IMG/VR virus record: IMGVR_UViG_3300020198_001070 | Coordinates: 1-56,193 of that record | Direction: 5' to 3' (one strand) | From: a virus | DNA: 56,193 nt | In this document: positions 1-56,193 of the stretch, one piece after another | Numbering within the stretch: the stretch's first letter is position 1 | How the letters are laid out: the number at the start of each line of letters is the position of its first letter | Position numbers and translations under genes: made by a program | The notes under the pieces: model-generated | What the model saw: the letters and a program-made list of their open reading frames with translations, nothing else | Told to the model about the DNA's origin: nothing | Databases searched by the model: none

Positions 1-47
1 CATTAATTTTATTAATTTTCCTTATAATCACACTAGATATACAAAAT

Positions 48-107
48 ATGTTAATCTTGATTATATTACTTCTATTGGCATCCGCAGCTATCGCCAAGAA
101 GTTTTAA
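48..107 (+). CDS. possible 19-aa hydrophobic peptide
   Basis: A short ATG frame encodes a peptide that is almost entirely Leu/Ile/Ala and ends AKKF. It resembles a lone membrane segment or leader. There is no clear ribosome binding site, so it may be chance. Confidence 0.22.
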   Translation: MLILIILLLLASAAIAKKF

Positions 108-145
108 TAATATTCGGCATATGATAACATTAGGATATTTTATCT

Positions 146-319
146 ATGTATGCTTGTATTTGTAAAAAAATTACAGATATACAAATTAAAAAAGCAATTA
201 ACGAAGGTGTTACGACAATTCATGAATTGACTGAATACCTAGATGTTTGTCTTGAGTGTGGAAAGTGTAAATCATATATTGAAGAACTTCTACAATGGAA
301 AGAAGACGATTCCATATAG
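146..319 (+). CDS. Bfd-like [2Fe-2S] ferredoxin, 57 aa
   Basis: The protein begins MYACICKKITD and has C4, C6, C38 and C41 (VCLECGKC), the CxC...CxxC arrangement of the bacterioferritin-associated ferredoxin (BFD/Fer2_BFD) fold, plus an extra C35. The length fits stand-alone Bfd proteins of about 60 aa. In bacteria Bfd donates electrons to bacterioferritin to release iron; BFD domains also occur in other redox enzymes. The phage also carries ALA synthase, heme oxygenase, bilin re­ductase and FeoA, so a role in iron release or as a reductant for the heme/bilin enzymes is possible, but this is inference. It ends with TAG. Confidence 0.75.
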   Translation: MYACICKKITDIQIKKAINEGVTTIHELTEYLDVCLECGKCKSYIEELLQWKEDDSI

Positions 320-447
320 TGGATTGATAATAAAGTTGGAACTTGGTCACTATGTAGATAAGAAAATAGAATACTGTTATAATGTAAATTAACAATGGTG
401 AAAATTATGAACGATGAACAAAAACAATTACAAAAGGAAAATACATT

Positions 448-627
448 ATGTTAACGCTAATATTAATTTTTTCTGTCAAAACACTGTATAATACATCAAT
501 CGACGTTCGTCAAATTGGCAGTTATAATAGCCAATCCACCTGCATGGATACTGGCGCAAAAATTGCTAATATTATAAAATCATCTGATCCCAGTATCAAA
601 GTTGATTATTTCTGCCAAGCCGGATGA
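448..627 (+). CDS. small protein, 59 aa, unknown
   Basis: An ATG frame of 59 codons ends TGA just before the next gene. The N-terminus is hydrophobic (MLTLILIFSV); the rest is mixed polar with two Cys. I do not recognise the family. Its position between two plausible genes on the same strand and its residue balance suggest coding. A 15-codon frame upstream (408-455) overlaps its start and may be a leader or chance. Confidence 0.42.
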   Translation: MLTLILIFSVKTLYNTSIDVRQIGSYNSQSTCMDTGAKIANIIKSSDPSIKVDYFCQAG

Positions 628-634
628 AAATTAA

Positions 635-823
635 ATGCCCCCTGATCCAGAACTCGTATGCGGGTATATAACTCCCGGTAAAGTATACGATGTTACTAGA
701 ATAATTAATAACGATGTCATTCAAGTATATATTCCAGAATCTGCCCATATTGGACGGTTCGTCCTTTATCAGGTTCCGCAACAAGATACCTTGGTTCTCG
801 TCGATAATATTACATACATATAA
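635..823 (+). CDS. small protein, 62 aa, unknown
   Basis: It begins MPPDPELVCGYITPGK and looks like a small soluble beta-rich protein (GKVYDVTRI, then a segment ending VLVDNITYI), of the kind seen in phage early regions. No family recognised. The overlapping minus-strand frame at 596-874 is longer but would run against all neighbours here, so this strand is preferred. Confidence 0.5.
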   Translation: MPPDPELVCGYITPGKVYDVTRIINNDVIQVYIPESAHIGRFVLYQVPQQDTLVLVDNITYI

Positions 824-913
824 TGCTACGATTTTTACAAATAGGATGTCTTCATGTTTAATACTGTAATCCACCCCAAACCCAACGGAATAGGGGTTCT
901 TTTCTCGAAAGGT

Positions 914-1336
914 ATGAAAAAAATATTAACATTGATGATACTATTAGTTGGGGTAGCATATGGTGAACCATCTAAAGAGTTTCAAAAGTGGGGTAGCCTA
1001 AACTTAGTATATATTCCACAATTTAGTTCAGAAAACATTCCAGTCTATGACGTGGATAATATGTTACAATTGTCGCCAATTGATAATTGGGCGGTTTGTT
1101 CTGCATATTTAATCAACAAGTCGCAATTATGCTCAATTGAATTGAATAAACTGTTTGGTGTCAATGCCGTAAATGGCTTTAGTAACCAGTCAAGTACATA
1201 TGCCGGGATTATGTATAGAATTGAAACGCAGCTACTTGCAGAAATTGTATATGCAACACAATATAATGTCAATTCTAACTTCACAGATTTCCAATCTGAA
1301 CACGCAGTGTTTTCAACTTTCAAGTTGTCTTTTTGA
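914..1336 (+). CDS. secreted protein, 140 aa, unknown
   Basis: I start the protein at the internal Met giving MKKILTLMILLVGVAYG, a typical Sec signal peptide with a small-residue cleavage site near AYG; the frame is open upstream to 854. The mature part has two Cys (SAYLINKSQLCSIE region) that could form a disulphide. An exported or periplasmic role is likely but the function is unknown. A strong terminator follows at once. Confidence 0.6.
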   Translation: MKKILTLMILLVGVAYGEPSKEFQKWGSLNLVYIPQFSSENIPVYDVDNMLQLSPIDNWAVCSAYLINKSQLCSIELNKLFGVNAVNGFSNQSSTYAGIMYRIETQLLAEIVYATQYNVNSNFTDFQSEHAVFSTFKLSF

Positions 1337-1357
1337 TAGCATCACACTTAGGAAATA

Positions 1358-1386
1358 CAAAAAGCCCACATTAGGTGGGCTTTTTT
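1358..1386. terminator. bidirectional intrinsic terminator
   Basis: A GC-rich stem (AAAGCCCAC / GTGGGCTTT) with a 5-nt loop is flanked by A and T tracts. It lies between the rightward small genes and the leftward array and can serve both. Confidence 0.85.
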
Positions 1387-1387
1387 A

Positions 1388-1654
1388 TTAGTAGTCGATT
1401 GATAATAATGCCAGTGTCAATATTGCCGGGTTTTTAACACATATCCAATATACCGTACTAGACCCCCATGGGGTAGAATACATTATCCAAGGATTGTGTA
1501 TTCGGTTCGCATGGTTAACTGGTGGAGCTCCATACACACTAGCTAGATAGCGGTCAACCTTAAATTCTGTATACCCGTAGTTAGTACTGCGTATTGCAGC
1601 GACAAAGCCGTGCTTGTAATATTTGTGTCTTTTGTCTAGTGTAACCAGTTCCAT
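1388..1654 (-). CDS. small array protein, 88 aa
   Basis: This is the last gene of the leftward array. I start at the Met of MELVTLDKRHKYY, 5 nt after the stop of the upstream gene; the frame extends further upstream but would overlap that gene by over 100 nt. The protein is aromatic-rich and ends NPAILTLALLSIDY, a variant of the hydrophobic C-terminal strand seen in other array members. Function unknown. Confidence 0.55.
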   Translation of the reverse strand: MELVTLDKRHKYYKHGFVAAIRSTNYGYTEFKVDRYLASVYGAPPVNHANRIHNPWIMYSTPWGSSTVYWICVKNPAILTLALLSIDY

Positions 1655-1658
1655 ATAT

Positions 1659-1889
1659 TCACATCCAACGTAATAAAAACCAAGATCGATGGGCTTCTTG
1701 TTTAAATTGAAATACATCAGCATCAATGATTTCTCTATAATCATGCATCCACATGTCGACCCCAATTACATTATCGCACCATTCCCATACTTCGTCAAAT
1801 CCATGTATTGAATTTGACGAATACCACGAGTTTGTATCCTCGTAGTTAAGGAACACCTGATAGATATATTCTTCGTTATATAGTTGCAT
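1659..1889 (-). CDS. small array protein, FLLRW ending, 76 aa
   Basis: The C-terminus FKQEAHRSWFLLRWM matches the motif F-x-x-E-x-x-R-x-W/F-F-x-L-R-W shared with the genes at 3693, 4038, 5823 and 6179. The start codon touches the stop of the next upstream gene (1889), typical of a translationally coupled array. Rich in Trp, Tyr and Asp. No known domain recognised; paralogy to its neighbours is visible directly. Confidence 0.65.
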   Translation of the reverse strand: MQLYNEEYIYQVFLNYEDTNSWYSSNSIHGFDEVWEWCDNVIGVDMWMHDYREIIDADVFQFKQEAHRSWFLLRWM

Positions 1890-2275
1890 TAGTCATCCAA
1901 TGTGTAGATGAAATATTGCCCTGGATATCTTTTATGTGCTCGTTCCATTGCCTCATCAATAGAACTACCTTGTGAAATATAAGACTCACTCTCTTTGAAA
2001 TATAAGTAAAATTGTTCACCATATTTTTTAACGGACAATTCTATTGCGTTTACTACTCGTTGATCGAGTTTATTGTCAACATCGCTAGATAATACATTAT
2101 TCAATTCGGACAAATTAGTAGTCACAATTGCATTAACGCCCACTGATTTACATAATAGGTCAATCACCATCTTTGGGTCATTATTAAATGTTGTTATGAG
2201 TAATAAGAAAAACACATACCCACCAACAAATGCGCCAACTACTAATGAAATTATAATTACAATAAAAATACTCAT
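1889..2275 (-). CDS. single-pass membrane protein, 128 aa
   Basis: One strong N-terminal transmembrane segment (MSIFIVIIISLVVGAFVGGY...) is followed by a soluble domain predicted to be helical and ending KRYPGQYFIYTLDD. It overlaps the next gene by one base. Probable inner-membrane anchor with a cytoplasmic or periplasmic domain; function unknown. Confidence 0.6.
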   Translation of the reverse strand: MSIFIVIIISLVVGAFVGGYVFFLLLITTFNNDPKMVIDLLCKSVGVNAIVTTNLSELNNVLSSDVDNKLDQRVVNAIELSVKKYGEQFYLYFKESESYISQGSSIDEAMERAHKRYPGQYFIYTLDD

Positions 2276-2278
2276 GAA

Positions 2279-2707
2279 TTATTCCCAGCTGACAGTTTGA
2301 TGCGACTGTTTTAATGCAGGATTTGTTAATAACTCTGATGCTTGGGCAATCATTTCGGTTACCCCAGCACGTACTGCATCCATAATACTATCCCCTTGCA
2401 ATCTACACAACGTATCACCCCATACTTCTTGCATATGTAACCACGCAGCTCGTTGTTCTGGTGTTAGTGGTTTGGTGACTGGCTGCAGTGATATCCGGTG
2501 TTGTATTACTTTTACAATTGCATCCTCTGCAATAATCCCAGCAGCAATAAGTGGTGCCAATGCCTGGTCAATATTATATCGTCTAGTCCTCGACCCTGTG
2601 GTGGTTACCGTTAAATGTGTTCCTTCCCACAATGAATCATTTAATTCTTGATCATATTCTGGTACCGGTATATATTTTCGACCTTGTTTTTTATAGAATG
2701 TTGTCAT
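2279..2707 (-). CDS. conserved-looking phage protein, 142 aa
   Basis: It begins MTTFYKKQGRKYIPVPEYDQ and contains a segment RRYNIDQALAPLIAAG followed by helical sequence. More regular in composition than its array neighbours, with balanced charge and no Cys-rich patches, so it is likely a folded soluble protein. Function not recognised. ATG start; separated from the next upstream gene by 12 nt. Confidence 0.6.
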   Translation of the reverse strand: MTTFYKKQGRKYIPVPEYDQELNDSLWEGTHLTVTTTGSRTRRYNIDQALAPLIAAGIIAEDAIVKVIQHRISLQPVTKPLTPEQRAAWLHMQEVWGDTLCRLQGDSIMDAVRAGVTEMIAQASELLTNPALKQSHQTVSWE

Positions 2708-2719
2708 TGTAAATTCCGA

Positions 2720-3019
2720 TTATGAAAATTTTAGTGTGAAAAACGTATATATTTCTTGTGAAAGATATGCAATTATGGTAAATTTGTCAACAACATAAAA
2801 TTCATGGTTTGGTGCTTTACCCCAAACAATTAATGGGCTATGCTCGCAAACCCACTTACCTTTTTCGCTGTCTTGCCAACTGTTTATTGAAAAGTGCAAT
2901 TCAGGGACAAATAGTTCATCGATAATATATCGTTCATGTACAACATTGTTATAAATGCGATACTTATCCAGCCTGGTTGTCTTCGTATAATTGTATTCAA
3001 CAATAGTAGGGTTATTCAT
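2720..3019 (-). CDS. small array protein, 99 aa
   Basis: I start at MNNPTIVEYNYTKT because this ATG overlaps the stop of the upstream gene by a few bases, as elsewhere in the array; the frame is open for 21 more codons. The ending IYTFFTLKFS is a diverged form of the array's hydrophobic C-terminal motif. Function unknown. Confidence 0.55.
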   Translation of the reverse strand: MNNPTIVEYNYTKTTRLDKYRIYNNVVHERYIIDELFVPELHFSINSWQDSEKGKWVCEHSPLIVWGKAPNHEFYVVDKFTIIAYLSQEIYTFFTLKFS

Positions 3020-3218
3020 TATCGTCACCCCAAGTATGTTGAAACAATGTATATAATTCTTCGCGTAATGTATATGTACCAAGCCAAGTCAATGAATACC
3101 ATAAGTTTTTTGGTTGCTTTGTTATCCAATGTCTGATATTATTATTATTGGTATCGAATTGAAACCAATAATTATGCAATATAGTATTGTAATGTTTTTC
3201 AATTACAGTGAAACCCAC
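3012..3218 (-). CDS. small array protein, 68 aa
   Basis: Start and stop overlap both neighbours (TAATG junction at 3218; ATG of the next gene inside the last codons). Trp/Tyr/His-rich, beginning MGFTVIEKHYNTILHNYW. It lacks the FxLRW ending and stops in TWGDDNE. Function unknown. Confidence 0.5.
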   Translation of the reverse strand: MGFTVIEKHYNTILHNYWFQFDTNNNNIRHWITKQPKNLWYSLTWLGTYTLREELYTLFQHTWGDDNE

Positions 3219-3219
3219 A

Positions 3220-3474
3220 TTACCCCCATTTTAATATTGCCCACGTATACGCAGATTCGGCATTTTCTTTCGTGTCAAAATCCCATCCCACACCACGTTT
3301 AATTCCATTTGTTGATTTAAAAAATGTATCATACTCTTTTAATAAATCTTCATTAAGTGATATCCGTCGATGTACGGTGGTTAACGCAATTCTACAATAA
3401 TTTCTACGTTTGGTTTGAATAGTGGTAAATGTAAATTTGTCACATTTATTCAAAAGTTTGTATGTTGATATCAT
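3220..3474 (-). CDS. small array protein, 84 aa
   Basis: Basic N-terminal half (MISTYKLLNKCDKFTFTTI...) and an ending DFDTKENAESAYTWAILKWG that keeps the array pattern of an acidic patch followed by an aromatic/aliphatic strand with W. Coupled by a TAATG overlap to the next gene. Function unknown. Confidence 0.55.
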   Translation of the reverse strand: MISTYKLLNKCDKFTFTTIQTKRRNYCRIALTTVHRRISLNEDLLKEYDTFFKSTNGIKRGVGWDFDTKENAESAYTWAILKWG

Positions 3475-3478
3475 GCTG

Positions 3479-3703
3479 TTATAAATGTTTTAATATAAAA
3501 AACGTTTTATATTTGTCTTCGTCAAATGTTATGATGACACCGTATTCCCCATACAATGTATATCTTGCAGTTGCATGAAAATCTTTTTTAAGGTGTAACG
3601 TTAACTCGTTGATATATCGTACATTATAATACATATCCAACTTTATTGATTGTTCAATGGTTAATAATAAAGTTGGACGTTTTTTAAAAAAATTACGAAA
3701 CAT
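3479..3703 (-). CDS. small array protein, FFILK ending, 74 aa
   Basis: I start at MFRNFFKKRPTLLLTIEQ, whose ATG overlaps the end of the upstream gene by 11 nt. The frame is open further upstream but that would overlap most of the neighbour. The C-terminus TFDEDKYKTFFILKHL fits the family ending (acidic patch, then FFxLK). Function unknown. Confidence 0.55.
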   Translation of the reverse strand: MFRNFFKKRPTLLLTIEQSIKLDMYYNVRYINELTLHLKKDFHATARYTLYGEYGVIITFDEDKYKTFFILKHL

Positions 3704-3902
3704 TGATTTGTTCAGCCCAGCGTAATAAAAATAAATCACGATGGGATTCATTTTTAAATGACCATAACCTATCATTCATTAGCATGCCACAATTTGACAT
3801 GTCTGCCCAAGATGTCATCTCGTCTCGTAATTCATCTGACATTTCATCCCGTGAAAATGATAGTCCTGGTAGTTTAAACATACCGCATTCTACGTGCTTC
3901 AT
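3693..3902 (-). CDS. small array protein, FLLRW ending, 69 aa
   Basis: Contains FKNESHRDLFLLRWAEQI, a near copy of the C-terminal motif of the 1659-1889 product. N-terminal half is acidic and Met-rich. Starts right after the stop of the 48-aa gene at 3904. Clear paralogue within the array; function unknown. Confidence 0.6.
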   Translation of the reverse strand: MKHVECGMFKLPGLSFSRDEMSDELRDEMTSWADMSNCGMLMNDRLWSFKNESHRDLFLLRWAEQINVS

Positions 3903-3903
3903 A

Positions 3904-4050
3904 TTAAATTCCTAATTCAAAAATTGCGTTATAAAGGTTAAATAATTGCAAATCTGACATATTATCAATATCTTCAAGTGATATGTCAAATATATCTCCA
4001 AAACTATCATCCCAATGTGCGATGATTCGTTCTATAATTATTTCTCGCAT
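3904..4050 (-). CDS. small acidic protein, 48 aa
   Basis: A 48-codon ATG frame (MREIIIERIIAHWDDSFGD...) fills the gap between two array genes exactly: its start overlaps the upstream stop and its stop lies 2 nt before the next ATG. Acidic, helical in appearance, ending NAIFELGI. It is too short for standard length cut-offs but its coupling makes it convincing. Confidence 0.6.
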   Translation of the reverse strand: MREIIIERIIAHWDDSFGDIFDISLEDIDNMSDLQLFNLYNAIFELGI

Positions 4051-4364
4051 TTTAAATAATCACTATATTTTAATATAAAAAAGGTTCTTTTCATTTCATC
4101 ATAAAAATCAAGATGAATAAACCGTTTCATGCTGCCTTTTTTTGGATCGATATTCAGAAGCATCAAATCGGATAACGATTGTTTAAATGATGCACATTCT
4201 GAATCATAATCTGCATTTGGCACCCACGTGTGATGTATCCTAGTAGTAAATCCAAGAACTGATTTTGATTTCGATCTAATTGCTAAGACACTTTTAGGAT
4301 AATCATTATGTAACTGGGTAGATAATGCTGACCACGCATCCATTTCTAATATGAGTGGTTTCAT
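4038..4364 (-). CDS. small array protein, FFILK ending, 108 aa
   Basis: Contains DFYDEMKRTFFILKYSDY, the family ending (E-x-x-R-x-x-F-x-L-K/R) placed near the C-terminus. The rest is soluble, with two segments rich in Ser and Leu. Overlaps both neighbours by a few bases. Function unknown. Confidence 0.6.
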   Translation of the reverse strand: MKPLILEMDAWSALSTQLHNDYPKSVLAIRSKSKSVLGFTTRIHHTWVPNADYDSECASFKQSLSDLMLLNIDPKKGSMKRFIHLDFYDEMKRTFFILKYSDYLKCEK

Positions 4365-4618
4365 TTGTATTCCTTTATTAAATATGTGGTTAGATACATA
4401 CCATCCAAAAGCGCCATATCTGATGAATACCTGGAATGTTCACCATTATACCAAAAATTGTGGTGTGCATTTAACATTTTAACTCTAACCATTTTTGGGG
4501 TTAATTTAATTATTTTTGCAACTTGTAATTTGTTATAAATTACTACACTTACAAAATCACCTACATTAAGGGTACGGCCAATAATGTCTTTATGTTCGGG
4601 CGGGTGTTTCGTCGGCAT
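4361..4618 (-). CDS. KOW/SH3-like small protein, 85 aa
   Basis: The segment DIIGRTLNVGDFVSVVIYNK followed by LQVAKIIKLTPKMVRVK has the pattern of a small beta-barrel (entry 'GDFV', then turn and 'VRVK' strands) as in KOW or SH3-like domains that bind RNA or proteins. This is a pattern-level call. It overlaps the 4038 gene start by 4 nt. Confidence 0.5.
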   Translation of the reverse strand: MPTKHPPEHKDIIGRTLNVGDFVSVVIYNKLQVAKIIKLTPKMVRVKMLNAHHNFWYNGEHSRYSSDMALLDGMYLTTYLIKEYK

Positions 4619-4890
4619 TGTCGGTTTCCTTATCGGCTGGTTCTTCGTATATCATTGGTAACGTTGCTTGTAATAGTGTTATCATTCCATTAACCCCAAC
4701 TGCAGTCAGAAATAAACTAGTGATATTTGGAAATGTACCAAATGTAATACTAACACGGTTATCATCTGTAATTCCAACTGAAAAATGTATAGTTGGTTCT
4801 TTAATGTCATCATCTGTTCCTCGTCTGGATACTGGACATCTGGTACTGATTCAGGGTCGTTGACCGGTTGTGAATTAAAAAATTAAGCAT
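4590..4890 (-). pseudogene. frameshifted small gene
   Basis: Three reading frames must be joined to get a continuous protein: an ATG frame starting at 4890, a second frame encoding NSQPVNDPESVPDVQYPDEE, and a third encoding DDDIKEPTIHFSVGITDD... to a TAA at 4590. The first shift falls at a T6 run and the second at a GATGATGA repeat. The last frame has no ATG or GTG of its own and ends inside the start of the next gene. Either a decayed gene or two base errors in the assembly. Function unknown. Confidence 0.5.
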
Positions 4891-4902
4891 TATTTCTCTA
4901 AA

Positions 4903-5274
4903 TTAAAAATATGTTACATATGCAATGTAGCAAAGTTGGTGTGCTAACTGGTCTAGACCAAGGTCTCGCCAAAACTTTTTGTCAGAAATATCTCGATTTC
5001 CATAATTCATTTTAACCCAATCTATATGGTAGTGTAAAGTAAAATCTACTACCCCAACTAGAATGCCATAATACCATTGTGATGAATTAAAAAATATAAG
5101 TGCAGTAAACAACCCATGTTTTGCACTATGCCACACCCCGTATCTATTACCATAGATGCCTTTTCCCTGAACTTCGGTAGTTGTTTGGTTTACAAAGTCA
5201 ACATACCAATGTTTAATTAGCAACGCCACTAATTCAATTATCACGTTGATTCTCCAATTTTTCTTCTGCTTCAC
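4903..5274 (-). CDS. DUF3307-type membrane protein, 123 aa
   Basis: Several hydrophobic segments with conserved-looking polar residues inside (KHWYVDFVNQ near the N-terminus, WHSAKHG, HYHIDWVKM, and DQLAHQLCY near the C-terminus) match the layout of DUF3307 proteins, found in bacteria and phages, where buried His/Asp residues are typical. The start appears to be GTG at 5274 and overlaps the upstream gene by 41 nt. Biochemical role unknown. Confidence 0.6.
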   Translation of the reverse strand: MKQKKNWRINVIIELVALLIKHWYVDFVNQTTTEVQGKGIYGNRYGVWHSAKHGLFTALIFFNSSQWYYGILVGVVDFTLHYHIDWVKMNYGNRDISDKKFWRDLGLDQLAHQLCYIAYVTYF

Positions 5275-5584
5275 ATAGCTGCTTAATCATGAGGTAACTG
5301 TTTTTTGCATTTGCTAATGCGGGATATTTGTCCATCATTAATTGTTCTTGCAATTCTTCATCATATTTCTTTTTAACCCAATATAATAGTTGTTCTGTAT
5401 CACTTGTCAATGATATTTGAACTGTATTGGCTATTCCAATCCAGGTAAAACCATCATTGACTTCAATAGTATTATTTAAATAACGCAATGCGCCAGCCCC
5501 TGGGGAAGTAGTATTAATATATGGAAGCGGACTGGGTATTATTGTAATATGTTTATTACTTGCGGTTCCTATATGATCGATCAT
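5234..5584 (-). CDS. phage protein, 116 aa, unknown
   Basis: I start at MIDHIGTASNKHITII; the frame is open 11 codons upstream. The N-terminal half looks beta-rich (segment SPGAGALRYLNNTIEVNDGF), the C-terminal half is a charged helix (YWVKKKYDEELQEQL...LCEAEEKLENQ). Function not recognised. Confidence 0.55.
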   Translation of the reverse strand: MIDHIGTASNKHITIIPSPLPYINTTSPGAGALRYLNNTIEVNDGFTWIGIANTVQISLTSDTEQLLYWVKKKYDEELQEQLMMDKYPALANAKNSYLMIKQLCEAEEKLENQRDN

Positions 5585-5600
5585 TTTTATTCCTTTATAG

Positions 5601-5819
5601 TCAAACGTTATATTCACTATACTTTATTTTAAATAGAAAATGTTGGAGTGTATCAATTATTGCATACCGGTGTGTTATATATCCGTGCTGTTCCGATATG
5701 TCGATTCCGTATTTTGCATGCATTACATTAATAAGTTCTGGAGCAGTAAGCTTTACAAATCGAAGGTTTTCCTCACATGCGATTTTTCTTAATACAAATA
5801 AAAAGTCATCTTTTTTCAT
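5601..5819 (-). CDS. small array protein, 72 aa
   Basis: Begins MKKDDFLFVLRKIACEEN and ends LQHFLFKIKYSEYNV, a diverged version of the array ending (compare ILKYSDYLK at 4038). Probable paralogue. Function unknown. Confidence 0.52.
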   Translation of the reverse strand: MKKDDFLFVLRKIACEENLRFVKLTAPELINVMHAKYGIDISEQHGYITHRYAIIDTLQHFLFKIKYSEYNV

Positions 5820-5822
5820 GCA

Positions 5823-6161
5823 TTAGGACCAACGTAATACAAACCAATTGCGGTCTTCTTCAGAGTTAAACAAAAATATGTGTGACTTCCTAACAAACCA
5901 TCGTGATTTGTTATCCTCTTTGGGAAATACCGATGTACACCAATCCGTTATGGTAGTATAATGTGCGGTATCATGGATTAAGTAATATCCAGGTTGAATT
6001 TTAACAGCATAATAACAGATAACATCCCCGTCAATGTCCACAAATTCCGTATATTGAATCAACTTATGTGAGGATGTCAGTGATTGTACTGCTAAAATCT
6101 GTGATGCCGACTTGGATGGTGGTTTCATCTTAGTACCCAATGTTATTTTGACAAGGTCCAT
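5823..6161 (-). CDS. small array protein, FVLRW ending, 112 aa
   Basis: The C-terminus FNSEEDRNWFVLRWS is the clearest example of the shared motif, almost identical to TESDRNWFVIRWG of the next gene. The upstream part has Trp and Cys (DWCTSVFPKEDNKSRW) similar in position to the neighbour's QWCWETFGP segment. The two are tandem paralogues. Function unknown. Confidence 0.68.
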   Translation of the reverse strand: MDLVKITLGTKMKPPSKSASQILAVQSLTSSHKLIQYTEFVDIDGDVICYYAVKIQPGYYLIHDTAHYTTITDWCTSVFPKEDNKSRWFVRKSHIFLFNSEEDRNWFVLRWS

Positions 6162-6178
6162 TATATACTCATTTCATA

Positions 6179-6487
6179 TTATCCCCATCTTATTACAAAC
6201 CAATTACGGTCTGATTCCGTCGCCAATAAGATTCGTGGTCCACGAAACTGTGATGCATTGCGCCAACACCAATGTGGATTGACCGGCATATCATGCAATA
6301 CTAACATAGAATATTCAGATAGTTCACAACTTGGTCCAAATGTTTCCCAGCACCATTGACGCATCTCTGTAATATGAATTACTGTGTCTAAATTCATGTT
6401 CACATGTTTGTTCTGTGGGGTTGCCATAAAAGAAAAATATTCGTGACCATTATATCGTTTATCAAGTTTTATGATTTTTGTTTTCAT
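6179..6487 (-). CDS. small array protein, FVIRW ending, 102 aa
   Basis: First gene of the leftward array. I take the ATG giving MKTKIIKLDKRYNGHEYF; the four codons before it begin with TTG. Contains QWCWETFGPS and ends TESDRNWFVIRWG. Paralogue of the 5823 product. Its start lies next to a GGCAATAAATAATT repeat that may hold the divergent promoters. Confidence 0.66.
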   Translation of the reverse strand: MKTKIIKLDKRYNGHEYFSFMATPQNKHVNMNLDTVIHITEMRQWCWETFGPSCELSEYSMLVLHDMPVNPHWCWRNASQFRGPRILLATESDRNWFVIRWG

Positions 6488-6494
6488 GATAGTC

Positions 6495-6550
6495 GGCAAT
6501 AAATAATTATAGATGATACATTATTTGATGGTTGCTGGCAATAAATAATT
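6495..6550. repeat. 14-bp direct repeat in divergent intergenic region
   Basis: GGCAATAAATAATT occurs at 6495-6508 and again at 6537-6550 between divergent genes. The ATAAATA core resembles the T4 late promoter, so these may be control sites for the epimerase gene. Confidence 0.5.
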
Positions 6551-6563
6551 GTAAAGGGGACAT

Positions 6564-7379
6564 ATGAGGATTTTAGTCACAGGTTATACCGGATTTATTG
6601 GTAGGAATTTAATGGAATGGTTAGCACAAGAAGAAGATTGGATCGCTGATGGATGGTGTTGGGATCCAACGAATTATCCAGATGTTAAAAATTACAATTG
6701 GGTGATTCATCTAGGAGCAGTAACTGATACAAGTGATGTTGATGTAGACACCATTATACATAAAAACTACGAGTTTAGTCAATGGTTATTTAATGAATGT
6801 AACATCAACAAAGTGAACTTGCAATACAGTTCCAGTAGTGACACATATGGAAACACTAACAATTTTTCTGAATTTGCACCATGCCATCCACAAACAGCAT
6901 ACGCGTGGTCAAAATATCTGTTTGACCGCTGGGTATTTCAGCAACAACTCAACATATTTGTCCAAGGATTCCGATACTTCAATGTATACGGACGGTACAT
7001 GTATACAAAAGGGGACAGAACTGATATTATCTACAAATGGCGAGAACAGGCTAGACGGGATGGTAAGATAACAATTTGGAGTAATTCACATCACATAAAA
7101 CGGGATTGGGTGTGGGTTGGTGATGTATGTCGGTTACATATCGATTTTATTAAACAAATAAACGGGTCTGGTATTTGGAATGTTGGTACTGGGCTATCCC
7201 ATTCGTATTATGATATAGCAGACGAAATAGCGATGCAAGAAGATGTGCCATTAGAATTCAATGAACCAACGACCACGGGGCAGTATAACATCAAAGCGGA
7301 TTTAACTTTATTAAAAGCAACCATTGGTAATCGGAAATGGTTAAATGTATACGAATGGCTTGGCAGAAAAAATGGATAA
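6564..7379 (+). CDS. NAD-dependent sugar epimerase/dehydratase
   Basis: An extended short-chain dehydrogenase: Rossmann nucleotide motif GYTGFIG at residues 7-13, a Ser-rich active-site strand (QYSSSSDTYG), and the catalytic Tyr-x-x-x-Lys as YAWSK. The C-terminal part (RDWVWVGDVC, then GIWNVGTG) binds the sugar in this family. The sequence resembles ADP-heptose epimerase-type enzymes, though at 271 aa it is shorter than HldD. Likely makes or modifies a nucleotide sugar for LPS or virion glycans. Good ribosome site (AAGGGG) upstream. Confidence 0.75.
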   Translation: MRILVTGYTGFIGRNLMEWLAQEEDWIADGWCWDPTNYPDVKNYNWVIHLGAVTDTSDVDVDTIIHKNYEFSQWLFNECNINKVNLQYSSSSDTYGNTNNFSEFAPCHPQTAYAWSKYLFDRWVFQQQLNIFVQGFRYFNVYGRYMYTKGDRTDIIYKWREQARRDGKITIWSNSHHIKRDWVWVGDVCRLHIDFIKQINGSGIWNVGTGLSHSYYDIADEIAMQEDVPLEFNEPTTTGQYNIKADLTLLKATIGNRKWLNVYEWLGRKNG

Positions 7380-7382
7380 ATA
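7375..7382 (+). promoter_or_regulatory. T4-type late promoter (GATAAATA)
   Basis: One mismatch to TATAAATA, 21 nt upstream of the ATG at 7404. Confidence 0.5.
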
Positions 7383-7403
7383 TATTATTAAAAGGATTAA
7401 ATC

Positions 7404-7757
7404 ATGAGAGCAAATGAATTTTTATCGGAAGAAAAAATTGGGGTTGAACCAAAAAGAAATCCAAGAAGTGGCAGTAGACCATCACGGGGTCATGAACCTG
7501 CGTTACCATATAAAGATATGGATTGTGAAATTGATGAGGCTGGTAAAACTAGTAGAATTGTGTGTTTGTCTAAAAAAACCGATGCTGAACTAGGTGCTAG
7601 CCAGTTGTCATCTTGCAAGGCGCAAGGTCTACGAAAACGTGATACAAGTAGAAAATTTAGAACTGGGTCTAAACATAATACACCGCAAAGCATCAAAGGC
7701 AAATATGTAAAATCAAGTGATTATGGTGGGCCATTACCAAAATGGAAGGGTAACTAA
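7404..7757 (+). CDS. basic phage protein, 117 aa
   Basis: Begins MRANEFLSEEK, an N-terminal pattern common to small proteins of T4-like marine phages, followed by a Lys/Arg/Ser-rich region (EPKRNPRSGSRPSRG) with little predicted structure. Two Cys pairs in the middle. The stop overlaps the next ATG. Could be a virion or DNA-binding protein; function unknown. Confidence 0.6.
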   Translation: MRANEFLSEEKIGVEPKRNPRSGSRPSRGHEPALPYKDMDCEIDEAGKTSRIVCLSKKTDAELGASQLSSCKAQGLRKRDTSRKFRTGSKHNTPQSIKGKYVKSSDYGGPLPKWKGN

Positions 7758-8548
7758 TGAGATTTATTGAATTTAAATTAAATGAGAATACTGAATTTAC
7801 ATTAAATGTACCAACACATCTGGTTGGACCAGATGTTGCTGATTTACAAAAAGTATTAGTTCAAATTGGGTACGACATTGGCCCACCTGGTATTGATGGT
7901 ATTCGTGGTAAATATACCACTGCTGCTATCAAGGCATTACAAACAGATGTTGGGTTTACCGCGAATGGCGTGCCTGATGAGCAGTTGATAAATCTGCTGA
8001 ATGGTTTCTTATCAACAAATTCATCGATTACTAGTTCATTAACTAAAAGCACAGCCGCTGATGTTAAATCACACGTAAGTGATATTGATGTTAGTATAAT
8101 TCAAGATCCCGATTTTAACAGTAAACTTCAAAAGATATCACACGAACTTGGTGTTGATGCGAATGATTTATTAGCCATTATGAAATTAGAATCAGGTGTA
8201 GACCCATCTAGGGTTAACCCATTATCTAATGCAACAGGGTTGATTCAATTTATGCCAAAAACCGCGCATAATTTAGGAACATCAGTGGAAGAATTACGTG
8301 GGATGACTGCTGTTGAGCAATTAGACTACGTATTTAAATATTTTAAAATGATTGGTGTAAAACCAGGTATGGATGTTGGTGATTTATATCTTGCGGTATT
8401 TTATCCTGCTGCAATAGGCAAGAAAGATAATCATGTTATTAGCACAGCTGGGAAACAAATTTATAACCAAAATAAAGTATTGGATAAAAATAAAGATGGG
8501 ACATTAACAGTGGCTGATGTAAAAAATTCAGTTGCACGATTCGTATAG
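7757..8548 (+). CDS. peptidoglycan-binding lytic transglycosylase
   Basis: Residues about 20-70 form a PG_binding_1 repeat (VADLQKVLVQIGY...GIDGIRGKYTTAAIKALQ). Residues about 115-260 form a lysozyme-like SLT transglycosylase domain with the catalytic Glu in AIMKLESGVDPSRVNP and the typical GLIQFMPKTA motif. Near the C-terminus DKNKDGTLTVADV looks like an EF-hand Ca-binding loop. It cleaves peptidoglycan glycan strands, as a tail-associated lysin or an endolysin. No signal peptide. Overlaps the previous stop. Confidence 0.8.
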   Translation: MRFIEFKLNENTEFTLNVPTHLVGPDVADLQKVLVQIGYDIGPPGIDGIRGKYTTAAIKALQTDVGFTANGVPDEQLINLLNGFLSTNSSITSSLTKSTAADVKSHVSDIDVSIIQDPDFNSKLQKISHELGVDANDLLAIMKLESGVDPSRVNPLSNATGLIQFMPKTAHNLGTSVEELRGMTAVEQLDYVFKYFKMIGVKPGMDVGDLYLAVFYPAAIGKKDNHVISTAGKQIYNQNKVLDKNKDGTLTVADVKNSVARFV

Positions 8549-8558
8549 TTAAATACAG

Positions 8559-9110
8559 ATGGATTTAGTAGGAAAATTATTAATAGCACCCCCATCAGTA
8601 AAAGGAAACTTTTGGTATAAAACAGTTGTAATGGTAACGGAGCAGCACGATACCGGTAGTGTAGGATTAGTGTTAAACAAGCGTAGCGACCTTACAATAA
8701 GTGACCTTGGAATGCAAGTTGGTCTAGACTTGGATGATATACCAGGGTTTGTTTATATTGGCGGACCAATTAGTCAACAAAGTTTGAGTTTACTACACAC
8801 TGCAGAGTGGAAATGTCGCAATACAATAAATCTTACCCGGAACTTTTCATTAAGCTCCGCAGATGATATACTTCCCAGGCTTGCTGATGGTGATGTTCCG
8901 CGAAAATGGCGAATGTTTGTTGGCATGTGTGGATGGGCACCAAACCAACTTCTCAATGAAATCGTTGGGAAACATCCATATAGACATGAAACTAGTTGGT
9001 GTATATCATCAAGTAATTACGAGTTGGTGTTCAGTACCGATAATAAAACACAATGGTCTAGTGCACTAGACCACGCAGGACTAGAATTTGCACAAAATGT
9101 CTTGTCATAA
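8559..9110 (+). CDS. YqgE/AlgH family protein (DUF179)
   Basis: The order of motifs MDLVGKLLIAPPS, SVGLVLNKRSD, YIGGPISQQSL, WRMFVGMCGWAPNQL and the final QWSSALDHAGL follow YqgE/AlgH proteins along their length, and 183 aa is the family size. The bacterial proteins are of uncertain biochemical role (transcriptional or redox regulation has been proposed). Homologues occur in T4-like marine phages. Placed 10 nt after the lysin gene. Confidence 0.8.
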   Translation: MDLVGKLLIAPPSVKGNFWYKTVVMVTEQHDTGSVGLVLNKRSDLTISDLGMQVGLDLDDIPGFVYIGGPISQQSLSLLHTAEWKCRNTINLTRNFSLSSADDILPRLADGDVPRKWRMFVGMCGWAPNQLLNEIVGKHPYRHETSWCISSSNYELVFSTDNKTQWSSALDHAGLEFAQNVLS

Positions 9111-9116
9111 TTTAAA

Positions 9117-9640
9117 TTTTAACAACGGTGAACTACCCTATACCATGAAGGTATGGGGCTTCCTGGGCTGAATCAGTACTCTGACTCATATCTCCACAGG
9201 CGTTAATTTCCGTAGTTCCTACGGTATTAAATTTAGATAAACCTTCTTTATAAATATTAATTACAGCATTTAAATCCCTATCAATCGATAATCCGCAATT
9301 ATCGCAATGATAGGTTCTATCGGATAGCGTTAAATTTTGTTTAACATATCTACAGCAATTACAAGTTTTACTAGAAGGAATCCATTGGTTGATTTTTGTA
9401 AACCATTTGCCCTGTTTTTTACATTGACAATGTAGCTCTTGGTGAAATTGAAACCAGCTTACATCGGTTATAGATTTAGCAAGTTTATGATTTTTCATCA
9501 TACCTTGGATATTTAATGTTTCGACTATTATTAAATCGTTATTCTTGACTATCGAATTAGCGGGTTTTTAGTCAACCACTACACGACTAAAGATCGTACA
9601 GCTTACCCACTCCCATGACCAACTGGCAAGCATACAAAAT
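9117..9640 (-). mobile_element. remnant of an IS200/IS605-type TnpB element
   Basis: Contains the 3' part of a tnpB gene and, just beyond its stop, a hairpin (CCCTATACC ... GGTATGGGG, about 9134-9156) of the sort found at the right end of IS605 elements and in omega RNAs. There is no tnpA and no intact left part. Probably a decayed insertion between yqgE and the next phage gene. Confidence 0.6.
9133..9573 (-). pseudogene. truncated TnpB (C-terminal RuvC/zinc ribbon part)
   Basis: The open frame encodes the RuvC Glu region (DLIIVETLNIQGMMKNHKLA), the zinc ribbon with four Cys (CNCCRYVK ... YHCDNCG) and the final RuvC Asp (DRDLNAVIN), then a TnpB-like tail (INACGD). A stop at about 9574 removes everything upstream, including the first RuvC Asp and the DNA-binding domains, so the nuclease should be dead. 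Minus strand, against its neighbours. Confidence 0.8.
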
Positions 9641-9648
9641 TAAAATTT

Positions 9649-9834
9649 ATGATGTTATTAACTATGATAAGTAGTATTGGAATTATGTGGGCAGCTGATA
9701 TTTCAACTAATGGATTATTATGGTCTGGTGGGCTAATGATTTTAGTTGCGATTTGTGGTTGGCGATATCCTGGAAGTTTACAAGAATATTACCGGCGTGA
9801 TTCACACGGATTACGTATTGGTTGGATTAAATAA
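9649..9834 (+). CDS. small membrane protein, 61 aa
   Basis: Two hydrophobic stretches (MMLLTMISSIGIMWA and GGLMILVAICGWRY) followed by a charged tail EYYRRDSHGLRIGW. Probably a small two-pass membrane protein. It starts just right of the TnpB remnant. Function unknown. Confidence 0.5.
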   Translation: MMLLTMISSIGIMWAADISTNGLLWSGGLMILVAICGWRYPGSLQEYYRRDSHGLRIGWIK

Positions 9835-9868
9835 CATTAAATAATTAATTACACATTTAAGGAAAATT

Positions 9869-10681
9869 ATGAAATATATTTTATTATTTTTAACTCTATG
9901 CTTTTCTCAAATTTCAATAGCATGGGATCAATGGCCACCATACCCACTTGAAAAGTGTAAAGCACACGTGCCATACGGGTTTCCACGAACTACTAAACAA
10001 GGAACTGCAATATGCAGAGCCGGGTATGTTACTTTAAATGACACTGTTGCAAAATTACCAGTATGGGTTTCTTATAAATTATATCCAGAATATGCATTAG
10101 GGTGTGTACCACGCTCAAATGGATTTATGGCGGACCAAAGTTTACCAAAGGGAAAAAGGGCAGAACTATCGGATTATGCTAAATCAGGATTTGATATTGG
10201 GCATGTTGCGCCAAGTGCGGATATGAGTAGTTTTGACCAATTTGAAAAAGAAAGTTTTTTGTTAACTAATATGGTCCCACAATTAGCCGGGCTTAATAGA
10301 TCAACGTGGAAAACACTCGAAACTAGTATCAGAGGATGGGCAGTACACCGTGGTCATCCCCTTGTAATATATGCAGGACCTATATATGGGCCAAAAGATA
10401 CAACAATAGGTTCAAATAACGTAGTTGTTCCGCATGCATTTTATAAAATAGTAATCGATGCAACTACCAATGAAGTGGCTGGGTTCTTGTTCCCACATCA
10501 ACTTGGGTTGGGTACTGATTTAACAAAGGTTCGTGCTCCGATTACCAAAATAAAGAAATTAGCTAACATCACATTTACTTACCCAGCAACTGCTACTGAG
10601 TTGCCACTTAATCAACTGTGGCCGGTTGATTTTGGTGCTTTAACAAAGGCGAAACAAATCAAATGTGGAAAAGCAGAATAA
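9869..10681 (+). CDS. secreted DNA/RNA non-specific endonuclease (NUC1)
   Basis: Signal peptide MKYILLFLTLCFSQISIAW, then a beta-beta-alpha-Me nuclease: GFDIGHVAPSADMSS holds the catalytic His, followed by NMVPQLAGLNRSTWKTLE with the metal-binding Asn. The usual D-R-G-H motif reads D-I-G-H here, so the Arg is replaced by Ile. 270 aa fits the family. Exported nucleases of this type degrade extracellular or periplasmic DNA/RNA; in a phage this could act on host or competing DNA in the periplasm (inference). Confidence 0.78.
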   Translation: MKYILLFLTLCFSQISIAWDQWPPYPLEKCKAHVPYGFPRTTKQGTAICRAGYVTLNDTVAKLPVWVSYKLYPEYALGCVPRSNGFMADQSLPKGKRAELSDYAKSGFDIGHVAPSADMSSFDQFEKESFLLTNMVPQLAGLNRSTWKTLETSIRGWAVHRGHPLVIYAGPIYGPKDTTIGSNNVVVPHAFYKIVIDATTNEVAGFLFPHQLGLGTDLTKVRAPITKIKKLANITFTYPATATELPLNQLWPVDFGALTKAKQIKCGKAE

Positions 10682-10747
10682 ATATTATATTAATAGCCTA
10701 TGTAGATGTATTATGTCGCATGGGTTGTTCACTTGAAGGAATTATTT

Positions 10748-10975
10748 ATGAAAATGAAAGATATTGCCACATATTCACCCGATTTGGCATACGCAATCGA
10801 GAAAGGTCATAGTCATTATAGTATAGAAGATGACCAAGCAGCGTTATTTCAACTATTAGTTCGAAGTGCCAAACATTCAGAAGAATCAGATCATAGACAA
10901 GATGTGGAAATTGATAACATCAAACAACGCATTACTGATTTAGAAAACCTTATTAAAAAACAATTTACAAAATAA
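10748..10975 (+). CDS. small helical protein, 75 aa
   Basis: I start at [20 protein letters not shown] because AAGGA lies 8 nt upstream; the frame is open to 10706. The C-terminal half is a charged heptad-like helix ([20 protein letters not shown]), likely a coiled coil. The 3' end overlaps the convergent ALA synthase gene by 11 nt. Function unknown. Confidence 0.55.
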
Positions 10976-12152
10976 TAGATAGGGCATTTACTAAATGTTC
11001 AATCATCCCATCATCATGCAGTGGGGTTGGCGCGAACCGTAATCGTTCAGTCCCCGCGGGAACTGTTGGTGAATTTATGGATTGCGCGTAAATATTATAA
11101 TCATTCAATAGTATATCACTTATAGTCTTAGCACGAACTGCATCCCCAATAATAATCGGCACGATATGTGTATCGTTTTCCATCACTGATATATTTGCTT
11201 TATTCAGTTTATCTTTTAATGCTGTTACCCGTTCTTGATGCTTTTCTCTAAGTTCATTATGATCTTTAAGATACTTGACAGCAGCCAATGCTCCTGCACA
11301 AGTCACTGGACTTAAACTAGTAGTAAAAATCATACCATCTGCTAAACTTCGTATAGCATCAATGACTTCGTTCGCTGCTGTTATGTACCCACCTTGAACA
11401 CCAAATGCTTTACCAAGTGTGCCATTTATAATATCCACCCGGTCTTGTAAATCCAATTCCTCTAATATACCTGCACCGGTATATCCCATAAGTCCAACTG
11501 CGTGAACTTCATCCAAATAAGTAATTGCCCCATATTTGTCTGCTAAATCACAAATTTCTTTAATATTACTTTTATTACCATCCATAGAGTAAATACTTTC
11601 AAACACCACACATGGAACATTTTCATGTGCACTTGCACGTTTTAAACAATCTGCTAAATCTTGCAAATCATTATGTTTAAAAATTTGTTTTGGTGCCCTA
11701 CTATGTTTAATACCCATTATAAGACTATTATGATTTTTACTGTCACTAATAAATTCAATGTTCGGTATTATTTTACTTAATGCTATTAAACTCCATTCAT
11801 TTGCAACATATGCAGAACTGAATAACAATGCGTTTTCTTTTTTATGTAATGTTGCCAATTCATGTTCAAGTGCAACGTGGTAATGCGTAGTCCCAGATAT
11901 ATTTCTAGTTCCACCAGACCCAGCACCAGTCATATCCAAGGCAGTATGCATAGCATCTAATACTACTTTATGTTGTCCCATACCAAGGTAATCATTACTA
12001 CACCAATTCACAATATTTTTTATGGCATATGGACCATACCATATAGCATTTGGAAATTTACCATTTTCACGTAAAATATCGTTAAAAATTCTATATTTAC
12101 CAGTTAGTTTTAATTCTCTTAGTATTTTGTCAAATGGGCGTTTAGATATCAT
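10965..12152 (-). CDS. hemA: 5-aminolevulinate synthase (C4 pathway)
   Basis: A fold-type I PLP enzyme with all ALAS landmarks: [46 protein letters not shown], and the PLP lysine in GTLGKAFG. It condenses succinyl-CoA and glycine to 5-aminolevulinate, the first step of heme synthesis in alphaproteobacteria and mitochondria. I start at [13 protein letters not shown] (395 aa, family-typical); the frame is open to 12203 but would overlap the divergent gene. It is the only minus-strand gene in this block. With the heme oxygenase and bilin reductase at 37579-38794 it suggests the phage boosts tetrapyrrole flux. Confidence 0.92.
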
Positions 12153-12165
12153 ACCGATATTTAAA

Positions 12166-12173
12166 TATAAATA
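12166..12173 (+). promoter_or_regulatory. T4-type late promoter (TATAAATA)
   Basis: Exact consensus 18 nt before the ATG at 12192. Confidence 0.6.
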
Positions 12174-12191
12174 TAAAATCAAGGAAGAAAA

Positions 12192-12569
12192 ATGAAAATT
12201 CAAGATATTATTAGAGGAATGATAGATTTAGTAGATAACGTAGAGCAAGGCAAGCCACAAGTTATGCCAAAAGCCACTAATACGATTCTAAGTCCATTAT
12301 CATGTAGTGGTTCTGCTGGTGATGATATTAATAGATTTAAACAGATTGTCGATCTGGTGGATAATCCAGAACGTGACAAGTATTGCAATGAACCAAAACC
12401 AGTATATAGTGGGTTAGATGCCGTTACTATTCATGCAGGAGGCGGATTAAATGGCCCTAAACAGCTATCTGACATTAGGGTTAAAGACCAAATTGCAACA
12501 CCCCATTTAATTTACCAACAGGATCCAATAGCTAATAATACATTTATTAATTTTTTAAGGGGATTATAA
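12192..12569 (+). CDS. T4-like phage protein, 125 aa
   Basis: Begins [19 protein letters not shown], an amphipathic start shared by many small structural-region proteins of T4-like marine phages; the C-terminal part contains LSDIRVKDQ. It overlaps the next gene by one base. Probably virion-associated or morphogenetic, but no function is assigned. Confidence 0.6.
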
Positions 12570-12829
12570 TGTCAGCAAATGGAATTGCATGGTTATCAAC
12601 CAAAGAAGCTAAACAAAAAGCAAAGTTAGATATTGCACAAGCAAAACGACAAGGTAAAATCGTTGCAACAGACGGCACTATCAGTGGGAATATTGATTCA
12701 AGTAAAAATTACTTCCGGACAAATAATACTTACGACATTGAATTATTACCAACCAAATATAATGGAAATGCATCAGTTAATAATATCAATGATGGTGGGT
12801 TAGCACCTTCTAGACCGTGGAAACCATAA
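12569..12829 (+). CDS. T4-like phage protein, 86 aa
   Basis: The N-terminus [19 protein letters not shown] followed by a Lys/Ala-rich helix looks like a conserved small protein of T4-like marine phages. The C-terminal half is Asn/Gly-rich and probably extended. ATG overlaps the preceding stop. Function unknown. Confidence 0.6.
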   Translation: MSANGIAWLSTKEAKQKAKLDIAQAKRQGKIVATDGTISGNIDSSKNYFRTNNTYDIELLPTKYNGNASVNNINDGGLAPSRPWKP

Positions 12830-12874
12830 AATATGCAATTGTATATTGATAAATATTGTTAAGATGGATGTTAC

Positions 12875-13282
12875 ATGAAAATACGAGAAATAATAACCGA
12901 AAGTCTATCGCATAATGATGCAGAAAAAATAATTAGTGAATTTTTAATATTTGTAAAAAAATTCTTGGAGCTTGATGAGCTTCCTGCAATTAATTTAATA
13001 AAAGATAGTGATTATAGTATAAAATATAGTTCATTTGGCGGGTATAGTCCAACTGACAAAAGTATTAATGTTATGATATCCAATAGACATATTCAAGATA
13101 CTCTTCGAAGTACAGCACATGAACTTGTACATTATAAACAAGATATCAATAATGAACTAACTGACGATAGTGGGAATGATGGGAGTCAACAAGAAAACGA
13201 AGCAAACGCAACTGCAGCCGTTATCATGCGTAAATGGGGTAAATTACACCCCGAGTATTTTGCACTAGAACCTATTATATAA
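12875..13282 (+). CDS. small zinc metallopeptidase-like protein, 135 aa
   Basis: Has a HExxH-type motif, STAHELVHYKQD, and downstream ENEANATAAVIMRKW with a candidate third zinc ligand Glu. The start MKIREIITESL is again the common T4-like leader. Small phage proteins of this type may be virion-linked peptidases; the substrate is unknown. Confidence 0.65.
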   Translation: MKIREIITESLSHNDAEKIISEFLIFVKKFLELDELPAINLIKDSDYSIKYSSFGGYSPTDKSINVMISNRHIQDTLRSTAHELVHYKQDINNELTDDSGNDGSQQENEANATAAVIMRKWGKLHPEYFALEPII

Positions 13283-13306
13283 AATATATTATATTTTTAA
13301 TAATGC

Positions 13307-13314
13307 TATAAATA
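13307..13314 (+). promoter_or_regulatory. T4-type late promoter (TATAAATA)
   Basis: Exact consensus 19 nt upstream of the ATG at 13334. Confidence 0.62.
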
Positions 13315-13333
13315 CGATATACGGAATAATACT

Positions 13334-13585
13334 ATGCGAAAGAGTACTAGAAGCATTTTACAAGAATTAAGCAATATAGGATTAAGTAAAGACACCGATT
13401 TAATTATTGAAAGTCGTGGGTCTAATATAATCCAAAGTGCTATTAATTTAATAGAATCAATAAGAGAAAACTATGATGCAGAAACAGCGGGCGAATTAGA
13501 ACGTCGCTTTATCAATAGCATCAAAGCAGGTGATAGTACTAAATTCAAGCGTGGTATTAAAAAAATACAAGAAAATAAGCTTTAA
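13334..13585 (+). CDS. small helical phage protein, 83 aa
   Basis: Charged and helical throughout (MRKSTRSILQELSNIGLS..., AGELERRFINSIKAGD, FKRGIKKIQENKL). Followed by a short hairpin CTCAC/GTGAG near 13625. Function unknown. Confidence 0.55.
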   Translation: MRKSTRSILQELSNIGLSKDTDLIIESRGSNIIQSAINLIESIRENYDAETAGELERRFINSIKAGDSTKFKRGIKKIQENKL

Positions 13586-13667
13586 TAAGCCATTTTTTAA
13601 GAAAAGACTAAATATTATTGCAAGCTCACAGAGTGGTGAGTTAAAAAGCATATAGGAGATTAAAATT

Positions 13668-14027
13668 ATGCCATCAGTAAATTCAACAGTTTCAGCTAAC
13701 TATTTAAAAGCTGCATCAAATTTTTCAAACTTCGGCACACGTCAATTAGTTTTTGTTAACGTTGACATCGCAGAAATCGAAGCAAATGCTAATGATTCAA
13801 ATTCAGTATTTTCACAAGCAGTTCGTGCAATGCAACAAGTTGGCGAAATTTATTATGTTGGTATCCCATCATCCGCTGGCGTTACTTTCATTTTATCAGC
13901 TGACACATTAGTAAACAGTGTTAATGCGAATAGCCAAACTATTGCAGAAGCATTTGCCGCAGCTGGGTTAACCACAACAGCAGTCAATGTTTATACAAAC
14001 ATCACTGGTGTTACCTTAACAGATTAA
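13668..14027 (+). CDS. probable virion structural protein, 119 aa
   Basis: Ala/Ser/Asn/Thr-rich sequence with no Cys (MPSVNSTVSANYLKAASNF...ITGVTLTD), good ribosome site (AGGAG, 8 nt before ATG), its own late-type setting and a strong terminator directly after: a monocistronic arrangement expected of a highly expressed virion protein. No specific family recognised. Confidence 0.55.
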   Translation: MPSVNSTVSANYLKAASNFSNFGTRQLVFVNVDIAEIEANANDSNSVFSQAVRAMQQVGEIYYVGIPSSAGVTFILSADTLVNSVNANSQTIAEAFAAAGLTTTAVNVYTNITGVTLTD

Positions 14028-14055
14028 TTAATACTATCTGTATAGTAGTAAGAAG

Positions 14056-14085
14056 AAGGGTTCATTTTTTATGAACCCTTTTTTT
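14056..14085 (+). terminator. intrinsic terminator
   Basis: Stem AAGGGTTCAT / ATGAACCCTT with a T-rich loop, then a T run. Confidence 0.88.
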
Positions 14086-14103
14086 ATGGTTGTTAAATAC
14101 AAT

Positions 14104-14508
14104 ATGGACTACAAACTTTATACACTCGTTGATATTACACATACTGGGCAATATAGATCTGACCCAGGAAAAGAATCCGCTAGATGGAAGGAACAAAATT
14201 TTAATACAATTTTACAAACATTGGGAATTAGATCTAACCTTGCCGAGTTTCAACCACCACTAATAACAGAAATTAAAGGGCGGTTAATTGGATTTGATAC
14301 TGATGATATTATCAGGGTATGGAGATTTGATTTTAGTACAGAACGGGATGATATGTATGAAGAGAATGGTGACCCAGTTGGATTCTTAAAAAAAGATTTT
14401 GAACTAGTACCGTATATAGAAGGGTTAGATGAATTATTAGAACAAAATTTCGCAGTGTTTGTCACCGAAGGCAAAACCAAGAATATCGTTTTCTTTAAAA
14501 AACCATAA
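14104..14508 (+). CDS. T4-like phage protein, 134 aa
   Basis: I start at MDYKLYTLVDITHTGQYR; two upstream in-frame ATGs (14071, 14086) lie in or next to the terminator. The protein is soluble with segments RWKEQNFNTILQTLGIRS and IIRVWRFDFSTERD, and reads like a conserved tail- or neck-region protein of T4-like marine phages. Exact role unknown. Confidence 0.6.
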   Translation: MDYKLYTLVDITHTGQYRSDPGKESARWKEQNFNTILQTLGIRSNLAEFQPPLITEIKGRLIGFDTDDIIRVWRFDFSTERDDMYEENGDPVGFLKKDFELVPYIEGLDELLEQNFAVFVTEGKTKNIVFFKKP

Positions 14509-14513
14509 ATATA

Positions 14514-14521
14514 TAAAACTA
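14514..14521 (+). promoter_or_regulatory. T4-type late promoter (CATAAATA)
   Basis: One mismatch to TATAAATA, 18 nt before the ATG at 14540. Confidence 0.5.
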
Positions 14522-14539
14522 TACTGAAAGGATACCCGC

Positions 14540-14776
14540 ATGTCATTAAAACCAACCGATATTGAAAAAGAAAATCTCGAAAGTCATGTAGAATTATGTG
14601 CATTACGTTATCAAAATTTAGAAGACCGGTTAAAAGCAATTGAAAACAAAGTAATATTATTAACTGCCCAAATTGATGAAAGCAAAGCTAGTATGAGTAA
14701 AGTAATTATTGGTTCTACTGCTACCATAATAGCAGGTATGCTATCTACAATAGCAACAATATTAGTAAAATTCTAA
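14540..14776 (+). CDS. coiled-coil plus C-terminal membrane segment, 78 aa
   Basis: Residues 1-50 form a charged coiled coil (HVELCALRYQNLEDRLKAIE), and residues 55-78 a transmembrane helix (KVIIGSTATIIAGMLSTIATI). This layout resembles XhlA-type hemolysin/holin accessory proteins, so a lysis or membrane-anchoring role is possible. Conserved in appearance among T4-like marine phages. Confidence 0.6.
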   Translation: MSLKPTDIEKENLESHVELCALRYQNLEDRLKAIENKVILLTAQIDESKASMSKVIIGSTATIIAGMLSTIATILVKF

Positions 14777-14777
14777 T

Positions 14778-15470
14778 ATGCGGTTTACTGAACTATCCAT
14801 TCAAGCAATACCATATCATGATACCCTTAACCCAGTACTATGGGATGATACTAATTTAAAGACAGATGTTAGATATAAACTAATGTTAATAGCGAACCAT
14901 TTCGCAAAGTTTTTAAACATACCAAACCTTGAATTAAAAGATATCACAATTAGTGGTTCAAATGTAAGTTATGGATATTCAGAATACTCAGATATTGATT
15001 TACATTTAGTAGTTAATATCGACCCATCCCTGACCGAGTTATACACATCTAAAAAAAATGAATATAATTCAAAATATAATATTAAAATAAAAGATATCGA
15101 TGTTGAACTATATGTTCAAGATGATAAACAAAATCATGTTTCTGCAGGAATTTATAGCATTTTATTAGACAAATGGCTTTCTGTACCAAAACACCAAGCA
15201 CCACTAGTGACTGAACAAGAAGTTAAAAGCAAAGCACGTAATTATGCTGGCAAAATTAATTCAGCAATACGGGCAAATGATTTAAAAGTAGCAATCGCTA
15301 CCATGGAAGATATCTATAAGTTAAGACAAGCTGGATTAGAGATGGGCGGTGAGCAAAGTGTTGAAAATTTAGCATTTAAATTATTGCGGACACGTGGACA
15401 AATAAATAAATTAAGAAAGTTTATCGATAAATTAGAAAGTGATGAACTCAGCATCAAGGAACACCAATGA
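14778..15470 (+). CDS. nucleotidyltransferase-fold protein, 230 aa
   Basis: The segment ITISGSNVSYGYSEYSDIDL has the pol-beta nucleotidyltransferase signature G-S...D-x-D, followed by another Asp strand (KDIDVELYVQDD). The C-terminal half is helical. Such enzymes transfer NMP to RNA, protein or small molecules; the phage homologue's substrate is unknown. Starts 2 nt after the previous stop and overlaps the next ATG. Confidence 0.65.
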   Translation: MRFTELSIQAIPYHDTLNPVLWDDTNLKTDVRYKLMLIANHFAKFLNIPNLELKDITISGSNVSYGYSEYSDIDLHLVVNIDPSLTELYTSKKNEYNSKYNIKIKDIDVELYVQDDKQNHVSAGIYSILLDKWLSVPKHQAPLVTEQEVKSKARNYAGKINSAIRANDLKVAIATMEDIYKLRQAGLEMGGEQSVENLAFKLLRTRGQINKLRKFIDKLESDELSIKEHQ

Positions 15471-15949
15471 AAATTAGAGATATTTTACAAGAAACTGATA
15501 ATAAAGCAGTAATAACAAATTATCAACCAGGAAAAAGTGTAGAAGTAAAAATGGCAGATGGAACCATAGTTAAAAAAGATTTAGCATCAAATCCAACTGC
15601 ATTAAGCAACGACCCACAAGGAAATCCAATTTTCAATCTTAATTCTACTGCCCCACAAGGGGCAACCCCTACCAAATCAATTACCCCTGGTACTCAAATT
15701 GATGTTAATACTGATTCATTAGGACAAACCTCTATGGGCGAAACCCAAGAGGAAGAAGAAAATGATGATTTAATTGGTTCTGGTAAAGATGGTATTATAG
15801 GTGGCCCAAGTGGTGGTGATAAAACTGACGATTTAATTCACGACGTAACTGATAAAGAGTTTGAACAGCACGCTAGGGGTGACCGCACCACAAGTAATTC
15901 AGAAAATGACGAACTTAATAGATGGCTAACCATAGCTAGGTTAAAATGA
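15467..15949 (+). CDS. low-complexity phage protein, 160 aa
   Basis: Begins MKIRDILQETDNKAV and then becomes Gly/Asp/Thr-rich with little regular structure (GSGKDGIIGGPSGGDKTDDL). Overlaps both neighbours by four bases, so it is part of one translational unit. Function unknown. Confidence 0.55.
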   Translation: MKIRDILQETDNKAVITNYQPGKSVEVKMADGTIVKKDLASNPTALSNDPQGNPIFNLNSTAPQGATPTKSITPGTQIDVNTDSLGQTSMGETQEEEENDDLIGSGKDGIIGGPSGGDKTDDLIHDVTDKEFEQHARGDRTTSNSENDELNRWLTIARLK

Positions 15950-16380
15950 ATAAATCTAACACAGTCAAAGAACTGGCAACGTATTTTGACCAAGAACTAC
16001 ACGCACTGTTACCAATAACCATTTTACCAGGCGGGGCGTTGGGATATAAAGACTTTCTAGTTAAACAATTACCGAATGGTAATTGGGGGGTTTTTAACGT
16101 TAAAAACAAAGATTTAATAAATCAATATTACTTGAAAAGTTGTGCATTAATCGCCGCCAAACATTATAATAACAAACAACATGCAAAATGCTATGAAATA
16201 AAAGATTTAGATAACAGCTATTGGTCAAATTATAGTGATTCTATTATATTCAAACATAACAGCAGCAAAGTATCTGCAGATAAACGGGCGGTGTTATTAA
16301 TAAGATTTGATGAAAGTACACACAAGATACAATACTATAAGAAAAAAATTTCTTTATTGTTTAAACAAGCTTTCGTATAA
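15946..16380 (+). CDS. phage protein, 144 aa, unknown
   Basis: Soluble mixed alpha/beta sequence (TILPGGALGYKDFLVKQLP, then a basic C-terminus YYKKKISLLFKQAFV). Start overlaps the previous stop. The late promoter of the next gene sits over its last codons. Function unknown. Confidence 0.55.
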   Translation: MNKSNTVKELATYFDQELHALLPITILPGGALGYKDFLVKQLPNGNWGVFNVKNKDLINQYYLKSCALIAAKHYNNKQHAKCYEIKDLDNSYWSNYSDSIIFKHNSSKVSADKRAVLLIRFDESTHKIQYYKKKISLLFKQAFV

Positions 16381-16383
16381 ATA
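16376..16383 (+). promoter_or_regulatory. T4-type late promoter (TATAAATA)
   Basis: Exact consensus, 31 nt before the ATG at 16415, overlapping the stop of the preceding gene. Confidence 0.6.
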
Positions 16384-16414
16384 CACAGTAAAAGAAATGT
16401 TATAAGGAACTAAC

Positions 16415-17359
16415 ATGCAAATTAAAGATTTATCACAGAAAGTAACCAGCACACTTCTAAACGAAAGTTTAGCAAAGACATTTGGTTATAAATTAAATTT
16501 AGAACAGTTTTCAGATGTACAATTAACAGATGTTCGTAATAAATTACGTACCGAAATAAGTCAAATGGAAGTCAATGAAAGTTACGATAGTATTTTAGAT
16601 AATTCAAAATATCAAAAAACTCGTGCTTTATTAGATGTTGTTAATCAAGCAATCTTTGAAAGAGAAGAAATGCCCGATGCAGCAGAACACCCATCGACTG
16701 TGGCAAGACAGGTTAGTAATGAAGCATTGGCCTCTGCCATTAGTCAACGTGCTAAACAAATGTCAGTGCCGGAAAGTTGGATCAAAAATGCAATTAAACG
16801 TATTCAATTAGGCGAATCTGATAGACAAGAATTAGCAGCAGAATTAACCTTACGTTATGATTTGTCAGAATCACAGGCAAGTTGGATGCTGTTAGAAGGC
16901 GAAGAACAAAAGGCAGAAAACATTTTAGCCACTAAGGATATGGTTAGTAAAATAACCAATTGGATTGAAGACACCGCCGCGTTAAAAGCAGACCAATTAT
17001 TAGAATTGTTAGACTCTATAAGAGCAGAACAAGGTAGCGATATTGCAGGTAAATTTAACCAAATTACATCACAGGCATTAGAAAGATTATATACTTCACT
17101 GGTTTCAACCCGTGAAAGTTTAACACAATCATTGGCATTAGTGTCTGGTGAACAAATAGAAACAATGGGTGTTGATTTACCAGGGAATGAGATGGGTGTT
17201 ATGCCACCTGGAGCATCAGCTGACCTTTCTGCTAGTCAACCATCAGAAGTACCACCAGCATCAGAAGTACCACCAGCAGCAGAAGCCGGACGCATGAAGC
17301 GTGAAAGTATCGATTATAGCCGTAAATTAGGCATGCTGTTAAGCTCAAAAAAAAAGTAA
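16415..17359 (+). CDS. T4-like structural-region protein, 314 aa
   Basis: Helical, Ala/Glu/Ser-rich protein starting MQIKDLSQKVTSTLLNESL. The C-terminal part has a Pro/Ala/Ser linker (PSEVPPASEVPPAAEAG) and a basic end (RESIDYSRKLGMLLSSKKK). It resembles a conserved, uncharacterised protein of T4-like cyanophages and pelagiphages. The gene ends in an A9 run that forms a strong -1 slippery site directly before TAA, so a longer form fused to the next frame may be made. Confidence 0.65.
   Translation: MQIKDLSQKVTSTLLNESLAKTFGYKLNLEQFSDVQLTDVRNKLRTEISQMEVNESYDSILDNSKYQKTRALLDVVNQAIFEREEMPDAAEHPSTVARQVSNEALASAISQRAKQMSVPESWIKNAIKRIQLGESDRQELAAELTLRYDLSESQASWMLLEGEEQKAENILATKDMVSKITNWIEDTAALKADQLLELLDSIRAEQGSDIAGKFNQITSQALERLYTSLVSTRESLTQSLALVSGEQIETMGVDLPGNEMGVMPPGASADLSASQPSEVPPASEVPPAAEAGRMKRESIDYSRKLGMLLSSKKK
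17350..17356 (+). promoter_or_regulatory. candidate -1 frameshift site A AAA AAG
   Basis: The zero-frame codons are AAA AAG followed by TAA, giving the heptamer A AAA AAG, the same slippery sequence as E. coli dnaX. A -1 slip enters the frame that stays open through 17703, whose own ATG (17404) lacks a ribosome site. No obvious stimulatory stem-loop downstream. Confidence 0.5.
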
Positions 17360-17403
17360 ATGAAAATTCAGACCTGGATGACCCATTAGTAAAAATTTTA
17401 TTA

Positions 17404-17703
17404 ATGTTTCAATCACAGGCAAATGAATATGGAAAGACCGTAAAAATACCTTGGCGGGCTATTAATCAAGCATTGTCAACTGCAGGTGCACCTGCAGTTG
17501 ACATCAATAGTTTTGCCAAACGGTATGATGGTGAATCCCCTGCTGGCGCATTACACAACATCATAAATGGTAACCGTGATAGTTTTAATAATGATGGCAT
17601 TCGCATTGTTCCCGATACCCAACAGCTGGATGTAGTAGATAATCAAGAAGATGACCATTCAGAAGTTGCGAAAATGGCATCACATGCATTAAAATCAAAA
17701 TAA
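17404..17703 (+). CDS. small protein or frameshift extension, 99 aa
   Basis: The frame is open from 17356. Codons before the ATG read NENSDLDDPLVKILL, which looks like genuine protein and runs smoothly into MFQSQANEYGKTVKIPWRAI. There is no ribosome site before the ATG, so translation may come from -1 frameshifting out of the 16415 gene, giving a product of about 429 aa. As a separate gene it would be a 99-aa soluble protein of unknown function. Confidence 0.55.
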   Translation: MFQSQANEYGKTVKIPWRAINQALSTAGAPAVDINSFAKRYDGESPAGALHNIINGNRDSFNNDGIRIVPDTQQLDVVDNQEDDHSEVAKMASHALKSK

Positions 17704-17713
17704 CATTTTACAG

Positions 17714-17755
17714 AATCCTGACTACATGATATCATACGTGTATTCAGGATTTTTA
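17714..17755 (+). terminator. intrinsic terminator
   Basis: Stem AATCCTGA / TCAGGATT with a 22-nt, partly paired loop and a T run. Confidence 0.7.
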
Positions 17756-17774
17756 TAGAAAAATAATTAGGCAA

Positions 17775-18491
17775 ATGTCATTACTAACAGAAAAATATAA
17801 CTATCAACCAATCAATAGACATGAATCATCTGGGCAAAGATTATACCTTTGTCCAGATGGTTCAAAAGTCCCATCAGTAACTACAATATTATCAGCAACT
17901 CAATCAAAAGAAAAAAAAGAATCATTGATGCGATGGAAGAATTCAGTCGGGCATCAAAAAGCACAACAAATCACAACCGAAGCAGCAGGACGTGGAACTA
18001 GAATGCATACGTATCTAGAAGACTTTATACTTAATGGAACCCTTAGTCAACCTGGAACAAATCCATATAGTAAACAAAGTAATCTAATGGCAGAAACCAT
18101 TATTAATAATGGGTTAACGCATGTTAATGAAATTTGGGGGTCCGAAGTTGGATTATACTACCCAGAACTGTATGCTGGGACCACTGATGCCGTAGGTGTT
18201 CATAAAAATGAAGATGCCATCTTAGATTATAAACAATCAAACAAACCAAAAAAAGTAGAACAGATTGATGATTATTTTTTACAATTGACATTATATATGA
18301 TGGCACATAATAAGGTGTATGGAACAGATATCCGAAAAGGCGTTATCTTAATGTGCGTAGCCCCACCAGAAATATCCCCGGGGGTATGGGGTACACCACA
18401 ATATCAAGAGTTTATATTACACCCAACCGATTTCAATTATTGGTGCGATAAAGCGTGGACCAGAGTAGAACAGTTCTACAATCAAATCTGA
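17775..18491 (+). CDS. MGME1-like PD-(D/E)XK exonuclease, 238 aa
   Basis: N-terminal KVPSVTTILSAT, then RGTRMHTYLEDF, the catalytic Asp in YAGTTDAVGVH and the D-x-K motif in AILDYKQSNKPKK, followed by a helix QIDDYFLQLTLYMMAH: the layout of the RecB-like PD-(D/E)XK exonucleases found in T4-like marine phages and related to mitochondrial MGME1. Likely degrades or trims DNA in replication or recombination. Confidence 0.78.
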   Translation: MSLLTEKYNYQPINRHESSGQRLYLCPDGSKVPSVTTILSATQSKEKKESLMRWKNSVGHQKAQQITTEAAGRGTRMHTYLEDFILNGTLSQPGTNPYSKQSNLMAETIINNGLTHVNEIWGSEVGLYYPELYAGTTDAVGVHKNEDAILDYKQSNKPKKVEQIDDYFLQLTLYMMAHNKVYGTDIRKGVILMCVAPPEISPGVWGTPQYQEFILHPTDFNYWCDKAWTRVEQFYNQI

Positions 18492-18497
18492 TAAATA
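18490..18497 (+). promoter_or_regulatory. T4-type late promoter (GATAAATA)
   Basis: One mismatch to TATAAATA, 19 nt before the ATG at 18517. Confidence 0.5.
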
Positions 18498-18516
18498 AAT
18501 AAAATGGAGATTTATC

Positions 18517-18915
18517 ATGGCAACAGTTACACGAGTTAATGGTTCAGCTACAGAAGTTGGAACGTTATATAACCTTAATGCAAATTTATATTTGATCACA
18601 ATTAAAAATACAAGCTCATCTACAATTGATTTAACCCCTGAAGATTCGACCGGGGCTAATGCAGTAGTTGGTGGGGTCATCGAAGCAGTAGTCAATGAGA
18701 TTAGTCCATTAGCTTGGTTTGTTCCTGCTGATCAAATTACTTATAAAGGGCAAATTTATGTAGTTATGGATAAAGCAATTAATGATGCAGCTGAATTACG
18801 CACCCGTATTTGTAGAATTGGATTACAATCGAATGGAACAACTAGTATTGGACCCCACCTGGTGGATATAAGTGGCACAACGGTCACTGTCGCTACCTCA
18901 TTCACAGTAGCTTAA
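18517..18915 (+). CDS. probable virion protein, 132 aa
   Basis: Thr/Ser/Val-rich beta-strand sequence (MATVTRVNGSATEVGTLYN..., ending TVTVATSFTVA), with its own late promoter, good ribosome site (TGGAG) and immediate terminator. Likely an abundant structural or decoration protein; no family recognised. Confidence 0.55.
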   Translation: MATVTRVNGSATEVGTLYNLNANLYLITIKNTSSSTIDLTPEDSTGANAVVGGVIEAVVNEISPLAWFVPADQITYKGQIYVVMDKAINDAAELRTRICRIGLQSNGTTSIGPHLVDISGTTVTVATSFTVA

Positions 18916-18920
18916 ATCAC

Positions 18921-18946
18921 AAAAGCCCTAGAACTAGGGCTTTTTT
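18921..18946 (+). terminator. intrinsic terminator
   Basis: Stem AAAAGCCCTAG / CTAGGGCTTTT with a short loop and T6. Confidence 0.9.
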
Positions 18947-19076
18947 CATGCATGTTGGAATTCTGCTCCATCACAATTATAGTTGATTTCTGGTAAATAC
19001 TACTATAAGTAATATATTAGTAGGTAACTCCTAATATCTTCCAGACAGTTTACAAATATAGTAAAGAGGATTTTTT

Positions 19077-20789
19077 ATGGCAGTTGTTCAAATATCGAGA
19101 ATACAACAAAGACGTGGTAAAAAGAATAGCAACACTGGGTTACCACAATTGGCAAGTGGTGAATTAGCTTGGTGTATTGATACACAAGAATTATATATAG
19201 GGAATGGCTCTGTTGCGGAAGGTGCGCCTACAGTTGGTAATACAAAAATTTTAACGGCTAAAGATTTAGCAGATAGTCCTAATATATTGTCTAACATGTA
19301 CGGTGAATACAAATATGATTCGTATATTAGAACAGGCACAAACGCAAATCACCCGGTCTTATCATCAATCCAAAATAAACTAGATGAAACCGTAACAGCA
19401 AAAGATTTTGGTATCAAAGCAAATGCAATTGATGATGACACTATGGCACTGCAGCGTGCGATAAATCAACTGTTCTTAAATGCAAATGGAAAAGCTTCCG
19501 ATTCATCATTGGACTATCCACTTGGTACAGTAGCTGCATCAAAGCAACGGGTATCATTAAAAATTCCAGAAGGGATATACAACATTTCTTCTACCATTTA
19601 TATTCCAAGTTACACATCGTTGTTCGGAGCTGGGATAGATAAGACTATAATACAATTTTCTGGAACAGGGCCTGTTTTTAAATTCATAAATGATTCAAGT
19701 TTTACTAGTATTGAGTCTGATATAGTGACACCAAGTACAATTGATAGCACTACTAGCAGTAATCAACCACGATTTATTGTTATCAAAGATTTATCGATCA
19801 TCACAACTACAGACCAAGATGGGTTTCAATTAGATGCAGTTAGAAATAGTGAATTTGAAAACATTCGACTACAAGGGGCTTGGAATGGTAATACTAACCT
19901 AAGTAAAGGGCTAAACCTTAGATCACTTAGTTCATTGATAACTTGTGAACAAAATATTTTTAAAAATATCCAACTAAGCAATTTTAGTTACGCAATTTAT
20001 TCAAAATATGACATATCAAAAAATATTTTTGATGTTGGATACGTGTCAAACACTAGACAAGGAATTGTGTTAGGATATGACTCTACACAAAGTTCTATTG
20101 GCCAACAAGTAGGGCCATCAAACACCAGTGTTAATAATTATAAATTCTACAATATTAAACAACATGCAATTTTTGTAGACTTCGGTAACCAAAATTCTTT
20201 TTCGAATATTGTATTATCAAATGTTGGCAATGATGGTGGGTCTGATGCGAAATGGCCGCAACTTTATTTCGCAACATATACTAATATCATTGATAACATC
20301 ATGTCGGATAGATTCGAAGAATTGTCTAACCCATCCAATTTAATCCCATTTATTCCAATTGTTGCTGGGCATGCCTCGTACACATCATCTAATACAACAC
20401 CATTGGCAATTGGTTACATAACCGGGTATAACCCATTGGTGAAACTACCAGTCTCGACCAATTCTGTCGGTACACCATCAGGGTCAATTACCTATAAAAT
20501 TGAATATTTTTATAAAAGCACCACTAATTTCTTTACCCGCAATGGAACATTAACCATTTCGGCCGATATCAGCAACGGAAAATTACAATTATCAGATGAT
20601 TATGATTATGCCGGGGCAGACCCATCTGGCGAAAATTCGTTAAAATTAGATTTTAGAGTAGTATTTTTGGATCAATCAGGTAATTCATATACCACCGGGG
20701 AAACCCCCTATACCATCGTATTATTATACACAAATACTTTATCGAATGATTCTGGTACATTTGTGTATACGTTTTCTGCTCTATCATAA
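19077..20789 (+). CDS. tail fibre/tailspike with pectate-lyase-like beta-helix
   Basis: The N-terminus (VVQISRIQQRRGKK ... LPQLASGELAWCIDTQELYI) matches the attachment domain found at the start of many phage tail fibres. From about residue 115 the sequence VTAKDFGIKANAIDDDTMAL and IPEGIYNISSTIYIPSYTSL is typical of Pectate_lyase_3 right-handed beta-helix spikes. The C-terminal 200 residues are beta-rich and would contact the host surface. Likely receptor-binding, perhaps with polysaccharide-cleaving activity. A terminator follows. Confidence 0.75.
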   Translation: MAVVQISRIQQRRGKKNSNTGLPQLASGELAWCIDTQELYIGNGSVAEGAPTVGNTKILTAKDLADSPNILSNMYGEYKYDSYIRTGTNANHPVLSSIQNKLDETVTAKDFGIKANAIDDDTMALQRAINQLFLNANGKASDSSLDYPLGTVAASKQRVSLKIPEGIYNISSTIYIPSYTSLFGAGIDKTIIQFSGTGPVFKFINDSSFTSIESDIVTPSTIDSTTSSNQPRFIVIKDLSIITTTDQDGFQLDAVRNSEFENIRLQGAWNGNTNLSKGLNLRSLSSLITCEQNIFKNIQLSNFSYAIYSKYDISKNIFDVGYVSNTRQGIVLGYDSTQSSIGQQVGPSNTSVNNYKFYNIKQHAIFVDFGNQNSFSNIVLSNVGNDGGSDAKWPQLYFATYTNIIDNIMSDRFEELSNPSNLIPFIPIVAGHASYTSSNTTPLAIGYITGYNPLVKLPVSTNSVGTPSGSITYKIEYFYKSTTNFFTRNGTLTISADISNGKLQLSDDYDYAGADPSGENSLKLDFRVVFLDQSGNSYTTGETPYTIVLLYTNTLSNDSGTFVYTFSALS

Positions 20790-20795
20790 CACTCA

Positions 20796-20822
20796 AAAAA
20801 GACACCCCAGTTGGGGTGTCTA
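20796..20822 (+). terminator. terminator hairpin
   Basis: Perfect stem AGACACCCCA / TGGGGTGTCT with an A tract before it. No long T run follows, so it may be stronger on the minus strand or act as a 3' end stabiliser. Confidence 0.6.
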
Positions 20823-20833
20823 CAATAATTTAC

Positions 20834-20862
20834 TGGACATTACCATCAATCTAGTGTATACT
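20834..20862 (+). promoter_or_regulatory. sigma70-type promoter for nrdA block
   Basis: TGGACA, 17-nt spacer, TATACT. A 10-bp inverted repeat (TTACCATCAA at 20840-20849, TTGATGGTAA at 20873-20882) brackets the -10 region and start site and may be an operator. Confidence 0.6.
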
Positions 20863-20919
20863 AACACTGTTTTTGATGGTAATAGATTATCAAAAAACAT
20901 ATTACACTAAAAACCACTC

Positions 20920-20927
20920 GATAAATA
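20920..20927 (+). promoter_or_regulatory. T4-type late promoter (GATAAATA)
   Basis: One mismatch to TATAAATA, 46 nt before the nrdA ATG. Confidence 0.35.
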
Positions 20928-20973
20928 CTACCTAAACAGAAATTAGTGGTATTAAGTGAGAGTATAGACACAT

Positions 20974-23097
20974 ATGGATATGAATAAAATAACAGTAATC
21001 AAAAGAAATGGTTCTAAAGAACCATTAAATTTAGAAAAATGGCAACAACAGATTGCCAACGTTTGTTCAGGAATTGCAGATGTCAGTCAATCAATGATTG
21101 AAATCAAAAGTCAACCTCATTATTATGACGGCATTACTACTAAAGAAATCGATGAAATTACATTACGCGCTATCGTCGACTTAATCGATATAGAAGCAAA
21201 CCCAGATATAGGTCATACAAATTATCAATATGTAGCAGGTAAACAACGTTTATCAATGCTACGTAAAGATGTATACGGGCAATTTCAACCACTGCCATTA
21301 TATGAATTAGTTAAGAAAAATGTAGAAATTGGTCTTTATACACCAGAACTTTTAGAGTGGTACAATGAAGATGAATGGAATAAAATGGAGTTATTTATTG
21401 ACCATTCAAAAGATGAACAATATTCATACGCTGCCATTGAACAATTGATTGAAAAGTATCTTGTAAAAAATAGAGCAACTAAGGAAATTTTCGAAACTCC
21501 ACAAGTTCGTTACATGGTTGCTGCCGCAACAGTTTTTCATAAAGAAGAACCAAATTCGGCTAGGATGAAATATATCAAGGAATATTACAATGCTGCATCC
21601 GATGGCCTTTTTACTTTAGCCACCCCTGTACTTGCCGGTCTTGGTACGCCCACAAAACAATTTAGTAGTTGTGTTCTTATTCGCAGTGACGACGATCTTG
21701 ATAGTATTTTCGCCGCCGGTGAAATAATGGCGAAGTATGCTAGCAAACGTGCTGGCATAGGATTAGAAGTAGGTAGACTTCGTCCAGTAGGTTCACCTAT
21801 TAGAAATGGCGAAATCATGCATACCGGCTATATTCCTTTTCTTAAAAAATGGTATGGTGATTTAAGAAGTTGTTGTGTAACTCCTGAGACTTGGGTAGAG
21901 GTCATTGATGAGGGAGATTCCGATGAAATGGAAAAAACTAAAAAAATTCAAATTAAAGACCTAGCAGTAGGCATGAAGATTAAGACCAAAGACGAAACAG
22001 GTGAGATTGTTTTCAAAACAGTTACTAACAAATGGGACACAGTTGTCAAACAAGAAGACCAAGTTCGTTTGGAATTTGAGAATGGCGTGGTGTTAAACTG
22101 CTCGATAAATCACCCAATTATGTGTTTGGATGATGTCGGGTCAGTTGTCCAGAAGTTGCCAGATGCTCTAACACCTAAAGATCGTGTGTTAACTGAAGGC
22201 GGGTTTACACGGTTGCTAACTATTGATTTTGTTCAAGACAATGACGAAAACTACCTCGACATCACAGTAGAAAATACTCACACATTTTTTGCTTCTGGTT
22301 GTAAAGAAGGTCCAATGGTTCTGACTCATAATAGCCAGGGAGGTCTCAGAAATGCATCTGCTACAATTTTTTACCCAATCTGGCATTACCAATTTGATGA
22401 CCTTATTGTTCTTAAAAACAATCAAGGCACTGAAGAAACTAGAGTTCGTCATATGGACTACGGGGTCGTGTTATCAGCGTTCTTTTGGAGACGATGCAAA
22501 AACAAAGAAAACATAACATTCTTTGACCCAAACGAAGTTCCAGACTTATACGAAGCATTTTATCAAAATACATCTTTATTTGAAGAACTATATGTAAAAT
22601 ACGAAAAACGAAAAGACCTTCGTAAAAAAGTAATGAACGCAGAAGATGTATTCAAAGGTGGAATTTTAAAAGAACGCACTGATACCGGTAGAATTTACCT
22701 AGTGTTTATTGATAACGTAATGAACCAAGGACCATTTGATCCAGAATATCATACCATTTATCAATCTAATTTATGCTGTATAGCAGGTGATACAAAAGTA
22801 ACTTTCCAACATGAAAATGGAGGGGAAGAACAGATGTCTGTTTCGGATGCAGTTGAACGATTTAATTTAGGTGGATTATCTACTTCAAAAATTAAAAGTT
22901 TTAAGAATGGTGAAATTTCTTGGGAACATATTTCTGCAGCAATAGAAACAAAAACTGTTACAGAATTATATGAAATAGAAGACATATCTGGAAAAATTAT
23001 TAGATGTACAGGTGATCATTTAATTTATACAAAAAATCGAGGTTATGTTAGAGCAGATGAACTAATTGAAACCGACGTGTTATGTATAGAAAATTGA
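20974..23097 (+). CDS. nrdA: NrdA N-terminal part with one cis intein and an N-intein
   Basis: Class Ia ribonucleotide reductase large subunit, which reduces ribonucleotides to deoxyribonucleotides with NrdB. Residues 1-300 are the ATP-cone and catalytic barrel start (TKQFSSCVLIRSDDDLDS, GIGLEVGRLRPVGSPIRNG). Residues 301-453 are a mini-intein inserted between RSC and SQGGLRN. Residues 454-601 continue NrdA to YQSNLC. Residues 602-707 are the N-half of a split intein, after which the frame ends in TGA. The rest of NrdA is in the 23247 gene, so two splicing events, one in trans, are needed for the enzyme. Confidence 0.93.
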   Translation: MDMNKITVIKRNGSKEPLNLEKWQQQIANVCSGIADVSQSMIEIKSQPHYYDGITTKEIDEITLRAIVDLIDIEANPDIGHTNYQYVAGKQRLSMLRKDVYGQFQPLPLYELVKKNVEIGLYTPELLEWYNEDEWNKMELFIDHSKDEQYSYAAIEQLIEKYLVKNRATKEIFETPQVRYMVAAATVFHKEEPNSARMKYIKEYYNAASDGLFTLATPVLAGLGTPTKQFSSCVLIRSDDDLDSIFAAGEIMAKYASKRAGIGLEVGRLRPVGSPIRNGEIMHTGYIPFLKKWYGDLRSCCVTPETWVEVIDEGDSDEMEKTKKIQIKDLAVGMKIKTKDETGEIVFKTVTNKWDTVVKQEDQVRLEFENGVVLNCSINHPIMCLDDVGSVVQKLPDALTPKDRVLTEGGFTRLLTIDFVQDNDENYLDITVENTHTFFASGCKEGPMVLTHNSQGGLRNASATIFYPIWHYQFDDLIVLKNNQGTEETRVRHMDYGVVLSAFFWRRCKNKENITFFDPNEVPDLYEAFYQNTSLFEELYVKYEKRKDLRKKVMNAEDVFKGGILKERTDTGRIYLVFIDNVMNQGPFDPEYHTIYQSNLCCIAGDTKVTFQHENGGEEQMSVSDAVERFNLGGLSTSKIKSFKNGEISWEHISAAIETKTVTELYEIEDISGKIIRCTGDHLIYTKNRGYVRADELIETDVLCIEN
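21874..22332 (+). other. cis mini-intein in NrdA, 153 aa
   Basis: Starts with Cys (CVTPETWVEV), has a block B-like segment (NCSINHPIMC) and ends TFFASGCKEG...VLTHN before a Ser +1 residue: the HINT-domain layout. No homing endonuclease domain fits in 153 aa. It interrupts the conserved KSC/SQGG site of NrdA. Confidence 0.9.
22777..23094 (+). other. N-terminal half of a split intein (NrdA)
   Basis: Begins CIAGDTKVTF, includes the block B segment RCTGDHLIYT and ends GYVRADELIETD...N followed by TGA. It resembles the NrdA-2 group of naturally split inteins described from marine phage metagenomes. Confidence 0.88.
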
Positions 23098-23128
23098 TTA
23101 CCAACACAAATACATGTAGAGGTAAAAC

Positions 23129-23254
23129 ATGTATAAAGAACTTTATAAAATACTGATAGATAATGCGAAATTAGAAACCAGAATAAAAAATCAAGGAACA
23201 TATTATGAACAAAACCATGAGTTTGTTCAAGGAAGAATAAAAAATAATGATTAA
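23129..23254 (+). CDS. 41-aa relic between the intein halves
   Basis: ATG frame with ribosome site TAGAGG. The end, GTYYEQNHEFVQGRIKNND, resembles the first HNH element of phage homing endonucleases (TYYEKHHI...) but stops before the rest of the domain. Probably a truncated homing endonuclease; its stop overlaps the ATG of the C-intein gene. Confidence 0.5.
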   Translation: MYKELYKILIDNAKLETRIKNQGTYYEQNHEFVQGRIKNND

Positions 23255-23348
23255 AATTAGAAAAATAATAGTTGAAGCAACAAAAGTATATGATATAACT
23301 GTTCCAGAAACCGAGTGTTTTTTTGCAAATGATATGTTGGTTCACAAT
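23247..23348 (+). other. C-terminal half of the split intein, 34 aa
   Basis: MIKIRKIIVEATKVYDITVP followed by a segment ending FFANDMLVHN and then Cys +1. This matches the short C-inteins (about 35 aa) of naturally split phage inteins. Confidence 0.9.
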
Positions 23349-24332
23349 TGTGAAATTTTACTTCCTACTAAACCATTTAAACGATTGGATGATGAAAGTG
23401 GCAGAATATCACTCTGTACCCTTGGCAGTCTGAATTGGGGTTCGTTTAGAAACCCAGAAGATATGCGTAGAGCTTGTAGAATTCTACATAGAAGTTTAAA
23501 TAATATTCTTGATTACCAGGACTTCTTATCAATACAAAGTAAATTAAGTAATGATGAAATTAGACCAATCGGAATTGGTATTACTAATTTAGCATATTGG
23601 GCAGCTAAACGTGGGTTTAAATATGGTGAACCTGATATGTTGGCCGAAGTTAAAAGTTGGATGGAACATCAAGCATACTACTTAACTGAATCCAGTGTTG
23701 AATTAGCCGAAGAACGTGGTCCGTGTTTACATAGTGATAAAACCAGATATGGACAGGGTATATTCCCTTGGGAATTACGTGCAGCCGGTGTTAATGAATT
23801 AACAGATTTCACCCCCGAATTACCTTGGGAACCATTACGTGACAGAATAAAAGTAAGTGGTGTTCGCAATGCCACACAAATGGCTATTGCACCAGTTGAG
23901 AGTTCTAGCGTTGTAATAAATTCAACTAATGGAATTGAAATGCCAATGCAATTAATCCAAACTAAAGAATCTAAATCTGGGTCATTAACACAAGTAGTTC
24001 CAGAATACCACAAATTGAAAACCAAATATCAATTATTATGGGAACAAACTGATTGTATCGGATATTTAAAAACAGCTGCTGTTTTAGCTGCTTTTACCGA
24101 CCAATCAATCAGTACCAATACTTTTTACAATCCTGCACATTTCCCAGATAGAAAAGTGCCAACAACATTGATTGCTAAAAACTTAATGTTAGCTCACTAT
24201 TTTGGGCTAAAAACTCTGTACTATTCGCTCGTAAGCAAACAAGGTAGTAAAGTAGATGATGTTGTTGACTTACCAAGAGGTGTTGATATCAATGACGATG
24301 ATGAAGATGAATGTATTGCATGTAAATTATAA
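23247..24332 (+). CDS. nrdA: C-intein plus NrdA C-terminal part
   Basis: Residues 1-34 are the C-intein half; from Cys35 the protein resumes NrdA: CEILLPTKPFKRLDDESG, then the C-terminal barrel with ISLCTLGSLNWGS, GIGITNLAYWAAKRG and QMAIAPVESSSVVINSTNG, ending in an acidic tail with the redox pair CIAC. Trans-splicing to the 20974 product would rebuild a full NrdA of roughly 770 aa. No separate promoter is seen, so both halves probably come from one mRNA. Confidence 0.93.
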   Translation: MIKIRKIIVEATKVYDITVPETECFFANDMLVHNCEILLPTKPFKRLDDESGRISLCTLGSLNWGSFRNPEDMRRACRILHRSLNNILDYQDFLSIQSKLSNDEIRPIGIGITNLAYWAAKRGFKYGEPDMLAEVKSWMEHQAYYLTESSVELAEERGPCLHSDKTRYGQGIFPWELRAAGVNELTDFTPELPWEPLRDRIKVSGVRNATQMAIAPVESSSVVINSTNGIEMPMQLIQTKESKSGSLTQVVPEYHKLKTKYQLLWEQTDCIGYLKTAAVLAAFTDQSISTNTFYNPAHFPDRKVPTTLIAKNLMLAHYFGLKTLYYSLVSKQGSKVDDVVDLPRGVDINDDDEDECIACKL

Positions 24333-24355
24333 TGTAATAAATAATAGGATTAGTA

Positions 24356-24495
24356 GTTTCAATTACAGATAAAAATCCAAAGTGGTCGGGTAAAAGTCCA
24401 TATGCATTTGAATTATATAATAATATTTTAAAAGATAATAATAGTTCAGTTAGATTTTTAAGTGATACACAACTCAGTGATGAGGGATATAACTT
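24356..24495 (+). pseudogene. open frame without start codon, between nrdA and nrdB
   Basis: A frame encoding SITDKNPKWSGKSPYAFELY and, further on, LSDEGYNLWRRLF looks like a real protein but has no ATG, GTG or TTG at its beginning (the first possible codons are GTT/GTA). It continues in frame into the next gene to 24667 with less convincing sequence. Either a decayed small gene or one using a rare start. Confidence 0.35.
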
Positions 24496-24735
24496 ATGGA
24501 GAAGACTATTTCATATGGTCATAATGTTTCGGTATATGATAGAGAAAATCCTGGTGCAAGTTTTAAAACATTCAAATCACAGAAAGAAATGGATAACTAC
24601 TTTGCAAACGATGACACAAATTTTGAAAGATATCAATATATTTTGTCAGAAAGTGGCGAAATGTTAGCAGAAACTTGTAGTTACTTCAATACAAGACAAT
24701 ATAGAGAATTAAGCGGATTAAATTTAAAGGATTAA
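24496..24735 (+). CDS. small phage protein, 79 aa
   Basis: Begins MEKTISYGHNVSVYDREN; charged, Phe/Tyr-rich, with SQKEMDNYFAND. It ends 1 nt before nrdB, so it is probably translated with it. Function unknown. Confidence 0.55.
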   Translation: MEKTISYGHNVSVYDRENPGASFKTFKSQKEMDNYFANDDTNFERYQYILSESGEMLAETCSYFNTRQYRELSGLNLKD

Positions 24736-24736
24736 T

Positions 24737-25837
24737 ATGAGTACACAACAATATGATTTAAGTAAACATTCTGATTATTTAAATCGAAAAATGTTTTTAG
24801 ATCCAGCTGGGCCGGTTGTCATACAGAGGTTTGAGGAGGTGAAATATAATAAATTAGCCAACTTTGAACAAACACAACGTGGTTTCTTTTGGGTTCCAGA
24901 AGAAATTAATCTATCCAAGGATAAAGTTGATTTTAAAGAAGCCAGTGAAGCAGTTAAACATATTTTCACCAGTAATTTGTTAAGACAAACAGCATTGGAT
25001 AGTTTACAAGGTAGAGCACCTGTTCAAATTTTTAGTCCAGTATGTGGCATTCCAGAATTAGAAGCACTTGCTGCAGTTTGGAGTTTTTTTGAAACAAATA
25101 TTCATAGTCGTAGCTATAGTCATATTATTCGCAATATCTATAATGTACCAAAAGAAATATTCAATACCATTCATGATACACAAGAAATTGTTGACATGGC
25201 AGCTAGTATTGGTAAATACTATAACAAATTGCATATTATAAATTGTAAAAAAGAATTAGGCATTGAAGTATCAGAACATGATCACCTTACAGCAATTTGG
25301 CTAGCATTACACGCCAGTTATGCATTAGAAGCATTCCGGTTTATGGTATCATTTGCTACTAGCTTGGCTATGGTCGAAAACAAATTGTTCATTGGCAACG
25401 GCAGTATTATTGCACTTATTTTACAAGATGAATTATTACATAGAGATTGGACTTCTTGGATTATTAATCAAGTCGTAAAAGAAGATAGTAGATTTATTGA
25501 TATAAAAGAAGAATGTGAAACCGAAGTATATTCTATGTATATGGATGTAATTAGAGAAGAAAAAGAATGGGCTGATTACTTGTTTAAAAAAGGTCCTGTA
25601 ATTGGACTTAATGCTAATATTTTAAAAGACTTTGTTGATTATACTGCAGTATTGGCATTAAAAGAAATTGGAATTAAATATCAGCATGCTGCACCCAAAA
25701 CTACCCCTATCCCGTGGTTTTCCCGGCATAGTGACCCAAGTAAAAAACAAGCAGCGTTACAAGAAACCGAAAGTGTAAATTATGTGATAGGGGTAATGTC
25801 GGGTGATTTGAATTATGATGAATTACCAAATATTTAA
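24737..25837 (+). CDS. nrdB: ribonucleotide reductase small subunit, class Ia
   Basis: 366 aa ferritin-like protein carrying the diiron-tyrosyl cofactor for NrdA. Landmarks: WVPEEINLSKDKVDF, the Glu-rich helix PELEALAAVWSFFETNIHSR with ExxH-type ligands, SFATSLAMVENKLFIG and LQDELLHRDWTSW with the second ligand set. The radical Tyr likely lies in the SRSYSHIIRNIY segment. Directly after the 79-aa gene and before an unknown 174-aa gene. Confidence 0.92.
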   Translation: MSTQQYDLSKHSDYLNRKMFLDPAGPVVIQRFEEVKYNKLANFEQTQRGFFWVPEEINLSKDKVDFKEASEAVKHIFTSNLLRQTALDSLQGRAPVQIFSPVCGIPELEALAAVWSFFETNIHSRSYSHIIRNIYNVPKEIFNTIHDTQEIVDMAASIGKYYNKLHIINCKKELGIEVSEHDHLTAIWLALHASYALEAFRFMVSFATSLAMVENKLFIGNGSIIALILQDELLHRDWTSWIINQVVKEDSRFIDIKEECETEVYSMYMDVIREEKEWADYLFKKGPVIGLNANILKDFVDYTAVLALKEIGIKYQHAAPKTTPIPWFSRHSDPSKKQAALQETESVNYVIGVMSGDLNYDELPNI

Positions 25838-25846
25838 GGCGAAATT

Positions 25847-26371
25847 ATGAGTTCTTTAATAGACAAAGAAAAACAAAAAATTAATAAATTAGAAGAAATA
25901 TTAATCAATATCGATGTGTCGGCCAACAGATCTACAGAAATGGTTGAACAAGAACTTACCAAAGCGAAAAGTAAGTTGAAAATACTAGAATTAAATGATC
26001 CGTCAATTGAACTTATCAATGAAATGAAAATCATTAATACCCACGCAAAAGCAGTATATGAGAAATACGATTTCAAAACAGTACAAGGATTGTATAAAGT
26101 TGCAGAGTTATTTGATAAATCATATATAACGAAACCAGTGGCAGTTAAAATTCGTAAATACATCATGGATAATATCAATGCCCCGGTATGTAGTATTTTT
26201 AGCACTAAAAAACAAGAGTTAGGTGAAATGCCCAAACATACAAGCTATCAAGACCGCCAAGACCGTCAAGTTTTGAAAGAAATTAAAAAATTTATGGATA
26301 CAGTGGACCAGTACAACATTACTAAAGTATCATTTATTGATAAAATTAAACACAAATTAAAATTTAATTAA
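25847..26371 (+). CDS. helical phage protein, 174 aa
   Basis: Long charged helices (MSSLIDKEKQKINKLEEILI, VEQELTKAKSKLKILELN), probably a coiled-coil dimer, and a basic C-terminus (FIDKIKHKLKFN). Located inside the nucleotide-reduction operon 10 nt after nrdB. Function unknown. Confidence 0.58.
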   Translation: MSSLIDKEKQKINKLEEILINIDVSANRSTEMVEQELTKAKSKLKILELNDPSIELINEMKIINTHAKAVYEKYDFKTVQGLYKVAELFDKSYITKPVAVKIRKYIMDNINAPVCSIFSTKKQELGEMPKHTSYQDRQDRQVLKEIKKFMDTVDQYNITKVSFIDKIKHKLKFN

Positions 26372-26381
26372 GGATAAGCAA

Positions 26382-26549
26382 ATGGCAAAAATTAAAGAAG
26401 AAATATATGTAATAAAATTAAGTAAATTAGTCAGCGATAAAACTGCTGACCTAGAAACAATTGCTGATTCGGATTTTAATGCAAATTTACAAGCAATTGT
26501 TCAAGAAATGATTGGCACAAATATAATCGTTGAAATCGAGGCAGCATAA
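26382..26549 (+). CDS. small phage protein, 55 aa
   Basis: MAKIKEEIYVIKLSKLVSD followed by an acidic helix, ending IIVEIEAA. ATG is 11 nt after the previous stop, with AAGGA upstream, and the stop overlaps the glutaredoxin ATG (TAATG). It looks like a conserved small protein of T4-like marine phages, placed before grx. Confidence 0.6.
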   Translation: MAKIKEEIYVIKLSKLVSDKTADLETIADSDFNANLQAIVQEMIGTNIIVEIEAA

Positions 26550-26836
26550 TGAACGAAACACCAATTGATTATGCAGTAGAAGCATCAGACCCATCACTAC
26601 CAAAATTAGCGATTGTTTGGAGTAACACAAATTGTTCATTTTGTGAACAAGCCAAAAACCTATTAAAACTGAATGGATACGAGTATGAAGAACGCAATCT
26701 TGCAAGTGGAAATTGGACCAAAGAACAATTATTAGAAGTTGCACCAACTGCACGTGCTGTACCACAAATTTTTATTGATGGTAATCACATTGGTGGATTT
26801 ACAGAATTAAGACAATATTTACAAGAGGCAATATGA
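26549..26836 (+). CDS. nrdC: glutaredoxin
   Basis: Thioredoxin fold with active site CSFC in WSNTNCSFCEQAKNLLK, the cis-Pro motif AVPQIFIDG and glutathione-contact segment IGGFTELRQYL. Many glutaredoxins have CPYC; CSFC is a variant. It would keep the phage reductase NrdA/NrdB reduced. An N-terminal extension of about 17 residues precedes the fold. Confidence 0.88.
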   Translation: MNETPIDYAVEASDPSLPKLAIVWSNTNCSFCEQAKNLLKLNGYEYEERNLASGNWTKEQLLEVAPTARAVPQIFIDGNHIGGFTELRQYLQEAI

Positions 26837-27123
26837 TTATAGATAAAGGATTATCAGTTGGTGAAGTAATAACCATTAAATTGACATCTGGGGAAGAACT
26901 TTTAGCAATATTACTTGAAGAAGGTTCCACTTATTTAAAAGTTTCTAAACCAAGAGCATTGACTAGTACAAAAGAAGGTGGGATTGGTATGGTACCTTTT
27001 GTATTTACAATAGATCCTGACAAAGATGTCAAGATTTATAGAACTACAATTATTGTAGCCGAACCAGCGGAAAAAGAATTTGCTAGATCATATACATCAG
27101 CAACGACAGGAATTATCACATAA
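26833..27123 (+). CDS. Sm-like (LSm/Hfq-type) phage protein
   Basis: VGEVITIKLTSGEELLAILL and LKVSKPRALTSTKEGGIGMV form the bent beta-strands of an Sm-like domain; 96 aa. Similar proteins are found next to grx in T4-like marine phages. Could bind RNA or act structurally; overlaps the grx stop. Confidence 0.65.
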   Translation: MIIDKGLSVGEVITIKLTSGEELLAILLEEGSTYLKVSKPRALTSTKEGGIGMVPFVFTIDPDKDVKIYRTTIIVAEPAEKEFARSYTSATTGIIT

Positions 27124-27386
27124 TGCCTGGGGTTTCGCGAGTAAATCAAGATAAAGCAGGTGATACTATTACTGGAAATTTGGCTCCAACCGTTTTTGTA
27201 AATAACAAACCAATTGCGGTAAAAGGTGCTGCGGTAAAGGGGCATGGCAAATCACCACATAAAAATCCAACCATGTCTGGGCATAGTGCATCCGTATTTG
27301 CAAATAATATTGCAATTTGTAGAGCTGGCGATACAGCATCATGTGGCCATGCTGCAACCGGTAGTGGTGATGTAAATGCTGGTTAA
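27123..27386 (+). CDS. PAAR-domain tail spike tip protein
   Basis: 87 aa with the PAAR pattern of Gly/His/Pro-rich turns (MPGVSRVNQDKAGDTITGN, KGHGKSPHKNPTMSGHSASV, RAGDTASCGHAATGSGDV). PAAR proteins bind zinc through His/Cys and sharpen the tip of the contractile tail spike. Stop/start overlap with the preceding gene. Confidence 0.82.
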   Translation: MPGVSRVNQDKAGDTITGNLAPTVFVNNKPIAVKGAAVKGHGKSPHKNPTMSGHSASVFANNIAICRAGDTASCGHAATGSGDVNAG

Positions 27387-27420
27387 TATGTTATTCTGTT
27401 AAAATATAGGAAGTTAATCG

Positions 27421-27455
27421 AATCTATGATGAAGGTAAATACTTTATCATAGATT
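27421..27455 (+). promoter_or_regulatory. hairpin before the 27467 gene
   Basis: AATCTATGAT / ATCATAGATT form a perfect 10-bp stem ending 11 nt before the next ATG, so it could limit access to the weak ribosome site (TTGGA). Confidence 0.45.
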
Positions 27456-27466
27456 TGGAAAAATTA

Positions 27467-27685
27467 ATGAAGCTTCTTATCAATTCCCCGTTTGAGCTTG
27501 ATGTAGAATTGGTCGACCAGATGCCCAGCTATTTGAAAGTATCACGCAATTGGGTTTCTAGACAACTAGTTGAACTTCCTAGTTCAGAAATGCCACATCT
27601 TATTAACTTGTTGAATTATTGTTCACCACAGTTCAACAACACTGCTATTTCAATTATAGACAAAGTAACACTGGCTTGGGGTTGA
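27467..27685 (+). CDS. small phage protein, 72 aa
   Basis: MKLLINSPFELDVELVDQMP...SRQLVELPSSEMPHLINLLNY; soluble and helical. I use the ATG at 27467; the frame extends only to a TTG upstream. The strong promoter for the next gene overlaps its last codons. Function unknown. Confidence 0.5.
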   Translation: MKLLINSPFELDVELVDQMPSYLKVSRNWVSRQLVELPSSEMPHLINLLNYCSPQFNNTAISIIDKVTLAWG

Positions 27686-27710
27686 CAAATTAATTATATA
27701 GTAGTATAAT
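27682..27710 (+). promoter_or_regulatory. consensus sigma70 promoter
   Basis: TTGACA, 17-nt spacer, TATAAT: perfect match. It drives the structured leader and RlpA gene. Confidence 0.85.
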
Positions 27711-27716
27711 TTTCAT

Positions 27717-28025
27717 ACTCAAACGTGTAAATATTAATAATATATCAGTTTTACACTATCTTGCGTTATGCAATGATATATACAATACGTTTCGTAAGAA
27801 ACTAAGAGTAGTTGGGTCATTTTTGAAGGCTAAAATGATCCCGCGAGTCTTGGCCAATGAAGAAACCCGAAAGTCGGGAAGCCATACTCGCCTAAGCAAT
27901 AACCTGTAGGGTGGTTATTGCTGATGGAGAAAACGCCAGTGACATAAGGGTCAAATCTTTGGCAGTTATCTCCCTTAATGTAATGTATCGCTAGTACAGG
28001 ATACACCAAGTGAAAGGAGAAAAAA
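27717..28025 (+). ncRNA. long structured leader RNA of rlpA
   Basis: About 300 nt without a gene fold into clear helices: GGGTCATTTT/AAAATGATCCC, GCGAGT/ACTCGC enclosing CCCGA/TCGGG, AGCAATAACC/GGTTATTGCT, and GGAGA/TCTCC enclosing GCCA/TGGC. This multi-branch layout is riboswitch-like or a separate sRNA, but I cannot match it to a known class. A good ribosome site (AAAGGAG) comes last. Confidence 0.6.
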
Positions 28026-28529
28026 ATGAAAAATTCACTTATAATACTAGCTATTGCAGTTAGCTTAATGTCTTCGCTTACTTATGCGAAAGAACATACC
28101 AATGGTCATCAAGTGGTATCAAAAAAAGCAATACCAAAACACGACAAAAAAATTGGCATCATTCATAACAAACGGAATACGATTGTTAAAAAAGCAAATA
28201 AAAAACCTATTAAACATTTTGCGGTTAATAAAAACCCAATAAAGAAATATAATGTAGTTGGTATTGCAAGTTGGTATGGGTATGAATCTGGACCGCGTAC
28301 CGCAAGTGGGGCGTATTTCAATCCCAAAAAATTAACTGCTGCACATCGCTATATTGCTTTTGGAACTAAAGTTAAAGTTACCAATCTTAAAAATAATAAA
28401 TCCGTCGTAGTTGTTATCAATGATAGGGGTCCTTTCATAAAAGGTCGTATTATTGATTTATCAAAAGCCGCTGCCATTGAAATTGGTATAAAAGGTACCG
28501 AAAAGGTATCATTAAATATTGTTAATTAA
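28026..28529 (+). CDS. rlpA: RlpA-like secreted double-psi beta-barrel protein
   Basis: Signal peptide [21 protein letters not shown], a Lys-rich linker, then the RlpA domain: [39 protein letters not shown] and [19 protein letters not shown] with the catalytic Asp. RlpA proteins act on denuded peptidoglycan at the septum as lytic transglycosylases. 167 aa; no lipobox or SPOR domain. In the phage it probably alters the host wall. Strong promoter and leader suggest high or regulated expression. Confidence 0.85.
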
Positions 28530-28630
28530 CGAATAAATATCTATCATGGTTCATTCACATACTGTCATTGACAATCATTTCAACACAGTTTTATCAGTGA
28601 TTAGCGCTGGGCAAGTGTGAGGGAAATAGT

Positions 28631-29614
28631 ATGATGTTTGTATCGTTTACACTGATAGTAGCAATATTAATTTCTATGGTTAGTGCATTTTATTCAGTGT
28701 TGGGGTTAACTGTAATATTTTCTGCATCTTTTTGGCCAATAGTTATTATGGGCAGTGTATTAGAGGTAGGGAAAATTACTTCTACAATTTGGTTGCATAA
28801 ATATTGGGATACCGCATCCTGGTATCTAAAGGCATATCTTATACCGGCTATTATCGGGTTAATGTTAATAACATCAATTGGGGTATATGGGTTTTTATCA
28901 AAAGCTCACTCTGACCAAGCCGTTCCCGCTGGTGATATTGTTGACAAAGTATCTATTATCGATGAAAAAATAAAAACGTATAAAGATAACATTGACACTG
29001 CTAGAAAAGCAGTACTACAAATGGATTCATCGGTAGATCAAATTATGGCTAGAACAACATCCGAACAAGGTGCATCACGGGCTGTTCGGATTAGAAAAAC
29101 ACAAGCAAAAGAACGAGCACAATTACAACAAGAAATTACACAAGCACAGCGTGAAATAGCAAAATTACGTGAAGAACGTGCCCCAATTGCAACTGATCTA
29201 AGAAAAATAGAAGCAGAAGTTGGTCCTCTAAAATATATTGCTGCATTAATATATGGTGATGCAGTAGATTCAACTATGTTAGACAGGGCAGTACGCTGGC
29301 TGATTATATTACTTGTTTCAGTATTTGATCCGTTGGCGGTAATATTATTGTTGGCTTGTCAACATAGCTTTGACGAAATTAATAAACGTCAAATAGTCAA
29401 TTTAATCCAACCAGGTCACAATAAGCCAGTTCCTCTAGAAGAAATTAAACAAAATGTTGATAATTCACTAGTCACAGGGATAAATAATACAGGTACTGAA
29501 TTTCCAGATAACCCCGTGCAAGGGTATTCGTTCATACGTACTGATTTTAACCCACCCAAAGAGTTTACCTATAACGGAAGTCAATGGGTCGATACACAGA
29601 GTTACCACCAATAA
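28631..29614 (+). CDS. membrane protein with central coiled coil, 327 aa
   Basis: Three N-terminal hydrophobic segments (FTLIVAILISMVSAFYSVLG; WPIVIMGSVLEVG; LIPAIIGLMLITSIGVYGFL), a charged coiled coil at about 100-200 (AQLQQEITQAQREIAKLREE), another membrane segment near 230-250 (WLIILLVSVFDPLAVILLLA) and a soluble tail. Resembles membrane proteins encoded in T4-like marine phages; could span the inner membrane in lysis or exclusion. Function unknown. Confidence 0.6.
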   Translation: MMFVSFTLIVAILISMVSAFYSVLGLTVIFSASFWPIVIMGSVLEVGKITSTIWLHKYWDTASWYLKAYLIPAIIGLMLITSIGVYGFLSKAHSDQAVPAGDIVDKVSIIDEKIKTYKDNIDTARKAVLQMDSSVDQIMARTTSEQGASRAVRIRKTQAKERAQLQQEITQAQREIAKLREERAPIATDLRKIEAEVGPLKYIAALIYGDAVDSTMLDRAVRWLIILLVSVFDPLAVILLLACQHSFDEINKRQIVNLIQPGHNKPVPLEEIKQNVDNSLVTGINNTGTEFPDNPVQGYSFIRTDFNPPKEFTYNGSQWVDTQSYHQ

Positions 29615-29623
29615 GAAGGATAC

Positions 29624-30040
29624 ATGAATCTAGGTAGAATCACCGTAATAACGCCACCAGATAAACTATTTAATTTAAATATAAGTTATCTATTAATCAG
29701 CCCAACGTTGCATGTAAAACACCAATTTCAATCAATATTAAGTAAAAGTGTCGATGACTTAAACGTATTTATTTTTGAAAATGATGAATCGGACATTGAT
29801 TGGTTACTTAGTGTAGCGCATGTAGTAGATGTAGTAATAATTGATATAGACAATTGTAATAATATTGTCAAAAATTTTATTTCATTCTTGTTAAGCCAAC
29901 CAAATGTTCATTATATAACAAATGATGAATTAACCCCATATAATTTAATATCCAAAAATAGAATTTTCAACCTAGATTGGATCATTGAACAACTAGAAAA
30001 TACAGAGGACGATGAAGATGATGATGAATCAGAAGACTAG
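29624..30040 (+). CDS. phage protein with acidic tail, 138 aa
   Basis: Alpha/beta sequence (MNLGRITVITPPDKLFNLNI, HVVDVVIIDIDNCNNIVKNF) and a C-terminus made almost only of Asp/Glu. The 3' end overlaps the bS21 gene by 29 nt. Function unknown. Confidence 0.55.
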   Translation: MNLGRITVITPPDKLFNLNISYLLISPTLHVKHQFQSILSKSVDDLNVFIFENDESDIDWLLSVAHVVDVVIIDIDNCNNIVKNFISFLLSQPNVHYITNDELTPYNLISKNRIFNLDWIIEQLENTEDDEDDDESED

Positions 30041-30248
30041 AACTGGTATTTATATTAAAGATAGCGATAATATAAACCAAGCACTACGAAAATTTAAAAA
30101 GAAAGTAGAAGAAAGTGGTAAATTAGATGACCTACGGACCAAGGAATATTATGAAAAACCAACTACTGAACGCAAACGGGCCAACGGAGCTGCAAAGGCC
30201 AGGCTAAAGAAAAAACTTCAAAAAGAAGCATTACCAAAAAAACGGTAA
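30012..30248 (+). CDS. rpsU: ribosomal protein bS21 homologue
   Basis: After a short Met-rich start, the protein has the bS21 pattern: ALRKFKKKVEESGKLDDL, KEYYEKPTTERKRANGA and a Lys/Arg-rich tail. 78 aa, family-typical. bS21 binds the 30S platform near the anti-SD and helps start-site choice; virus-encoded bS21 is known from pelagiphages and others and may bias ribosomes to phage mRNA. Confidence 0.85.
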   Translation: MKMMMNQKTRTGIYIKDSDNINQALRKFKKKVEESGKLDDLRTKEYYEKPTTERKRANGAAKARLKKKLQKEALPKKR

Positions 30249-30251
30249 CAG

Positions 30252-30276
30252 AATGGGAATAATTATTCCCATTTTT
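30252..30276 (+). terminator. intrinsic terminator
   Basis: Stem AATGGGAATAA / TTATTCCCATT followed by T5. Confidence 0.85.
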
Positions 30277-30278
30277 AC

Positions 30279-30307
30279 TTGACAAAGTGTGTATTATTTT
30301 ATATAAT
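30279..30307 (+). promoter_or_regulatory. consensus sigma70 promoter
   Basis: TTGACA, 17-nt spacer, TATAAT, directly after the bS21 terminator and 68 nt before the helicase-methyltransferase gene. Confidence 0.85.
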
Positions 30308-30375
30308 ACACGCGTAATTGGAAATGAATTCCAATTTATATGGAAATTTAAAACTTAGGCACAAGGAATAGGCAC

Positions 30376-33300
30376 ATGGCAGTAAAAATAGATGGTTCAA
30401 AAGCTATCGTTTTGTGGTTGACAAATGACCACCATAAAGGAACCTTAACAAAAAATCATGGTATTTTATACGTTAATGGTACCGCAAACGGAGAAAGAAA
30501 ACTTGGTGAAAGAAATGATAAAGACTTATCAGGACTAACCCCAATAAATGCATACGAAGACAGATACCTGTCACAACAATCTTCATTATTCGAAGATCTT
30601 CACGCATCTCTTATCGTGGTGTATGATAAAACATCCACAAATGTAAAAGTAAAAGTAGATGATAACGTCAGAAAATTTATCCATGACCTTTATTTAAAAG
30701 GGCTTATTCCATTTGATGGGTTGTTTCCTGGACACCAAGAACAGGGTAACAGAGAACTTTTATTAGGGTATACTGACCATATCCATATGGATATCCTAAT
30801 TGATGTTATTAAACAATTTTTTAATGTAAAACATTCATTCAACACTATTAAACCAGTCGTTCTTAGAGAAATTCAAGAACCAGTGGTTAATGAAGTAGTT
30901 GATATTTTACTTAATAAAAAAGTAGCATTGCTAGCCGCATATGCAAGTTTTGGTAAAACCATAACCGCATTACAAATCATTTCGAAAGTATTACCAAATG
31001 GCGGTATTGCATTATTTACTACCCCAATCGTTGATACACTTCAATCACTCATCAATAATGTAGGCACATACCATTTTGGTGATAACAGAAATACGTCTAT
31101 TACATTTCTTAATGAAGCAGATTATGCCAAAACATCAATAAAAACATTACAAAAAAGAAAAAAGAATGGCGAAATTATACTTATTGGACTTAGTGTACAA
31201 GATTTAAGATATCAAGATGAGATATCTGATCAAGATAGTATTCGTGTCAAATATGCAAACTTGACCAATAATTTAGATTTGTGGGTATGTGATGAACGTC
31301 ATTTCCAATATGAAGGTGTATACACTAATAAAAAACTTTCAAATATATCAGCAACATATACATTAGATTTGACTGCAACACCGTATGATGTTCTAGACAA
31401 ATATGACCCATCACAAATCGTGTCTAGAACATTAGCATGGGGTATGATAAACCGCGATATATCTGATTTACCTAAGCTGGTTTTAGAATCATTTGATACG
31501 CCATTTTCAAATGTAGTAAGCAATGTTGCAGATATGTTTTCCGAAGAAGAAGGATTTTCACCCATCAAATTGTTTGCATTGAAAAACAATAATTTTGTTT
31601 ACAAATCAGAACTATTAAAAATTTGTGATTTAATGTATTACAATTCACTTAGTAAGAAAAAAAATCCACTAAGTATTGTTAATGATGTTGATTTAAGTGA
31701 TGTATCAAAAAATTGTGGATTATGGTTATTACCGATGGGGAGTGAAAACGTTTCATCCTCTGAATATATTCCAACCCTTGCATATGTTTTAAATAATTCA
31801 CAATCACATACGTTTTTTATATCAAGTTATGATTTAGAAGGAATGGCAAAAAATGCATCCTTCAAAAGCATAAGTCATGTAGTTGATTCATTACTACAAA
31901 CACATAAAAGAATTATTATTTTAACTTGTAGAAAATTTACAACTGGTACAGATATCCCAGCATTAGGTCACATTGTAATGTTTGATAAAATGGAGAGTGT
32001 CTCAGCATTTGAACAGCTACTAGGCAGAACTATTCGGTTGTACCCTAACAAAGATGTAGTCAAAGTTTATTCATTGGCACCTGGATATTCTATCAAAACC
32101 ACACTTGGAAAAATCGCGTTATATAATGAAACACTTGGCCGTGGATCAGGATTAGAATTACTAGAATCAGTCAGCCTATCCTCATATGATTTGGAAAATG
32201 CAAAATCAACACATGACCCAATTGATATTTTGGAAAATGCGCGTATTTGGTGTGAAAATCAAATTAATAATAACAAATTACCATCTGGTCAATTAGAAAA
32301 TGTAGTTGACTCATTTGTTAAATCAGAATGGGCGGATTTAAATTTAATAACCCACAAACCAGTTACCAATACATCAGTTGATCTAAGTAATGACAATGGT
32401 GCTAAAAACAAAGAAACCCCAACGAATAAACCAAAATATAATAAAGATAGCTTAGAAGCTAAAATAATGGATAGTATTCAAGCTATTTTTGTAGAAGCAA
32501 CCTGGGTAGCATACATGCTAAAATCATATGATTATAATGTTGTTTTAAATTCAGATAGTTTGATTAATTTTTTTGGTAAAGACCTTTTAGATGCTGTCAC
32601 AACAACTGCAGATAATAATGAAAAATTTCGTACTATGTTAAATAAAAATATGCTTGATAAAAAATTGGCGTTTGAATTATTAGACATCGATAAAGTATTA
32701 GACAAAATTTTTATCAACAACGAAATGAAAGCAAATAAAGGGTTGGTGTTTATCAATGCCGATCTGTCAAATAGATTACTTGATGAATTAGACGACATTG
32801 AACCACCAAAATCAATTTTGATTTTCAATGCATTGAATGGGTGTTTACCAATTCAAGTACAAAAAAAATACCCAAACGCCAGTATAGTATGTGCAGAAGT
32901 TTTTGACTTGTTCAAAGATTCCTTAACAATACAAGGGTTTACCGTAATAGATTACAAGGATGTAATAAACATGATCAATACAAATAATATACCAAAATTT
33001 GATGTAATTATACAAAACCCCCCATATCAAAAAAACGATAACGGGCATGGTAGTAGCGCAACAGCTATCTACCAAGATTTTGTTGATATCGCAATTGAAC
33101 TTAAACCATCGCATATTGTGTCGGTCATCCCGTCAAGATGGATGACCGGTGGCAAAGGTGCAAGATTAAACAATTTTAGAAAAAGAATGGCCCAGGCCAA
33201 CAGTTTTAAAGTATTACATGATTTCCACAATTCTTGTCATTTTTTTCCAACGGTCGTGATAAAGGGTGGAGTGTGCTATTTTAGATGGGATCTTAATTTC

Positions 33301-33948
33301 AACGGTGATTGCAAAGTCATCGAACATTATATAGATGGGACGTCGTCTGAAACATATAGACCATTATTTTTACCAAATATGGCCACTGTTATTCGTTATA
33401 ATGAAGCAATTGATATTTTAAATAAAGTACAATCGCATAATGAACCATCTATTGTTAGCAATATGCCTGTTCGTAATATGTTTCCATTTGAAACAGACTT
33501 TTTAGGTGATACCACCCCAACAGCTGACCCAGTAACTTTTTATGGACAAAAAGTAGTGAGTACAGTAGATCGGTCAACTATTACAAAAAATATCTATTTT
33601 GTGTATTCACATAAAGTGATTGTGACAGAAGCGGTTGGTAACGGTACCGGTGTGGGTGATAAAATAAATCCAATTTATGCCGGTCCAAATACGTGTTTTT
33701 CGAAAACTTATATACCATTGGCCGAATTTAACACAGAAAAAGAATGTCGTAATTATATGTCATATATCAACACTAAATTCTTCCACTTTCTGCTTACCTT
33801 AAAAAAGTATACACAGCATACTTCACAAAAAGAATATAGTTTAATACCAGTTCAAGATTTTACTAAAGCGTGGACTGATGAAGAATTATTTGAAAAATAT
33901 GATATTTCAGAAGATGAAATAAATTTTATTACTCGGATGGTGAAATAA
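30376..33948 (+). CDS. SF2 helicase fused to N6-adenine methyltransferase, 1190 aa
   Basis: Residues about 170-600 form a superfamily 2 helicase: Walker A AAYASFGKTITALQ, DExx-like CDERHFQ, motif III LDLTATPYD and motif VI QLLGRTIRLYP. Residues about 800-1190 hold a DNA methyltransferase: degenerate SAM region (ILIFNALNGCLPIQV), catalytic DVIIQNPPYQKN (NPPY) and a C-terminal part like Eco57I/type IIG target recognition. The fusion resembles single-chain restriction-modification or host-takeover enzymes; no PD-(D/E)XK nuclease domain stands out. Its own consensus promoter suggests early expression. The next gene carries a complementary methyltransferase half. Confidence 0.8.
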   Translation: MAVKIDGSKAIVLWLTNDHHKGTLTKNHGILYVNGTANGERKLGERNDKDLSGLTPINAYEDRYLSQQSSLFEDLHASLIVVYDKTSTNVKVKVDDNVRKFIHDLYLKGLIPFDGLFPGHQEQGNRELLLGYTDHIHMDILIDVIKQFFNVKHSFNTIKPVVLREIQEPVVNEVVDILLNKKVALLAAYASFGKTITALQIISKVLPNGGIALFTTPIVDTLQSLINNVGTYHFGDNRNTSITFLNEADYAKTSIKTLQKRKKNGEIILIGLSVQDLRYQDEISDQDSIRVKYANLTNNLDLWVCDERHFQYEGVYTNKKLSNISATYTLDLTATPYDVLDKYDPSQIVSRTLAWGMINRDISDLPKLVLESFDTPFSNVVSNVADMFSEEEGFSPIKLFALKNNNFVYKSELLKICDLMYYNSLSKKKNPLSIVNDVDLSDVSKNCGLWLLPMGSENVSSSEYIPTLAYVLNNSQSHTFFISSYDLEGMAKNASFKSISHVVDSLLQTHKRIIILTCRKFTTGTDIPALGHIVMFDKMESVSAFEQLLGRTIRLYPNKDVVKVYSLAPGYSIKTTLGKIALYNETLGRGSGLELLESVSLSSYDLENAKSTHDPIDILENARIWCENQINNNKLPSGQLENVVDSFVKSEWADLNLITHKPVTNTSVDLSNDNGAKNKETPTNKPKYNKDSLEAKIMDSIQAIFVEATWVAYMLKSYDYNVVLNSDSLINFFGKDLLDAVTTTADNNEKFRTMLNKNMLDKKLAFELLDIDKVLDKIFINNEMKANKGLVFINADLSNRLLDELDDIEPPKSILIFNALNGCLPIQVQKKYPNASIVCAEVFDLFKDSLTIQGFTVIDYKDVINMINTNNIPKFDVIIQNPPYQKNDNGHGSSATAIYQDFVDIAIELKPSHIVSVIPSRWMTGGKGARLNNFRKRMAQANSFKVLHDFHNSCHFFPTVVIKGGVCYFRWDLNFNGDCKVIEHYIDGTSSETYRPLFLPNMATVIRYNEAIDILNKVQSHNEPSIVSNMPVRNMFPFETDFLGDTTPTADPVTFYGQKVVSTVDRSTITKNIYFVYSHKVIVTEAVGNGTGVGDKINPIYAGPNTCFSKTYIPLAEFNTEKECRNYMSYINTKFFHFLLTLKKYTQHTSQKEYSLIPVQDFTKAWTDEELFEKYDISEDEINFITRMVK

Positions 33949-34544
33949 TGCTAGACCATATTATAAACCATTGTAGAAATCATGAATTTATGTCTGGTGT
34001 TGAACGTGACCAAAAACGTATTACCAAAACAGCAGAAGTGTTCACACCATTAAAATTAGTCAATGATATGCTTGACTTATTACCACCAGAAGTATTTACT
34101 GGTGAATCATCAAACTTTCTTGATAATTCGTGTGGTGATGGACAATTTTTATCAGAAATACTTATCAGAAAAGTATCAAATGGCATCCCGTTTGAACAAG
34201 CATTATCTACTATTTATGGAGTAGATATCATGCAAGATAATGTTGCTTTATGTAGAAATAGATTATTATGTGGACAGGAACAATATAGACATATTGTAGA
34301 AAACAACATAGTCTGTACTGATGCATTAACTTATCATTACGCGTTTAATGGGGATATTGAGCCTAAAGTTGATTTATTGGCCCACTTAAACCCACCAGTA
34401 AAAGTGAAAAAACCAAGAAAAACTAAAGATACCACAACCGTGAAAAAACCAAGAAAAACTAAAGATACCACAACCGTGAAAAAACCAAGAAAAACTAAAG
34501 ATACCACAACCGTGAAAAAACCAAGAAAAAATAAAAAAGATTGA
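33948..34544 (+). CDS. methyltransferase SAM-binding half with basic repeat tail
   Basis: EVFTPLKLVNDMLDLLP and FLDNSCGDGQFLSEIL are the N-terminal and SAM-binding motif I parts of N6-adenine methyltransferases, but the protein stops after motif II/III (IYGVDIMQDNV) and has no NPPY. The rest is a tail of three and a half copies of KKPRKTKDTTTV. The upstream protein has NPPY but a poor motif I, so the two may complement each other. ATG overlaps the upstream stop. Confidence 0.75.
   Translation: MLDHIINHCRNHEFMSGVERDQKRITKTAEVFTPLKLVNDMLDLLPPEVFTGESSNFLDNSCGDGQFLSEILIRKVSNGIPFEQALSTIYGVDIMQDNVALCRNRLLCGQEQYRHIVENNIVCTDALTYHYAFNGDIEPKVDLLAHLNPPVKVKKPRKTKDTTTVKKPRKTKDTTTVKKPRKTKDTTTVKKPRKNKKD
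34407..34538 (+). repeat. 36-bp tandem repeat, 3 full copies plus a partial
   Basis: Near-identical 36-bp units at 34407, 34443 and 34479, then a partial copy; each encodes KKPRKTKDTTTV. Perfect copy identity suggests recent expansion by slippage. Confidence 0.9.
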
Positions 34545-34569
34545 CACATTGAATAATACTTGGTATATT
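34541..34569 (+). promoter_or_regulatory. sigma70-type promoter before dnaK
   Basis: TTGACA, 17-nt spacer, TATATT, at the end of the methyltransferase gene; about 230 nt upstream of dnaK. Confidence 0.65.
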
Positions 34570-34751
34570 TCAGTACAAATGAGTTGGATATACATCACAT
34601 AGATTATATCAAATCAAACAACGCATTTTCAAACCTTATACCATTATGTAAAAAATGCCATGGACAATCTAACTATAACAGAGACAAATGGCAGAACAGA
34701 TTGACAGAAATAAAAATAATGATAAACTATTTGATAAATAATAACAGATAA
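34560..34751 (+). pseudogene. HNH endonuclease C-terminal relic
   Basis: The frame encodes LDIHHIDYIKSNNAFSNLIP and LCKKCHGQSNYNRDKW, the His-His...Asn...CxxCH core of HNH homing endonucleases, but no N-terminal part and no ATG (TTG at best). It overlaps the promoter above. Likely what is left of a free-standing homing endonuclease gene. Confidence 0.65.
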
Positions 34752-34798
34752 TCGCCATATGGGATTATTATTATAAACTCGCTTAATAGGAGAATAGC

Positions 34799-36700
34799 AT
34801 GAAAAAAAAAATAATTGGCATTGATTTAGGAACTGGTGTATCTTGTGTTTCAGTTTTTGAAAATGGAACATATAAAATCATCGAAAATTCAGAAGGGTCT
34901 AGAACTACCCCAAGTGTAGTGACTTATACTGATACTGAAATTTTAGTCGGAGTTGCGGCAAAACGACAAGCAATTTCAAATCCAACCCACACCATTTACG
35001 AAATTAAAAGATTAATTGGTCGTAAATTTAATGACAAAGAAGTCCAAAATAGTATCAAATCACTTCCATATAAAATAATTGAAGCTGAAAACGGTGATGC
35101 TTGGATAGAAGTTAATGGTAATAAAATTTCACCACAGCAAGTCTCTGCTGAAATCCTTCGAAAAATGAAATCTACTGCAGAAGAATATTTAGGGCATGCA
35201 GTTACTGATGCCGTAATTACAGTACCTGCATACTTCAACGATGCACAACGTCAGGCAACTAAAGATGCTGGAAAAATAGCTGGATTGAATGTAGAACGTA
35301 TTATTAATGAGCCAACTGCCGGGTCCCTTGCGTTTGGTCTGGATAAACAATCATCAACCGATAGAAAAATTGTTATTTGGGATACTGGGTCCGGTACTCA
35401 TGATATTTCGGTAATAGAAATATCAAACATTGATGGTGAACATCAGTTTGAAGTTATTTCAACCAATGGTGATTGCCATTTAGGTGGGACTGACTTTGAT
35501 AATAGAATTATCGAATTTTTAAATAATGAATTCAAAACAGAAACTGGTATTAATTTGCTAGATGATGTTATCGCACTACAAAGACTGAAAGATGCAGCCG
35601 AAAAAGCAAAAATAGAACTATCTAATACATTACAAACTGACATCAATCTGCCATATATTTCAGCAGATAATACTGGTCCAAAACACTTAACTGTGAAATT
35701 ATCTCGTTCTAAATTTGAATCCTTGATTGACGATTTAATTGATCGATCTATTGAACCTTGCAAAATTGCATTGCATGATGCAAACTTATCAATTTCTGAT
35801 ATCGATGATATCATTTTAATAGGCGGTTCAACTAGAATTCCTAAAATGCAAGAAGCGGTTGAAAAATTATTTGGTAAAGTACCAAGAAAAGATGTGAATC
35901 CAGATGAAGCTGTAGCAGCAGGGGCTGCCGTTCAAGGCGCAGTTCTCGCAGGTGACAAAACTGATGTACTATTATTGGATGTAACCCCATTAAGTTTAGG
36001 GATCGAAACAATGGGTGGGGTATTTACCAAGTTGATTCAAAAAAATACCACTATCCCAACTAAAGCTAGTCAGACCTTTTCAACTGCAGAAGATAATCAA
36101 CCGGCAGTAACAATCAAAGTCGGACAAGGCGAACGTGAGTTATATCATTATAATAAGCAATTGGGTGAATTTAACTTAGATGGTATTGCGCCGTCCCCAC
36201 GTGGGATGCCACAAATCGAAGTTACCTTTGATATCGATGCGAATGGTATCATGCATATTTCAGCGCAAGACAAAGGCACTGGTAAGAAAAATAATATTAC
36301 CATCAAATCTGATTCTGGGCTAAGTGAAGATGAAATCAATCAAATGATTAAAGATGCGGAAACCAATGCGGAATCAGATAAAAAACAAAAAGAGTTGATT
36401 GAAGCACGTAATGGTGCAGAATCACAACGGCATAGTCTGCAAAAAGATTTTAATGATGTCAAAGATCAACTGACGGATGATGAACGTGCAGCATTTGAAG
36501 AAGCAACTTCTACCTTAGAAGAAGCAGTAAAAGGGGACGACGTTGAAAAAATCCAAGAATCTGTTTCTAAATTGTTTGAAGCAGCATCACCAGTTTTTGC
36601 TAAAAAACAAGAAGCTGAACAATCAACGAAAGACTCGGCAGGTGAATCTGATGAAGAATCAATCGACGCAGATTTTACAGAAGTTGACCCAGCGGAATAA
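34799..36700 (+). CDS. dnaK: Hsp70 chaperone DnaK
   Basis: 633 aa, full length: nucleotide-binding domain ([74 protein letters not shown]), linker [15 protein letters not shown], substrate-binding domain and helical lid, with an acidic C-terminus [14 protein letters not shown]. Two ATP-site motifs differ from cellular DnaK: GIDLGTT reads GIDLGTG and DLGGGTFD reads DTGSGTHD. No DnaJ or GrpE nearby, so it may use host co-chaperones. Good ribosome site (AGGAG). Confidence 0.95.
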
Positions 36701-36718
36701 AAATAATACAATATATGT

Positions 36719-36749
36719 GTGGGGTGCTCAAGGGAGACCCCACCTTTTT
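36719..36749 (+). terminator. intrinsic terminator after dnaK
   Basis: Stem GTGGGGT / ACCCCAC with a 10-nt loop, followed by CTTTTT. Confidence 0.8.
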
Positions 36750-36773
36750 CTTGCTTATGAAAGGAGAATTAAA

Positions 36774-37211
36774 ATGACACAATACAAACAACAATTAAGA
36801 ACAATTACCTCGTTAGATGCAGCAGCTCTTAGTAGAGCGTTAGTTGGATTTGATAGAATCATCAGTAGTAAATTAAATAGTACACAATCTAATTACCCAC
36901 CACACAATATACTCAAATATAATGAAACAAATTATGGTATTGAATTGGCAGTCGCAGGATTTAGTAAAGAAGAAATCAAGATCACAGTAGATCAAAATAT
37001 CTTATCTATTAACGGCGAACGTACAAACCCAATTTCAGAAGGCATTGAATTTTTGCACCGTGGGTTGGCAGCACGAAATTTCGTTGTTGAATTTCCATTG
37101 GCAGAATTTATGGAAGTCCGAGAAGCCGAGGTTAACAACGGAATTCTTAGGATTAGCGTAGAATACATCGTACCAGATGAACTCAAACCACGTCAAATTG
37201 AAATAAAATAG
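36774..37211 (+). CDS. small heat shock protein (Hsp20/IbpA type)
   Basis: 145 aa with the alpha-crystallin domain: YGIELAVAGFSKEEIKITVD, NILSINGERT, FLHRGLAARNFVVEFPLAEF and the C-terminal strand NNGILRISVEY. It holds unfolded proteins for DnaK, which is directly upstream. Own ribosome site (AAGGAG) after the dnaK terminator. Confidence 0.9.
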   Translation: MTQYKQQLRTITSLDAAALSRALVGFDRIISSKLNSTQSNYPPHNILKYNETNYGIELAVAGFSKEEIKITVDQNILSINGERTNPISEGIEFLHRGLAARNFVVEFPLAEFMEVREAEVNNGILRISVEYIVPDELKPRQIEIK

Positions 37212-37220
37212 TTTTTAATA

Positions 37221-37241
37221 TGGGGAAGTCAGACTTCCCCA
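37221..37241 (+). terminator. hairpin between hsp20 and clpS
   Basis: Perfect TGGGGAAGTC / GACTTCCCCA stem without a T run; may attenuate or protect the 3' end. Confidence 0.45.
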
Positions 37242-37262
37242 TTATATCAGGAAAATATAATA

Positions 37263-37562
37263 ATGTCAGATGTAAAATTTGAAGAATCAGTAAGTATCAA
37301 AGTTACTGAACCTAAAAAATGGAAGGTTATTATTTTAAATGATGATCATACCCCACACGCGTTTGTGATTTCGCTACTAATCGATCTTTTCCGTCATGAT
37401 GTCCAAAGCGCAACTGCCGTAACTACACAAGTCCATGAAACTGGGTCAGGCATTGCTGGAATTTATGATTTTGAAATTGCTGAAGTAAAAGCGGTTGATG
37501 CTACTAAACTGGCACGAGAAAATGGATTTCCATTACAAATTAAAATTGCGCAAGATGATTAA
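37263..37562 (+). CDS. clpS: ClpS-like adaptor
   Basis: Core motifs WKVIILNDDHTPHAFVISLL, TQVHETGSGIAGIYDFEIAE and DATKLARENGFPLQIKI follow ClpS. ClpS brings N-degron substrates to ClpA for ClpP; the phage form could redirect host ClpAP. 99 aa, with the acidic NDDHTP substrate/ClpA contact kept. Lies in the DnaK-Hsp20-ClpS proteostasis set. Confidence 0.88.
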   Translation: MSDVKFEESVSIKVTEPKKWKVIILNDDHTPHAFVISLLIDLFRHDVQSATAVTTQVHETGSGIAGIYDFEIAEVKAVDATKLARENGFPLQIKIAQDD

Positions 37563-37578
37563 CTTTTAGAGAACACAG

Positions 37579-38115
37579 ATGAGTTTAAAAGAATATACCA
37601 AAGATTTACATACAGAAATAGAAAAAACACAGTTTGCAAAACTGTTGCTTTCTGGTAACATCACACCTGCACACTATACCAACTACTTATATCAACTGTT
37701 GCTGGTATATTACCCAATTGAATTTGGTGCAAAAATGGTAGGGGCGCTGGATAATTTACCTGGATTGGAAAGGTCTGCACTTATTCTTGCAGATTTTGGT
37801 GAATTATCAGATACGCAATATAACGGGAAGTGGTGTCCAGCAACAATCAAATATCATAATTACCTGATTGATCTCATCAATGATGTTGACCGTCGACCAT
37901 TGATTAAAGCGCATTTGTATGTTCGTCACATGGGTGATTTATTTGGTGGGCAATATATTGCCAAAAAAGTGCCAGGCAGTGGTAAAATGTATCAGTTTAC
38001 TGATATGGACTTGCTGAAAACCAATATCAGAAGTTTAGCAACTGATGAATTAGGTGATGAAGCAAGAATTGCATTTAAATGGTCCATCGATATTATGAAT
38101 GAATTATATGAGTAA
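37579..38115 (+). CDS. heme oxygenase (biliverdin-forming)
   Basis: 178 aa: proximal heme His11 in YTKDLHTEIEKT and distal helix RHMGDLFGGQYIAKKVPG (family consensus GDLSGGQ). It opens heme to biliverdin, CO and iron using electrons from ferredoxin. The stop overlaps the bilin reductase ATG, showing coupled translation and metabolic linkage. Compact size fits phage HO forms such as ho1 in marine viruses. Confidence 0.92.
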   Translation: MSLKEYTKDLHTEIEKTQFAKLLLSGNITPAHYTNYLYQLLLVYYPIEFGAKMVGALDNLPGLERSALILADFGELSDTQYNGKWCPATIKYHNYLIDLINDVDRRPLIKAHLYVRHMGDLFGGQYIAKKVPGSGKMYQFTDMDLLKTNIRSLATDELGDEARIAFKWSIDIMNELYE

Positions 38116-38794
38116 TGTGTGGGATACCTTAGCTAAAATTCAAGTTTATTTTGAATCCGCGTTAAACAATTATGGTACCGAAATCCAAGAACCAGGGCTA
38201 GATAAATTTAATCAACCAGCCTGGATTAATAAAGTATGGACCAGTGAAGTTTTTAGACGTGCACATTTATGTGTGGTTGATGCCAGAGAAACAAAAGGGG
38301 TGTGGATGATGCATTGCTGCATCTTTCCGCATATTCACAACCCAGCCCCTATATTCGGGTTTGATGTTGTTGCTGGAAAAAACAAAATAACAGGTTGCTT
38401 CGTTGATTATAGTCCAGCTGGTGACCCATACCATCCATTATTGGAATGGTTTGGACAGATTACGCATGATTTACTCTGGAAAAAAACGAGAGAATTACCG
38501 GAATGGGGCAAAAGAATTTTCAGTGAAAACATGGTTGCAGCAAGTAATGTACAAACCGATCTCGAACTACAACAAATTTACGATGTAGCGACTAATGGTA
38601 TAGAATACTATTTAGTGGATGTCGGTGATACCAATGATACAGCCGACGACACAGCAGAGTCACAAAACTTATATACATCAAATCAAAAACTTAACCCACA
38701 TACACCAAAAGTAATGACATCGCTAGGGTTGTTCGATGATGATGTCACTACTTTTATCAACGAATGTTTATTCCCATCAATAATTAAAGTATGA
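38108..38794 (+). CDS. ferredoxin-dependent bilin reductase (PcyX/PebS type)
   Basis: 228 aa. The segments MMHCCIFPHIHNPAPIFGFD, DVVAGKNKITGCFVDYSP and ELPEWGKRIFSENMV follow the FDBR family, with the catalytic Asp in GFDVVAG. Family members reduce biliverdin to phycobilins; phage forms PebS and PcyX make phycoerythrobilin in two steps. I place it nearer these than PcyA by size and context, but a tree is needed. ATG overlaps the HO stop. Confidence 0.85.
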   Translation: MSNVWDTLAKIQVYFESALNNYGTEIQEPGLDKFNQPAWINKVWTSEVFRRAHLCVVDARETKGVWMMHCCIFPHIHNPAPIFGFDVVAGKNKITGCFVDYSPAGDPYHPLLEWFGQITHDLLWKKTRELPEWGKRIFSENMVAASNVQTDLELQQIYDVATNGIEYYLVDVGDTNDTADDTAESQNLYTSNQKLNPHTPKVMTSLGLFDDDVTTFINECLFPSIIKV

Positions 38795-38801
38795 GTTAAT
38801 T

Positions 38802-38809
38802 CATAAATA
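38802..38809 (+). promoter_or_regulatory. T4-type late promoter (CATAAATA)
   Basis: One mismatch to TATAAATA, 37 nt upstream of csgF; could start a late curli transcript. Confidence 0.45.
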
Positions 38810-38846
38810 TCCCCCATTAAATAAAACTACATAGGGAGCATATTTT

Positions 38847-39335
38847 ATGAGTAAATTTGTAGGAATTTTAATGTTATTTGTAGCTACATCATTGTATGCT
38901 GCTGAATTACAACACACTTTCAATAGCCCAGCATTTAGTGGTATTGGGTATAGCAACCACGTTTTAACTTTACAGCAATTAGAAACTCAAGCAAGTGATA
39001 AAAATAAATCAGCTGCTGATGCGATAATTGCAAAAGCAGCATCAGAAGCGGCAAATACCCCATCTGCTAAATTCTTAGCAAATGTAGAATCTAGAATATA
39101 TTCACAACTTGCAAAACAATTAACTGATAGTCTTTTTTCAGAAGGTTCATCTTGCACAGTTGGTTCTGGAGTTTGTGGAGCAATACCAGATTTGGGTGGT
39201 AATAATGTCACTTGGCAAATGACTAATCAAGTAGTCAATGGCGTTATCCAACAAATGATTAAAATTGATATTACTAATAATTCATCTGGCCAATCGACTA
39301 GTATGTTAGTTCCAGCTGGAGCTTTTTACTTTTAA
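38847..39335 (+). CDS. csgF: CsgF curli accessory protein
   Basis: Signal peptide MSKFVGILMLFVATSLYA, then the CsgF N-terminal segment that plugs the CsgG pore (LQHTFNSPAFSGIGYSNHVL, compare the mature CsgF start with N-P-x-F-G-G), a helix, and a C-terminal beta part ending in VPAGAFYF. In bacteria CsgF sits in the CsgG channel at the cell surface and templates curlin nucleation. 162 aa. Confidence 0.85.
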   Translation: MSKFVGILMLFVATSLYAAELQHTFNSPAFSGIGYSNHVLTLQQLETQASDKNKSAADAIIAKAASEAANTPSAKFLANVESRIYSQLAKQLTDSLFSEGSSCTVGSGVCGAIPDLGGNNVTWQMTNQVVNGVIQQMIKIDITNNSSGQSTSMLVPAGAFYF

Positions 39336-39344
39336 CGGCGCATT

Positions 39345-40169
39345 ATGAAAAAATTATTAATAGTAACAACAATTATCTTTTTACAGGGATGCGCTACAGG
39401 AAGTTCAATTCACAAACTCATAACCGGTGAACAGTTTGATGATCCAGTTGTTGAACAATCTAAATTTTTACAAAAAGAAGAAAACTGGTTGGCACCTCCA
39501 GTTGGTGGACCTATTCCAATTGCAGTGTATGGGTTTCAAGACAAAACTGGTCAACGTAAATCAATACCAAATATCGCAAGCCTTAGTTCTGCAGTGACAC
39601 AAGGAGCTGAAAACTATTTAATAAAATCATTAAAAGATGTCGGTGATGGTAGATGGTTCATTCCAGTTGAGCGTGTTTCATTGGAGAATCTAATAAAAGA
39701 ACGACAAATGATTAGACAAGCACGAGAATTTTTCCAAGGTAAAGATGCACAACCATTACCAGCAATGACGTTTGCTGGTGTGATGGCCGAAGGTGCGATT
39801 GTTGGTTATGATAGTAATACAACAACGGGTGGTGCTGGTGTAAGATTTTTTGGTATTGGTGGAGAAACACAATACCAAAGCGATACAGTAACAGTAAGTT
39901 TAAGAATTATATCAATCACATCTGGTGAAATATTAACTTCTGTTATTGTTACTAAAACCGTATTAAGCTACATGGACAAATTAGGTGTATTACGTTTTAT
40001 CGCATCTGATGCAAAAGCGATTGAAGCTGAAGTAGGTGGTAGTATAAACGAAAGTATTAATAGAGCAACTAATAAAGCAATTCAAGCTGCTGTTATTGAT
40101 ACAATCAAAGATGGAGCAAAGAAAGGACATTGGGCATTTAAAGATATACCAAATCCTTATATAAAATAA
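39345..40169 (+). CDS. csgG: CsgG curli secretion channel lipoprotein
   Basis: Lipobox LQGCATG near residue 16, then CsgG motifs: VYGFQDKTGQRKSIPN, AENYLIKSLKDVGDGRWFIP, VERVSLENLIKERQMIRQ, TFAGVMAEGAIVGYDSN and VSLRIISITSGEILTSV. CsgG forms a nonameric outer-membrane pore that exports curlins. 274 aa fits the family. 9 nt after csgF, so one operon. Phage copies are known from some marine phages; the benefit is unsettled. Confidence 0.93.
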   Translation: MKKLLIVTTIIFLQGCATGSSIHKLITGEQFDDPVVEQSKFLQKEENWLAPPVGGPIPIAVYGFQDKTGQRKSIPNIASLSSAVTQGAENYLIKSLKDVGDGRWFIPVERVSLENLIKERQMIRQAREFFQGKDAQPLPAMTFAGVMAEGAIVGYDSNTTTGGAGVRFFGIGGETQYQSDTVTVSLRIISITSGEILTSVIVTKTVLSYMDKLGVLRFIASDAKAIEAEVGGSINESINRATNKAIQAAVIDTIKDGAKKGHWAFKDIPNPYIK

Positions 40170-40207
40170 AGGAGCGTGGTTAAGGCAACTTAACTAATGT
40201 AAATATT

Positions 40208-40996
40208 ATGAAACGAACAACCATAAGTTTAGTAGTAACATCGTTATTTGTTAGCCAAGTTGCATTAGCAACTAATACAGGACAAAATAACGTATATATA
40301 GAACAAGTTGGCAATGCTAATACTATCACGATTGACCAAATAGGTGGAACTAACAATGTAGGTGGAGTAACTACTACAACATTAACATATGGAAATGATA
40401 ATGTTATATCTGCATTCACCCCAACAGCGGCTAGTGCACTAAATTATGCAACTATAACAGGAAGTTCTAATATTGTTACTTTGAGTCATACTGGTGACAA
40501 CAACTGGGCACAGTACAATATCAACGGTGGAACTAATACCTATTCAAGTACAATTATTGGCAGTAGTAATAAAACAAAATTAACTATTGGAACTTCTGGC
40601 CAGAATGGTGCTAAAAGTGATAACATTATTACTGAAATAATTAATGGTGATTTAAACTATTTGATTCAAACACTAACAAAAGGAAGCATTAATAGTTATA
40701 ATGAAATGATAGGTAATAGCAATCAAATTACCACTCGTTTAACTAGCACATCAGGTGATGTTCATACAACGGTTACAGGAAGTAATAACTCATTGATAAA
40801 TGAACAAGATGATGGTGGAACAGGTCATCAATTAACACAGGAAATAACTGGTGGTTATAACTCTATTGTTACACAACAACAAGGAACAAATGATTCAGTT
40901 ATTAATATTAGCACATTAGGTGACCATAATAGTATTACTGTGCGTTCTACAAATTCATCTAGTATTGTTAATTCAAATATAGCTGTATCTAGATAA
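40208..40996 (+). CDS. curlin-like (CsgA/CsgB-type) repeat protein
   Basis: Signal peptide MKRTTISLVVTSLFVSQVALA, then imperfect curlin repeats with the S/N-x5-Q/N-x-G-x-x-N-x5-Q pattern, best seen at NVYIEQVGNANTITIDQIG. Later repeats are degenerate but Asn/Gly/Thr-rich. Probably the amyloid subunit or nucleator secreted by the CsgG/CsgF pore encoded upstream. 262 aa, longer than E. coli CsgA. Confidence 0.82.
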   Translation: MKRTTISLVVTSLFVSQVALATNTGQNNVYIEQVGNANTITIDQIGGTNNVGGVTTTTLTYGNDNVISAFTPTAASALNYATITGSSNIVTLSHTGDNNWAQYNINGGTNTYSSTIIGSSNKTKLTIGTSGQNGAKSDNIITEIINGDLNYLIQTLTKGSINSYNEMIGNSNQITTRLTSTSGDVHTTVTGSNNSLINEQDDGGTGHQLTQEITGGYNSIVTQQQGTNDSVINISTLGDHNSITVRSTNSSSIVNSNIAVSR

Positions 40997-40997
40997 A

Positions 40998-42083
40998 ATG
41001 TTGTGGATATTACTTTTTTTATTACCTTTAACTTCCTATGCAGATATAGGTTCTGTGTCAGAAGTTAATGGTTCTGATTGTAATATAGAACGAAATAAAC
41101 AAAAATTATCTGGTATTAAAGGTTCTTCTATTGAATCAATGGATATCTATATAACAGGTGGTTGTGTTAGTAACATTACATTTAAAGATGATACAAAAGT
41201 TAAAATTAACGAAAATAGTAGACTACTGATTGATGATTTTGTATTTGATCCAAAACAAAGTGATGCTGGTAAATTAGCATTAAAGGTCGGTATGGGAACA
41301 GTAAGATATGCATCAGGTCAAATAGCAAAAGCAAATCCACAACAAGTGGGTATAAAAACCCCAACTGCTGCAATTGCTGTTCGTGGCACAGATTTCACTA
41401 TGACAGTTGACGAAGCTGGTCAAAGCTTAGTTATGTTGATCCCTAGCTGCAAAGATGAAGCCGACGTAAAACAATATGAATTACAAGAAAATATATGCAA
41501 AGTTGGTAAAATAGAAGTTGAAAATTCAGCTGGAAAAGTTGTGTTAGATAAAGCATTTGAAGCAACATACGTCCAAAGTGAAACAACGATGCCTAGTCCA
41601 CCAACAATTGTCAATACGGTTGAATCAAAAATTAATAATTCATTAATTCTTGCTAAACCAATTGAAGTGCAACGTGCAGTAAAGGAAGCTAATAAATCTC
41701 CAAAAGATAAAGAAATGGAGGAATTAGAAGCTGAAGCTGGAAGACGTTTAAGTGCACAAGTTAAGCAATCCCAAGATGAAATTGACCAAGCTCGTGTCAT
41801 AAGATTAATGGAGCTTGCTGGATTACTTGGATGTAATGCAATATCCAGTGTTTGTGTTTCATGGGATAAACCAGATGCTGAAATGCAATTAAAAGGAAAA
41901 GGAATAGCATTTAGATTTTCACCTGATAAGCATTATGCAGAAATTAAAACACAAGGATTTGATTCAAATACTAGCATATCCGTAATTCAAGATGATATTC
42001 CAGCATCAACAATTATAGGTTCAGGTGATCCAGGTGGTAATATTGTTAATATTAAACAAAATAGTGGTGTATTAAAAAAATGA
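40998..42083 (+). CDS. secreted FecR-domain protein, 361 aa
   Basis: Signal peptide (MLWILLFLLPLTSYA), then a FecR domain: SVSEVNGSDCNIERNKQKL, KINENSRLLIDDFVF and QVGIKTPTAAIAVRGTDFTM. The C-terminal half contains a helical region and paired Cys. FecR domains also occur in surface and adhesin systems; here it sits between two curlin-like genes, 1 nt after the first and overlapping the second, so it is part of the same export cluster. Confidence 0.78.
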   Translation: MLWILLFLLPLTSYADIGSVSEVNGSDCNIERNKQKLSGIKGSSIESMDIYITGGCVSNITFKDDTKVKINENSRLLIDDFVFDPKQSDAGKLALKVGMGTVRYASGQIAKANPQQVGIKTPTAAIAVRGTDFTMTVDEAGQSLVMLIPSCKDEADVKQYELQENICKVGKIEVENSAGKVVLDKAFEATYVQSETTMPSPPTIVNTVESKINNSLILAKPIEVQRAVKEANKSPKDKEMEELEAEAGRRLSAQVKQSQDEIDQARVIRLMELAGLLGCNAISSVCVSWDKPDAEMQLKGKGIAFRFSPDKHYAEIKTQGFDSNTSISVIQDDIPASTIIGSGDPGGNIVNIKQNSGVLKK

Positions 42084-43192
42084 TTAAATTAATAGTGTTA
42101 TTTCTAATGTCATTTTCAGTATTTGCTACTTCATTTACTGATATTAAATTTGGACAATCACAAATAGCTGATAGTCAGTGGAACGTAAGTGCTTGTATGT
42201 ATACATCCACATGTCAAATTTATAGTAAAGCACCAGGAACTGCATATAAAATACCGTGGACATCTGGTAGACTTAGCTGGGCAACTGGAGATTATGTTGC
42301 ATTCGTTGCAACAGGAAATACAGCAAACCCTTGGCAAGCAATACAATATAATAGTAGTGGCGTTCAAAAAGCAGTTATGGGAAATGGTCATATTATTAAT
42401 ATGGGCACCAATTACTTATTTTTTGTTGGATACGATAATAACACTGGTCAATTATTTTCACCAACAACAGGAATGAATAGTTCTGCAGGGGTAACTTGGA
42501 CTGGAACATTAAATCCATCAGTTTCACAACTTAATACTGCTGCATCTAGTTGGACAACAGCACCGTTGTCACCTGGACAAACATATACAGCTGTTTCTAG
42601 TTTATGTTGTGGTGGAAGTAGTTCATCATTTACAGCAAATACCACTAATACATCAAAAGTTAATACATTCATCACCAGAACATCTGGTGATGATAAAGTC
42701 ACAGTAGAACAAATTGGATCCACTAATAGTATTATTATAGACCAATCTGGTACACCCAATAATTACACAAAATATTATAGTAATGGTGATTATAATTCAA
42801 CTACTATTTCACAATCTTCGTCTAGTACATCTGCCACGAATTATACTGAACTTTCCTTGGTTGGTAGCAATAATAATATTTCATTAACACAACAAAGTTC
42901 TGGTGGTATAAAAAGTGCATTTGTTGATATTGCTAATAACAATAATTCAGTTACATTATTACAAAAAGATAATGGGAATCATTATGCTGATATCACATTA
43001 TCGGGTGGAAATAAAACAGTTGATGTATCACAACAGGGATCTGGAAGTCACCAAGCTAGTGTAACATTATCTGGTCAGCCTTCTTCATTGAATTTGATTC
43101 AGCGCGGAAGTTCTACACAATTTTATTCAATAAATTTCAATTGTGCAACATCAGGTGGGTGTGTCGCAATTCAAGTTCAACAAGGTCAATAA
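42080..43192 (+). CDS. second curlin-like secreted protein, 370 aa
   Basis: Signal peptide MIKLIVLFLMSFSVFA, a Ser/Thr/Trp-rich N-terminal region of about 190 residues with a CC pair, then curlin-type repeats (DKVTVEQIGSTNSIIIDQSG; NNNSVTLLQKDNGNHYADIT; KTVDVSQQGSGSHQASVTLS). The fusion of a unique N-domain with curlin repeats suggests an adhesin-tipped fibre or nucleator. ATG overlaps the FecR stop. Confidence 0.78.
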   Translation: MIKLIVLFLMSFSVFATSFTDIKFGQSQIADSQWNVSACMYTSTCQIYSKAPGTAYKIPWTSGRLSWATGDYVAFVATGNTANPWQAIQYNSSGVQKAVMGNGHIINMGTNYLFFVGYDNNTGQLFSPTTGMNSSAGVTWTGTLNPSVSQLNTAASSWTTAPLSPGQTYTAVSSLCCGGSSSSFTANTTNTSKVNTFITRTSGDDKVTVEQIGSTNSIIIDQSGTPNNYTKYYSNGDYNSTTISQSSSSTSATNYTELSLVGSNNNISLTQQSSGGIKSAFVDIANNNNSVTLLQKDNGNHYADITLSGGNKTVDVSQQGSGSHQASVTLSGQPSSLNLIQRGSSTQFYSINFNCATSGGCVAIQVQQGQ

Positions 43193-43194
43193 TA

Positions 43195-43202
43195 GATAAA
43201 TA
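43195..43202 (+). promoter_or_regulatory. T4-type late promoter (GATAAATA)
   Basis: One mismatch to TATAAATA, 29 nt before the PqqA-like ATG. It could express the peptide separately from the curli operon. Confidence 0.45.
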
Positions 43203-43231
43203 CAATGCTAGACAACTTATAGGAGAATACT

Positions 43232-43306
43232 ATGATTTGGGGGATACCTACGTACAACGATATTAGATTGGGATTTGAAGTCACCTGTTATATCAGTAAT
43301 CGTTAG
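43232..43306 (+). CDS. pqqA: PqqA-like PQQ precursor peptide, 24 aa
   Basis: A 24-codon gene with a perfect ribosome site (AGGAG, 6 nt before ATG). It begins MIWGIPTYND and its core RLGFEVTCYISNR matches cellular PqqA (Klebsiella core RLGLEVTLYISNR), keeping the Glu and Tyr, here E16 and Y20 in FEVTCY, that PqqE cross-links to form pyrroloquinoline quinone. No pqqB, C, D or E lie in the window; a RimK-type ATP-grasp ligase gene begins 41 nt downstream. The peptide might feed a host PQQ pathway or be a RiPP precursor for a new product. Ends TAG. Confidence 0.8.
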   Translation: MIWGIPTYNDIRLGFEVTCYISNR

Positions 43307-43347
43307 TTAAATGGTGCATTACTAGCACGTTTAACTATAAGGTTATT

Positions 43348-44220
43348 ATGACAGTCTTAATATTGACTAAACAAAAAGATTCAGATTATGAAACTACAAA
43401 ACTTTTAAACAGTTTTATTGAAAAAAATATTTCCGTCAAAATTTGTTATTTTAATAGATTTGATATTGTGATAAATCATGGTATTTTTTATGATGGTGAA
43501 CGGATAGATAACCCAAAAATAGTACTTGTGAGACTTGGTGCTGGCATTACTCGAGCAGAATTATCAGTGATACGTTTTTTTGAATTGATACAGATTCCGT
43601 GTTATAATACAAGTGATAGTATAAATCTAGTTCAAGATAAATTCCAAACAAGTGAAATATTGGCAGCAGTGAACATCGCTGTTCCACATACGATGGTTGT
43701 TAAAACGCCAGTTAGAAATAATATAGTAAAAGATACTATTGGATTTCCGTGCGTCCTTAAAGTAAATGTTGGTAGTTTTGGAGAAGGCGTATATTTGTGC
43801 CATTCTGAACAAGAGTTTTTGAATTTAATCGAATTCGTTGATGCAATACACAATGAAAAAACATTAATTGCTCAAGAATATTTAAGTGATAAACCAGGAA
43901 TGGATTTACGTGTATTCGTAGTTGGTGACAAAGTTATCGGTGCAATGAAAAGAATTGCCCCTAAAGGTGACTTTCGTGCTAATATAACACATGGTGGAAC
44001 TGGTGAAGAATTTAAAGTTTCAAAAGAAATAGAAGAAATTGCTCTTAAAACAGCAAAAGTTTTAGGTTTAACTATTGCAGGAATAGATCTACTATTTGAT
44101 GCCCGTGGGTTTAGGGTTTGTGAAGCAAATTCAAATCCAGGGTTTATTGGGTTTGACAAATATTGCAATACTGACATAGCAAATGAAATAACATCATTTA
44201 TTATTAGTAAAATTCAATGA
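43348..44220 (+). CDS. RimK-like ATP-grasp ligase
   Basis: 290 aa: pre-ATP-grasp domain, then FPCVLKVNVGSFGEGVYLC (ATP-binding Lys and Gly-rich loop), AQEYLSDKPGMDLRVFVVGD, and metal site GIDLLFDARGFRVCEANSNPGF. This is the RimK/GshB ATP-grasp group that forms amide bonds, such as Glu addition to ribosomal protein S6, or peptide cross-links in graspetides. It lies between the PqqA-like peptide and the cyclase; modifying the peptide is a natural hypothesis. A 41-nt gap precedes it and only 1 nt separates it from the cyclase. Confidence 0.82.
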   Translation: MTVLILTKQKDSDYETTKLLNSFIEKNISVKICYFNRFDIVINHGIFYDGERIDNPKIVLVRLGAGITRAELSVIRFFELIQIPCYNTSDSINLVQDKFQTSEILAAVNIAVPHTMVVKTPVRNNIVKDTIGFPCVLKVNVGSFGEGVYLCHSEQEFLNLIEFVDAIHNEKTLIAQEYLSDKPGMDLRVFVVGDKVIGAMKRIAPKGDFRANITHGGTGEEFKVSKEIEEIALKTAKVLGLTIAGIDLLFDARGFRVCEANSNPGFIGFDKYCNTDIANEITSFIISKIQ

Positions 44221-44221
44221 C

Positions 44222-46267
44222 ATGATTAAAAAAATAATTGTAAGTCCTTGGACGGCATTGTTAACATTATTGCTGGTTATCAGTGTTCGAATATCAGACC
44301 CTGTGTTTGTCGAAAGCATTAGGTTACGGTATTTTGATACGTTAATCACATCCAAACCTACCACAGAAAATAACATATTTACAGTTAATATTGATGAAGA
44401 ATCTATCAACCAATATGGACAATGGCCATTTAAACGTGATATATATGCAAACATAATACAAAATTTATACCAACATAATGCTGGATTAGTAGTATTTAAT
44501 GTATTAATGCCAGAAATAGACAGGCAGGGTGGTGATAACGTATTACAAGATGTATTATCATCATACCCAGTTATTCTACCAAATATACCATCTGATATTT
44601 CCAAAAATACCCCAAAAATACCGGGTTCAGCAGTATTAAATCCAGAATACTTAGATAGAGTTATACAATACCCAGGAATTATTGCAAATATTCCATCATT
44701 AGAAGATATTGCAGCCGGGGTCGGTACTGTTAATACATTACCGGAAATAGATGGTGTTAATCGACGGATACCATTGATAGTAACAGTCAACGACAAATTA
44801 TACCCAGCACTTAGTTTAGAAACATTACGTGTTGCGGCAGGTGATACGACATTTCAAGTAAAATTGAGTGAATTAGGTGTTGAAAAAATGCGTATACCCG
44901 CATTTGGTCCTATAACAACAGATAATTTAGGTAGAATATGGATAGATTGGAGTCAATCAGCGACCAGTATAAGTCTTTCCAATATTCCAAATGATTTGGG
45001 TGGGGCAATTGTGATAGTTGGTCCAACAGCTGCTGGAATAGGCAATCCTATACCAACAGCGAAAGGGGCAATTTTTCCACACGAAACACAAGCATCAGTA
45101 ATTGGTACTATGTTGAATAACGTAGTTATTCAACGACCTGATTACGCAGATGGTATGGAAATACTAAGTGTGTTACTAGCGGGGATGTTATTACTTGCAT
45201 TGACAAGATGGATTTATATTGGGTTACTATCAATTGTTATAGTATCTGTTGGTGCAGTTTTGGGTAGCAGGTATGTATTTTCACAGTATCTATACCTTAT
45301 CGATGTGACTTTTTTTATTAGTAGTATTGTGTTAACATCATTGCATGCATATGGTGTTAAATTTTTAAGTGAATTCTTCCAAAAACAGCAAATCAAAAAA
45401 CAATTCGGTTCATATGTAAGTCCGGTAATTGTTGAACGTTTACAAAAAAATCCTAATCTTATTAAATTGGGCGGCGAAGAAAAAATGCTGTCAGCAGTAA
45501 TGACAGATATGCGGAACTTCACGGGGTTAGGTGAAAAATATGGGTCTGATGTAGAAGGGTTTACTTCTATTATGAATGAATACATGACTACAATCAGTGT
45601 CCCGGTATTTGCAAATGATGGATGTTTAATTAAATTCATTGGTGATGCGTCTTTACATATTCATGGTGCACCATTAGATGATTCACGACACGCATACCAC
45701 GCGGTAAAAACTGCGATTGAAATGATTCAAGCAGTTGATGATTTTAATAAGCATTTGCATTCAATTGGAAAACCACCAGTTGGCATGGGGGCTGGTGTAA
45801 ATACTGGTAAAATTCTAGTAGGTAATATTGGCAGTTCTGGCAAAATGGGGTATGATGTATTAGGTGACCCAGTATCAGTAGCTAGTCGATTAGAAGGGCA
45901 AACAAAAAGTTATGGTGTATTATTATTAATTGGTCCAGATACATTTAATGATGTAAAAAATGATTTTCATTGCTTTGAACTAGATTGCATTGCTCTTAAA
46001 GGAAAATCTATTGGATTACATATCTATACACCATTGTTCAATAATGACAACTTTAACCAACCGGATGCAGAACGACATGCTTATATGATTGAAGCATACC
46101 GTGCGCAAGATTTTGACACTGCCGAAATAATGACGCGTAGTTTATTTGGTTGTTTTGGTGGTGAATTAGACCATTACTATGAATTATGGCTGGACAGAAT
46201 CAATATTATGAAAGAATTATCATTACCATCTGATTGGGATGGAATTTATCGAGCTACATCAAAATAA
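44222..46267 (+). CDS. CHASE2-domain adenylate cyclase, 681 aa
   Basis: TM helix at the N-terminus, periplasmic CHASE2 domain (residues about 35-300; FTVNIDEESINQYGQWPF, GVNRRIPLIVTVN), three TM helices to about 380, then a class III cyclase domain. Metal Asp residues lie in VMTDMRNFT and IGDAS; purine-selecting Lys (LIKFIGD) and Asp545 (GYDVLG) indicate ATP. The transition-state Asn is Ser552 (GDPVSVASR) while Arg556 is kept, so activity may be reduced or altered. Would make cAMP in response to an envelope signal. Follows the RimK-like gene with a 1-nt gap. Confidence 0.9.
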   Translation: MIKKIIVSPWTALLTLLLVISVRISDPVFVESIRLRYFDTLITSKPTTENNIFTVNIDEESINQYGQWPFKRDIYANIIQNLYQHNAGLVVFNVLMPEIDRQGGDNVLQDVLSSYPVILPNIPSDISKNTPKIPGSAVLNPEYLDRVIQYPGIIANIPSLEDIAAGVGTVNTLPEIDGVNRRIPLIVTVNDKLYPALSLETLRVAAGDTTFQVKLSELGVEKMRIPAFGPITTDNLGRIWIDWSQSATSISLSNIPNDLGGAIVIVGPTAAGIGNPIPTAKGAIFPHETQASVIGTMLNNVVIQRPDYADGMEILSVLLAGMLLLALTRWIYIGLLSIVIVSVGAVLGSRYVFSQYLYLIDVTFFISSIVLTSLHAYGVKFLSEFFQKQQIKKQFGSYVSPVIVERLQKNPNLIKLGGEEKMLSAVMTDMRNFTGLGEKYGSDVEGFTSIMNEYMTTISVPVFANDGCLIKFIGDASLHIHGAPLDDSRHAYHAVKTAIEMIQAVDDFNKHLHSIGKPPVGMGAGVNTGKILVGNIGSSGKMGYDVLGDPVSVASRLEGQTKSYGVLLLIGPDTFNDVKNDFHCFELDCIALKGKSIGLHIYTPLFNNDNFNQPDAERHAYMIEAYRAQDFDTAEIMTRSLFGCFGGELDHYYELWLDRINIMKELSLPSDWDGIYRATSK

Positions 46268-46288
46268 GGAACCCATGAAAAAAGAAAT

Positions 46289-46432
46289 ATGTCAACGACC
46301 GGTTATATGATAATGTCAGCTTGTTTAATGATAATAATTTTTGCAGTGACATTTATATGTTTTATACAAATAGTTTTCAGTAATATTTGGGATTGTGTAG
46401 TTGATACAAAATATCGGCTATTTCACAAATAA
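46289..46432 (+). CDS. small membrane protein, 47 aa
   Basis: ATG frame encoding one transmembrane helix (CLMIIIFAVTFICFIQIVF) followed by a short charged tail ending KYRLFHK. Located 21 nt after the cyclase stop. May be an accessory peptide; function unknown. Confidence 0.45.
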   Translation: MSTTGYMIMSACLMIIIFAVTFICFIQIVFSNIWDCVVDTKYRLFHK

Positions 46433-46448
46433 CGCTACACTTTTTGAA

Positions 46449-46469
46449 CCACTGGTAGCGAATCAGTGG
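46449..46469. other. hairpin between convergent genes
   Basis: CCACTG / CAGTGG stem in the gap between the rightward cyclase unit and the leftward metalloprotease. Lacks a clear T run, so termination here is uncertain. Confidence 0.35.
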
Positions 46470-46513
46470 CCCAAAGGTAGTAGGCACCTGTTGCCACGTA
46501 ACAACGTACGGTC

Positions 46514-47332
46514 CTAGGCAAGTTCTTGAAGTTTGTCTTTGTACGAATCCAATTCTTGATATACCGATTTTAAAAATCTTCTATACGATTTTTCATATCC
46601 TGGTTCTGTTCGCCCACGCATCTTACTGTAATCATGCGTAGAACGGGATGCAATATTCTTTAAAAATATATTAATTCCTTGCAATTGTTCATCGGTTGGG
46701 AGTTTATATATTTTATTGATAAGTTCTACAGCGGCTTGTTGACCATATGCGGCAATTTCATCAGGTTGGGATTTGTAAATTTCACGAGCTTTAATTTCTT
46801 CATCGGTGGTAGCAAACTTGTCCTGAACCAATGCAGTAAAAAATTTCACTTTCTCCCGTTCTATATACCCATGTTTATATTCATACCGCTGACCTTGCTG
46901 CACCTGAAGTGCATGTGTTAACTCATGTAGAAAAATCATAGCCATTTTGTTAACAATAGCGGTTAACGCATTTTCAAAATCAGTATCACCGCTAAGTTGA
47001 TTGATTTTTATCGTTATTAGATTTGCTATCAATTTCGTTGTCATATTAATGGTGTTATTTTCTTCCAAATATGACCCAGTACCTTGTTTTAAATTCACAA
47101 ATCTAATATTAATGTCATTATTATAAGTAGTTTTAACAAATGCGGTCAACCCGGTTTTAATAGCAGAAGTAAATAAATTATTATATTTTGCTAAAAATTC
47201 AACCACCATAGGTTTTGGTAAGGTATCTTTTTTATTAAAAATCGGGGTAATTGCATCTAAAATTATAGAATTTACTTCTGGGGTTTTTTGGGATACCGAT
47301 ATTCGTTCACACAAACATTCTCGTATTCTCAT
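46514..47332 (-). CDS. putative zinc metalloprotease, 272 aa
   Basis: Central motif IFLHELTHALQVQQGQRYEY is a HExxH zincin signature, with DEIAAYGQQAAVELI downstream offering a third ligand Glu. N-terminus starts MRIRECLCERI, like T4-like phage leaders; no signal peptide. Similar in design to the smaller HELVH protein at 12875. Substrate unknown; could be packaged or act on host proteins. Confidence 0.68.
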   Translation of the reverse strand: MRIRECLCERISVSQKTPEVNSIILDAITPIFNKKDTLPKPMVVEFLAKYNNLFTSAIKTGLTAFVKTTYNNDINIRFVNLKQGTGSYLEENNTINMTTKLIANLITIKINQLSGDTDFENALTAIVNKMAMIFLHELTHALQVQQGQRYEYKHGYIEREKVKFFTALVQDKFATTDEEIKAREIYKSQPDEIAAYGQQAAVELINKIYKLPTDEQLQGINIFLKNIASRSTHDYSKMRGRTEPGYEKSYRRFLKSVYQELDSYKDKLQELA

Positions 47333-47347
47333 ACAATCACCATATTC

Positions 47348-48121
47348 TTAATAATCACTATTTTTCACCCAATTTGTCAAATTTTCCTGATACCTGTCGA
47401 TAGAGTGGTTAACAAAAAAATTAATATTTCCTTTTTTAATTCCGGTAAAAAATCCCCTAACTCTATCTTTAACAATTTGCCATGATGTCATCTGTCTGAC
47501 TTGCCCATAATGATTCATATAATGTAATTCACCATGATGTTTATATCGACCAATTGGGTTACGTGTTACGATATCAGCATTATTAACCCATCTATGGTGA
47601 GTTAACTCAATTCCGTACATTAACCCAACATAAGCACCATTACCAACCCGTGGGCTACCATACGTAAATAATGCCACTGGATTTGGCATGTCATATAACC
47701 GTTTACACCGGGTTGCAATTAATGTTGCCATTGCTGCACCTAAACTATGACCAGTTAAATATATGTCCTTATGCTTCCCATATTGTTTTAACTTGTTAGA
47801 AATATCACCCCAAATGTTATCAACACTTTGCTTGAATCCTTTATGAACTTTACCGAATCCGGAACTACTGGTGACTAACATAACTCTTAAATCTGCAATT
47901 ATATCAGAAAATTGAGTTGGTTGGGTGCCTCTACATACCACAACAACGTCATCATCATTAAATAGACAATACGCGTCACTTCCATTGACACTATAAAATT
48001 CTGAGTTAAACCCCAATTCTTTAAATAATGGGCCTGCAGTAGTCGGTGACTGATATGATATATTACTAAGTTTAGCAAATAATAAACTTTGCTCTTGAAA
48101 TGATAAATTCTTGATACACAT
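47348..48121 (-). CDS. class 3 lipase (alpha/beta hydrolase)
   Basis: Nucleophile elbow YLTGHSLGAAMATLIATR (GxSxG), with oxyanion region VVVCRGTQPTQFSD, catalytic Asp likely in RWVNNADIVTRNP and His in HGELHYMNHYGQ. 257 aa; class 3 lipase pattern (FTYGSPRVGN). Good ribosome site (AAGGAA). No signal peptide, so it might act inside the cell on host membrane lipids or during lysis. Confidence 0.85.
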   Translation of the reverse strand: MCIKNLSFQEQSLLFAKLSNISYQSPTTAGPLFKELGFNSEFYSVNGSDAYCLFNDDDVVVVCRGTQPTQFSDIIADLRVMLVTSSSGFGKVHKGFKQSVDNIWGDISNKLKQYGKHKDIYLTGHSLGAAMATLIATRCKRLYDMPNPVALFTYGSPRVGNGAYVGLMYGIELTHHRWVNNADIVTRNPIGRYKHHGELHYMNHYGQVRQMTSWQIVKDRVRGFFTGIKKGNINFFVNHSIDRYQENLTNWVKNSDY

Positions 48122-48123
48122 GG

Positions 48124-48396
48124 TTATTCCTTTTTAAAATTATTATTTTTGGTATTGTCAACTTCTCTTATCTGTAAAACAGTATTCAATTTTGCGGTTA
48201 ATCGTAACAAATCATTATCACAACAACGAATTCTGTCAATGAGCGTAACCAATTCTTTACTTGCTTCTCCCAACACAGGATTAATCTCGTTTATCACAAA
48301 CGTCCATACATAATGAACCATTTTGAGCATATAAAAAGATGACACCATAGGAAACCCATAGTCGTTAATAAGTTCGGCTATTTCTGACATATTCAT
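48124..48396 (-). CDS. membrane/coiled-coil paralogue 3, 90 aa
   Basis: Begins MNMSEIAELINDYGFPMVSS, one hydrophobic helix, then a heptad helix ending DNDLLRLTAKLNTVLQIR. It shares the layout and the x-L-x-x-L/I-D/T-x-x-L-x-x-V-L ending with the next two upstream genes. YvrJ-like short membrane protein motif (GFP near the start). May be holin-related. Function unknown. Confidence 0.55.
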   Translation of the reverse strand: MNMSEIAELINDYGFPMVSSFYMLKMVHYVWTFVINEINPVLGEASKELVTLIDRIRCCDNDLLRLTAKLNTVLQIREVDNTKNNNFKKE

Positions 48397-48416
48397 TTCT
48401 GTTTCCTGTTAAAAAG

Positions 48417-48701
48417 TCAATCGCGCCTCGAATCATGTTTTCCATCAGACCTGGCTATCCTATCCAAATCAGGTCTTAAACCAAGTACCGATGATATGGT
48501 TACATCTATTTTTATCAATTCATTTGACGCGGTTTTAACTCTATTTTCCAGGGCTACCACTATACTAGCCAATGTTCTTACCGCAACAATCACATCGTTT
48601 AATACAAACTTCAACGCGGTAAAAATAAAACTACCAAGTGCACCACACGCAATGATAGGAAAAATTGTGTCGGTAAATACTGATATCAATTCTTTGTTCA
48701 T
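48417..48701 (-). CDS. membrane/coiled-coil paralogue 2, 94 aa
   Basis: FTDTIFPIIACGALGSFIFT forms the membrane helix; LENRVKTASNELIKIDVTIS then LGLRPDL forms the coiled-coil end. Same arrangement as its two neighbours; start overlaps the upstream stop by 4 nt. Confidence 0.55.
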   Translation of the reverse strand: MNKELISVFTDTIFPIIACGALGSFIFTALKFVLNDVIVAVRTLASIVVALENRVKTASNELIKIDVTISSVLGLRPDLDRIARSDGKHDSRRD

Positions 48702-48994
48702 GTGACGGCATTCATTACTTGCTGGACTTCATGATGTATCTTTTGCGGAAGCGGGGCCACCCCAAGTGAATCAGATACAAGTTTGTCAAGTTCAAGCACA
48801 TCAACATTCATTTGTCGTACCCGTCCATCCATTGACTTCATTAATCCAGTTAGTTTCTTAATTGATTTAACCACTGAATTAAGAACTAATGTTATTGCCT
48901 GTTGAATAAACCAGCCACACACTAACGCAAGCGTAATTGGAAAACCACATTTTTCAACAAGCATGAAAAAATCAGAACTAGCTATACCTTCCAT
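48698..48994 (-). CDS. membrane/coiled-coil paralogue 1, 98 aa
   Basis: EKCGFPITLALVCGWFIQQA is the membrane helix, and KSMDGRVRQMNVDVLELDKL then SDSLGVAPLP the coiled-coil end. First of three tandem paralogues followed by lipase and metalloprotease in one leftward unit, which fits a lysis or membrane role. Confidence 0.55.
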   Translation of the reverse strand: MEGIASSDFFMLVEKCGFPITLALVCGWFIQQAITLVLNSVVKSIKKLTGLMKSMDGRVRQMNVDVLELDKLVSDSLGVAPLPQKIHHEVQQVMNAVT

Positions 48995-49002
48995 TATAAA
49001 TA
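48995..49002 (+). promoter_or_regulatory. T4-type late promoter match (TATAAATA)
   Basis: Exact consensus on the plus strand, but about 150 nt before the nearest plus gene (49149); may be chance or may start a leader transcript. Confidence 0.35.
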
Positions 49003-49148
49003 CCTACTCTTTAAAGTATTTATCACATTTTGTCAGTGTCAGTTACAAAATTGTTGTCAAGCTTACCAACATTACATAAATATTTATTAACACCAGTGTT
49101 ATTTGATGTATAATATATTCATTCTTGATCAACATTGAGATAAAACAA

Positions 49149-49217
49149 ATGGGTAGAAATAACAAAATCACTGGAAACACAAGAGTCAAATCTCGCATTA
49201 AGAAGTATGTAAATTAA
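49149..49217 (+). CDS. basic 22-aa peptide
   Basis: MGRNNKITGNTRVKSRIKKY, a Lys/Arg/Asn-rich peptide. A TATAAT with TTAACA 16 nt upstream lies near 49089-49116 and a terminator follows at 49239, so it is a compact transcription unit. Could bind nucleic acid. No family recognised. Confidence 0.45.
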   Translation: MGRNNKITGNTRVKSRIKKYVN

Positions 49218-49238
49218 TAAGTAAATACAGAGATTACC

Positions 49239-49259
49239 GTCACATCTAGTGACTTTTTT
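49239..49259 (+). terminator. short intrinsic terminator
   Basis: GTCAC / GTGAC stem with loop ATCTA and T6. The same TAGTGACTTTTTT end recurs after the next gene. Confidence 0.65.
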
Positions 49260-49281
49260 AAAATATAATATAGGTATAATT

Positions 49282-50109
49282 ATGAGTACAAATGAAGAAA
49301 ATGAAGATTTTAGCGTTTCTAATTCAGATGATGAAATTAATAGCTGTAATTTTTGGCAAAATACGCTAGTTGAAATGGGATTAGATAATATTACTGAAGA
49401 ATATGTAGATTTATCTAGCTATCTAGATCATTCAGATAACACTACAATTTTAGATTGGACCAACTGGGATGATTACCAATTATCATTTGATGATGATACA
49501 AATGGTGATGATGATGATTACCAATTATCATTTGATGATGATACAAATGGTGATGATGATTATCAATTATCATTTGATGATGATACAAATGGTGATGATG
49601 ATGATTACCAATTATCATTTGATGATGATACAAATGGTGATGATGATGATTACCAATTATCATTTGATGATGATACAATGTTAGATTGGACCAACTGGGA
49701 TGATTGCCAATTATCATTTGATGATGATACAAATGGTGATGATGATGATTACCAATTATCATTTGATGATGATACAATGTTAGATTGGACCAACTGGGAT
49801 GATTGCCAATTATCATTTGATGATGATACAAATGGTGATGATGCTGATTATCAATTATCATTTGATGCATTGATGGATTCAGAATCCGTAGAGACAGAGA
49901 CATTCACATTATTTAATTTTCAAGATTTTGGTTGGAATCAACTTGAAACTGACACCACAAATCACTGGTATTGTGACAATGTTGTAGTTGAACAATTCTT
50001 AATTGATGAACCGGACAATAGTATTGACCAATTTGAATTAGAATGTAATTTAATTCAAGATAATGACGGTGATGCATTGGCATTGATCGGTGTATTACCA
50101 TTCGTATAA
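49282..50109 (+). CDS. Asp-rich tandem-repeat protein, 275 aa
   Basis: Starts at MSTNEENEDFSVSNSDDE. Residues about 60-195 consist of tandem copies of a 14-15-residue unit, DDYQLSFDDDTNGDD, sometimes alternating with TMLDWTNWDDCQLSF. The C-terminal 75 residues are non-repetitive and acidic (NFQDFGWNQLETD). Extremely acidic, so it could mimic DNA or bind cations. No signal peptide. The minus-strand frames here (His-rich) are shadows of the repeat. Confidence 0.7.
   Translation: MSTNEENEDFSVSNSDDEINSCNFWQNTLVEMGLDNITEEYVDLSSYLDHSDNTTILDWTNWDDYQLSFDDDTNGDDDDYQLSFDDDTNGDDDYQLSFDDDTNGDDDDYQLSFDDDTNGDDDDYQLSFDDDTMLDWTNWDDCQLSFDDDTNGDDDDYQLSFDDDTMLDWTNWDDCQLSFDDDTNGDDADYQLSFDALMDSESVETETFTLFNFQDFGWNQLETDTTNHWYCDNVVVEQFLIDEPDNSIDQFELECNLIQDNDGDALALIGVLPFV
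49471..49860 (+). repeat. 39-45-bp tandem coding repeat
   Basis: Units containing CCAATTATCATTTGATGATG repeat about nine times with 3-bp length variation and one larger two-part unit (containing TTAGATTGGACCAACTGGG) present three times. Typical of slippage or recombination-driven expansion. Confidence 0.9.
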
Positions 50110-50161
50110 AGGAATCGTTGTAAGTTTATATGTAAGAAAATACAGAGATATATGGATTACT

Positions 50162-50221
50162 GTCACTAGACAAAAAACCGCCTCATCATCCGAGAATCGG
50201 CAATCTCTAGTGACTTTTTTT
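50162..50221 (+). terminator. intrinsic terminator
   Basis: GTCACTAGA / TCTAGTGAC stem, with an inner hairpin CCGA..TCGG in its loop, then T7. Confidence 0.75.
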
Positions 50222-50233
50222 AAATAATGTAAC

Positions 50234-50368
50234 TGTGAAGAATTAAAAGATTTGTTTAAAGAACAATATACAACAAGTGATACTGCAACAATAGAAAACG
50301 ATTTAATAAATCAAATATACCAAAAGGGTGGATTACGTGTGCTGAGTGGAGAGATTTTAGAAAAATAA
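50234..50368 (+). pseudogene. 44-codon frame without ATG
   Basis: Encodes CEELKDLFKEQYTTSD and a continuation ending VLSGEILEK, protein-like in composition, but no ATG or GTG; TTG (50249) is the only near-start. Follows the repeat-protein terminator. Possibly the 3' end of a lost gene. Confidence 0.3.
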
Positions 50369-50518
50369 ATTAAACAGCGCATATGGAAGACATTGGTACA
50401 ATAATGGAGTAAAAAAATTATTATCTATATCCATCAGATAATAAAATCGCTGAAATGAATTTAGAAAAACGTAGACTCCATTTGAATGGATGATATGGGT
50501 TTGTGAGAATTCGTTGAA

Positions 50519-50790
50519 GGTATTGTAATAGTCTTGGCGGACTCGGCTATCGTTATGCCGACATCTCCACCCCCCATCAAAAGTGTACTTAAATCTGAAA
50601 AAGATGACGTTTGGGGATAGTACACTTTTGATGGGGATGTAAGGATTCGACGTTGAGATGAAGGAATACTGGAGAATCATCAGATAAGATGTAAAAATTA
50701 AATAAAGTAAATGCAAAAGCAAATACAAAATTTGAATTCTACACTGTAGATGGCATCTTTGATGCCATTGCTGCCTAGTAAGTAGCAAGT
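50519..50790 (+). ncRNA. ssrA: circularly permuted (two-piece) tmRNA
   Basis: The acceptor piece comes first: T-arm TCGGC/GCCGA (50543-50561) and 3' acceptor strand CATCTCC (50562-50568) with ACC. A spacer with an 18-bp precursor stem follows (50572-50636). The coding piece then starts GGGGATG (50633), pairing fully with CATCTCC, and has the tmRNA hallmark GGATTCGACG (50643-50652). P2 forms between CGTTGAGA and TCTTGGCG plus AATACT/GGTATT. The tag frame (50713-50775) encodes AKANTKFEFYTVDG... ending DAIAA, then TAG TAA inside a hairpin (TTGCT/AGCAA). It rescues stalled ribosomes. Exact ends uncertain. Confidence 0.8.
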
Positions 50791-50853
50791 TCCGGGGGTA
50801 GTGCCTTGTTATCAAATAACTAGTGGGGAGAAATCCCCACTTCATTTGCACCA
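50785..50853 (+). tRNA. tRNA-like element, possible pseudo-tRNA
   Basis: GCAAGTT pairs with CATTTGC (6 of 7) before ACCA; an arm GTGGG-GAGAAAT-CCCAC sits in the T-arm place but lacks the TTC loop; a CAA-anticodon-like loop lies in GTT-ATCAAAT-AAC. The D-arm is poor. It overlaps the tmRNA end, so it may be part of that RNA or a decayed tRNA. Confidence 0.3.
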
Positions 50854-50859
50854 ATAATT

Positions 50860-50936
50860 GCGCTAGTAACCCATATGGCAAGGGTGACTGCCTCTAAAAC
50901 AGTATATAGCAGGTTCAAGTCCTGTCTAGCGCACCA
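50860..50936 (+). tRNA. tRNA with CTA anticodon (amber suppressor)
   Basis: 77 nt: acceptor GCGCTAG/CTAGCGC with ACCA, D-stem ACCC/GGGT, anticodon loop CTCTAAA giving CTA, which reads UAG, T-arm GCAGG-TTCAAGT-CCTGT. The anticodon stem has one C-A mismatch at its top. All other arms are intact, so it is likely expressed. It could insert an amino acid at UAG codons; which one cannot be told here. Confidence 0.82.
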
Positions 50937-50956
50937 TTCGATTATAGTACATATTC

Positions 50957-50985
50957 TTGACATAAAAAAATAATTGGAGTATAAT
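50957..50985 (+). promoter_or_regulatory. consensus sigma70 promoter
   Basis: TTGACA, 17-nt spacer, TATAAT: perfect. No ORF follows for 500 nt, so it drives a non-coding RNA. Confidence 0.85.
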
Positions 50986-50991
50986 ACACAA

Positions 50992-51386
50992 TATTAGGCT
51001 CCATTATAGGCAACATAGGCAACCCCACTTCAGATAATACTTGCACTGGTAAGATGAATAAGTGCCCCGAGATACGGAATGTGCTTCGCGTAGAGGGAAA
51101 CAATTGTGCTGAAGCAATGACTCATTTGACTACCCACACCTCGTGTTGTGGATGATGATCGGATATGCCTTCATACAACCGATTTCGAATGTTTGAATAA
51201 TATTAAAAAAGGCTAAAGAAGGGAGAAAAACCCTACGGACATATATGCGCTGGTATGTATATATGCACCCGCCGTCAGAAAAAATACAGCACTTCGAGGT
51301 ACCGGCTGACCGCCTCTGTAATAGTGTAATACCAGTGTGAAGTCAACTCAGTTGAAAAAATCATTTGCCCCCTTGCGGGGCAAAAT
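50992..51386 (+). ncRNA. unidentified structured RNA of about 400 nt
   Basis: Starts after the consensus promoter, has no sizeable ORF, and contains several helices, e.g. GGGAGAAAAACCC, ATCGG...CCGAT, CGTCAG...CTGACCG, and a strong final hairpin TTTGCCCC/GGGGCAAA at 51364-51386 with no T run. It lacks the signature sequences of RNase P RNA, 4.5S or a second tmRNA. Large phage RNAs such as GOLLD and ROOL also lie by tRNA clusters, but I see no basis for naming this one. Confidence 0.55.
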
Positions 51387-51458
51387 ATGCTTGTAATCTA
51401 GTTGAATATATACATAATATTACTATTGATAATATGTGACGAACGACAGTGAGGAACA

Positions 51459-51478
51459 GGGGAATGTATTCCCCGTTT
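51459..51478 (+). terminator. hairpin before the kinase-like gene
   Basis: GGGGAAT/ATTCCCC stem then GTTT; weak terminator. A stretch ATAAATA follows at 51483, only 6 nt from the next ATG. Confidence 0.4.
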
Positions 51479-51494
51479 AAGAATAAATATTATC

Positions 51495-52085
51495 ATGAAA
51501 ATTAATGAATTATCTGGATATAAAAATAATGATCTTTATACTAAAGCAAAAGAAATATTTACTGGTAATAAAGATCAGGATGTATCATTTCGTGAATGGA
51601 AAAACATAATGGATTATTATGGGTTCACACATCTTGGTTCTGGTTCATATGGATCTGCCTATGAACACCCCAGTTATCCTTGGGTGTTTAAGATATTTAA
51701 AGGTGATAAGTCATATTTAAAATATTTTAACTATGTTAAAAAAAATCAACATAACCCACATATTCCGAGAATAAAAGGTTCTTATATACGACTAGGCAAT
51801 GATGCTTATATTGTACGATTGGAAAAATTACAAAAAATATCAATGGATCAATATGAAAAAGTAGAGTATATAATTGATGTTTTTTCAAGTATGTTAGACA
51901 ACGATTCATCTAGTACTGAGATAACTCCAATGCAAGCACAATTGATTGACTCGTATCATGGGATATACGAGATTCTGGTAGCAATCAAATATATGTTTGG
52001 TGAATCCTATACAGACATTCATTATGATAATATCATGATGCGTGGTAATGTTCCTGTAATAATAGACCCCGTGGTAGACCAATGA
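51495..52085 (+). CDS. protein-kinase-like phage protein, 196 aa
   Basis: Gly-rich loop FTHLGSGSYGSAYEHP, Lys in WVFKIFKGD, and a C-terminal catalytic-loop and metal pair TDIHYDNIMMRGNVPVIIDP, as in the kinase/aminoglycoside-phosphotransferase fold. It is shorter than full kinases (no C-lobe beyond the DP motif). N-terminus MKINELSGYK is the common T4-like leader. Targets unknown; similar proteins occur in T4-like marine phages. Confidence 0.7.
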   Translation: MKINELSGYKNNDLYTKAKEIFTGNKDQDVSFREWKNIMDYYGFTHLGSGSYGSAYEHPSYPWVFKIFKGDKSYLKYFNYVKKNQHNPHIPRIKGSYIRLGNDAYIVRLEKLQKISMDQYEKVEYIIDVFSSMLDNDSSSTEITPMQAQLIDSYHGIYEILVAIKYMFGESYTDIHYDNIMMRGNVPVIIDPVVDQ

Positions 52086-52363
52086 AAGTACAACAAATAA
52101 TAGAAAACAAATTCAAACCAGCCGTCATTAATATTCATCTAGGTGGGTTTACCGGAACTAAAATTCCAGATGATCTTAAAAAATTTATAGCAATTCACAT
52201 TAAGCAATCTAAAAATGGGTCATACTATATAAATGAATATCCAGATTCATGGTATTCAAGAACATTTCAAGGTGATGGGCCATCTGATGGTATATATGAC
52301 TTCAAAACCTTTATGGATGTGTTAAAGCCATATTTTAGAGTTCAAAAAATTATTCAGCGATAA
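52082..52363 (+). CDS. small phage protein, 93 aa
   Basis: MKVQQIIENKFKPAVINIHL..., soluble, with Gly/Tyr-rich centre (YYINEYPDSWYSRTFQGDG). ATG overlaps the kinase-like stop (ATGA), suggesting a functional pair. Function unknown. Confidence 0.58.
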   Translation: MKVQQIIENKFKPAVINIHLGGFTGTKIPDDLKKFIAIHIKQSKNGSYYINEYPDSWYSRTFQGDGPSDGIYDFKTFMDVLKPYFRVQKIIQR

Positions 52364-52366
52364 AAG

Positions 52367-52394
52367 TAGACATTCCTGTTTTTCATGTTATAAT
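52367..52394 (+). promoter_or_regulatory. sigma70-type promoter for dam
   Basis: TAGACA, 16-nt spacer, TATAAT, 25 nt before the dam ATG. Confidence 0.6.
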
Positions 52395-52419
52395 TTTTTA
52401 AAAAATTTAAGGGTGTATT

Positions 52420-53229
52420 ATGCAAAAACCATTTTTAAAATGGGCTGGTGGTAAATCACGGCTAAGTGATAAAATTAATGAAGTACTACCATCGGGATCA
52501 CGATTAATTGAACCATTTGTTGGTTCTGGTGCAGTATTCATGAATACTGCATATGATGAATACCTATTAGCTGATACAAATGCAGATATAATACACTTAT
52601 ATAAATACCTACAAACAGAAGGTGAATATTTCATACAGTATTGTAAAACATTCTTCACAGCTTCTTATAATACAAAAAGCGAATATTTAACGAACAGAAG
52701 AATATTTAATACTACAACTGATACAAGATTAAAATCGGCATTATTCCTTTACCTTAACAGACATTGCTTTAACGGTCTATGTAGATACAATAATAAAGGT
52801 GAGTTTAATGTCCCATTTGGAAAATATGAAAATCCGTATTTTCCAGCAGAAGAAATGACAGCATTTTTTAATAAATCTAAAAGAGCAACCTTTATGCATG
52901 CAGATTTTAGATTATCATTGTCTAATGCAACAGTTGGTGATGTTGTTTATGCTGACCCACCATATGTTCCATTGACCAATACCGCATATTTCACAAGTTA
53001 CTCCATTGGTGGGTTTAGTATAAAAGATCAAACAGATTTACGTGATTTATCACTGCACCTTGCTGAACAAGATATCCCAGTCGTAATATCTAATCATAGT
53101 ACTGAATGGACATTGCAAAATTATAATGAAGCAACAATACATGAATTTGATGTTCAACGATTTATTTCTGCCAATGGTAGCAATAGGACTAAAGCAAAGG
53201 AATTATTGGCATTGTTTAAAAAACACTGA
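52420..53229 (+). CDS. dam: Dam-type DNA adenine N6-methyltransferase
   Basis: D12-class enzyme, 269 aa: FLKWAGGKSRL, SAM site LIEPFVGSGAVFMNT, catalytic VVYADPPYVPLT (DPPY) and NRHCFNGLCRYNNKGEFNVP as in Dam. Methylates adenine, probably in GATC, by family analogy. Could protect phage DNA from host restriction. Own promoter and a terminator afterwards. Confidence 0.9.
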   Translation: MQKPFLKWAGGKSRLSDKINEVLPSGSRLIEPFVGSGAVFMNTAYDEYLLADTNADIIHLYKYLQTEGEYFIQYCKTFFTASYNTKSEYLTNRRIFNTTTDTRLKSALFLYLNRHCFNGLCRYNNKGEFNVPFGKYENPYFPAEEMTAFFNKSKRATFMHADFRLSLSNATVGDVVYADPPYVPLTNTAYFTSYSIGGFSIKDQTDLRDLSLHLAEQDIPVVISNHSTEWTLQNYNEATIHEFDVQRFISANGSNRTKAKELLALFKKH

Positions 53230-53245
53230 AAAATACATATATAAT

Positions 53246-53287
53246 AACTATCTTTTATTTATAAAAAATTCAAAAGATAGTTAAAAA
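53246..53287 (+). terminator. AT-rich terminator after dam
   Basis: Perfect AACTATCTTTT / AAAAGATAGTT stem with a 15-nt loop. Confidence 0.6.
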
Positions 53288-53332
53288 CTTTTACATCAGT
53301 TGAACCAACTGGGTATATTAACGGATTACGAT

Positions 53333-53530
53333 ATGCAACCATTATTACCCACATTACAACTCACATCTATACAGGGCCGTCAACTGTATTGTGTGCATAT
53401 AGTATATCTAATTACAGACCCAATGATAAGGTTGGCTATCCAACGAAGAATTGAATTTATTACTGATATATGGCATCCAACACAGTTTTTAAGAATAACC
53501 AGACAACCATTGAAATATAAAACTAACTAG
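53333..53530 (+). CDS. small protein, 65 aa
   Basis: MQPLLPTLQLTSIQGRQLYC followed by hydrophobic and basic residues (IRLAIQRRIEFITDIW). The ATG has no clear ribosome site. It ends TAG inside the stem of the next structured RNA. Function unknown; moderate evidence for coding. Confidence 0.4.
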   Translation: MQPLLPTLQLTSIQGRQLYCVHIVYLITDPMIRLAIQRRIEFITDIWHPTQFLRITRQPLKYKTN

Positions 53531-53630
53531 AGTTCCTTTCCCGTCGGCGAGACTCGCCGTCTTAAATCCGATGGTGTAGTATTAAGACAATGTGTGCATA
53601 TCGCTGGGAACTCACCGCCTATGGTGTTTT
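53530..53630 (+). ncRNA. structured RNA with closing stem, about 100 nt
   Basis: GAGTTCC / GGGAACTC closes a domain with GGCG-AGACT-CGCC and a perfect GTCTTAA/TTAAGAC hairpin. It is followed by CACC-GCCTAT-GGTG-TTTT, a weak terminator. Precedes the tRNA-Ile. Identity unknown. Confidence 0.5.
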
Positions 53631-53648
53631 AGAAAACAAACAATATCA

Positions 53649-53739
53649 CTTACGGTGGCTCTTGGTAGAGCAGGACGTCTTATACGCGGTTCGGGCAGAT
53701 AACCCCCAGGGCCAGGTTCGATTCCTAGCCGTAGGACCA
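53649..53739 (+). tRNA. tRNA, probable Ile(TAT), with extra arm
   Basis: Acceptor CTTACGG/CCGTAGG with ACCA, D-arm GCTC-TTGGTA-GAGC and T-arm CCAGG-TTCGATT-CCTAG (one mismatch). Anticodon loop CTTATAC gives TAT (AUA codons). The anticodon stem is imperfect (A-G mismatch) and about 20 nt with a GGG/CCC hairpin stand in place of the short variable loop, making 91 nt. An Ile tRNA should not have a long arm, so it may be damaged or unusual. Confidence 0.55.
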
Positions 53740-53748
53740 AAAAAAAAT

Positions 53749-53777
53749 TTGACAACTTATAAAATAGTTGTTATACT
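53749..53777 (+). promoter_or_regulatory. strong sigma70 promoter for tRNA cluster
   Basis: TTGACA, 17-nt spacer, TATACT. It precedes a 220-nt structured RNA and tRNA-Met/Glu. Confidence 0.8.
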
Positions 53778-53783
53778 ACACAA

Positions 53784-54005
53784 ATTAGCAATAGTGCTGG
53801 CTACGTAAAGAGTCAGATGCAAAAGGTAGATACAGGACTTTCGAAGCAAAGTTAGATATGTTATGATCACCCGCAAACTAATATCAAGTGCTCTTGAGGG
53901 CGGAAAGTAAATTAGTCTAATTAGTTAAGAAGGTTGATGGCTGGATTGATCACCAGTCGATAACATCTGAGAAAGCTGTTGGAACGCTACCAACTTTACA
54001 CAATT
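53784..54005 (+). ncRNA. structured leader RNA of the tRNA cluster
   Basis: About 220 nt without an ORF between the promoter and tRNA-Met. Helices include ACTTT/AAAGT, GATG..CATC enclosing GCTGG/CCAGT, and GTTGG-AACGCTA-CCAAC. Could be a stable sRNA processed from the tRNA precursor. Identity unknown. Confidence 0.5.
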
Positions 54006-54007
54006 TA

Positions 54008-54084
54008 GGACCTCAAGCTTAAATGGTATAAGCAACCGGCTCATAACCGGTAGACACAGAGTTCGAATCTCTGGGGGTTCACCA
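54008..54084 (+). tRNA. tRNA-Met(CAT)
   Basis: 77 nt cloverleaf: acceptor GGACCTC/GGGGTTC with ACCA, D-stem GCTT/AAGC, anticodon stem ACCGG/CCGGT with loop CTCATAA, T-arm CAGAG-TTCGAAT-CTCTG. CAT could also be Ile2 after lysidine modification; it lacks the initiator C1-A72 mismatch. Confidence 0.92.
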
Positions 54085-54090
54085 AATAAT

Positions 54091-54166
54091 ATTCCTATGG
54101 AGAAGTGGTTATCTCATCACCCTTTCAAGGTGACTTCACGGGTTAGTTCCCCCCGTCGGGATACCA
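54091..54166 (+). tRNA. tRNA-Glu(TTC), degenerate T-arm
   Basis: D-stem GAGA/TCTC, anticodon stem TCACC/GGTGA with loop CTTTCAA (TTC), acceptor ATTCCTA/TCGGGAT with one mismatch, ACCA encoded. The T-arm (CGGG ... CCCG) has loop TTAGTTCC in place of TTCxAxx, and a C-rich insertion. Possibly poorly functional. Confidence 0.7.
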
Positions 54167-54170
54167 ATTT

Positions 54171-54288
54171 ATTTTAAAATACACTATCAGTCACTTCAAT
54201 ATCACTGGCCAGAAGGGTATTGAACTTGAGGGCGAGAGACAGGAGGATGGCATAACCATTCGTCTTCCCTTGTTAGTGTATTTTAAAT
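54171..54288 (+). ncRNA. long-stem RNA element A
   Basis: ATTTAAAATACACTA-type strand pairs with TAGTGTATTTTAAAT, closing a domain of about 85 nt with CAATA/TATTG and GGATGG/CCATTC helices. It begins 4 nt after the tRNA-Glu CCA. Could be a processing stem or an sRNA. Confidence 0.5.
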
Positions 54289-54291
54289 TAT

Positions 54292-54386
54292 GCTGTATTT
54301 CCAGTTGCGACGATCTCTCAGTTAAAAGCTGTCGAATTTCGTAAAGGGTAAAGGAAAGCTGAACCTTCTGGGTAGAATACAGCGCC
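54292..54386 (+). ncRNA. long-stem RNA element B, ends GCCA
   Basis: GCTGTATT/AATACAGC closes, with CCAG/CTGG inside and CGAC/GTCG and AAGG/CCTT hairpins further in. GCCA follows the stem, giving a tRNA-like 3' end, but no D, anticodon or T-arm consensus is present. Confidence 0.5.
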
Positions 54387-54388
54387 AA

Positions 54389-54455
54389 TTTTAGGATACA
54401 TTCAGCAAATTTTATTACATGAGACTTTTAATCTTACCAGTAAAAACGTATCCTG
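54389..54455 (+). ncRNA. long-stem RNA element C
   Basis: AGGATAC/GTATCCT stem enclosing an AT-rich 50-nt loop; ends at a T4-type late promoter. Confidence 0.35.
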
Positions 54456-54463
54456 TATAAATA
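54456..54463 (+). promoter_or_regulatory. T4-type late promoter (TATAAATA)
   Basis: Exact consensus, 16 nt before the short ORF ATG at 54480 and 60 nt before the TTA-anticodon tRNA. Confidence 0.55.
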
Positions 54464-54479
54464 TTTTAGGAGAATAACA

Positions 54480-54533
54480 ATGAAACGAAAGACAAAGTCA
54501 GAAAAAGAAGGCAAGAAAATTATGGAACTGTAG
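54480..54533 (+). CDS. possible 17-aa basic peptide
   Basis: ATG with an ideal ribosome site (AGGAG, 8 nt) and late promoter upstream; encodes MKRKTKSEKEGKKIMEL then TAG inside the start of the tRNA. The promoter and ribosome site argue for translation; overlap with the tRNA is odd. TAG read-through would add about 21 residues before TAA. Confidence 0.4.
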   Translation: MKRKTKSEKEGKKIMEL

Positions 54534-54587
54534 CTCAAGTTGGTTAGAGCAATCGCCTTTAAAGCGATAGGTTATGGGATTCCACCA
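54524..54587 (+). tRNA. tRNA with TTA anticodon, T-arm missing
   Basis: Starts GGAACTG, textbook D-arm AGCTC-AAGTTGGTTA-GAGC, anticodon stem ATCGC/GCGAT with loop CTTTAAA, so anticodon TTA reads UAA (ochre). After the stem only AGGTTATGGGATTCCACCA remains: about 20 nt that should form the T-arm and part of the acceptor are absent, leaving 64 nt. GGAA still pairs with TTCC. Either an internal deletion or a T-armless tRNA. Confidence 0.6.
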
Positions 54588-54706
54588 AAAATTATATAAA
54601 AATACATTCACGGTTAGGATACAGAGAAACTGGACGCAGGGGCTATCCGAAATAGTAGGCATACTTACCGAAATCTCTGAAACGAATGTATTCCTATATA
54701 ACTTTT
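54588..54706 (+). ncRNA. long-stem RNA element D
   Basis: Begins straight after the tRNA CCA. Strands ATTATATAAAAATACATTC and GAATGTATTCCTATATAACT pair over about 20 bp with few mismatches. Inside, CAGAGA/TCTCTG and GGATA/TATCC interleave as a possible pseudoknot, with CGGTTAG/CTTACCG. Compact and GC-richer than its surroundings. Identity unknown. Confidence 0.5.
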
Positions 54707-54722
54707 GAAACATACAATTGGA

Positions 54723-54755
54723 TGCTGTGAGGTTCAATTCCTTCTGATGGTGCCA
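54723..54755 (+). tRNA. orphan tRNA 3' half
   Basis: GAGG-TTCAATT-CCTT T-arm, TGATGGT acceptor strand and GCCA end. No 5' half pairing with TGATGGT is found upstream in the window near it. Remnant or part of a split tRNA. Confidence 0.45.
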
Positions 54756-54771
54756 ATTTGAGATACTTTAT

Positions 54772-54999
54772 ATGACTTGTAATAAATGTAAAAATTGTAA
54801 TAAAAAATACAAAATTATTGGATATAAAGAGAAAAATCAACTTAGAAAAAAACTATTGACATTGGGACTAACACCTAAAATAATATTCGAAATAGTTAGA
54901 AAAGCACCACTTGGTGATCCAATAGAAATTCAAGTTCGTGGATTTATGTTGTCTATTAGACAAACAGAATTTGACTTACTGATTTTACAAGAAATGTAA
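54772..54999 (+). CDS. feoA: FeoA-domain protein with Cys-rich N-terminus
   Basis: 75 aa. Residues 25-75 match FeoA: LRKKLLTLGLTPKIIFEIVR, then APLGDPIEIQVRGFMLSIRQ. FeoA is an SH3-like partner of the ferrous iron permease FeoB. The N-terminus MTCNKCKNCNKKYK has three Cys in a CxxCxxC pattern that could bind metal. No feoB in the window, so it may act on the host transporter. Sits alone within the RNA cluster. Confidence 0.78.
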   Translation: MTCNKCKNCNKKYKIIGYKEKNQLRKKLLTLGLTPKIIFEIVRKAPLGDPIEIQVRGFMLSIRQTEFDLLILQEM

Positions 55000-55111
55000 T
55001 ATATTGAATAATATACTGTTGTAGTGTAACAGCTTACATAGTAAGTGAAACATTCTATGACGACTATAGAGATTCGGTTAAAGTCCGATAACAGCTACCG
55101 ACATTACAAGT

Positions 55112-55180
55112 ATGAATGAATTTTATATAACCGCAGCTGATTATGAAGTTTTCCAAGCACATAATGTGCGTGGAAATTAA
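55112..55180 (+). CDS. possible 22-aa peptide
   Basis: MNEFYITAADYEVFQAHNVR..., ordinary protein composition; no strong ribosome site. A hairpin TTTCC..GGAAA with inner GCACAT/ATGTGC spans its end. Low certainty. Confidence 0.3.
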   Translation: MNEFYITAADYEVFQAHNVRGN

Positions 55181-55242
55181 AGAAATTCTACAATATAGAT
55201 ATGGGCAAGCGTGTTTAAATTATTTTTATCCAACTGTGGACA

Positions 55243-55359
55243 ATGTCCACAGTTGACCCAGTGAGTGGTAGTAAAGCATCACCCACTGAACTAATTTGGT
55301 GTGAACATTCAATTAATAAAGCGAAACAACTGATTGAAGACCACATCAATATAATTTGA
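55243..55359 (+). CDS. possible 38-aa protein
   Basis: MSTVDPVSGSKASPTELIWC then EHSINKAKQLIEDHINII; reads like a folded peptide. The ATG sits in the loop of a perfect hairpin CAACTGTGGA/TCCACAGTTG, which would hide or present the start. No clear ribosome site. Confidence 0.38.
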   Translation: MSTVDPVSGSKASPTELIWCEHSINKAKQLIEDHINII

Positions 55360-55406
55360 CCAAATAGGTTCTTTGCAGCAATAAATTTTTCTTACAATAA
55401 AAGAAA

Positions 55407-55464
55407 GGTCTGGGTTCGAGTCCCTGGGATAGAGTTGGTCACTATCATAGTTTAATCGGTAGAA
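55407..55464 (+). tRNA. tRNA 3' half followed by a 5' half (permuted order)
   Basis: CTGGG-TTCGAGT-CCCTG T-arm and GGATAG acceptor strand come first (55407-55434); then CTATC and a D-arm GTTT-AATCGGTA-GAAC (55441-55464). GATAG and CTATC pair over 5 bp across a 9-nt spacer, the layout of a circularly permuted tRNA. No anticodon arm is evident, so it may be debris. Confidence 0.35.
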
Positions 55465-55499
55465 CAAAATAAACAGAACCTGAAATTTTAAATAGCGAG

Positions 55500-55569
55500 A
55501 ACGTTCAAATGGTAGGATATCTGGGTTTGAACCCAGATAATCGTGACTAGAGTTCACGTTCCATTACCA
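55500..55569 (+). tRNA. tRNA-like, possible Gln(TTG), incomplete acceptor
   Basis: D-arm GTTC-AAATGGTA-GGAT, a 7-bp hairpin ATCTGGG-TTTGAA-CCCAGAT in the anticodon place (TTG if the loop opens), T-arm CGTGA-CTAGAGT-TCACG with an altered loop, and TTCCATT-ACCA end. The 5' strand does not pair with TTCCATT. Likely a degenerate tRNA gene. Confidence 0.4.
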
Positions 55570-55589
55570 CTTTTAACAAGAGTATTATC

Positions 55590-55907
55590 ATGGTATTAGA
55601 TACAGTAGTAAACGCAATTGGTGAATATAGAAATAACAAGGTAACAACCTTACAAGCTATACCAACGCATTTGAAATTGTACGTGAATAAATATTATGAG
55701 AAATCTGATAGGCATTTTGAAAGATTGATGGATATTTGTATCAACATACCATCCAATTTTACTATTTAAGTTATCGATGATACTATAAATATAAAGCAAG
55801 AAAAGGTCACATATACTTTAAGGTTTAGCCCCAATTTAACTGATGATGATTTTGAAGAATCAGAATTTGTGTTAAAATTGGTTAACAAAACACGTCGATG
55901 TGATTAA
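55590..55907 (+). CDS. protein with in-frame TAA, 59 aa or 105 aa by read-through
   Basis: ATG gene MVLDTVVNAIGEYRNNKV... of 59 aa ends at TAA (55767-55769). The same frame then continues for 45 codons with convincing protein sequence (VIDDTINIKQEKVTYTLRFS, ending VLKLVNKTRRCD) to the next TAA. Because the window encodes an ochre-anticodon tRNA, read-through at this stop is a real possibility; otherwise it is a gene broken by a nonsense mutation. Function unknown. Confidence 0.55.
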
Positions 55908-55957
55908 TGAGGATGACTACCACAAACAAACCCGAAGCTTTCACGACGGTGAATTAA

Positions 55958-55982
55958 AATGGTTCGAATCCATTAGCTCCGA
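55958..55982 (+). tRNA. orphan tRNA T-arm and acceptor strand
   Basis: Perfect AATGG-TTCGAAT-CCATT T-arm and AGCTCCG-A, with no CCA. Upstream AAGCTTTCACGACGG resembles a Glu anticodon arm but does not pair well. Another tRNA fragment. Confidence 0.35.
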
Positions 55983-56022
55983 AAATTATCATTCTGTACA
56001 AAAAATTTTAAAAGGAAAAAAT

Positions 56023-56193
56023 ATGAAACAATTAGTAATGTTAGTAATAGTAGCGATGCTTGCTACTGGCTGTGCAACCAATTCAGATATCGAAAATCTG
56101 CAAACCCAAATTGATGGCCTGAAAACTTCTGTAGCACAAGCTTCTTCTGATGCGGCAAGCGCTCAGTCTGCTGCTGCCGATGCGAAAGCAGCT
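56023..56193 (+). CDS. Lpp/OprI-like murein lipoprotein, partial
   Basis: Runs off the window after 57 codons. Signal MKQLVMLVIVAMLATGC with a clear lipobox, then an Ala/Gln/Asp heptad repeat (TQIDGLKTSVAQASSDAASA) like the Ala-zipper trimer of Braun lipoprotein. Good ribosome site (AAAGG). Base use is GC-richer than the surrounding region, hinting at recent transfer from a bacterium. Could reinforce or compete at the outer membrane-peptidoglycan link. Confidence 0.72.
   Translation, partial: MKQLVMLVIVAMLATGCATNSDIENLQTQIDGLKTSVAQASSDAASAQSAAADAKAA

Follow-up and report, generated by a model that had tools for sequence, protein, structure and literature searches.

The closest described systems are curli cassettes of phages. 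Wittmers et al. 2022 (PMC9599517) described such a cassette in phages, a T8SS module that includes FecR and an adenylate cyclase, and phage curli genes are also discussed in PMC7029224 and in PMC9004378, which proposes a lysis role for the phage CsgGF pore. We found no discussion of the cyclase active site in the accessible text of these papers, and a literature search returned no paper on an Asn-to-Ser change in phage cyclases. The Methylophilales phage Melnitz and the Pelagibacter phage HTVC008M both carry csgF, csgG, curlin repeats, FecR and a CHASE2 cyclase in this order. The podovirus version of the cassette has a histidine kinase ahead of csgF. Regarding the chemistry, the transition-state Asn is typical of class III cyclases but does not define them: Ma1120 of Mycobacterium avium has Lys101, Asp157, Ala164 and Arg168 at the four positions and works as an adenylyl cyclase without this Asn, its A164N change drastically lowers activity, and its Lys and Asp are described as the ATP-selecting pair (PMC4215837).

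We analysed a 56,193-nucleotide stretch of viral DNA (the window) that contains a curli cassette at 38847-46267, where csgF, csgG, a curlin repeat, FecR and a cyclase are adjacent and in order. The order is that of Melnitz and HTVC008M. The genes of the cassette are the following:

38847..39335, + strand, CsgF, curli assembly factor (Pfam CsgF, 1.3e-7)
39345..40169, + strand, CsgG, outer-membrane curli secretion pore (Pfam CsgG, 4.2e-47)
40208..40996, + strand, curlin-repeat-like protein 1 (Pfam Curlin_rpt, 0.0036, weak and below the cut-off)
40998..42083, + strand, FecR-domain protein with a signal-peptide-like start (Pfam FecR, 1.2e-9)
42080..43192, + strand, curlin-repeat protein 2, candidate secreted fibre (Pfam Curlin_rpt, 1.7e-4, 21.9 bits against a cut-off of 20.7)
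43348..44220, + strand, RimK-like ATP-grasp ligase (Pfam RimK, 1.4e-46)
44222..46267, + strand, CHASE2-class III cyclase of the S-type catalytic subfamily described below (ORF, Pfam, AlphaFold2 and PDB match)

The first curlin-repeat-like protein is placed as the annotated curlin genes of Melnitz and HTVC008M are. The cyclase is the last gene of this same-strand run, in which genes are separated by gaps of 1 to 155 bp or overlap slightly. The inserted rimK, absent from the cassettes of Melnitz and HTVC008M, ends one base ahead of the cyclase start codon. Among the 89 viral loci in which the sequence left of the cyclase extends for 6 kb or more, rimK is present in 6, while FecR and CsgG are each found near the cyclase in 79. 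A megablast search of the region against phage records gave no match, and promoter and terminator scans yielded about as many matches as shuffled sequence.

The cassette is headed by a phage bilin-making pair, a heme oxygenase (PF01126) and a ferredoxin-dependent bilin reductase (PF05996), which occupies 37579-38794 on the strand of csgF and immediately precedes that gene. Convergent after the cyclase, on the minus strand at 46514-48121, are a putative metallopeptidase (DUF4344, below the cut-off) and a class 3 lipase. Further away, a permuted tmRNA (RF04321), a tRNA with a CTA anticodon (tRNA-Pyl according to ARAGORN) and a Polynucleobacter-1 RNA (RF01718) lie in a row at 50508-51194, which hints at a freshwater betaproteobacterial host; one related locus, L007, likewise has a tmRNA and a Polynucleobacter-1 RNA. 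The product of 51495-52085 resembles phrog_15752, a protein kinase with which phages inhibit the transcription of their host. The large subunit of ribonucleotide reductase is seemingly split at 20974-24332 into two ORFs (20974-23097 and 23247-24332), and an extra helicase-like similarity where the first one ends hints at an inserted element.

A full-length CHASE2 cyclase had been proposed at 44222-46267 in the original prediction, and the ORF, Pfam, the AlphaFold2 model and the structural match all agree with it. The ORF is intact on the plus strand, starts with ATG and encodes 681 amino acids that make up a complete CHASE2-class III cyclase with the following parts:

44264..45187, + strand, CHASE2 sensor domain, residues 15-322 (stretch matched by Pfam PF05226)
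45470..46036, + strand, class III cyclase catalytic domain, residues 417-605, S-type (Pfam, linked substitutions and structure)
46037..46264, + strand, C-terminal helical tail, residues 606-681 (alignments A1 and A3, helices in the model)

The CHASE2 match (PF05226, 2.1e-39, 136.1 bits against a cut-off of 26.3) precedes membrane helices and the Guanylate_cyc match (PF00211, 8.7e-14, 52 bits against a cut-off of 21.9), the arrangement of a CHASE2 sensor cyclase. The AlphaFold2 model has a mean pLDDT of 92.4, with helices at residues 9-25 before the sensor and at 309-327, 331-356 and 362-395 after it. From this layout the CHASE2 domain is expected to be periplasmic. In alignments A1 and A3 the tail terminates in a conserved motif, WDG-x-x-x-AT-[ST]-K. 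Structure comparison is informative for the cyclase domain only, since the match list is filled by that domain. The domain has a class III nucleotidyl cyclase fold: P. aeruginosa CyaB (3r5g) matches it with Z 24.0 and an rmsd of 1.7 over 190 residues, and Spirulina CyaC (1wc1) with Z 22.6.

Nine active-site positions were located from the codons of the reading frame:

45506-45508, + strand, D429, metal binding
45632-45634, + strand, K471, base selection
45644-45646, + strand, D475, metal binding
45656-45658, + strand, H479
45662-45664, + strand, H481
45854-45856, + strand, D545, base selection
45875-45877, + strand, S552, at the transition-state Asn position
45887-45889, + strand, R556, catalytic Arg
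45998-46000, + strand, K593, phosphate-binding Lys

Both metal-binding Asp residues are present and invariant in our alignments, and the base-selecting pair, the catalytic Arg and the phosphate-binding Lys are all there. The residues previously reported as kept (D429, D475, K471, D545 and R556) are thus correct in numbering and identity. Aligned with 3r5g, Ser552 takes the place of the conserved Asn and Asp545 that of a Thr, which confirms the earlier observation that a serine stands where the transition-state Asn is usual. The class III domains of CyaB, with Thr and Asn at 545 and 552, and of CyaC are both without the S-type set of residues. By published residues, not by sequence, the window enzyme is comparable to Ma1120, which has the Lys and Asp for base selection, retains the Arg and lacks the transition-state Asn, with Ala where the window has Ser (PMC4215837). 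Ma1120 is a published parallel for an active cyclase devoid of this Asn.

To place Ser552 among its relatives, we looked for homologues in other phages. A single scan with the cyclase protein found 68 viral relatives, and when the window and the two cultured phages are included position 552 is Ser in 50 cases and Asn in 20. The two cultured phages differ: the cyclase of Melnitz (40 % identity to the window) is of the same Asp545/Ser552 type, while that of HTVC008M (33 % identity) is of the Asn type. A second scan with the CHASE2 part only found Ser552 in 45 of 75 readable phage loci, all 45 with Asp545, and Asn552 in the other 30, with Thr545 in 29 and Ser545 in 1; the two scans share contigs, so that their counts are not additive. 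D429, K471, D475, R556 and K593 are invariant in all 74 fully readable loci chosen by sensor. Locus L007, where the cyclase gene is interrupted, is the only case seen with Asp545 and Asn552, and it keeps the ordinary GDAIMAWWGAP motif. The proposal that such enzymes are rare in phages does not hold in view of these numbers and of the published genes. The cyclase is neither rare nor isolated, given the frequency of FecR and CsgG beside it and the published cassette. It had also been allowed that serine might be common among close active homologues, which would make the change unremarkable; serine indeed predominates in the phage family, and the activity of these homologues is a prediction.

The serine at 552 belongs to a set of eight linked substitutions, which marks out a monophyletic catalytic subfamily within the phage cyclases. 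An alignment of 133 full-length proteins, 63 with the serine (S-type) and 70 with the asparagine (N-type), shows that G437, P461, I470, S477, H479, H481, D545 and S552 are fixed or nearly fixed in the S-type rows and absent or rare in the N-type rows. Position 470 immediately precedes the base-selecting Lys471; the strand that follows the metal-binding Asp475 carries 477, 479 and 481; the second base-selecting residue is at 545, and 552 is the transition-state position. D429, K471, D475, R556 and K593 are invariant across the 63 S-type rows. Taken together, Ser552 with S477, H479 and H481 would be the mark of an active site that was re-tuned rather than lost, and the odd serine looks like the normal state of a phage-evolved cyclase, a conserved working variant and no broken copy.

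One explanation for the missing Asn, raised in the original prediction, is a low-activity or inhibitory form that titrates host signalling, in other words a weak or dead cyclase that would serve as a decoy for host cyclases or as their dominant-negative partner. The residue replaced is one that helps to stabilise the transition state, and this Asn is essential in mammalian adenylyl cyclase (Yan et al. 1997, as cited in PMC4215837), which counts against an active enzyme. However, if the domain were dead, nothing would keep its metal, base-selecting, Arg and Lys residues in place, and these are invariant. The median pairwise dN/dS of the catalytic domain in S-type pairs is 0.07, a value that is approximate because dS is high and near saturation but that indicates strong purifying selection; the sensor diverges faster than the catalytic domain. 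Furthermore, the serine is the majority state and comes locked with seven co-substitutions fixed across 63 diverse rows, bacteria keep the S-type domain beside a cNMP-binding protein (see below) and a natural Lys/Asp/Ala/Arg enzyme is active (Ma1120, PMC4215837). The inhibitory form is thus unsupported and we regard it as very improbable; the evidence points instead to a competent cyclase.

The S-type domain has one origin, inside the phage cyclases. On a tree of catalytic domains, the phage cyclases are placed among alphaproteobacterial CHASE2 cyclases, the S-type sequences form a single clade (100/100) within the phage cyclases (99/99) on a long branch of 1.05 changes per column, and the S-type sequences from bacteria of the SAR116 order are nested in the phage S-type clade (98/99). 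A CHASE2 tree, made for comparison by a quick method without bootstrap, requires 11 changes of the viral S-type label (10 of them forced by supported branches) compared to 2 on the catalytic tree, and it places the SAR116 sensors outside the phage clade. By segment, SAR116 locus L072 and phage locus L057 are 10-27 % identical in the sensor and 69-78 % in the catalytic domain, with the join near residue 420: here one phage S-type catalytic domain is joined to a bacterial sensor. The trees and this comparison show that S-type and N-type catalytic domains were exchanged many times under related sensors.

Two cyclase genes are interrupted by an ORF. At L182 (6890-7827) the inserted ORF lies between the CHASE2 and catalytic domains and has a NUMOD3 motif, which is typical of homing endonucleases. 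At L007 (9749-10607) the ORF lies inside the catalytic domain and has no Pfam identification. No group I intron reached the Rfam gathering thresholds at either insertion. It is conceivable that these elements could be drivers of domain exchange.

The eight linked changes could alternatively mark a change of substrate or product, the S-type being active on other chemistry such as formation of cGMP or a cyclic pyrimidine nucleotide, or having a shifted metal or pH preference. The changes do cluster at 545, at 470, on the strand with 477, 479 and 481 and at the transition-state position, and the S-type branch is long. Nevertheless, Lys with Asp is the ATP-specifying pair in Ma1120 (PMC4215837), and S-type and N-type domains replace one another under sensors of one kind within the same cassette, which argues for a shared product and probably for the same job. 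We therefore consider this alternative unlikely and ATP the most likely substrate.

Bacterial relatives differ at the active site. Among the matches listed, they have Asn552 with Thr, Ser, Ala or Gly545, two SAR116 loci excepted. The alphaproteobacterial CHASE2 cyclases of Bradyrhizobium and relatives share the domain order and C-terminal tail of the window protein, with a FecR-domain neighbour in many loci, but the listed ones carry Asn552 with Ser or Thr545 and the motif GDAIMAFWNAP where the S-type has GDAS-x-HIH-x-AP. As a single query against genome contigs the window protein found no relative, whereas alignment A2 as a query gave matches. With only a few candidates scored per genome, 3 of 136 genomes from the SAR116 order had the S-type; among 385 sampled genomes of the class of L072 it was exclusive to SAR116, and none of 369 sampled genomes of the class of another locus, L128, had it. 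Beyond phages it is thus confined to three SAR116 genomes among those sampled, with a clear score gap. This distribution, with the nesting in the tree, suggests that some marine bacteria took over the phage-evolved S-type later. We considered that L072 might be a phage contig in a single-cell genome and rejected this, as the surroundings of both L072 and L245 are ordinary bacterial genes and the order of the operon is the same in the two.

In these two genomes the order is a repeat protein, a C39-type ABC exporter, a cNMP-binding/HlyD fusion, the S-type cyclase and FecR. The cyclase of this type I secretion operon has the same S-type catalytic domain as the window (63 % identity) under an unrelated-looking sensor sequence. 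The fusion (L072, 3462-5819; L245, 8584-11121) has an N-terminal cNMP-binding domain joined to an HlyD-type adaptor and adjoins the cyclase; a literature search found no paper on such a fusion. It is possible that a cyclic nucleotide directly gates SAR116 type I secretion through it. FecR clusters with CHASE2 cyclases are also known from Campylobacterota (PMC9239204), and in Bradyrhizobium sp. CSA112 the FecR-domain neighbour of an N-type CHASE2 cyclase is a giant secreted protein of 1646 amino acids with RTX-type motifs (L075, 1676-6613). Large FecR proteins like this one recur in related loci. What links these cases is the pairing of a CHASE2 cyclase with FecR at a locus for surface secretion.

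We think it likely that the window cyclase is active, converting ATP to cAMP under the control of the envelope or the fibre cassette. As judged from sequence, a true cAMP source sensing the envelope appears to be the better of the two functions originally suggested. Gene neighbourhood is our guide to the signal and to the role of FecR: the periplasmic CHASE2 domain, probably with FecR, would sense how the envelope or the secreted curlin-like fibre is faring, the cytoplasmic cyclase homodimer would then produce cAMP and a host cNMP-binding protein would act on it. The receptor is probably the host's, because a search for cNMP-binding proteins or domains found none in 23 phage records including the window; virus records may be incomplete.

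Alternatively, instead of reporting on the envelope to host regulators, the active cyclase may control the phage cassette itself, acting for example on CsgGF pore opening, on the export of the fibre or on the timing of lysis. The tight linkage with csgF, csgG and FecR fits this, as does the lysis role proposed for the pore in PMC9004378, and the SAR116 fusion of a cNMP-binding domain with a secretion adaptor makes direct cyclic-nucleotide control of a secretion machine plausible. Against it, the 23 phage records provide no phage-encoded reader, and we consider this alternative the less likely one. Our preferred reading is still cAMP production acting through a host receptor.

The phage cyclase and its cassette were already known; what is new is the S-type subfamily, together with its repeated exchange and its occurrence in SAR116. 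A bolder and rather doubtful scenario is that of a distinct phage-evolved catalytic subfamily with altered chemistry or product, subsequently captured by bacteria and wired to cNMP-gated secretion. If true, it would represent the transfer of a second-messenger enzyme from virus to bacterium. Phage pairs with a shared sensor and differing catalytic type are natural material for testing the replacement of the transition-state Asn, and the SAR116 operon supplies a candidate receptor for the product of the cyclase. Phage curli cassettes are widespread in water, and the presence of a strongly selected cyclase suggests that their purpose involves a second messenger.

Follow-up and report, generated by a model that had tools for sequence, protein, structure and literature searches.

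The window, by which we mean the whole 56,193-bp stretch of DNA analyzed here, is a single metagenomic virus contig from IMG/VR. When it was scanned in full with Rfam, the permuted tmRNA model (RF04321, tmRNA_permuted) matched positions 50508-50778 on the plus strand with 74.6 bits (gathering score 47, E 1.6e-12), delimiting a gene that runs from P2 to the stop of the tag. On the 5' side of this gene, whose parts all lie on the plus strand, two P2 strands (50519-50538; GGTATT at 50519-50524 and GTCTTGGC at 50531-50538) precede GGAC and a non-canonical T-arm with a 9-nt loop, TCGGC-UAUCGUUAU-GCCGA (50539-50561). The 3' acceptor strand CATCTCC (50562-50568) follows, with the discriminator A and CC (together 50562-50571), and next to it an inverted-repeat search revealed a perfect 18-bp hairpin (50572-50636; arms 50572-50589 and 50619-50636). 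The 5' acceptor strand GGGGATG (50633-50639), which begins at a predicted RNase P site before 50633, forms seven pairs with CATCTCC, including G3-U70, so that the 3' strand of the acceptor stem lies upstream of its 5' strand. A G3-U70 pair is the mark of alanine acceptors. Downstream are the D-loop motif GGATTCGAC (50643-50651), conserved in relatives, and the second set of P2 strands (50652-50670), of which GTTGAGAT (50652-50659) pairs with 50531-50538 at 8/8 positions and AATACT (50665-50670) pairs with 50519-50524. The tag reading frame AKANTKFEFYTVDGIFDAIAA (50713-50778) ends with a TAG stop followed by TAA, and the conserved 3' part CCTTGTTATCAAATAAC with the closing hairpin GTGGGGAGAAATCCCCAC, which lacks a T run, occupies 50804-50840; this motif was also present in another locus, L088. 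The predicted fold of the tmRNA region was 5.6 sd below the energy of its own shuffles, and no good promoter was found directly upstream of the gene.

A tRNA with a CUA anticodon, of the amber suppressor type, was called by ARAGORN at 50860-50936 (plus strand; Rfam 56 bits), starting 20 nt past the closing hairpin of the tmRNA; it has an encoded CCA and a canonical T-loop. Besides this one, ARAGORN listed CUA tRNAs in 8 of the other loci retrieved. Read-through of the TAG at the end of the tag would append one residue after AIAA; recoding of TAG, which such a tRNA might suggest, was unsupported, since TAG is the stop of 5 of the 84 ORFs and few frames run on through it. A Polynucleobacter-1 RNA (RF01718, 68.4 bits) was detected at 51038-51194, with a perfect sigma-70 promoter (TTGACA-17-TATAAT, 50957-50985) about 50 bases ahead of it. 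Just upstream of the tmRNA, a 286-aa ORF (49249-50109) encodes acidic repeats (YQLSFDDDTNGDDD) and gave no PHROG match.

The initial annotation had read the locus as a phage-borne tmRNA gene in circularly permuted, two-piece form, and the score of RF04321, the permuted acceptor order and the fully paired P2 strand all agree with this description. Its confirmation by other tools was uneven: the alpha_tmRNA model reached 37.8 bits, under its cut-off of 50, the beta and cyano tmRNA models gave no match at the locus, and ARAGORN called the nearby tRNAs in the window but not the permuted tmRNA gene. The initial annotation had also staked its reading on model scores and on compensatory changes in the stems; because the acceptor and P2 vary compensatorily among relatives, it passed its own test. 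Its anatomy of acceptor, P2 and tag was confirmed as well, but the odd T-arm, the absence of an encoded CCA and the 18-bp hairpin that competes with the acceptor stem had escaped it.

The permuted order itself had been presented as a novelty among phage tmRNAs, which we rejected, as such genes are already reported and common. A two-piece tmRNA was described in the Methylophilales phage Melnitz together with a list of 53 such genes from phages, 50 of which are aquatic (Buchholz 2022, PMC9004378), and a single DNA pattern found 112 permuted tmRNAs in one scan of IMG/VR. Two of these 112 belong to the cultured Stenotrophomonas phages IME-SM1 and Moby, in whose relative Yut2 the gene is annotated as SsrA. 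When the 5' strand was located by the D-loop motif alone, 79 of 109 motif sites gave 7/7 acceptor pairs, formed by nine different sequence pairs, and the other motif sites gave at most 4 pairs. Position 1 of P2 was paired in 97.5% of 79 permuted phage tmRNAs, compared with 47.9% after shuffling. Melnitz and the Pelagibacter phage HTVC008M are relatives of the window phage, whose cyclase is 39.7% identical to that of Melnitz over 99% of its length and whose contig carries a curli CsgG gene. Among 50 related contigs, 7 held a permuted tmRNA above the cut-off, most of which also exceeded the cut-off of the beta model. A blastn search of the locus against phage records returned tRNA-level matches only, and our scans found neither a near-identical copy nor a close relative of the window copy. 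Elsewhere in the window, the ribonucleotide reductase large subunit (20974-24332) is encoded in two ORFs split by apparent intein sequences, and host-like genes at 34799-38115 and 43348-46267 encode DnaK (Hsp70, 825 bits), heme oxygenase, a RimK-like ATP-grasp protein and the Melnitz-related cyclase. Rfam did not find in the window the glutamine riboswitch that has been reported in Melnitz (PMC9004378).

What is new here is the non-canonical T-arm, not the permutation. Few parts of tRNA and tmRNA are as conserved as the T-loop, which in canonical tmRNA reads UUCGANU with a UUCGA turn; the permuted tmRNA model does not require this usual loop. The loop of the window does not fit this consensus; it belongs to a class defined by a 5-bp T-stem and an 8-nt loop, U-N-UCG-N'-A-U, in which N and N' are Watson-Crick partners. 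The window represents a 9-nt form, with A-U as the N:N' pair and an extra U after N'; L345/L368 (permuted) and L384 (standard) have such a U as well. We searched IMG/VR with the pattern GGAC, 5 any, U-N-UCG-N'-AU, 9 any, UCCACCA, which left the stem, N and N' free; the first loop U, UCG and AU were fixed by the pattern, and their conservation is therefore not evidence. Of the 94 matches, 85 could form four or more of the five T-stem pairs, and N and N' were complementary in every one of these 85 (A-U 49, C-G 29, U-A 7). After removal of duplicates and addition of the 9-nt forms, 59 distinct sequences with 16 different stems were obtained. In an alignment of 48 class rows, the loop pair was AU in 29, CG in 16 and UA in 3, with zero exceptions, the acceptor U-G pair was invariant (48/48), and the covariation of the entire structure was 0.506, compared with 0.116 for shuffled and at most 0.089 for slid controls. 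Grouping by overall similarity gave 32 clusters, 17 with A-U, 10 with C-G, 3 with U-A and 2 mixed; because the three pairs are spread over separate clusters, the N:N' pair has changed several times. A one-off decay or damage of the T-loop is ruled out by this conserved, covarying class. Structurally, the UCG turn could still present its U and C to the GG of the D-loop.

Members of the class are tmRNAs by several measures. Of 96 candidates, 87 have a partner acceptor strand, which lies in the permuted order in 43 and in the standard order in 44. The window is one of these 87 members, as are two phage contigs from bacterial assemblies, and three of the nine candidates lacking a partner strand are chance matches in bacterial genomes. 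All 18 members tested were called tmRNA by Rfam models, and the tags of the class are open and mostly end in ALAA, RLAA, LMAA or similar, with lengths of up to 45 aa. ARAGORN reported 3 of the 87 members, compared with 82 of 109 other phage tmRNAs from the permuted-pattern scan. Because this program misses nearly all members of the class, current counts of phage tmRNAs are too low. Two further loop variants were observed beside the class. The loop GGCAGNA occurs in the phage tmRNAs L086, L093 (Melnitz), L111, L132 and others, and resembles a GG change reported in the Reclinomonas mitochondrial tmRNA (PMC1168896). Loops of 6 nt (UUCGAU) in the permuted phage tmRNAs L127, L138 and L203 look like the new class minus its N:N' pair.

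The class appears to be restricted to phages. Across 84,980 bacterial and archaeal genomes, the T-loop pattern gave 22 matches, where we estimated about 30 by chance (17 fixed bases, 257 Gb, both strands), and only two of them, L438 and L444, fit the class. Both sit on phage contigs: L438 equals the viral contig L418 in length, and its MAG has a canonical tmRNA on another contig, while L444 encodes a phage exonuclease and an endolysin. For comparison, identical flanks with the canonical loop matched 91 of 299 Pseudomonadota genomes. Borrowing of the T-loop from unusual hosts is thus unsupported. A general fashion of phage T-arms was rejected, as no T-arm of this class was found outside tmRNA in 4.1 Mb of loci. 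Among named phage records, only crAss-like phages matched, including Buchavirus cr56_1, cr109_1 and cr113_1. Their copies have the T-arm of the class, the acceptor strands TAGCTCC/GGGGCTA and the permuted order, with the tag GNTSYVMDYTRLVA, found in cr56_1 and cr113_1, where the record covers it. These Buchavirus genes are unannotated (L453 2470-3300, L454 1170-2000, L451 660-958; NC_055890.1, NC_055896.1, NC_055892.1). Their intervening segment measures 151 nt in cr109_1 and 602 nt in cr56_1 and cr113_1, where an annotated endonuclease ORF lies antisense within it; the permuted tmRNA of cr109_1 scored just 30.3 bits with Rfam. We found no prior description of a U-N-UCG-N'-A-U loop in the open-licence papers searched, a scope that does not prove novelty.

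With homology to RF04321, a stable fold, compensatory changes in its relatives, an intact tag and stop and a T-loop class spread over many phages, the locus is probably (at roughly 0.75) a circularly permuted tmRNA gene of the phage whose T-arm is specific to phages, as judged from sequence. The window copy itself is most likely a working phage tmRNA, and two of its features bear on this reading. After the acceptor strand the window reads ACCCCCC, whereas 112 of 112 relatives found with the permuted pattern read ACC-A; because the base after CC is C, CCA is not encoded. The added CCCC lengthens the hairpin of the intervening segment to the perfect 18-bp helix, which captures the GGGG of the 5' acceptor strand. 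In secondary-structure energies, the unprocessed RNA favors this helix by 5.2 kcal/mol over the acceptor stem, and the predicted probability of the acceptor stem in the precursor is 0.004 in the window, compared with 0.99-1.0 in L088. After excision of the segment, a two-strand fold is predicted to contain the acceptor stem. On these folding models, the CCC end and the hairpin are compatible with a harmless change, with decay and with control of maturation.

If the gene were a once functional tmRNA on its way out, the loss of a CCA that all 112 relatives retain, the favored competing hairpin and the lack of a strong promoter directly upstream would all find an explanation. Yet the acceptor, T-stem, P2 and D-loop motif are all intact, as are the resume context and the 21-codon AIAA tag, and the T-loop, though odd, belongs to a conserved class and is not a sign of damage. 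Bacteria repair CCA ends, so a host enzyme could restore the terminus, and the encoded A of CCA is also missing in L085 and L353/L360, which read ACCT; for these two reasons the loss of CCA alone is not decisive, and we regard decay as unlikely. Timed maturation, in which the 18-bp hairpin would keep the precursor inactive until RNase III or another double-strand nuclease opens the helix, would account for a perfect hairpin that takes exactly the GGGG of the acceptor, and the PHROG matched by a kinase-like gene nearby (51495-52085; E 1.9e-12) is annotated as a positive regulator of RNase III. This link is by annotation only, however, a Pfam search of the kinase-like gene was empty, and the hairpin occurs in a single sequence with no conservation, which makes such regulation quite improbable. 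Used as a query for relatives, the kinase-like gene gave no matches. We consider it slightly more improbable still that an assembly error in the C run or the T-arm disguises an otherwise ordinary gene: within the scanned set, nothing else has the CCCCCC run or the UU form of the loop, and both come from one contig, but the 9-nt loop is independently present in L345/L368 and L384, and a mistake in the C run would have had to extend an existing inverted repeat perfectly.

Read as a working tmRNA, the whole gene would be transcribed as one RNA, from which the intervening segment (after 50571 to 50632) would be excised, presumably by RNase P at 50633, 3' trimming and CCA repair. The two pieces would be held together by the acceptor stem and P2, with a T-arm that retains its 5-bp stem and in which the U-N-UCG-N'-A-U loop with its N:N' pair (A-U here) would replace the UUCGA turn. 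Host alanyl-tRNA synthetase may charge the RNA via G3-U70, and host SmpB and EF-Tu would deliver it to stalled ribosomes; no phage-encoded SmpB was seen. The stalled protein would then receive the 21-aa tag ending in AIAA and be degraded, and the tmRNA may benefit the phage. The tag has 21 codons and a hydrophobic C-terminus, and had been called unusually long and taken as a clue to the host; it is longer than the usual 10 aa, but long tags, up to 45 aa, are common in phage tmRNAs. Standard-form phage tmRNAs L328, L329, L332, L350 and L403, for instance, have tags of 33-45 aa (e.g. ADDDMSDLLAEAEYIFNNADEFLGGIEEESYALAA). As a host clue the tag failed: most tags of relatives are ANDxxxALAA-like, the closest look-alike (AEKANT..., L087/L132) belongs to another phage, and host assignment was rejected for want of a match among the tags compared. 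The further proposal, that the phage may take over ribosome rescue, is plausible.

A covarying T-loop that occurs in many phages and in no scanned bacterial chromosome suggests that phages have tmRNA lineages of their own rather than recent host copies. We tentatively propose, at somewhat less than even odds, that a tRNA-like domain evolved in phages and is exchanged among them, that the T-loop class is a phage-only architecture common to unrelated phages (T4-like, crAss-like and others) in both gene orders, and that it is kept as an escape from a factor directed at the usual loop, such as host modification, processing, an intron or integrase that targets ssrA, or phage defence. Escape from something that recognizes the normal T-loop is a guess; group I introns do insert at the T-loop of bacterial tmRNA (PMC11915505). 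The class also offers a natural set of mutants for the T-loop needs of SmpB, EF-Tu, RNase P, modification enzymes and ssrA-targeting introns and integrases.

Compared with the permuted tmRNAs of RF04321 and RF01849-RF01851, the window shares the gene order, the G3-U70 acceptor, GGAC before the T-arm, the D-loop motif, the resume codon context and a tag before the stop, but has UAUCGUUAU in place of UUCGANU and no encoded CCA; with the lineage models, it falls below the alpha cut-off and leaves the beta and cyano models silent. The ssrA of Melnitz and the pelagimyophages (PMC9004378) is likewise a permuted phage tmRNA, and Melnitz and the window have curli and cyclase genes in common; however, Melnitz has the T-loop GGCAGTA, an encoded CCA and another tag. 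The Stenotrophomonas phages (Menderavirus) carry a permuted tmRNA with the same CATCTCC/GGGGATG acceptor, whereas their T-loop is the canonical TTCGATT and CCA is encoded. The one-piece tmRNAs of mycobacteriophages and Bacillus phage G (PMC4131195) are also phage-borne ssrA genes but differ in gene order, and the standard-form members of the T-loop class (44 of 87) have the T-arm type of the window.

Follow-up and report, generated by a model that had tools for sequence, protein, structure and literature searches.

Why would a phage that ends most of its genes at ordinary stop codons carry a tRNA for one of these codons, and does that tRNA have anything to do with a stop codon that interrupts another of its genes? 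These questions are raised by a single linear IMG/VR record of 56,193 bases, called the window below. The initial annotation had noted an intact tRNA with the anticodon CTA, a T-armless tRNA with the anticodon TTA and a gene with an in-frame TAA, and had read the three together as a sign of stop-codon read-through or partial recoding during infection.

The gene used to place the phage, and to retrieve its relatives, is the following.

44222-46267: adenylate cyclase gene, matching Methylophilales phage Melnitz and Pelagibacter phage HTVC008M

The window has a CsgG curli gene upstream of the adenylate cyclase gene, as Melnitz does, and other genes encode NrdA (split over two ORFs), NrdB, DnaK, Hsp20 and ClpS. 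From the adenylate cyclase matches, the curli gene and this further gene content together, we conclude that the window belongs to a Melnitz-like, T4-like phage with curli and adenylate cyclase genes.

The element at the center of the question is the amber tRNA.

50860-50936, + strand: intact tRNA for the UAG codon (anticodon CTA), called by ARAGORN and by the Rfam tRNA model (56 bits), with a cloverleaf minimum free energy (MFE) fold and homologues that differ by compensatory changes

Folded alone, this sequence adopts a full cloverleaf, and ARAGORN, Rfam and the fold agree with the initial annotation that the CTA tRNA is intact. The acceptor stem is GCGCTAG/CTAGCGC and the ACCA end is encoded. 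The anticodon arm has a 4-bp stem with a C31·A39 mismatch and the loop CTCTAAA (C32-U33-CUA-A37-A38), in which U33 precedes the CUA anticodon as in an amber-suppressor tRNA; in the MFE fold the mismatch widens the loop to 9 nt. Of the 62 tRNAs of its class, 52 have A73 as the discriminator base. Recognition by GlnRS expects G73, and A73 argues against charging by this enzyme. By sequence, the closest tRNAs to the amber tRNA are a mixture of Gly, Arg and Lys tRNAs.

For a test of conservation unbiased by the tRNA itself, loci were retrieved with the adenylate cyclase protein, which is unrelated to the tRNA, and then scanned with ARAGORN. This revealed a CTA tRNA in four relatives (L023, L027, L047 and L087). 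In an alignment of 15 CTA tRNAs, 90% of the cells are paired, both sides have changed in 15 of the 21 pairs, and cells with changes on both sides number 53 compared to a mean of 15.8 in shuffles; sliding the pair partners abolishes this covariation signal. The constancy of the loop in this alignment is partly a selection effect, since eight of the 15 tRNAs were chosen with a pattern that fixes the loop (one more came from a looser pattern), while the evidence from pairing is unaffected; five anticodon loops found without the loop-fixing pattern are identical as well. C31·A39 is unpaired in 14 of the 15 aligned tRNAs, and we considered whether the mismatch is universal. This was rejected: the first pattern had selected for the mismatch, and a scan that leaves positions 31 and 39 free gives it in 12 of 62 distinct viral CTA tRNAs. 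The C31·A39 mismatch is thus, as far as the scanned tRNAs go, the mark of one class and not of every viral CTA tRNA; such tRNAs are common in viral contigs, with at least 97 confirmed by ARAGORN, the relatives of the window included. These comparisons show that the amber tRNA gene is intact, that relatives conserve it, that its structure is under selection and that its unusual anticodon arm is conserved. Since an intact and selected amber tRNA is present, some capacity for UAG read-through is plausible.

The amber tRNA lies between two other structured RNAs, a flanking that the initial annotation did not mention.

50508-50778, + strand: permuted two-piece tmRNA (Rfam RF04321, 74.6 bits), the 3' part extending towards about 50850
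51038-51194, + strand: Polynucleobacter-1 RNA (RF01718, function unknown; Rfam 68.4 bits), 3' of the amber tRNA

The tmRNA has the permuted acceptor and coding pieces of a two-piece molecule. Its tag frame, read from the sequence, is AKANTKFEFYTVDGIFDAIAA with the stop TAG, and the tag ends in IAA, the hydrophobic-Ala-Ala ending expected of such tags; the amber tRNA starts 82 nt behind the tag stop. The Polynucleobacter-1 RNA is also present in L002, L023, L027 and L047. Among CTA tRNAs with enough flanking sequence, 7 of 95 have a same-strand tmRNA within 1.2 kb, compared to 12 of 548 other tRNAs (p=0.014, a value that overstates independence, as just three loci supply the 12 control cases and related phages contribute several of the CTA cases). 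According to Rfam, the amber tRNAs of L023 and L197 lie less than 120 nt behind a permuted tmRNA; L197 was the only positive among 14 further CTA loci searched with the Rfam tmRNA models, and the available stretches of the other 13 gave none. The association between CTA tRNAs and tmRNA in these contigs is therefore suggestive only. A gene of unknown function, phrog_34511, has a CTA tRNA directly upstream in 7 of 10 viral-contig loci. A strict operon of the tRNA and phrog_34511 was considered and rejected, as the other three gene copies lack the upstream tRNA, the window has the tRNA without phrog_34511, and in isolate phages no tRNA is annotated next to the gene.

If the amber tRNA served to decode phage genes, conserved genes should be found split by TAG. 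We searched five contigs that carry the CTA tRNA (the window, G006, G025, G039 and G009; about 310 kb, incomplete) for consecutive open segments that share a frame and match a single unbroken protein elsewhere. An early six-frame scan had produced hundreds of matches in antisense frames or fused neighbours, and was replaced by a gene-filtered version. In the five contigs, none of the segments selected as coding was interrupted by a stop of any kind, and all apparent splits lay in segments beaten by a better-supported overlapping frame. The test requires E <1e-6 on both sides of the stop and misses short pieces; the interrupted gene at 55590 was caught only by a more lenient scan of stop-split segments. 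No in-frame TAA was found in the other conserved genes of the five contigs, and in the flanks of CTA loci TAG was not in excess over TAA or TGA (5, 11 and 6, respectively). TAG terminates 36 of 361 conserved genes in carriers and 47 of 588 in non-carriers (Fisher p=0.34), and these counts confirm that most genes end at ordinary stops, as first noted. An apparent avoidance of TAG in carriers, seen in flanking loci (10/158 vs 160/1181), vanished when conserved genes on whole contigs were counted. A second stop follows within five codons of TAG in 25% of the cases in carriers compared to 47% in non-carriers, and the carriers therefore show no backup-stop signal. Keeping TAG terminators would be costly to the carriers if suppression were strong, a point against the trans-acting role favored below. 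Taken together, the incomplete carrier contigs have neither in-frame TAG in conserved genes nor avoidance of TAG as a terminator, the two marks of code 15, and recoding of UAG is not supported in them; because they are incomplete, a late gene containing TAG may have escaped. In the analysed carriers, it is shown at the level of their gene sequences that no phage gene appears to depend on sense UAG and that UAG still serves as a normal terminator. Comparing in-frame stops with homologues, the check proposed at the outset, thus returned no conserved gene split by TAG, and the partial recoding suggested there therefore has no apparent genomic trace in these carriers.

The second tRNA of the initial annotation lies in an array further downstream.

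53649-53739, + strand: class-II-like tRNA remnant, called as Ile(TAT), with a badly paired anticodon stem (ARAGORN; weak Rfam match)
54008-54084, + strand: intact tRNA-Met(CAT) (ARAGORN, Rfam)
54090-54165, + strand: tRNA-Glu(TTC) with the altered T loop TTAGTTCC (ARAGORN; Rfam 28.9 bits, just below the cut-off)
54524-54587, + strand: decayed tRNA-Lys (81% identity to the tRNA-Lys locus of L002; Rfam 28 bits)

The supposed T-armless tRNA with the anticodon TTA turned out to be the last of these. Positions 54524-54587 align at 81% with positions 7405-7515 of L002, which cover most of an intact tRNA-Lys(TTT), and the anticodon loop reads CTTTAAA in the window compared to CTTTTAA in L002, changing TTT to TTA. 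The window copy has lost about 18 nt, which held the T arm along with some of the 3' acceptor strand, and its acceptor stem is reduced to GGAA/TTCC. ARAGORN makes no call at 54524-54587, Rfam scores it at 28 bits against a cut-off of 29 bits, without a T arm, and no cloverleaf forms, whereas the intact homologue (L002 7460-7536) does fold as a cloverleaf; intact tRNA-Lys(TTT) occurs in further relatives too. On this alignment, the "ochre" element is evidently a broken tRNA-Lys, lacking the intact body that an ochre suppressor should have. The array around it is, by the same comparison, visibly eroded: ARAGORN finds three tRNAs in the window between 53.2 and 55.6 kb, compared to seven in the matching stretch of L002 and six in L392.

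The interrupted gene lies at the end of this region.

55590-55769, + strand: 5' part of a small unknown gene with homologues in L002, L391 and L392, ending at a premature TAA at 55767-55769 (codon 60)
55770-55907, + strand: rest of this gene, an open frame of 45 codons followed by TAA at 55905

The early description of a TAA followed by 45 codons of convincing protein is upheld by the reading frame, the homologue alignment and the substitution pattern. Homologues (G001 with 53% identity, G025 and L391 with 43%) align across the part downstream of the TAA instead of ending by residue 59, the outcome that would have spoken against it, and they read through position 55767 with GCA or GAA, in two other lineages. 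The dN/dS ratio is 0.26 before the TAA and 0.29 after it, from a single pair with a large dS near saturation. No in-frame restart codon follows the TAA before codon 94, and the C-terminal half is therefore not a separate gene. The part downstream of the TAA is, on this comparative evidence, real coding sequence. Regulated read-through would be expected to leave the stop conserved in homologues, and the sense codons found there instead indicate that the stop in the window is premature and that the ancestor was full length. The TAA is one base from GAA and two substitutions from GCA, and G025 carries the CTA tRNA, yet has GAA at this position. By standard pairing, a CUA anticodon (C34) should not read the A of UAA; with the "ochre" tRNA broken as well, neither tRNA explains the stop at 55767. 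The simplest reading of the TAA, seen in one contig, is that a small and apparently dispensable gene has recently acquired a nonsense mutation; in this single assembled contig it may also be read through or be a population variant.

We favor the reading, with a probability of roughly 0.6, that this is a standard-code phage with a genuine amber tRNA acting in trans, plus an unrelated decay of the tRNA array. The amber tRNA would probably be transcribed together with the upstream two-piece tmRNA, and a host synthetase would charge it during infection. It would then compete with RF1 and read UAG with modest efficiency, on host and phage mRNAs in general, and the tmRNA would release ribosomes that overrun the last stop, much as the tmRNA system of E. 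coli resolves read-through caused by suppressor tRNAs (Ueda et al. 2002, as cited in PMC3985003). On this reading, the broken tRNA-Lys and the TAA at 55767 are separate lesions in a decaying array of tRNAs and ORFs between 53.5 and 55.9 kb.

A link between the two halves of the locus would be restored if the amber tRNA, with its stem pair open, also read UAA by C:A wobble and so yielded the full 55590 protein. One review (PMC13092985) describes a CUA tRNA-Trp of E. coli that reads UAA when the top pair of its anticodon stem is mismatched, and both the C31·A39 mismatch and the coding constraint downstream of the TAA would fit. However, the known effect concerns the pair 27-43, which is paired in the window tRNA, and not 31-39; moreover, the TAA occurs in the window and not in the carrier G025, and no in-frame TAA was found in other conserved carrier genes, leaving this idea highly improbable. 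The TAA could instead be an assembly or sequencing error, as it is seen in a single contig and homologues have sense codons. Against this, it differs from GCA by two substitutions (from GAA by one), and the adjacent tRNA-Lys lesion, an 18-nt deletion, points to real decay; we regard an error as unlikely.

For the amber tRNA, recoding as in code 15, in which it would enable late genes with in-frame TAG late in infection, has a precedent in the Sup-CTA tRNAs found in 52% of the phages predicted to use that code (PMC11210395). With no TAG-split conserved gene in the five carriers, no TAG excess in the flanks, TAG terminators unavoided and A73 rather than G73 in most of the class, we consider it highly improbable. 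A minor but real possibility is that read-through weakens or reprograms the host, with UAG read-through of host mRNAs giving extended or non-stop proteins that the phage tmRNA tags for proteolysis. Such a role has been proposed for the non-recoding suppressor tRNAs of Zeta crAss-like phages (PMC12386605), and in E. coli, suppressor tRNAs cause read-through that the tmRNA system resolves, as stated where PMC3985003 cites Ueda et al. 2002. The proximity of tmRNA to CTA tRNAs, the further cases L023 and L197, and the presence of ClpS, Hsp20 and DnaK among the phage genes are consistent with it, but the related phages and clustered controls are not independent, most CTA loci have no nearby tmRNA, and the phage's own TAG-ended genes would be hurt too. 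A dedicated module for bypassing termination, in which the opened-stem amber tRNA is co-transcribed with the tmRNA and carries ribosomes beyond UAG stops in host and some phage mRNAs, leaving the products to be tagged for proteolysis, instead of decoding UAG in phage genes, seems to us improbable.

Under the favored reading of a standard-code phage with a trans-acting amber tRNA, the tRNA is best read as an orphan phage amber suppressor type in a new phage group. Orphan CUA amber tRNAs have been described in Xanthomonas phage XacN1 (PMC5852040) and Stenotrophomonas phage Summit (PMC9022506), likewise standard-code phages, and in both cases the authors looked in vain for amber-containing genes that the tRNA could serve; in contrast to these, the tRNA described here is conserved across a phage clade, has the C31·A39 arm and adjoins a two-piece tmRNA in several members. 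The Sup-CTA tRNAs of code-15 phages (PMC11210395, PMC9523058) are also phage-encoded with a CUA anticodon, but those phages have TAG inside many genes, with UAG as Gln, whereas here none was found and the discriminator is A73. Zeta crAss-like phages retain a suppressor tRNA without codon reassignment as well (PMC12386605), but in these phages TAG is lacking or rare or has TAA as a backup, whereas here TAG terminators are ordinary and unbacked. Melnitz shares the permuted ssrA, the T4-like character, the curli genes and the adenylate cyclase, but has four reported tRNAs (two Arg, Leu and Trp) and no amber tRNA (PMC9004378), which the window phage has. We found no description of the conserved anticodon-arm variant with a tmRNA neighbour in the open-access literature searched, and subscription journals may hold one. 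Suppressor tRNAs of non-recoding phages have so far been noted case by case (XacN1, Summit, Zeta crAss). Structural selection on an amber tRNA across a clade, with no sign of UAG recoding and a tmRNA adjoining in several members, lets experiments address why a tRNA that reads a stop codon is retained by a phage with the standard code. It also illustrates that recoding should not be deduced simply from finding a tRNA with a stop anticodon close to an in-frame stop.

Two individual TAG sites of the window deserve mention. Programmed read-through was considered for the gene at 29624-30040, whose TAG context is conserved in four carriers, and was rejected because the stop lies within the following ORF (30012-30248), an overlap that would account for the conservation at this site. 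The Hsp20 gene ends with TAG at 37209 and ClpS follows in the same frame, such that a fusion of the two by suppression is possible.

Between the tRNA genes of the window and of L002, a related viral contig with a matching tRNA array, we observed long inverted repeats, AT-rich and carrying structured inserts (for example, AAAATACACTA...TAGTGTATTTT), and the repeats of both the window and L002 gave no match to any Rfam family.

AT-rich inverted repeats
Window 54174-54383
Window 54592-54702
L002 6540-6600
L002 7533-7606

A further tRNA-like element occupies window positions 53531-53617 and has a copy at 6655-6722 in L002. In the L002 copy the anticodon loop has GTA and the acceptor is 7 bp long (GGGTTCC/GGAACCC), but ARAGORN made no tRNA call there. 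At L002 7605-8370, an ORF of ~212 codons lies between two tRNA-like halves (GGTAATATAGC... and ...GAAAGTTCAACTCTTTCTATTACCTCCA) and has weak zinc-finger and phage endonuclease I matches; this locus may be a tRNA interrupted by an endonuclease gene carried on an intron.

The amber tRNAs (anticodon CTA) of two other phage contigs, L170 and L173, have freshwater-2 RNA nearby.

Freshwater-2 RNA (RF02980)
L170 2060-2142
L173 4909-4992

One phage gene compared between the viral contigs L088 (2299) and L082 is 99.5% identical over 201 residues, with an in-frame TAG in one contig and Gln in the other; the TAG is a natural nonsense variant. The window also carries a phage DnaK, Hsp20 and ClpS gene cluster (34799-37562), in which the Hsp20 gene stops at TAG and ClpS lies in the same frame ~17 codons downstream. 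NrdA, the ribonucleotide reductase large subunit, is encoded by two window ORFs (20974-23097 and 23247-24332), and since a weak intein C-terminal splicing motif stands at the start of the second, ahead of the barrel domain, the arrangement suggests a split or interrupted intein.
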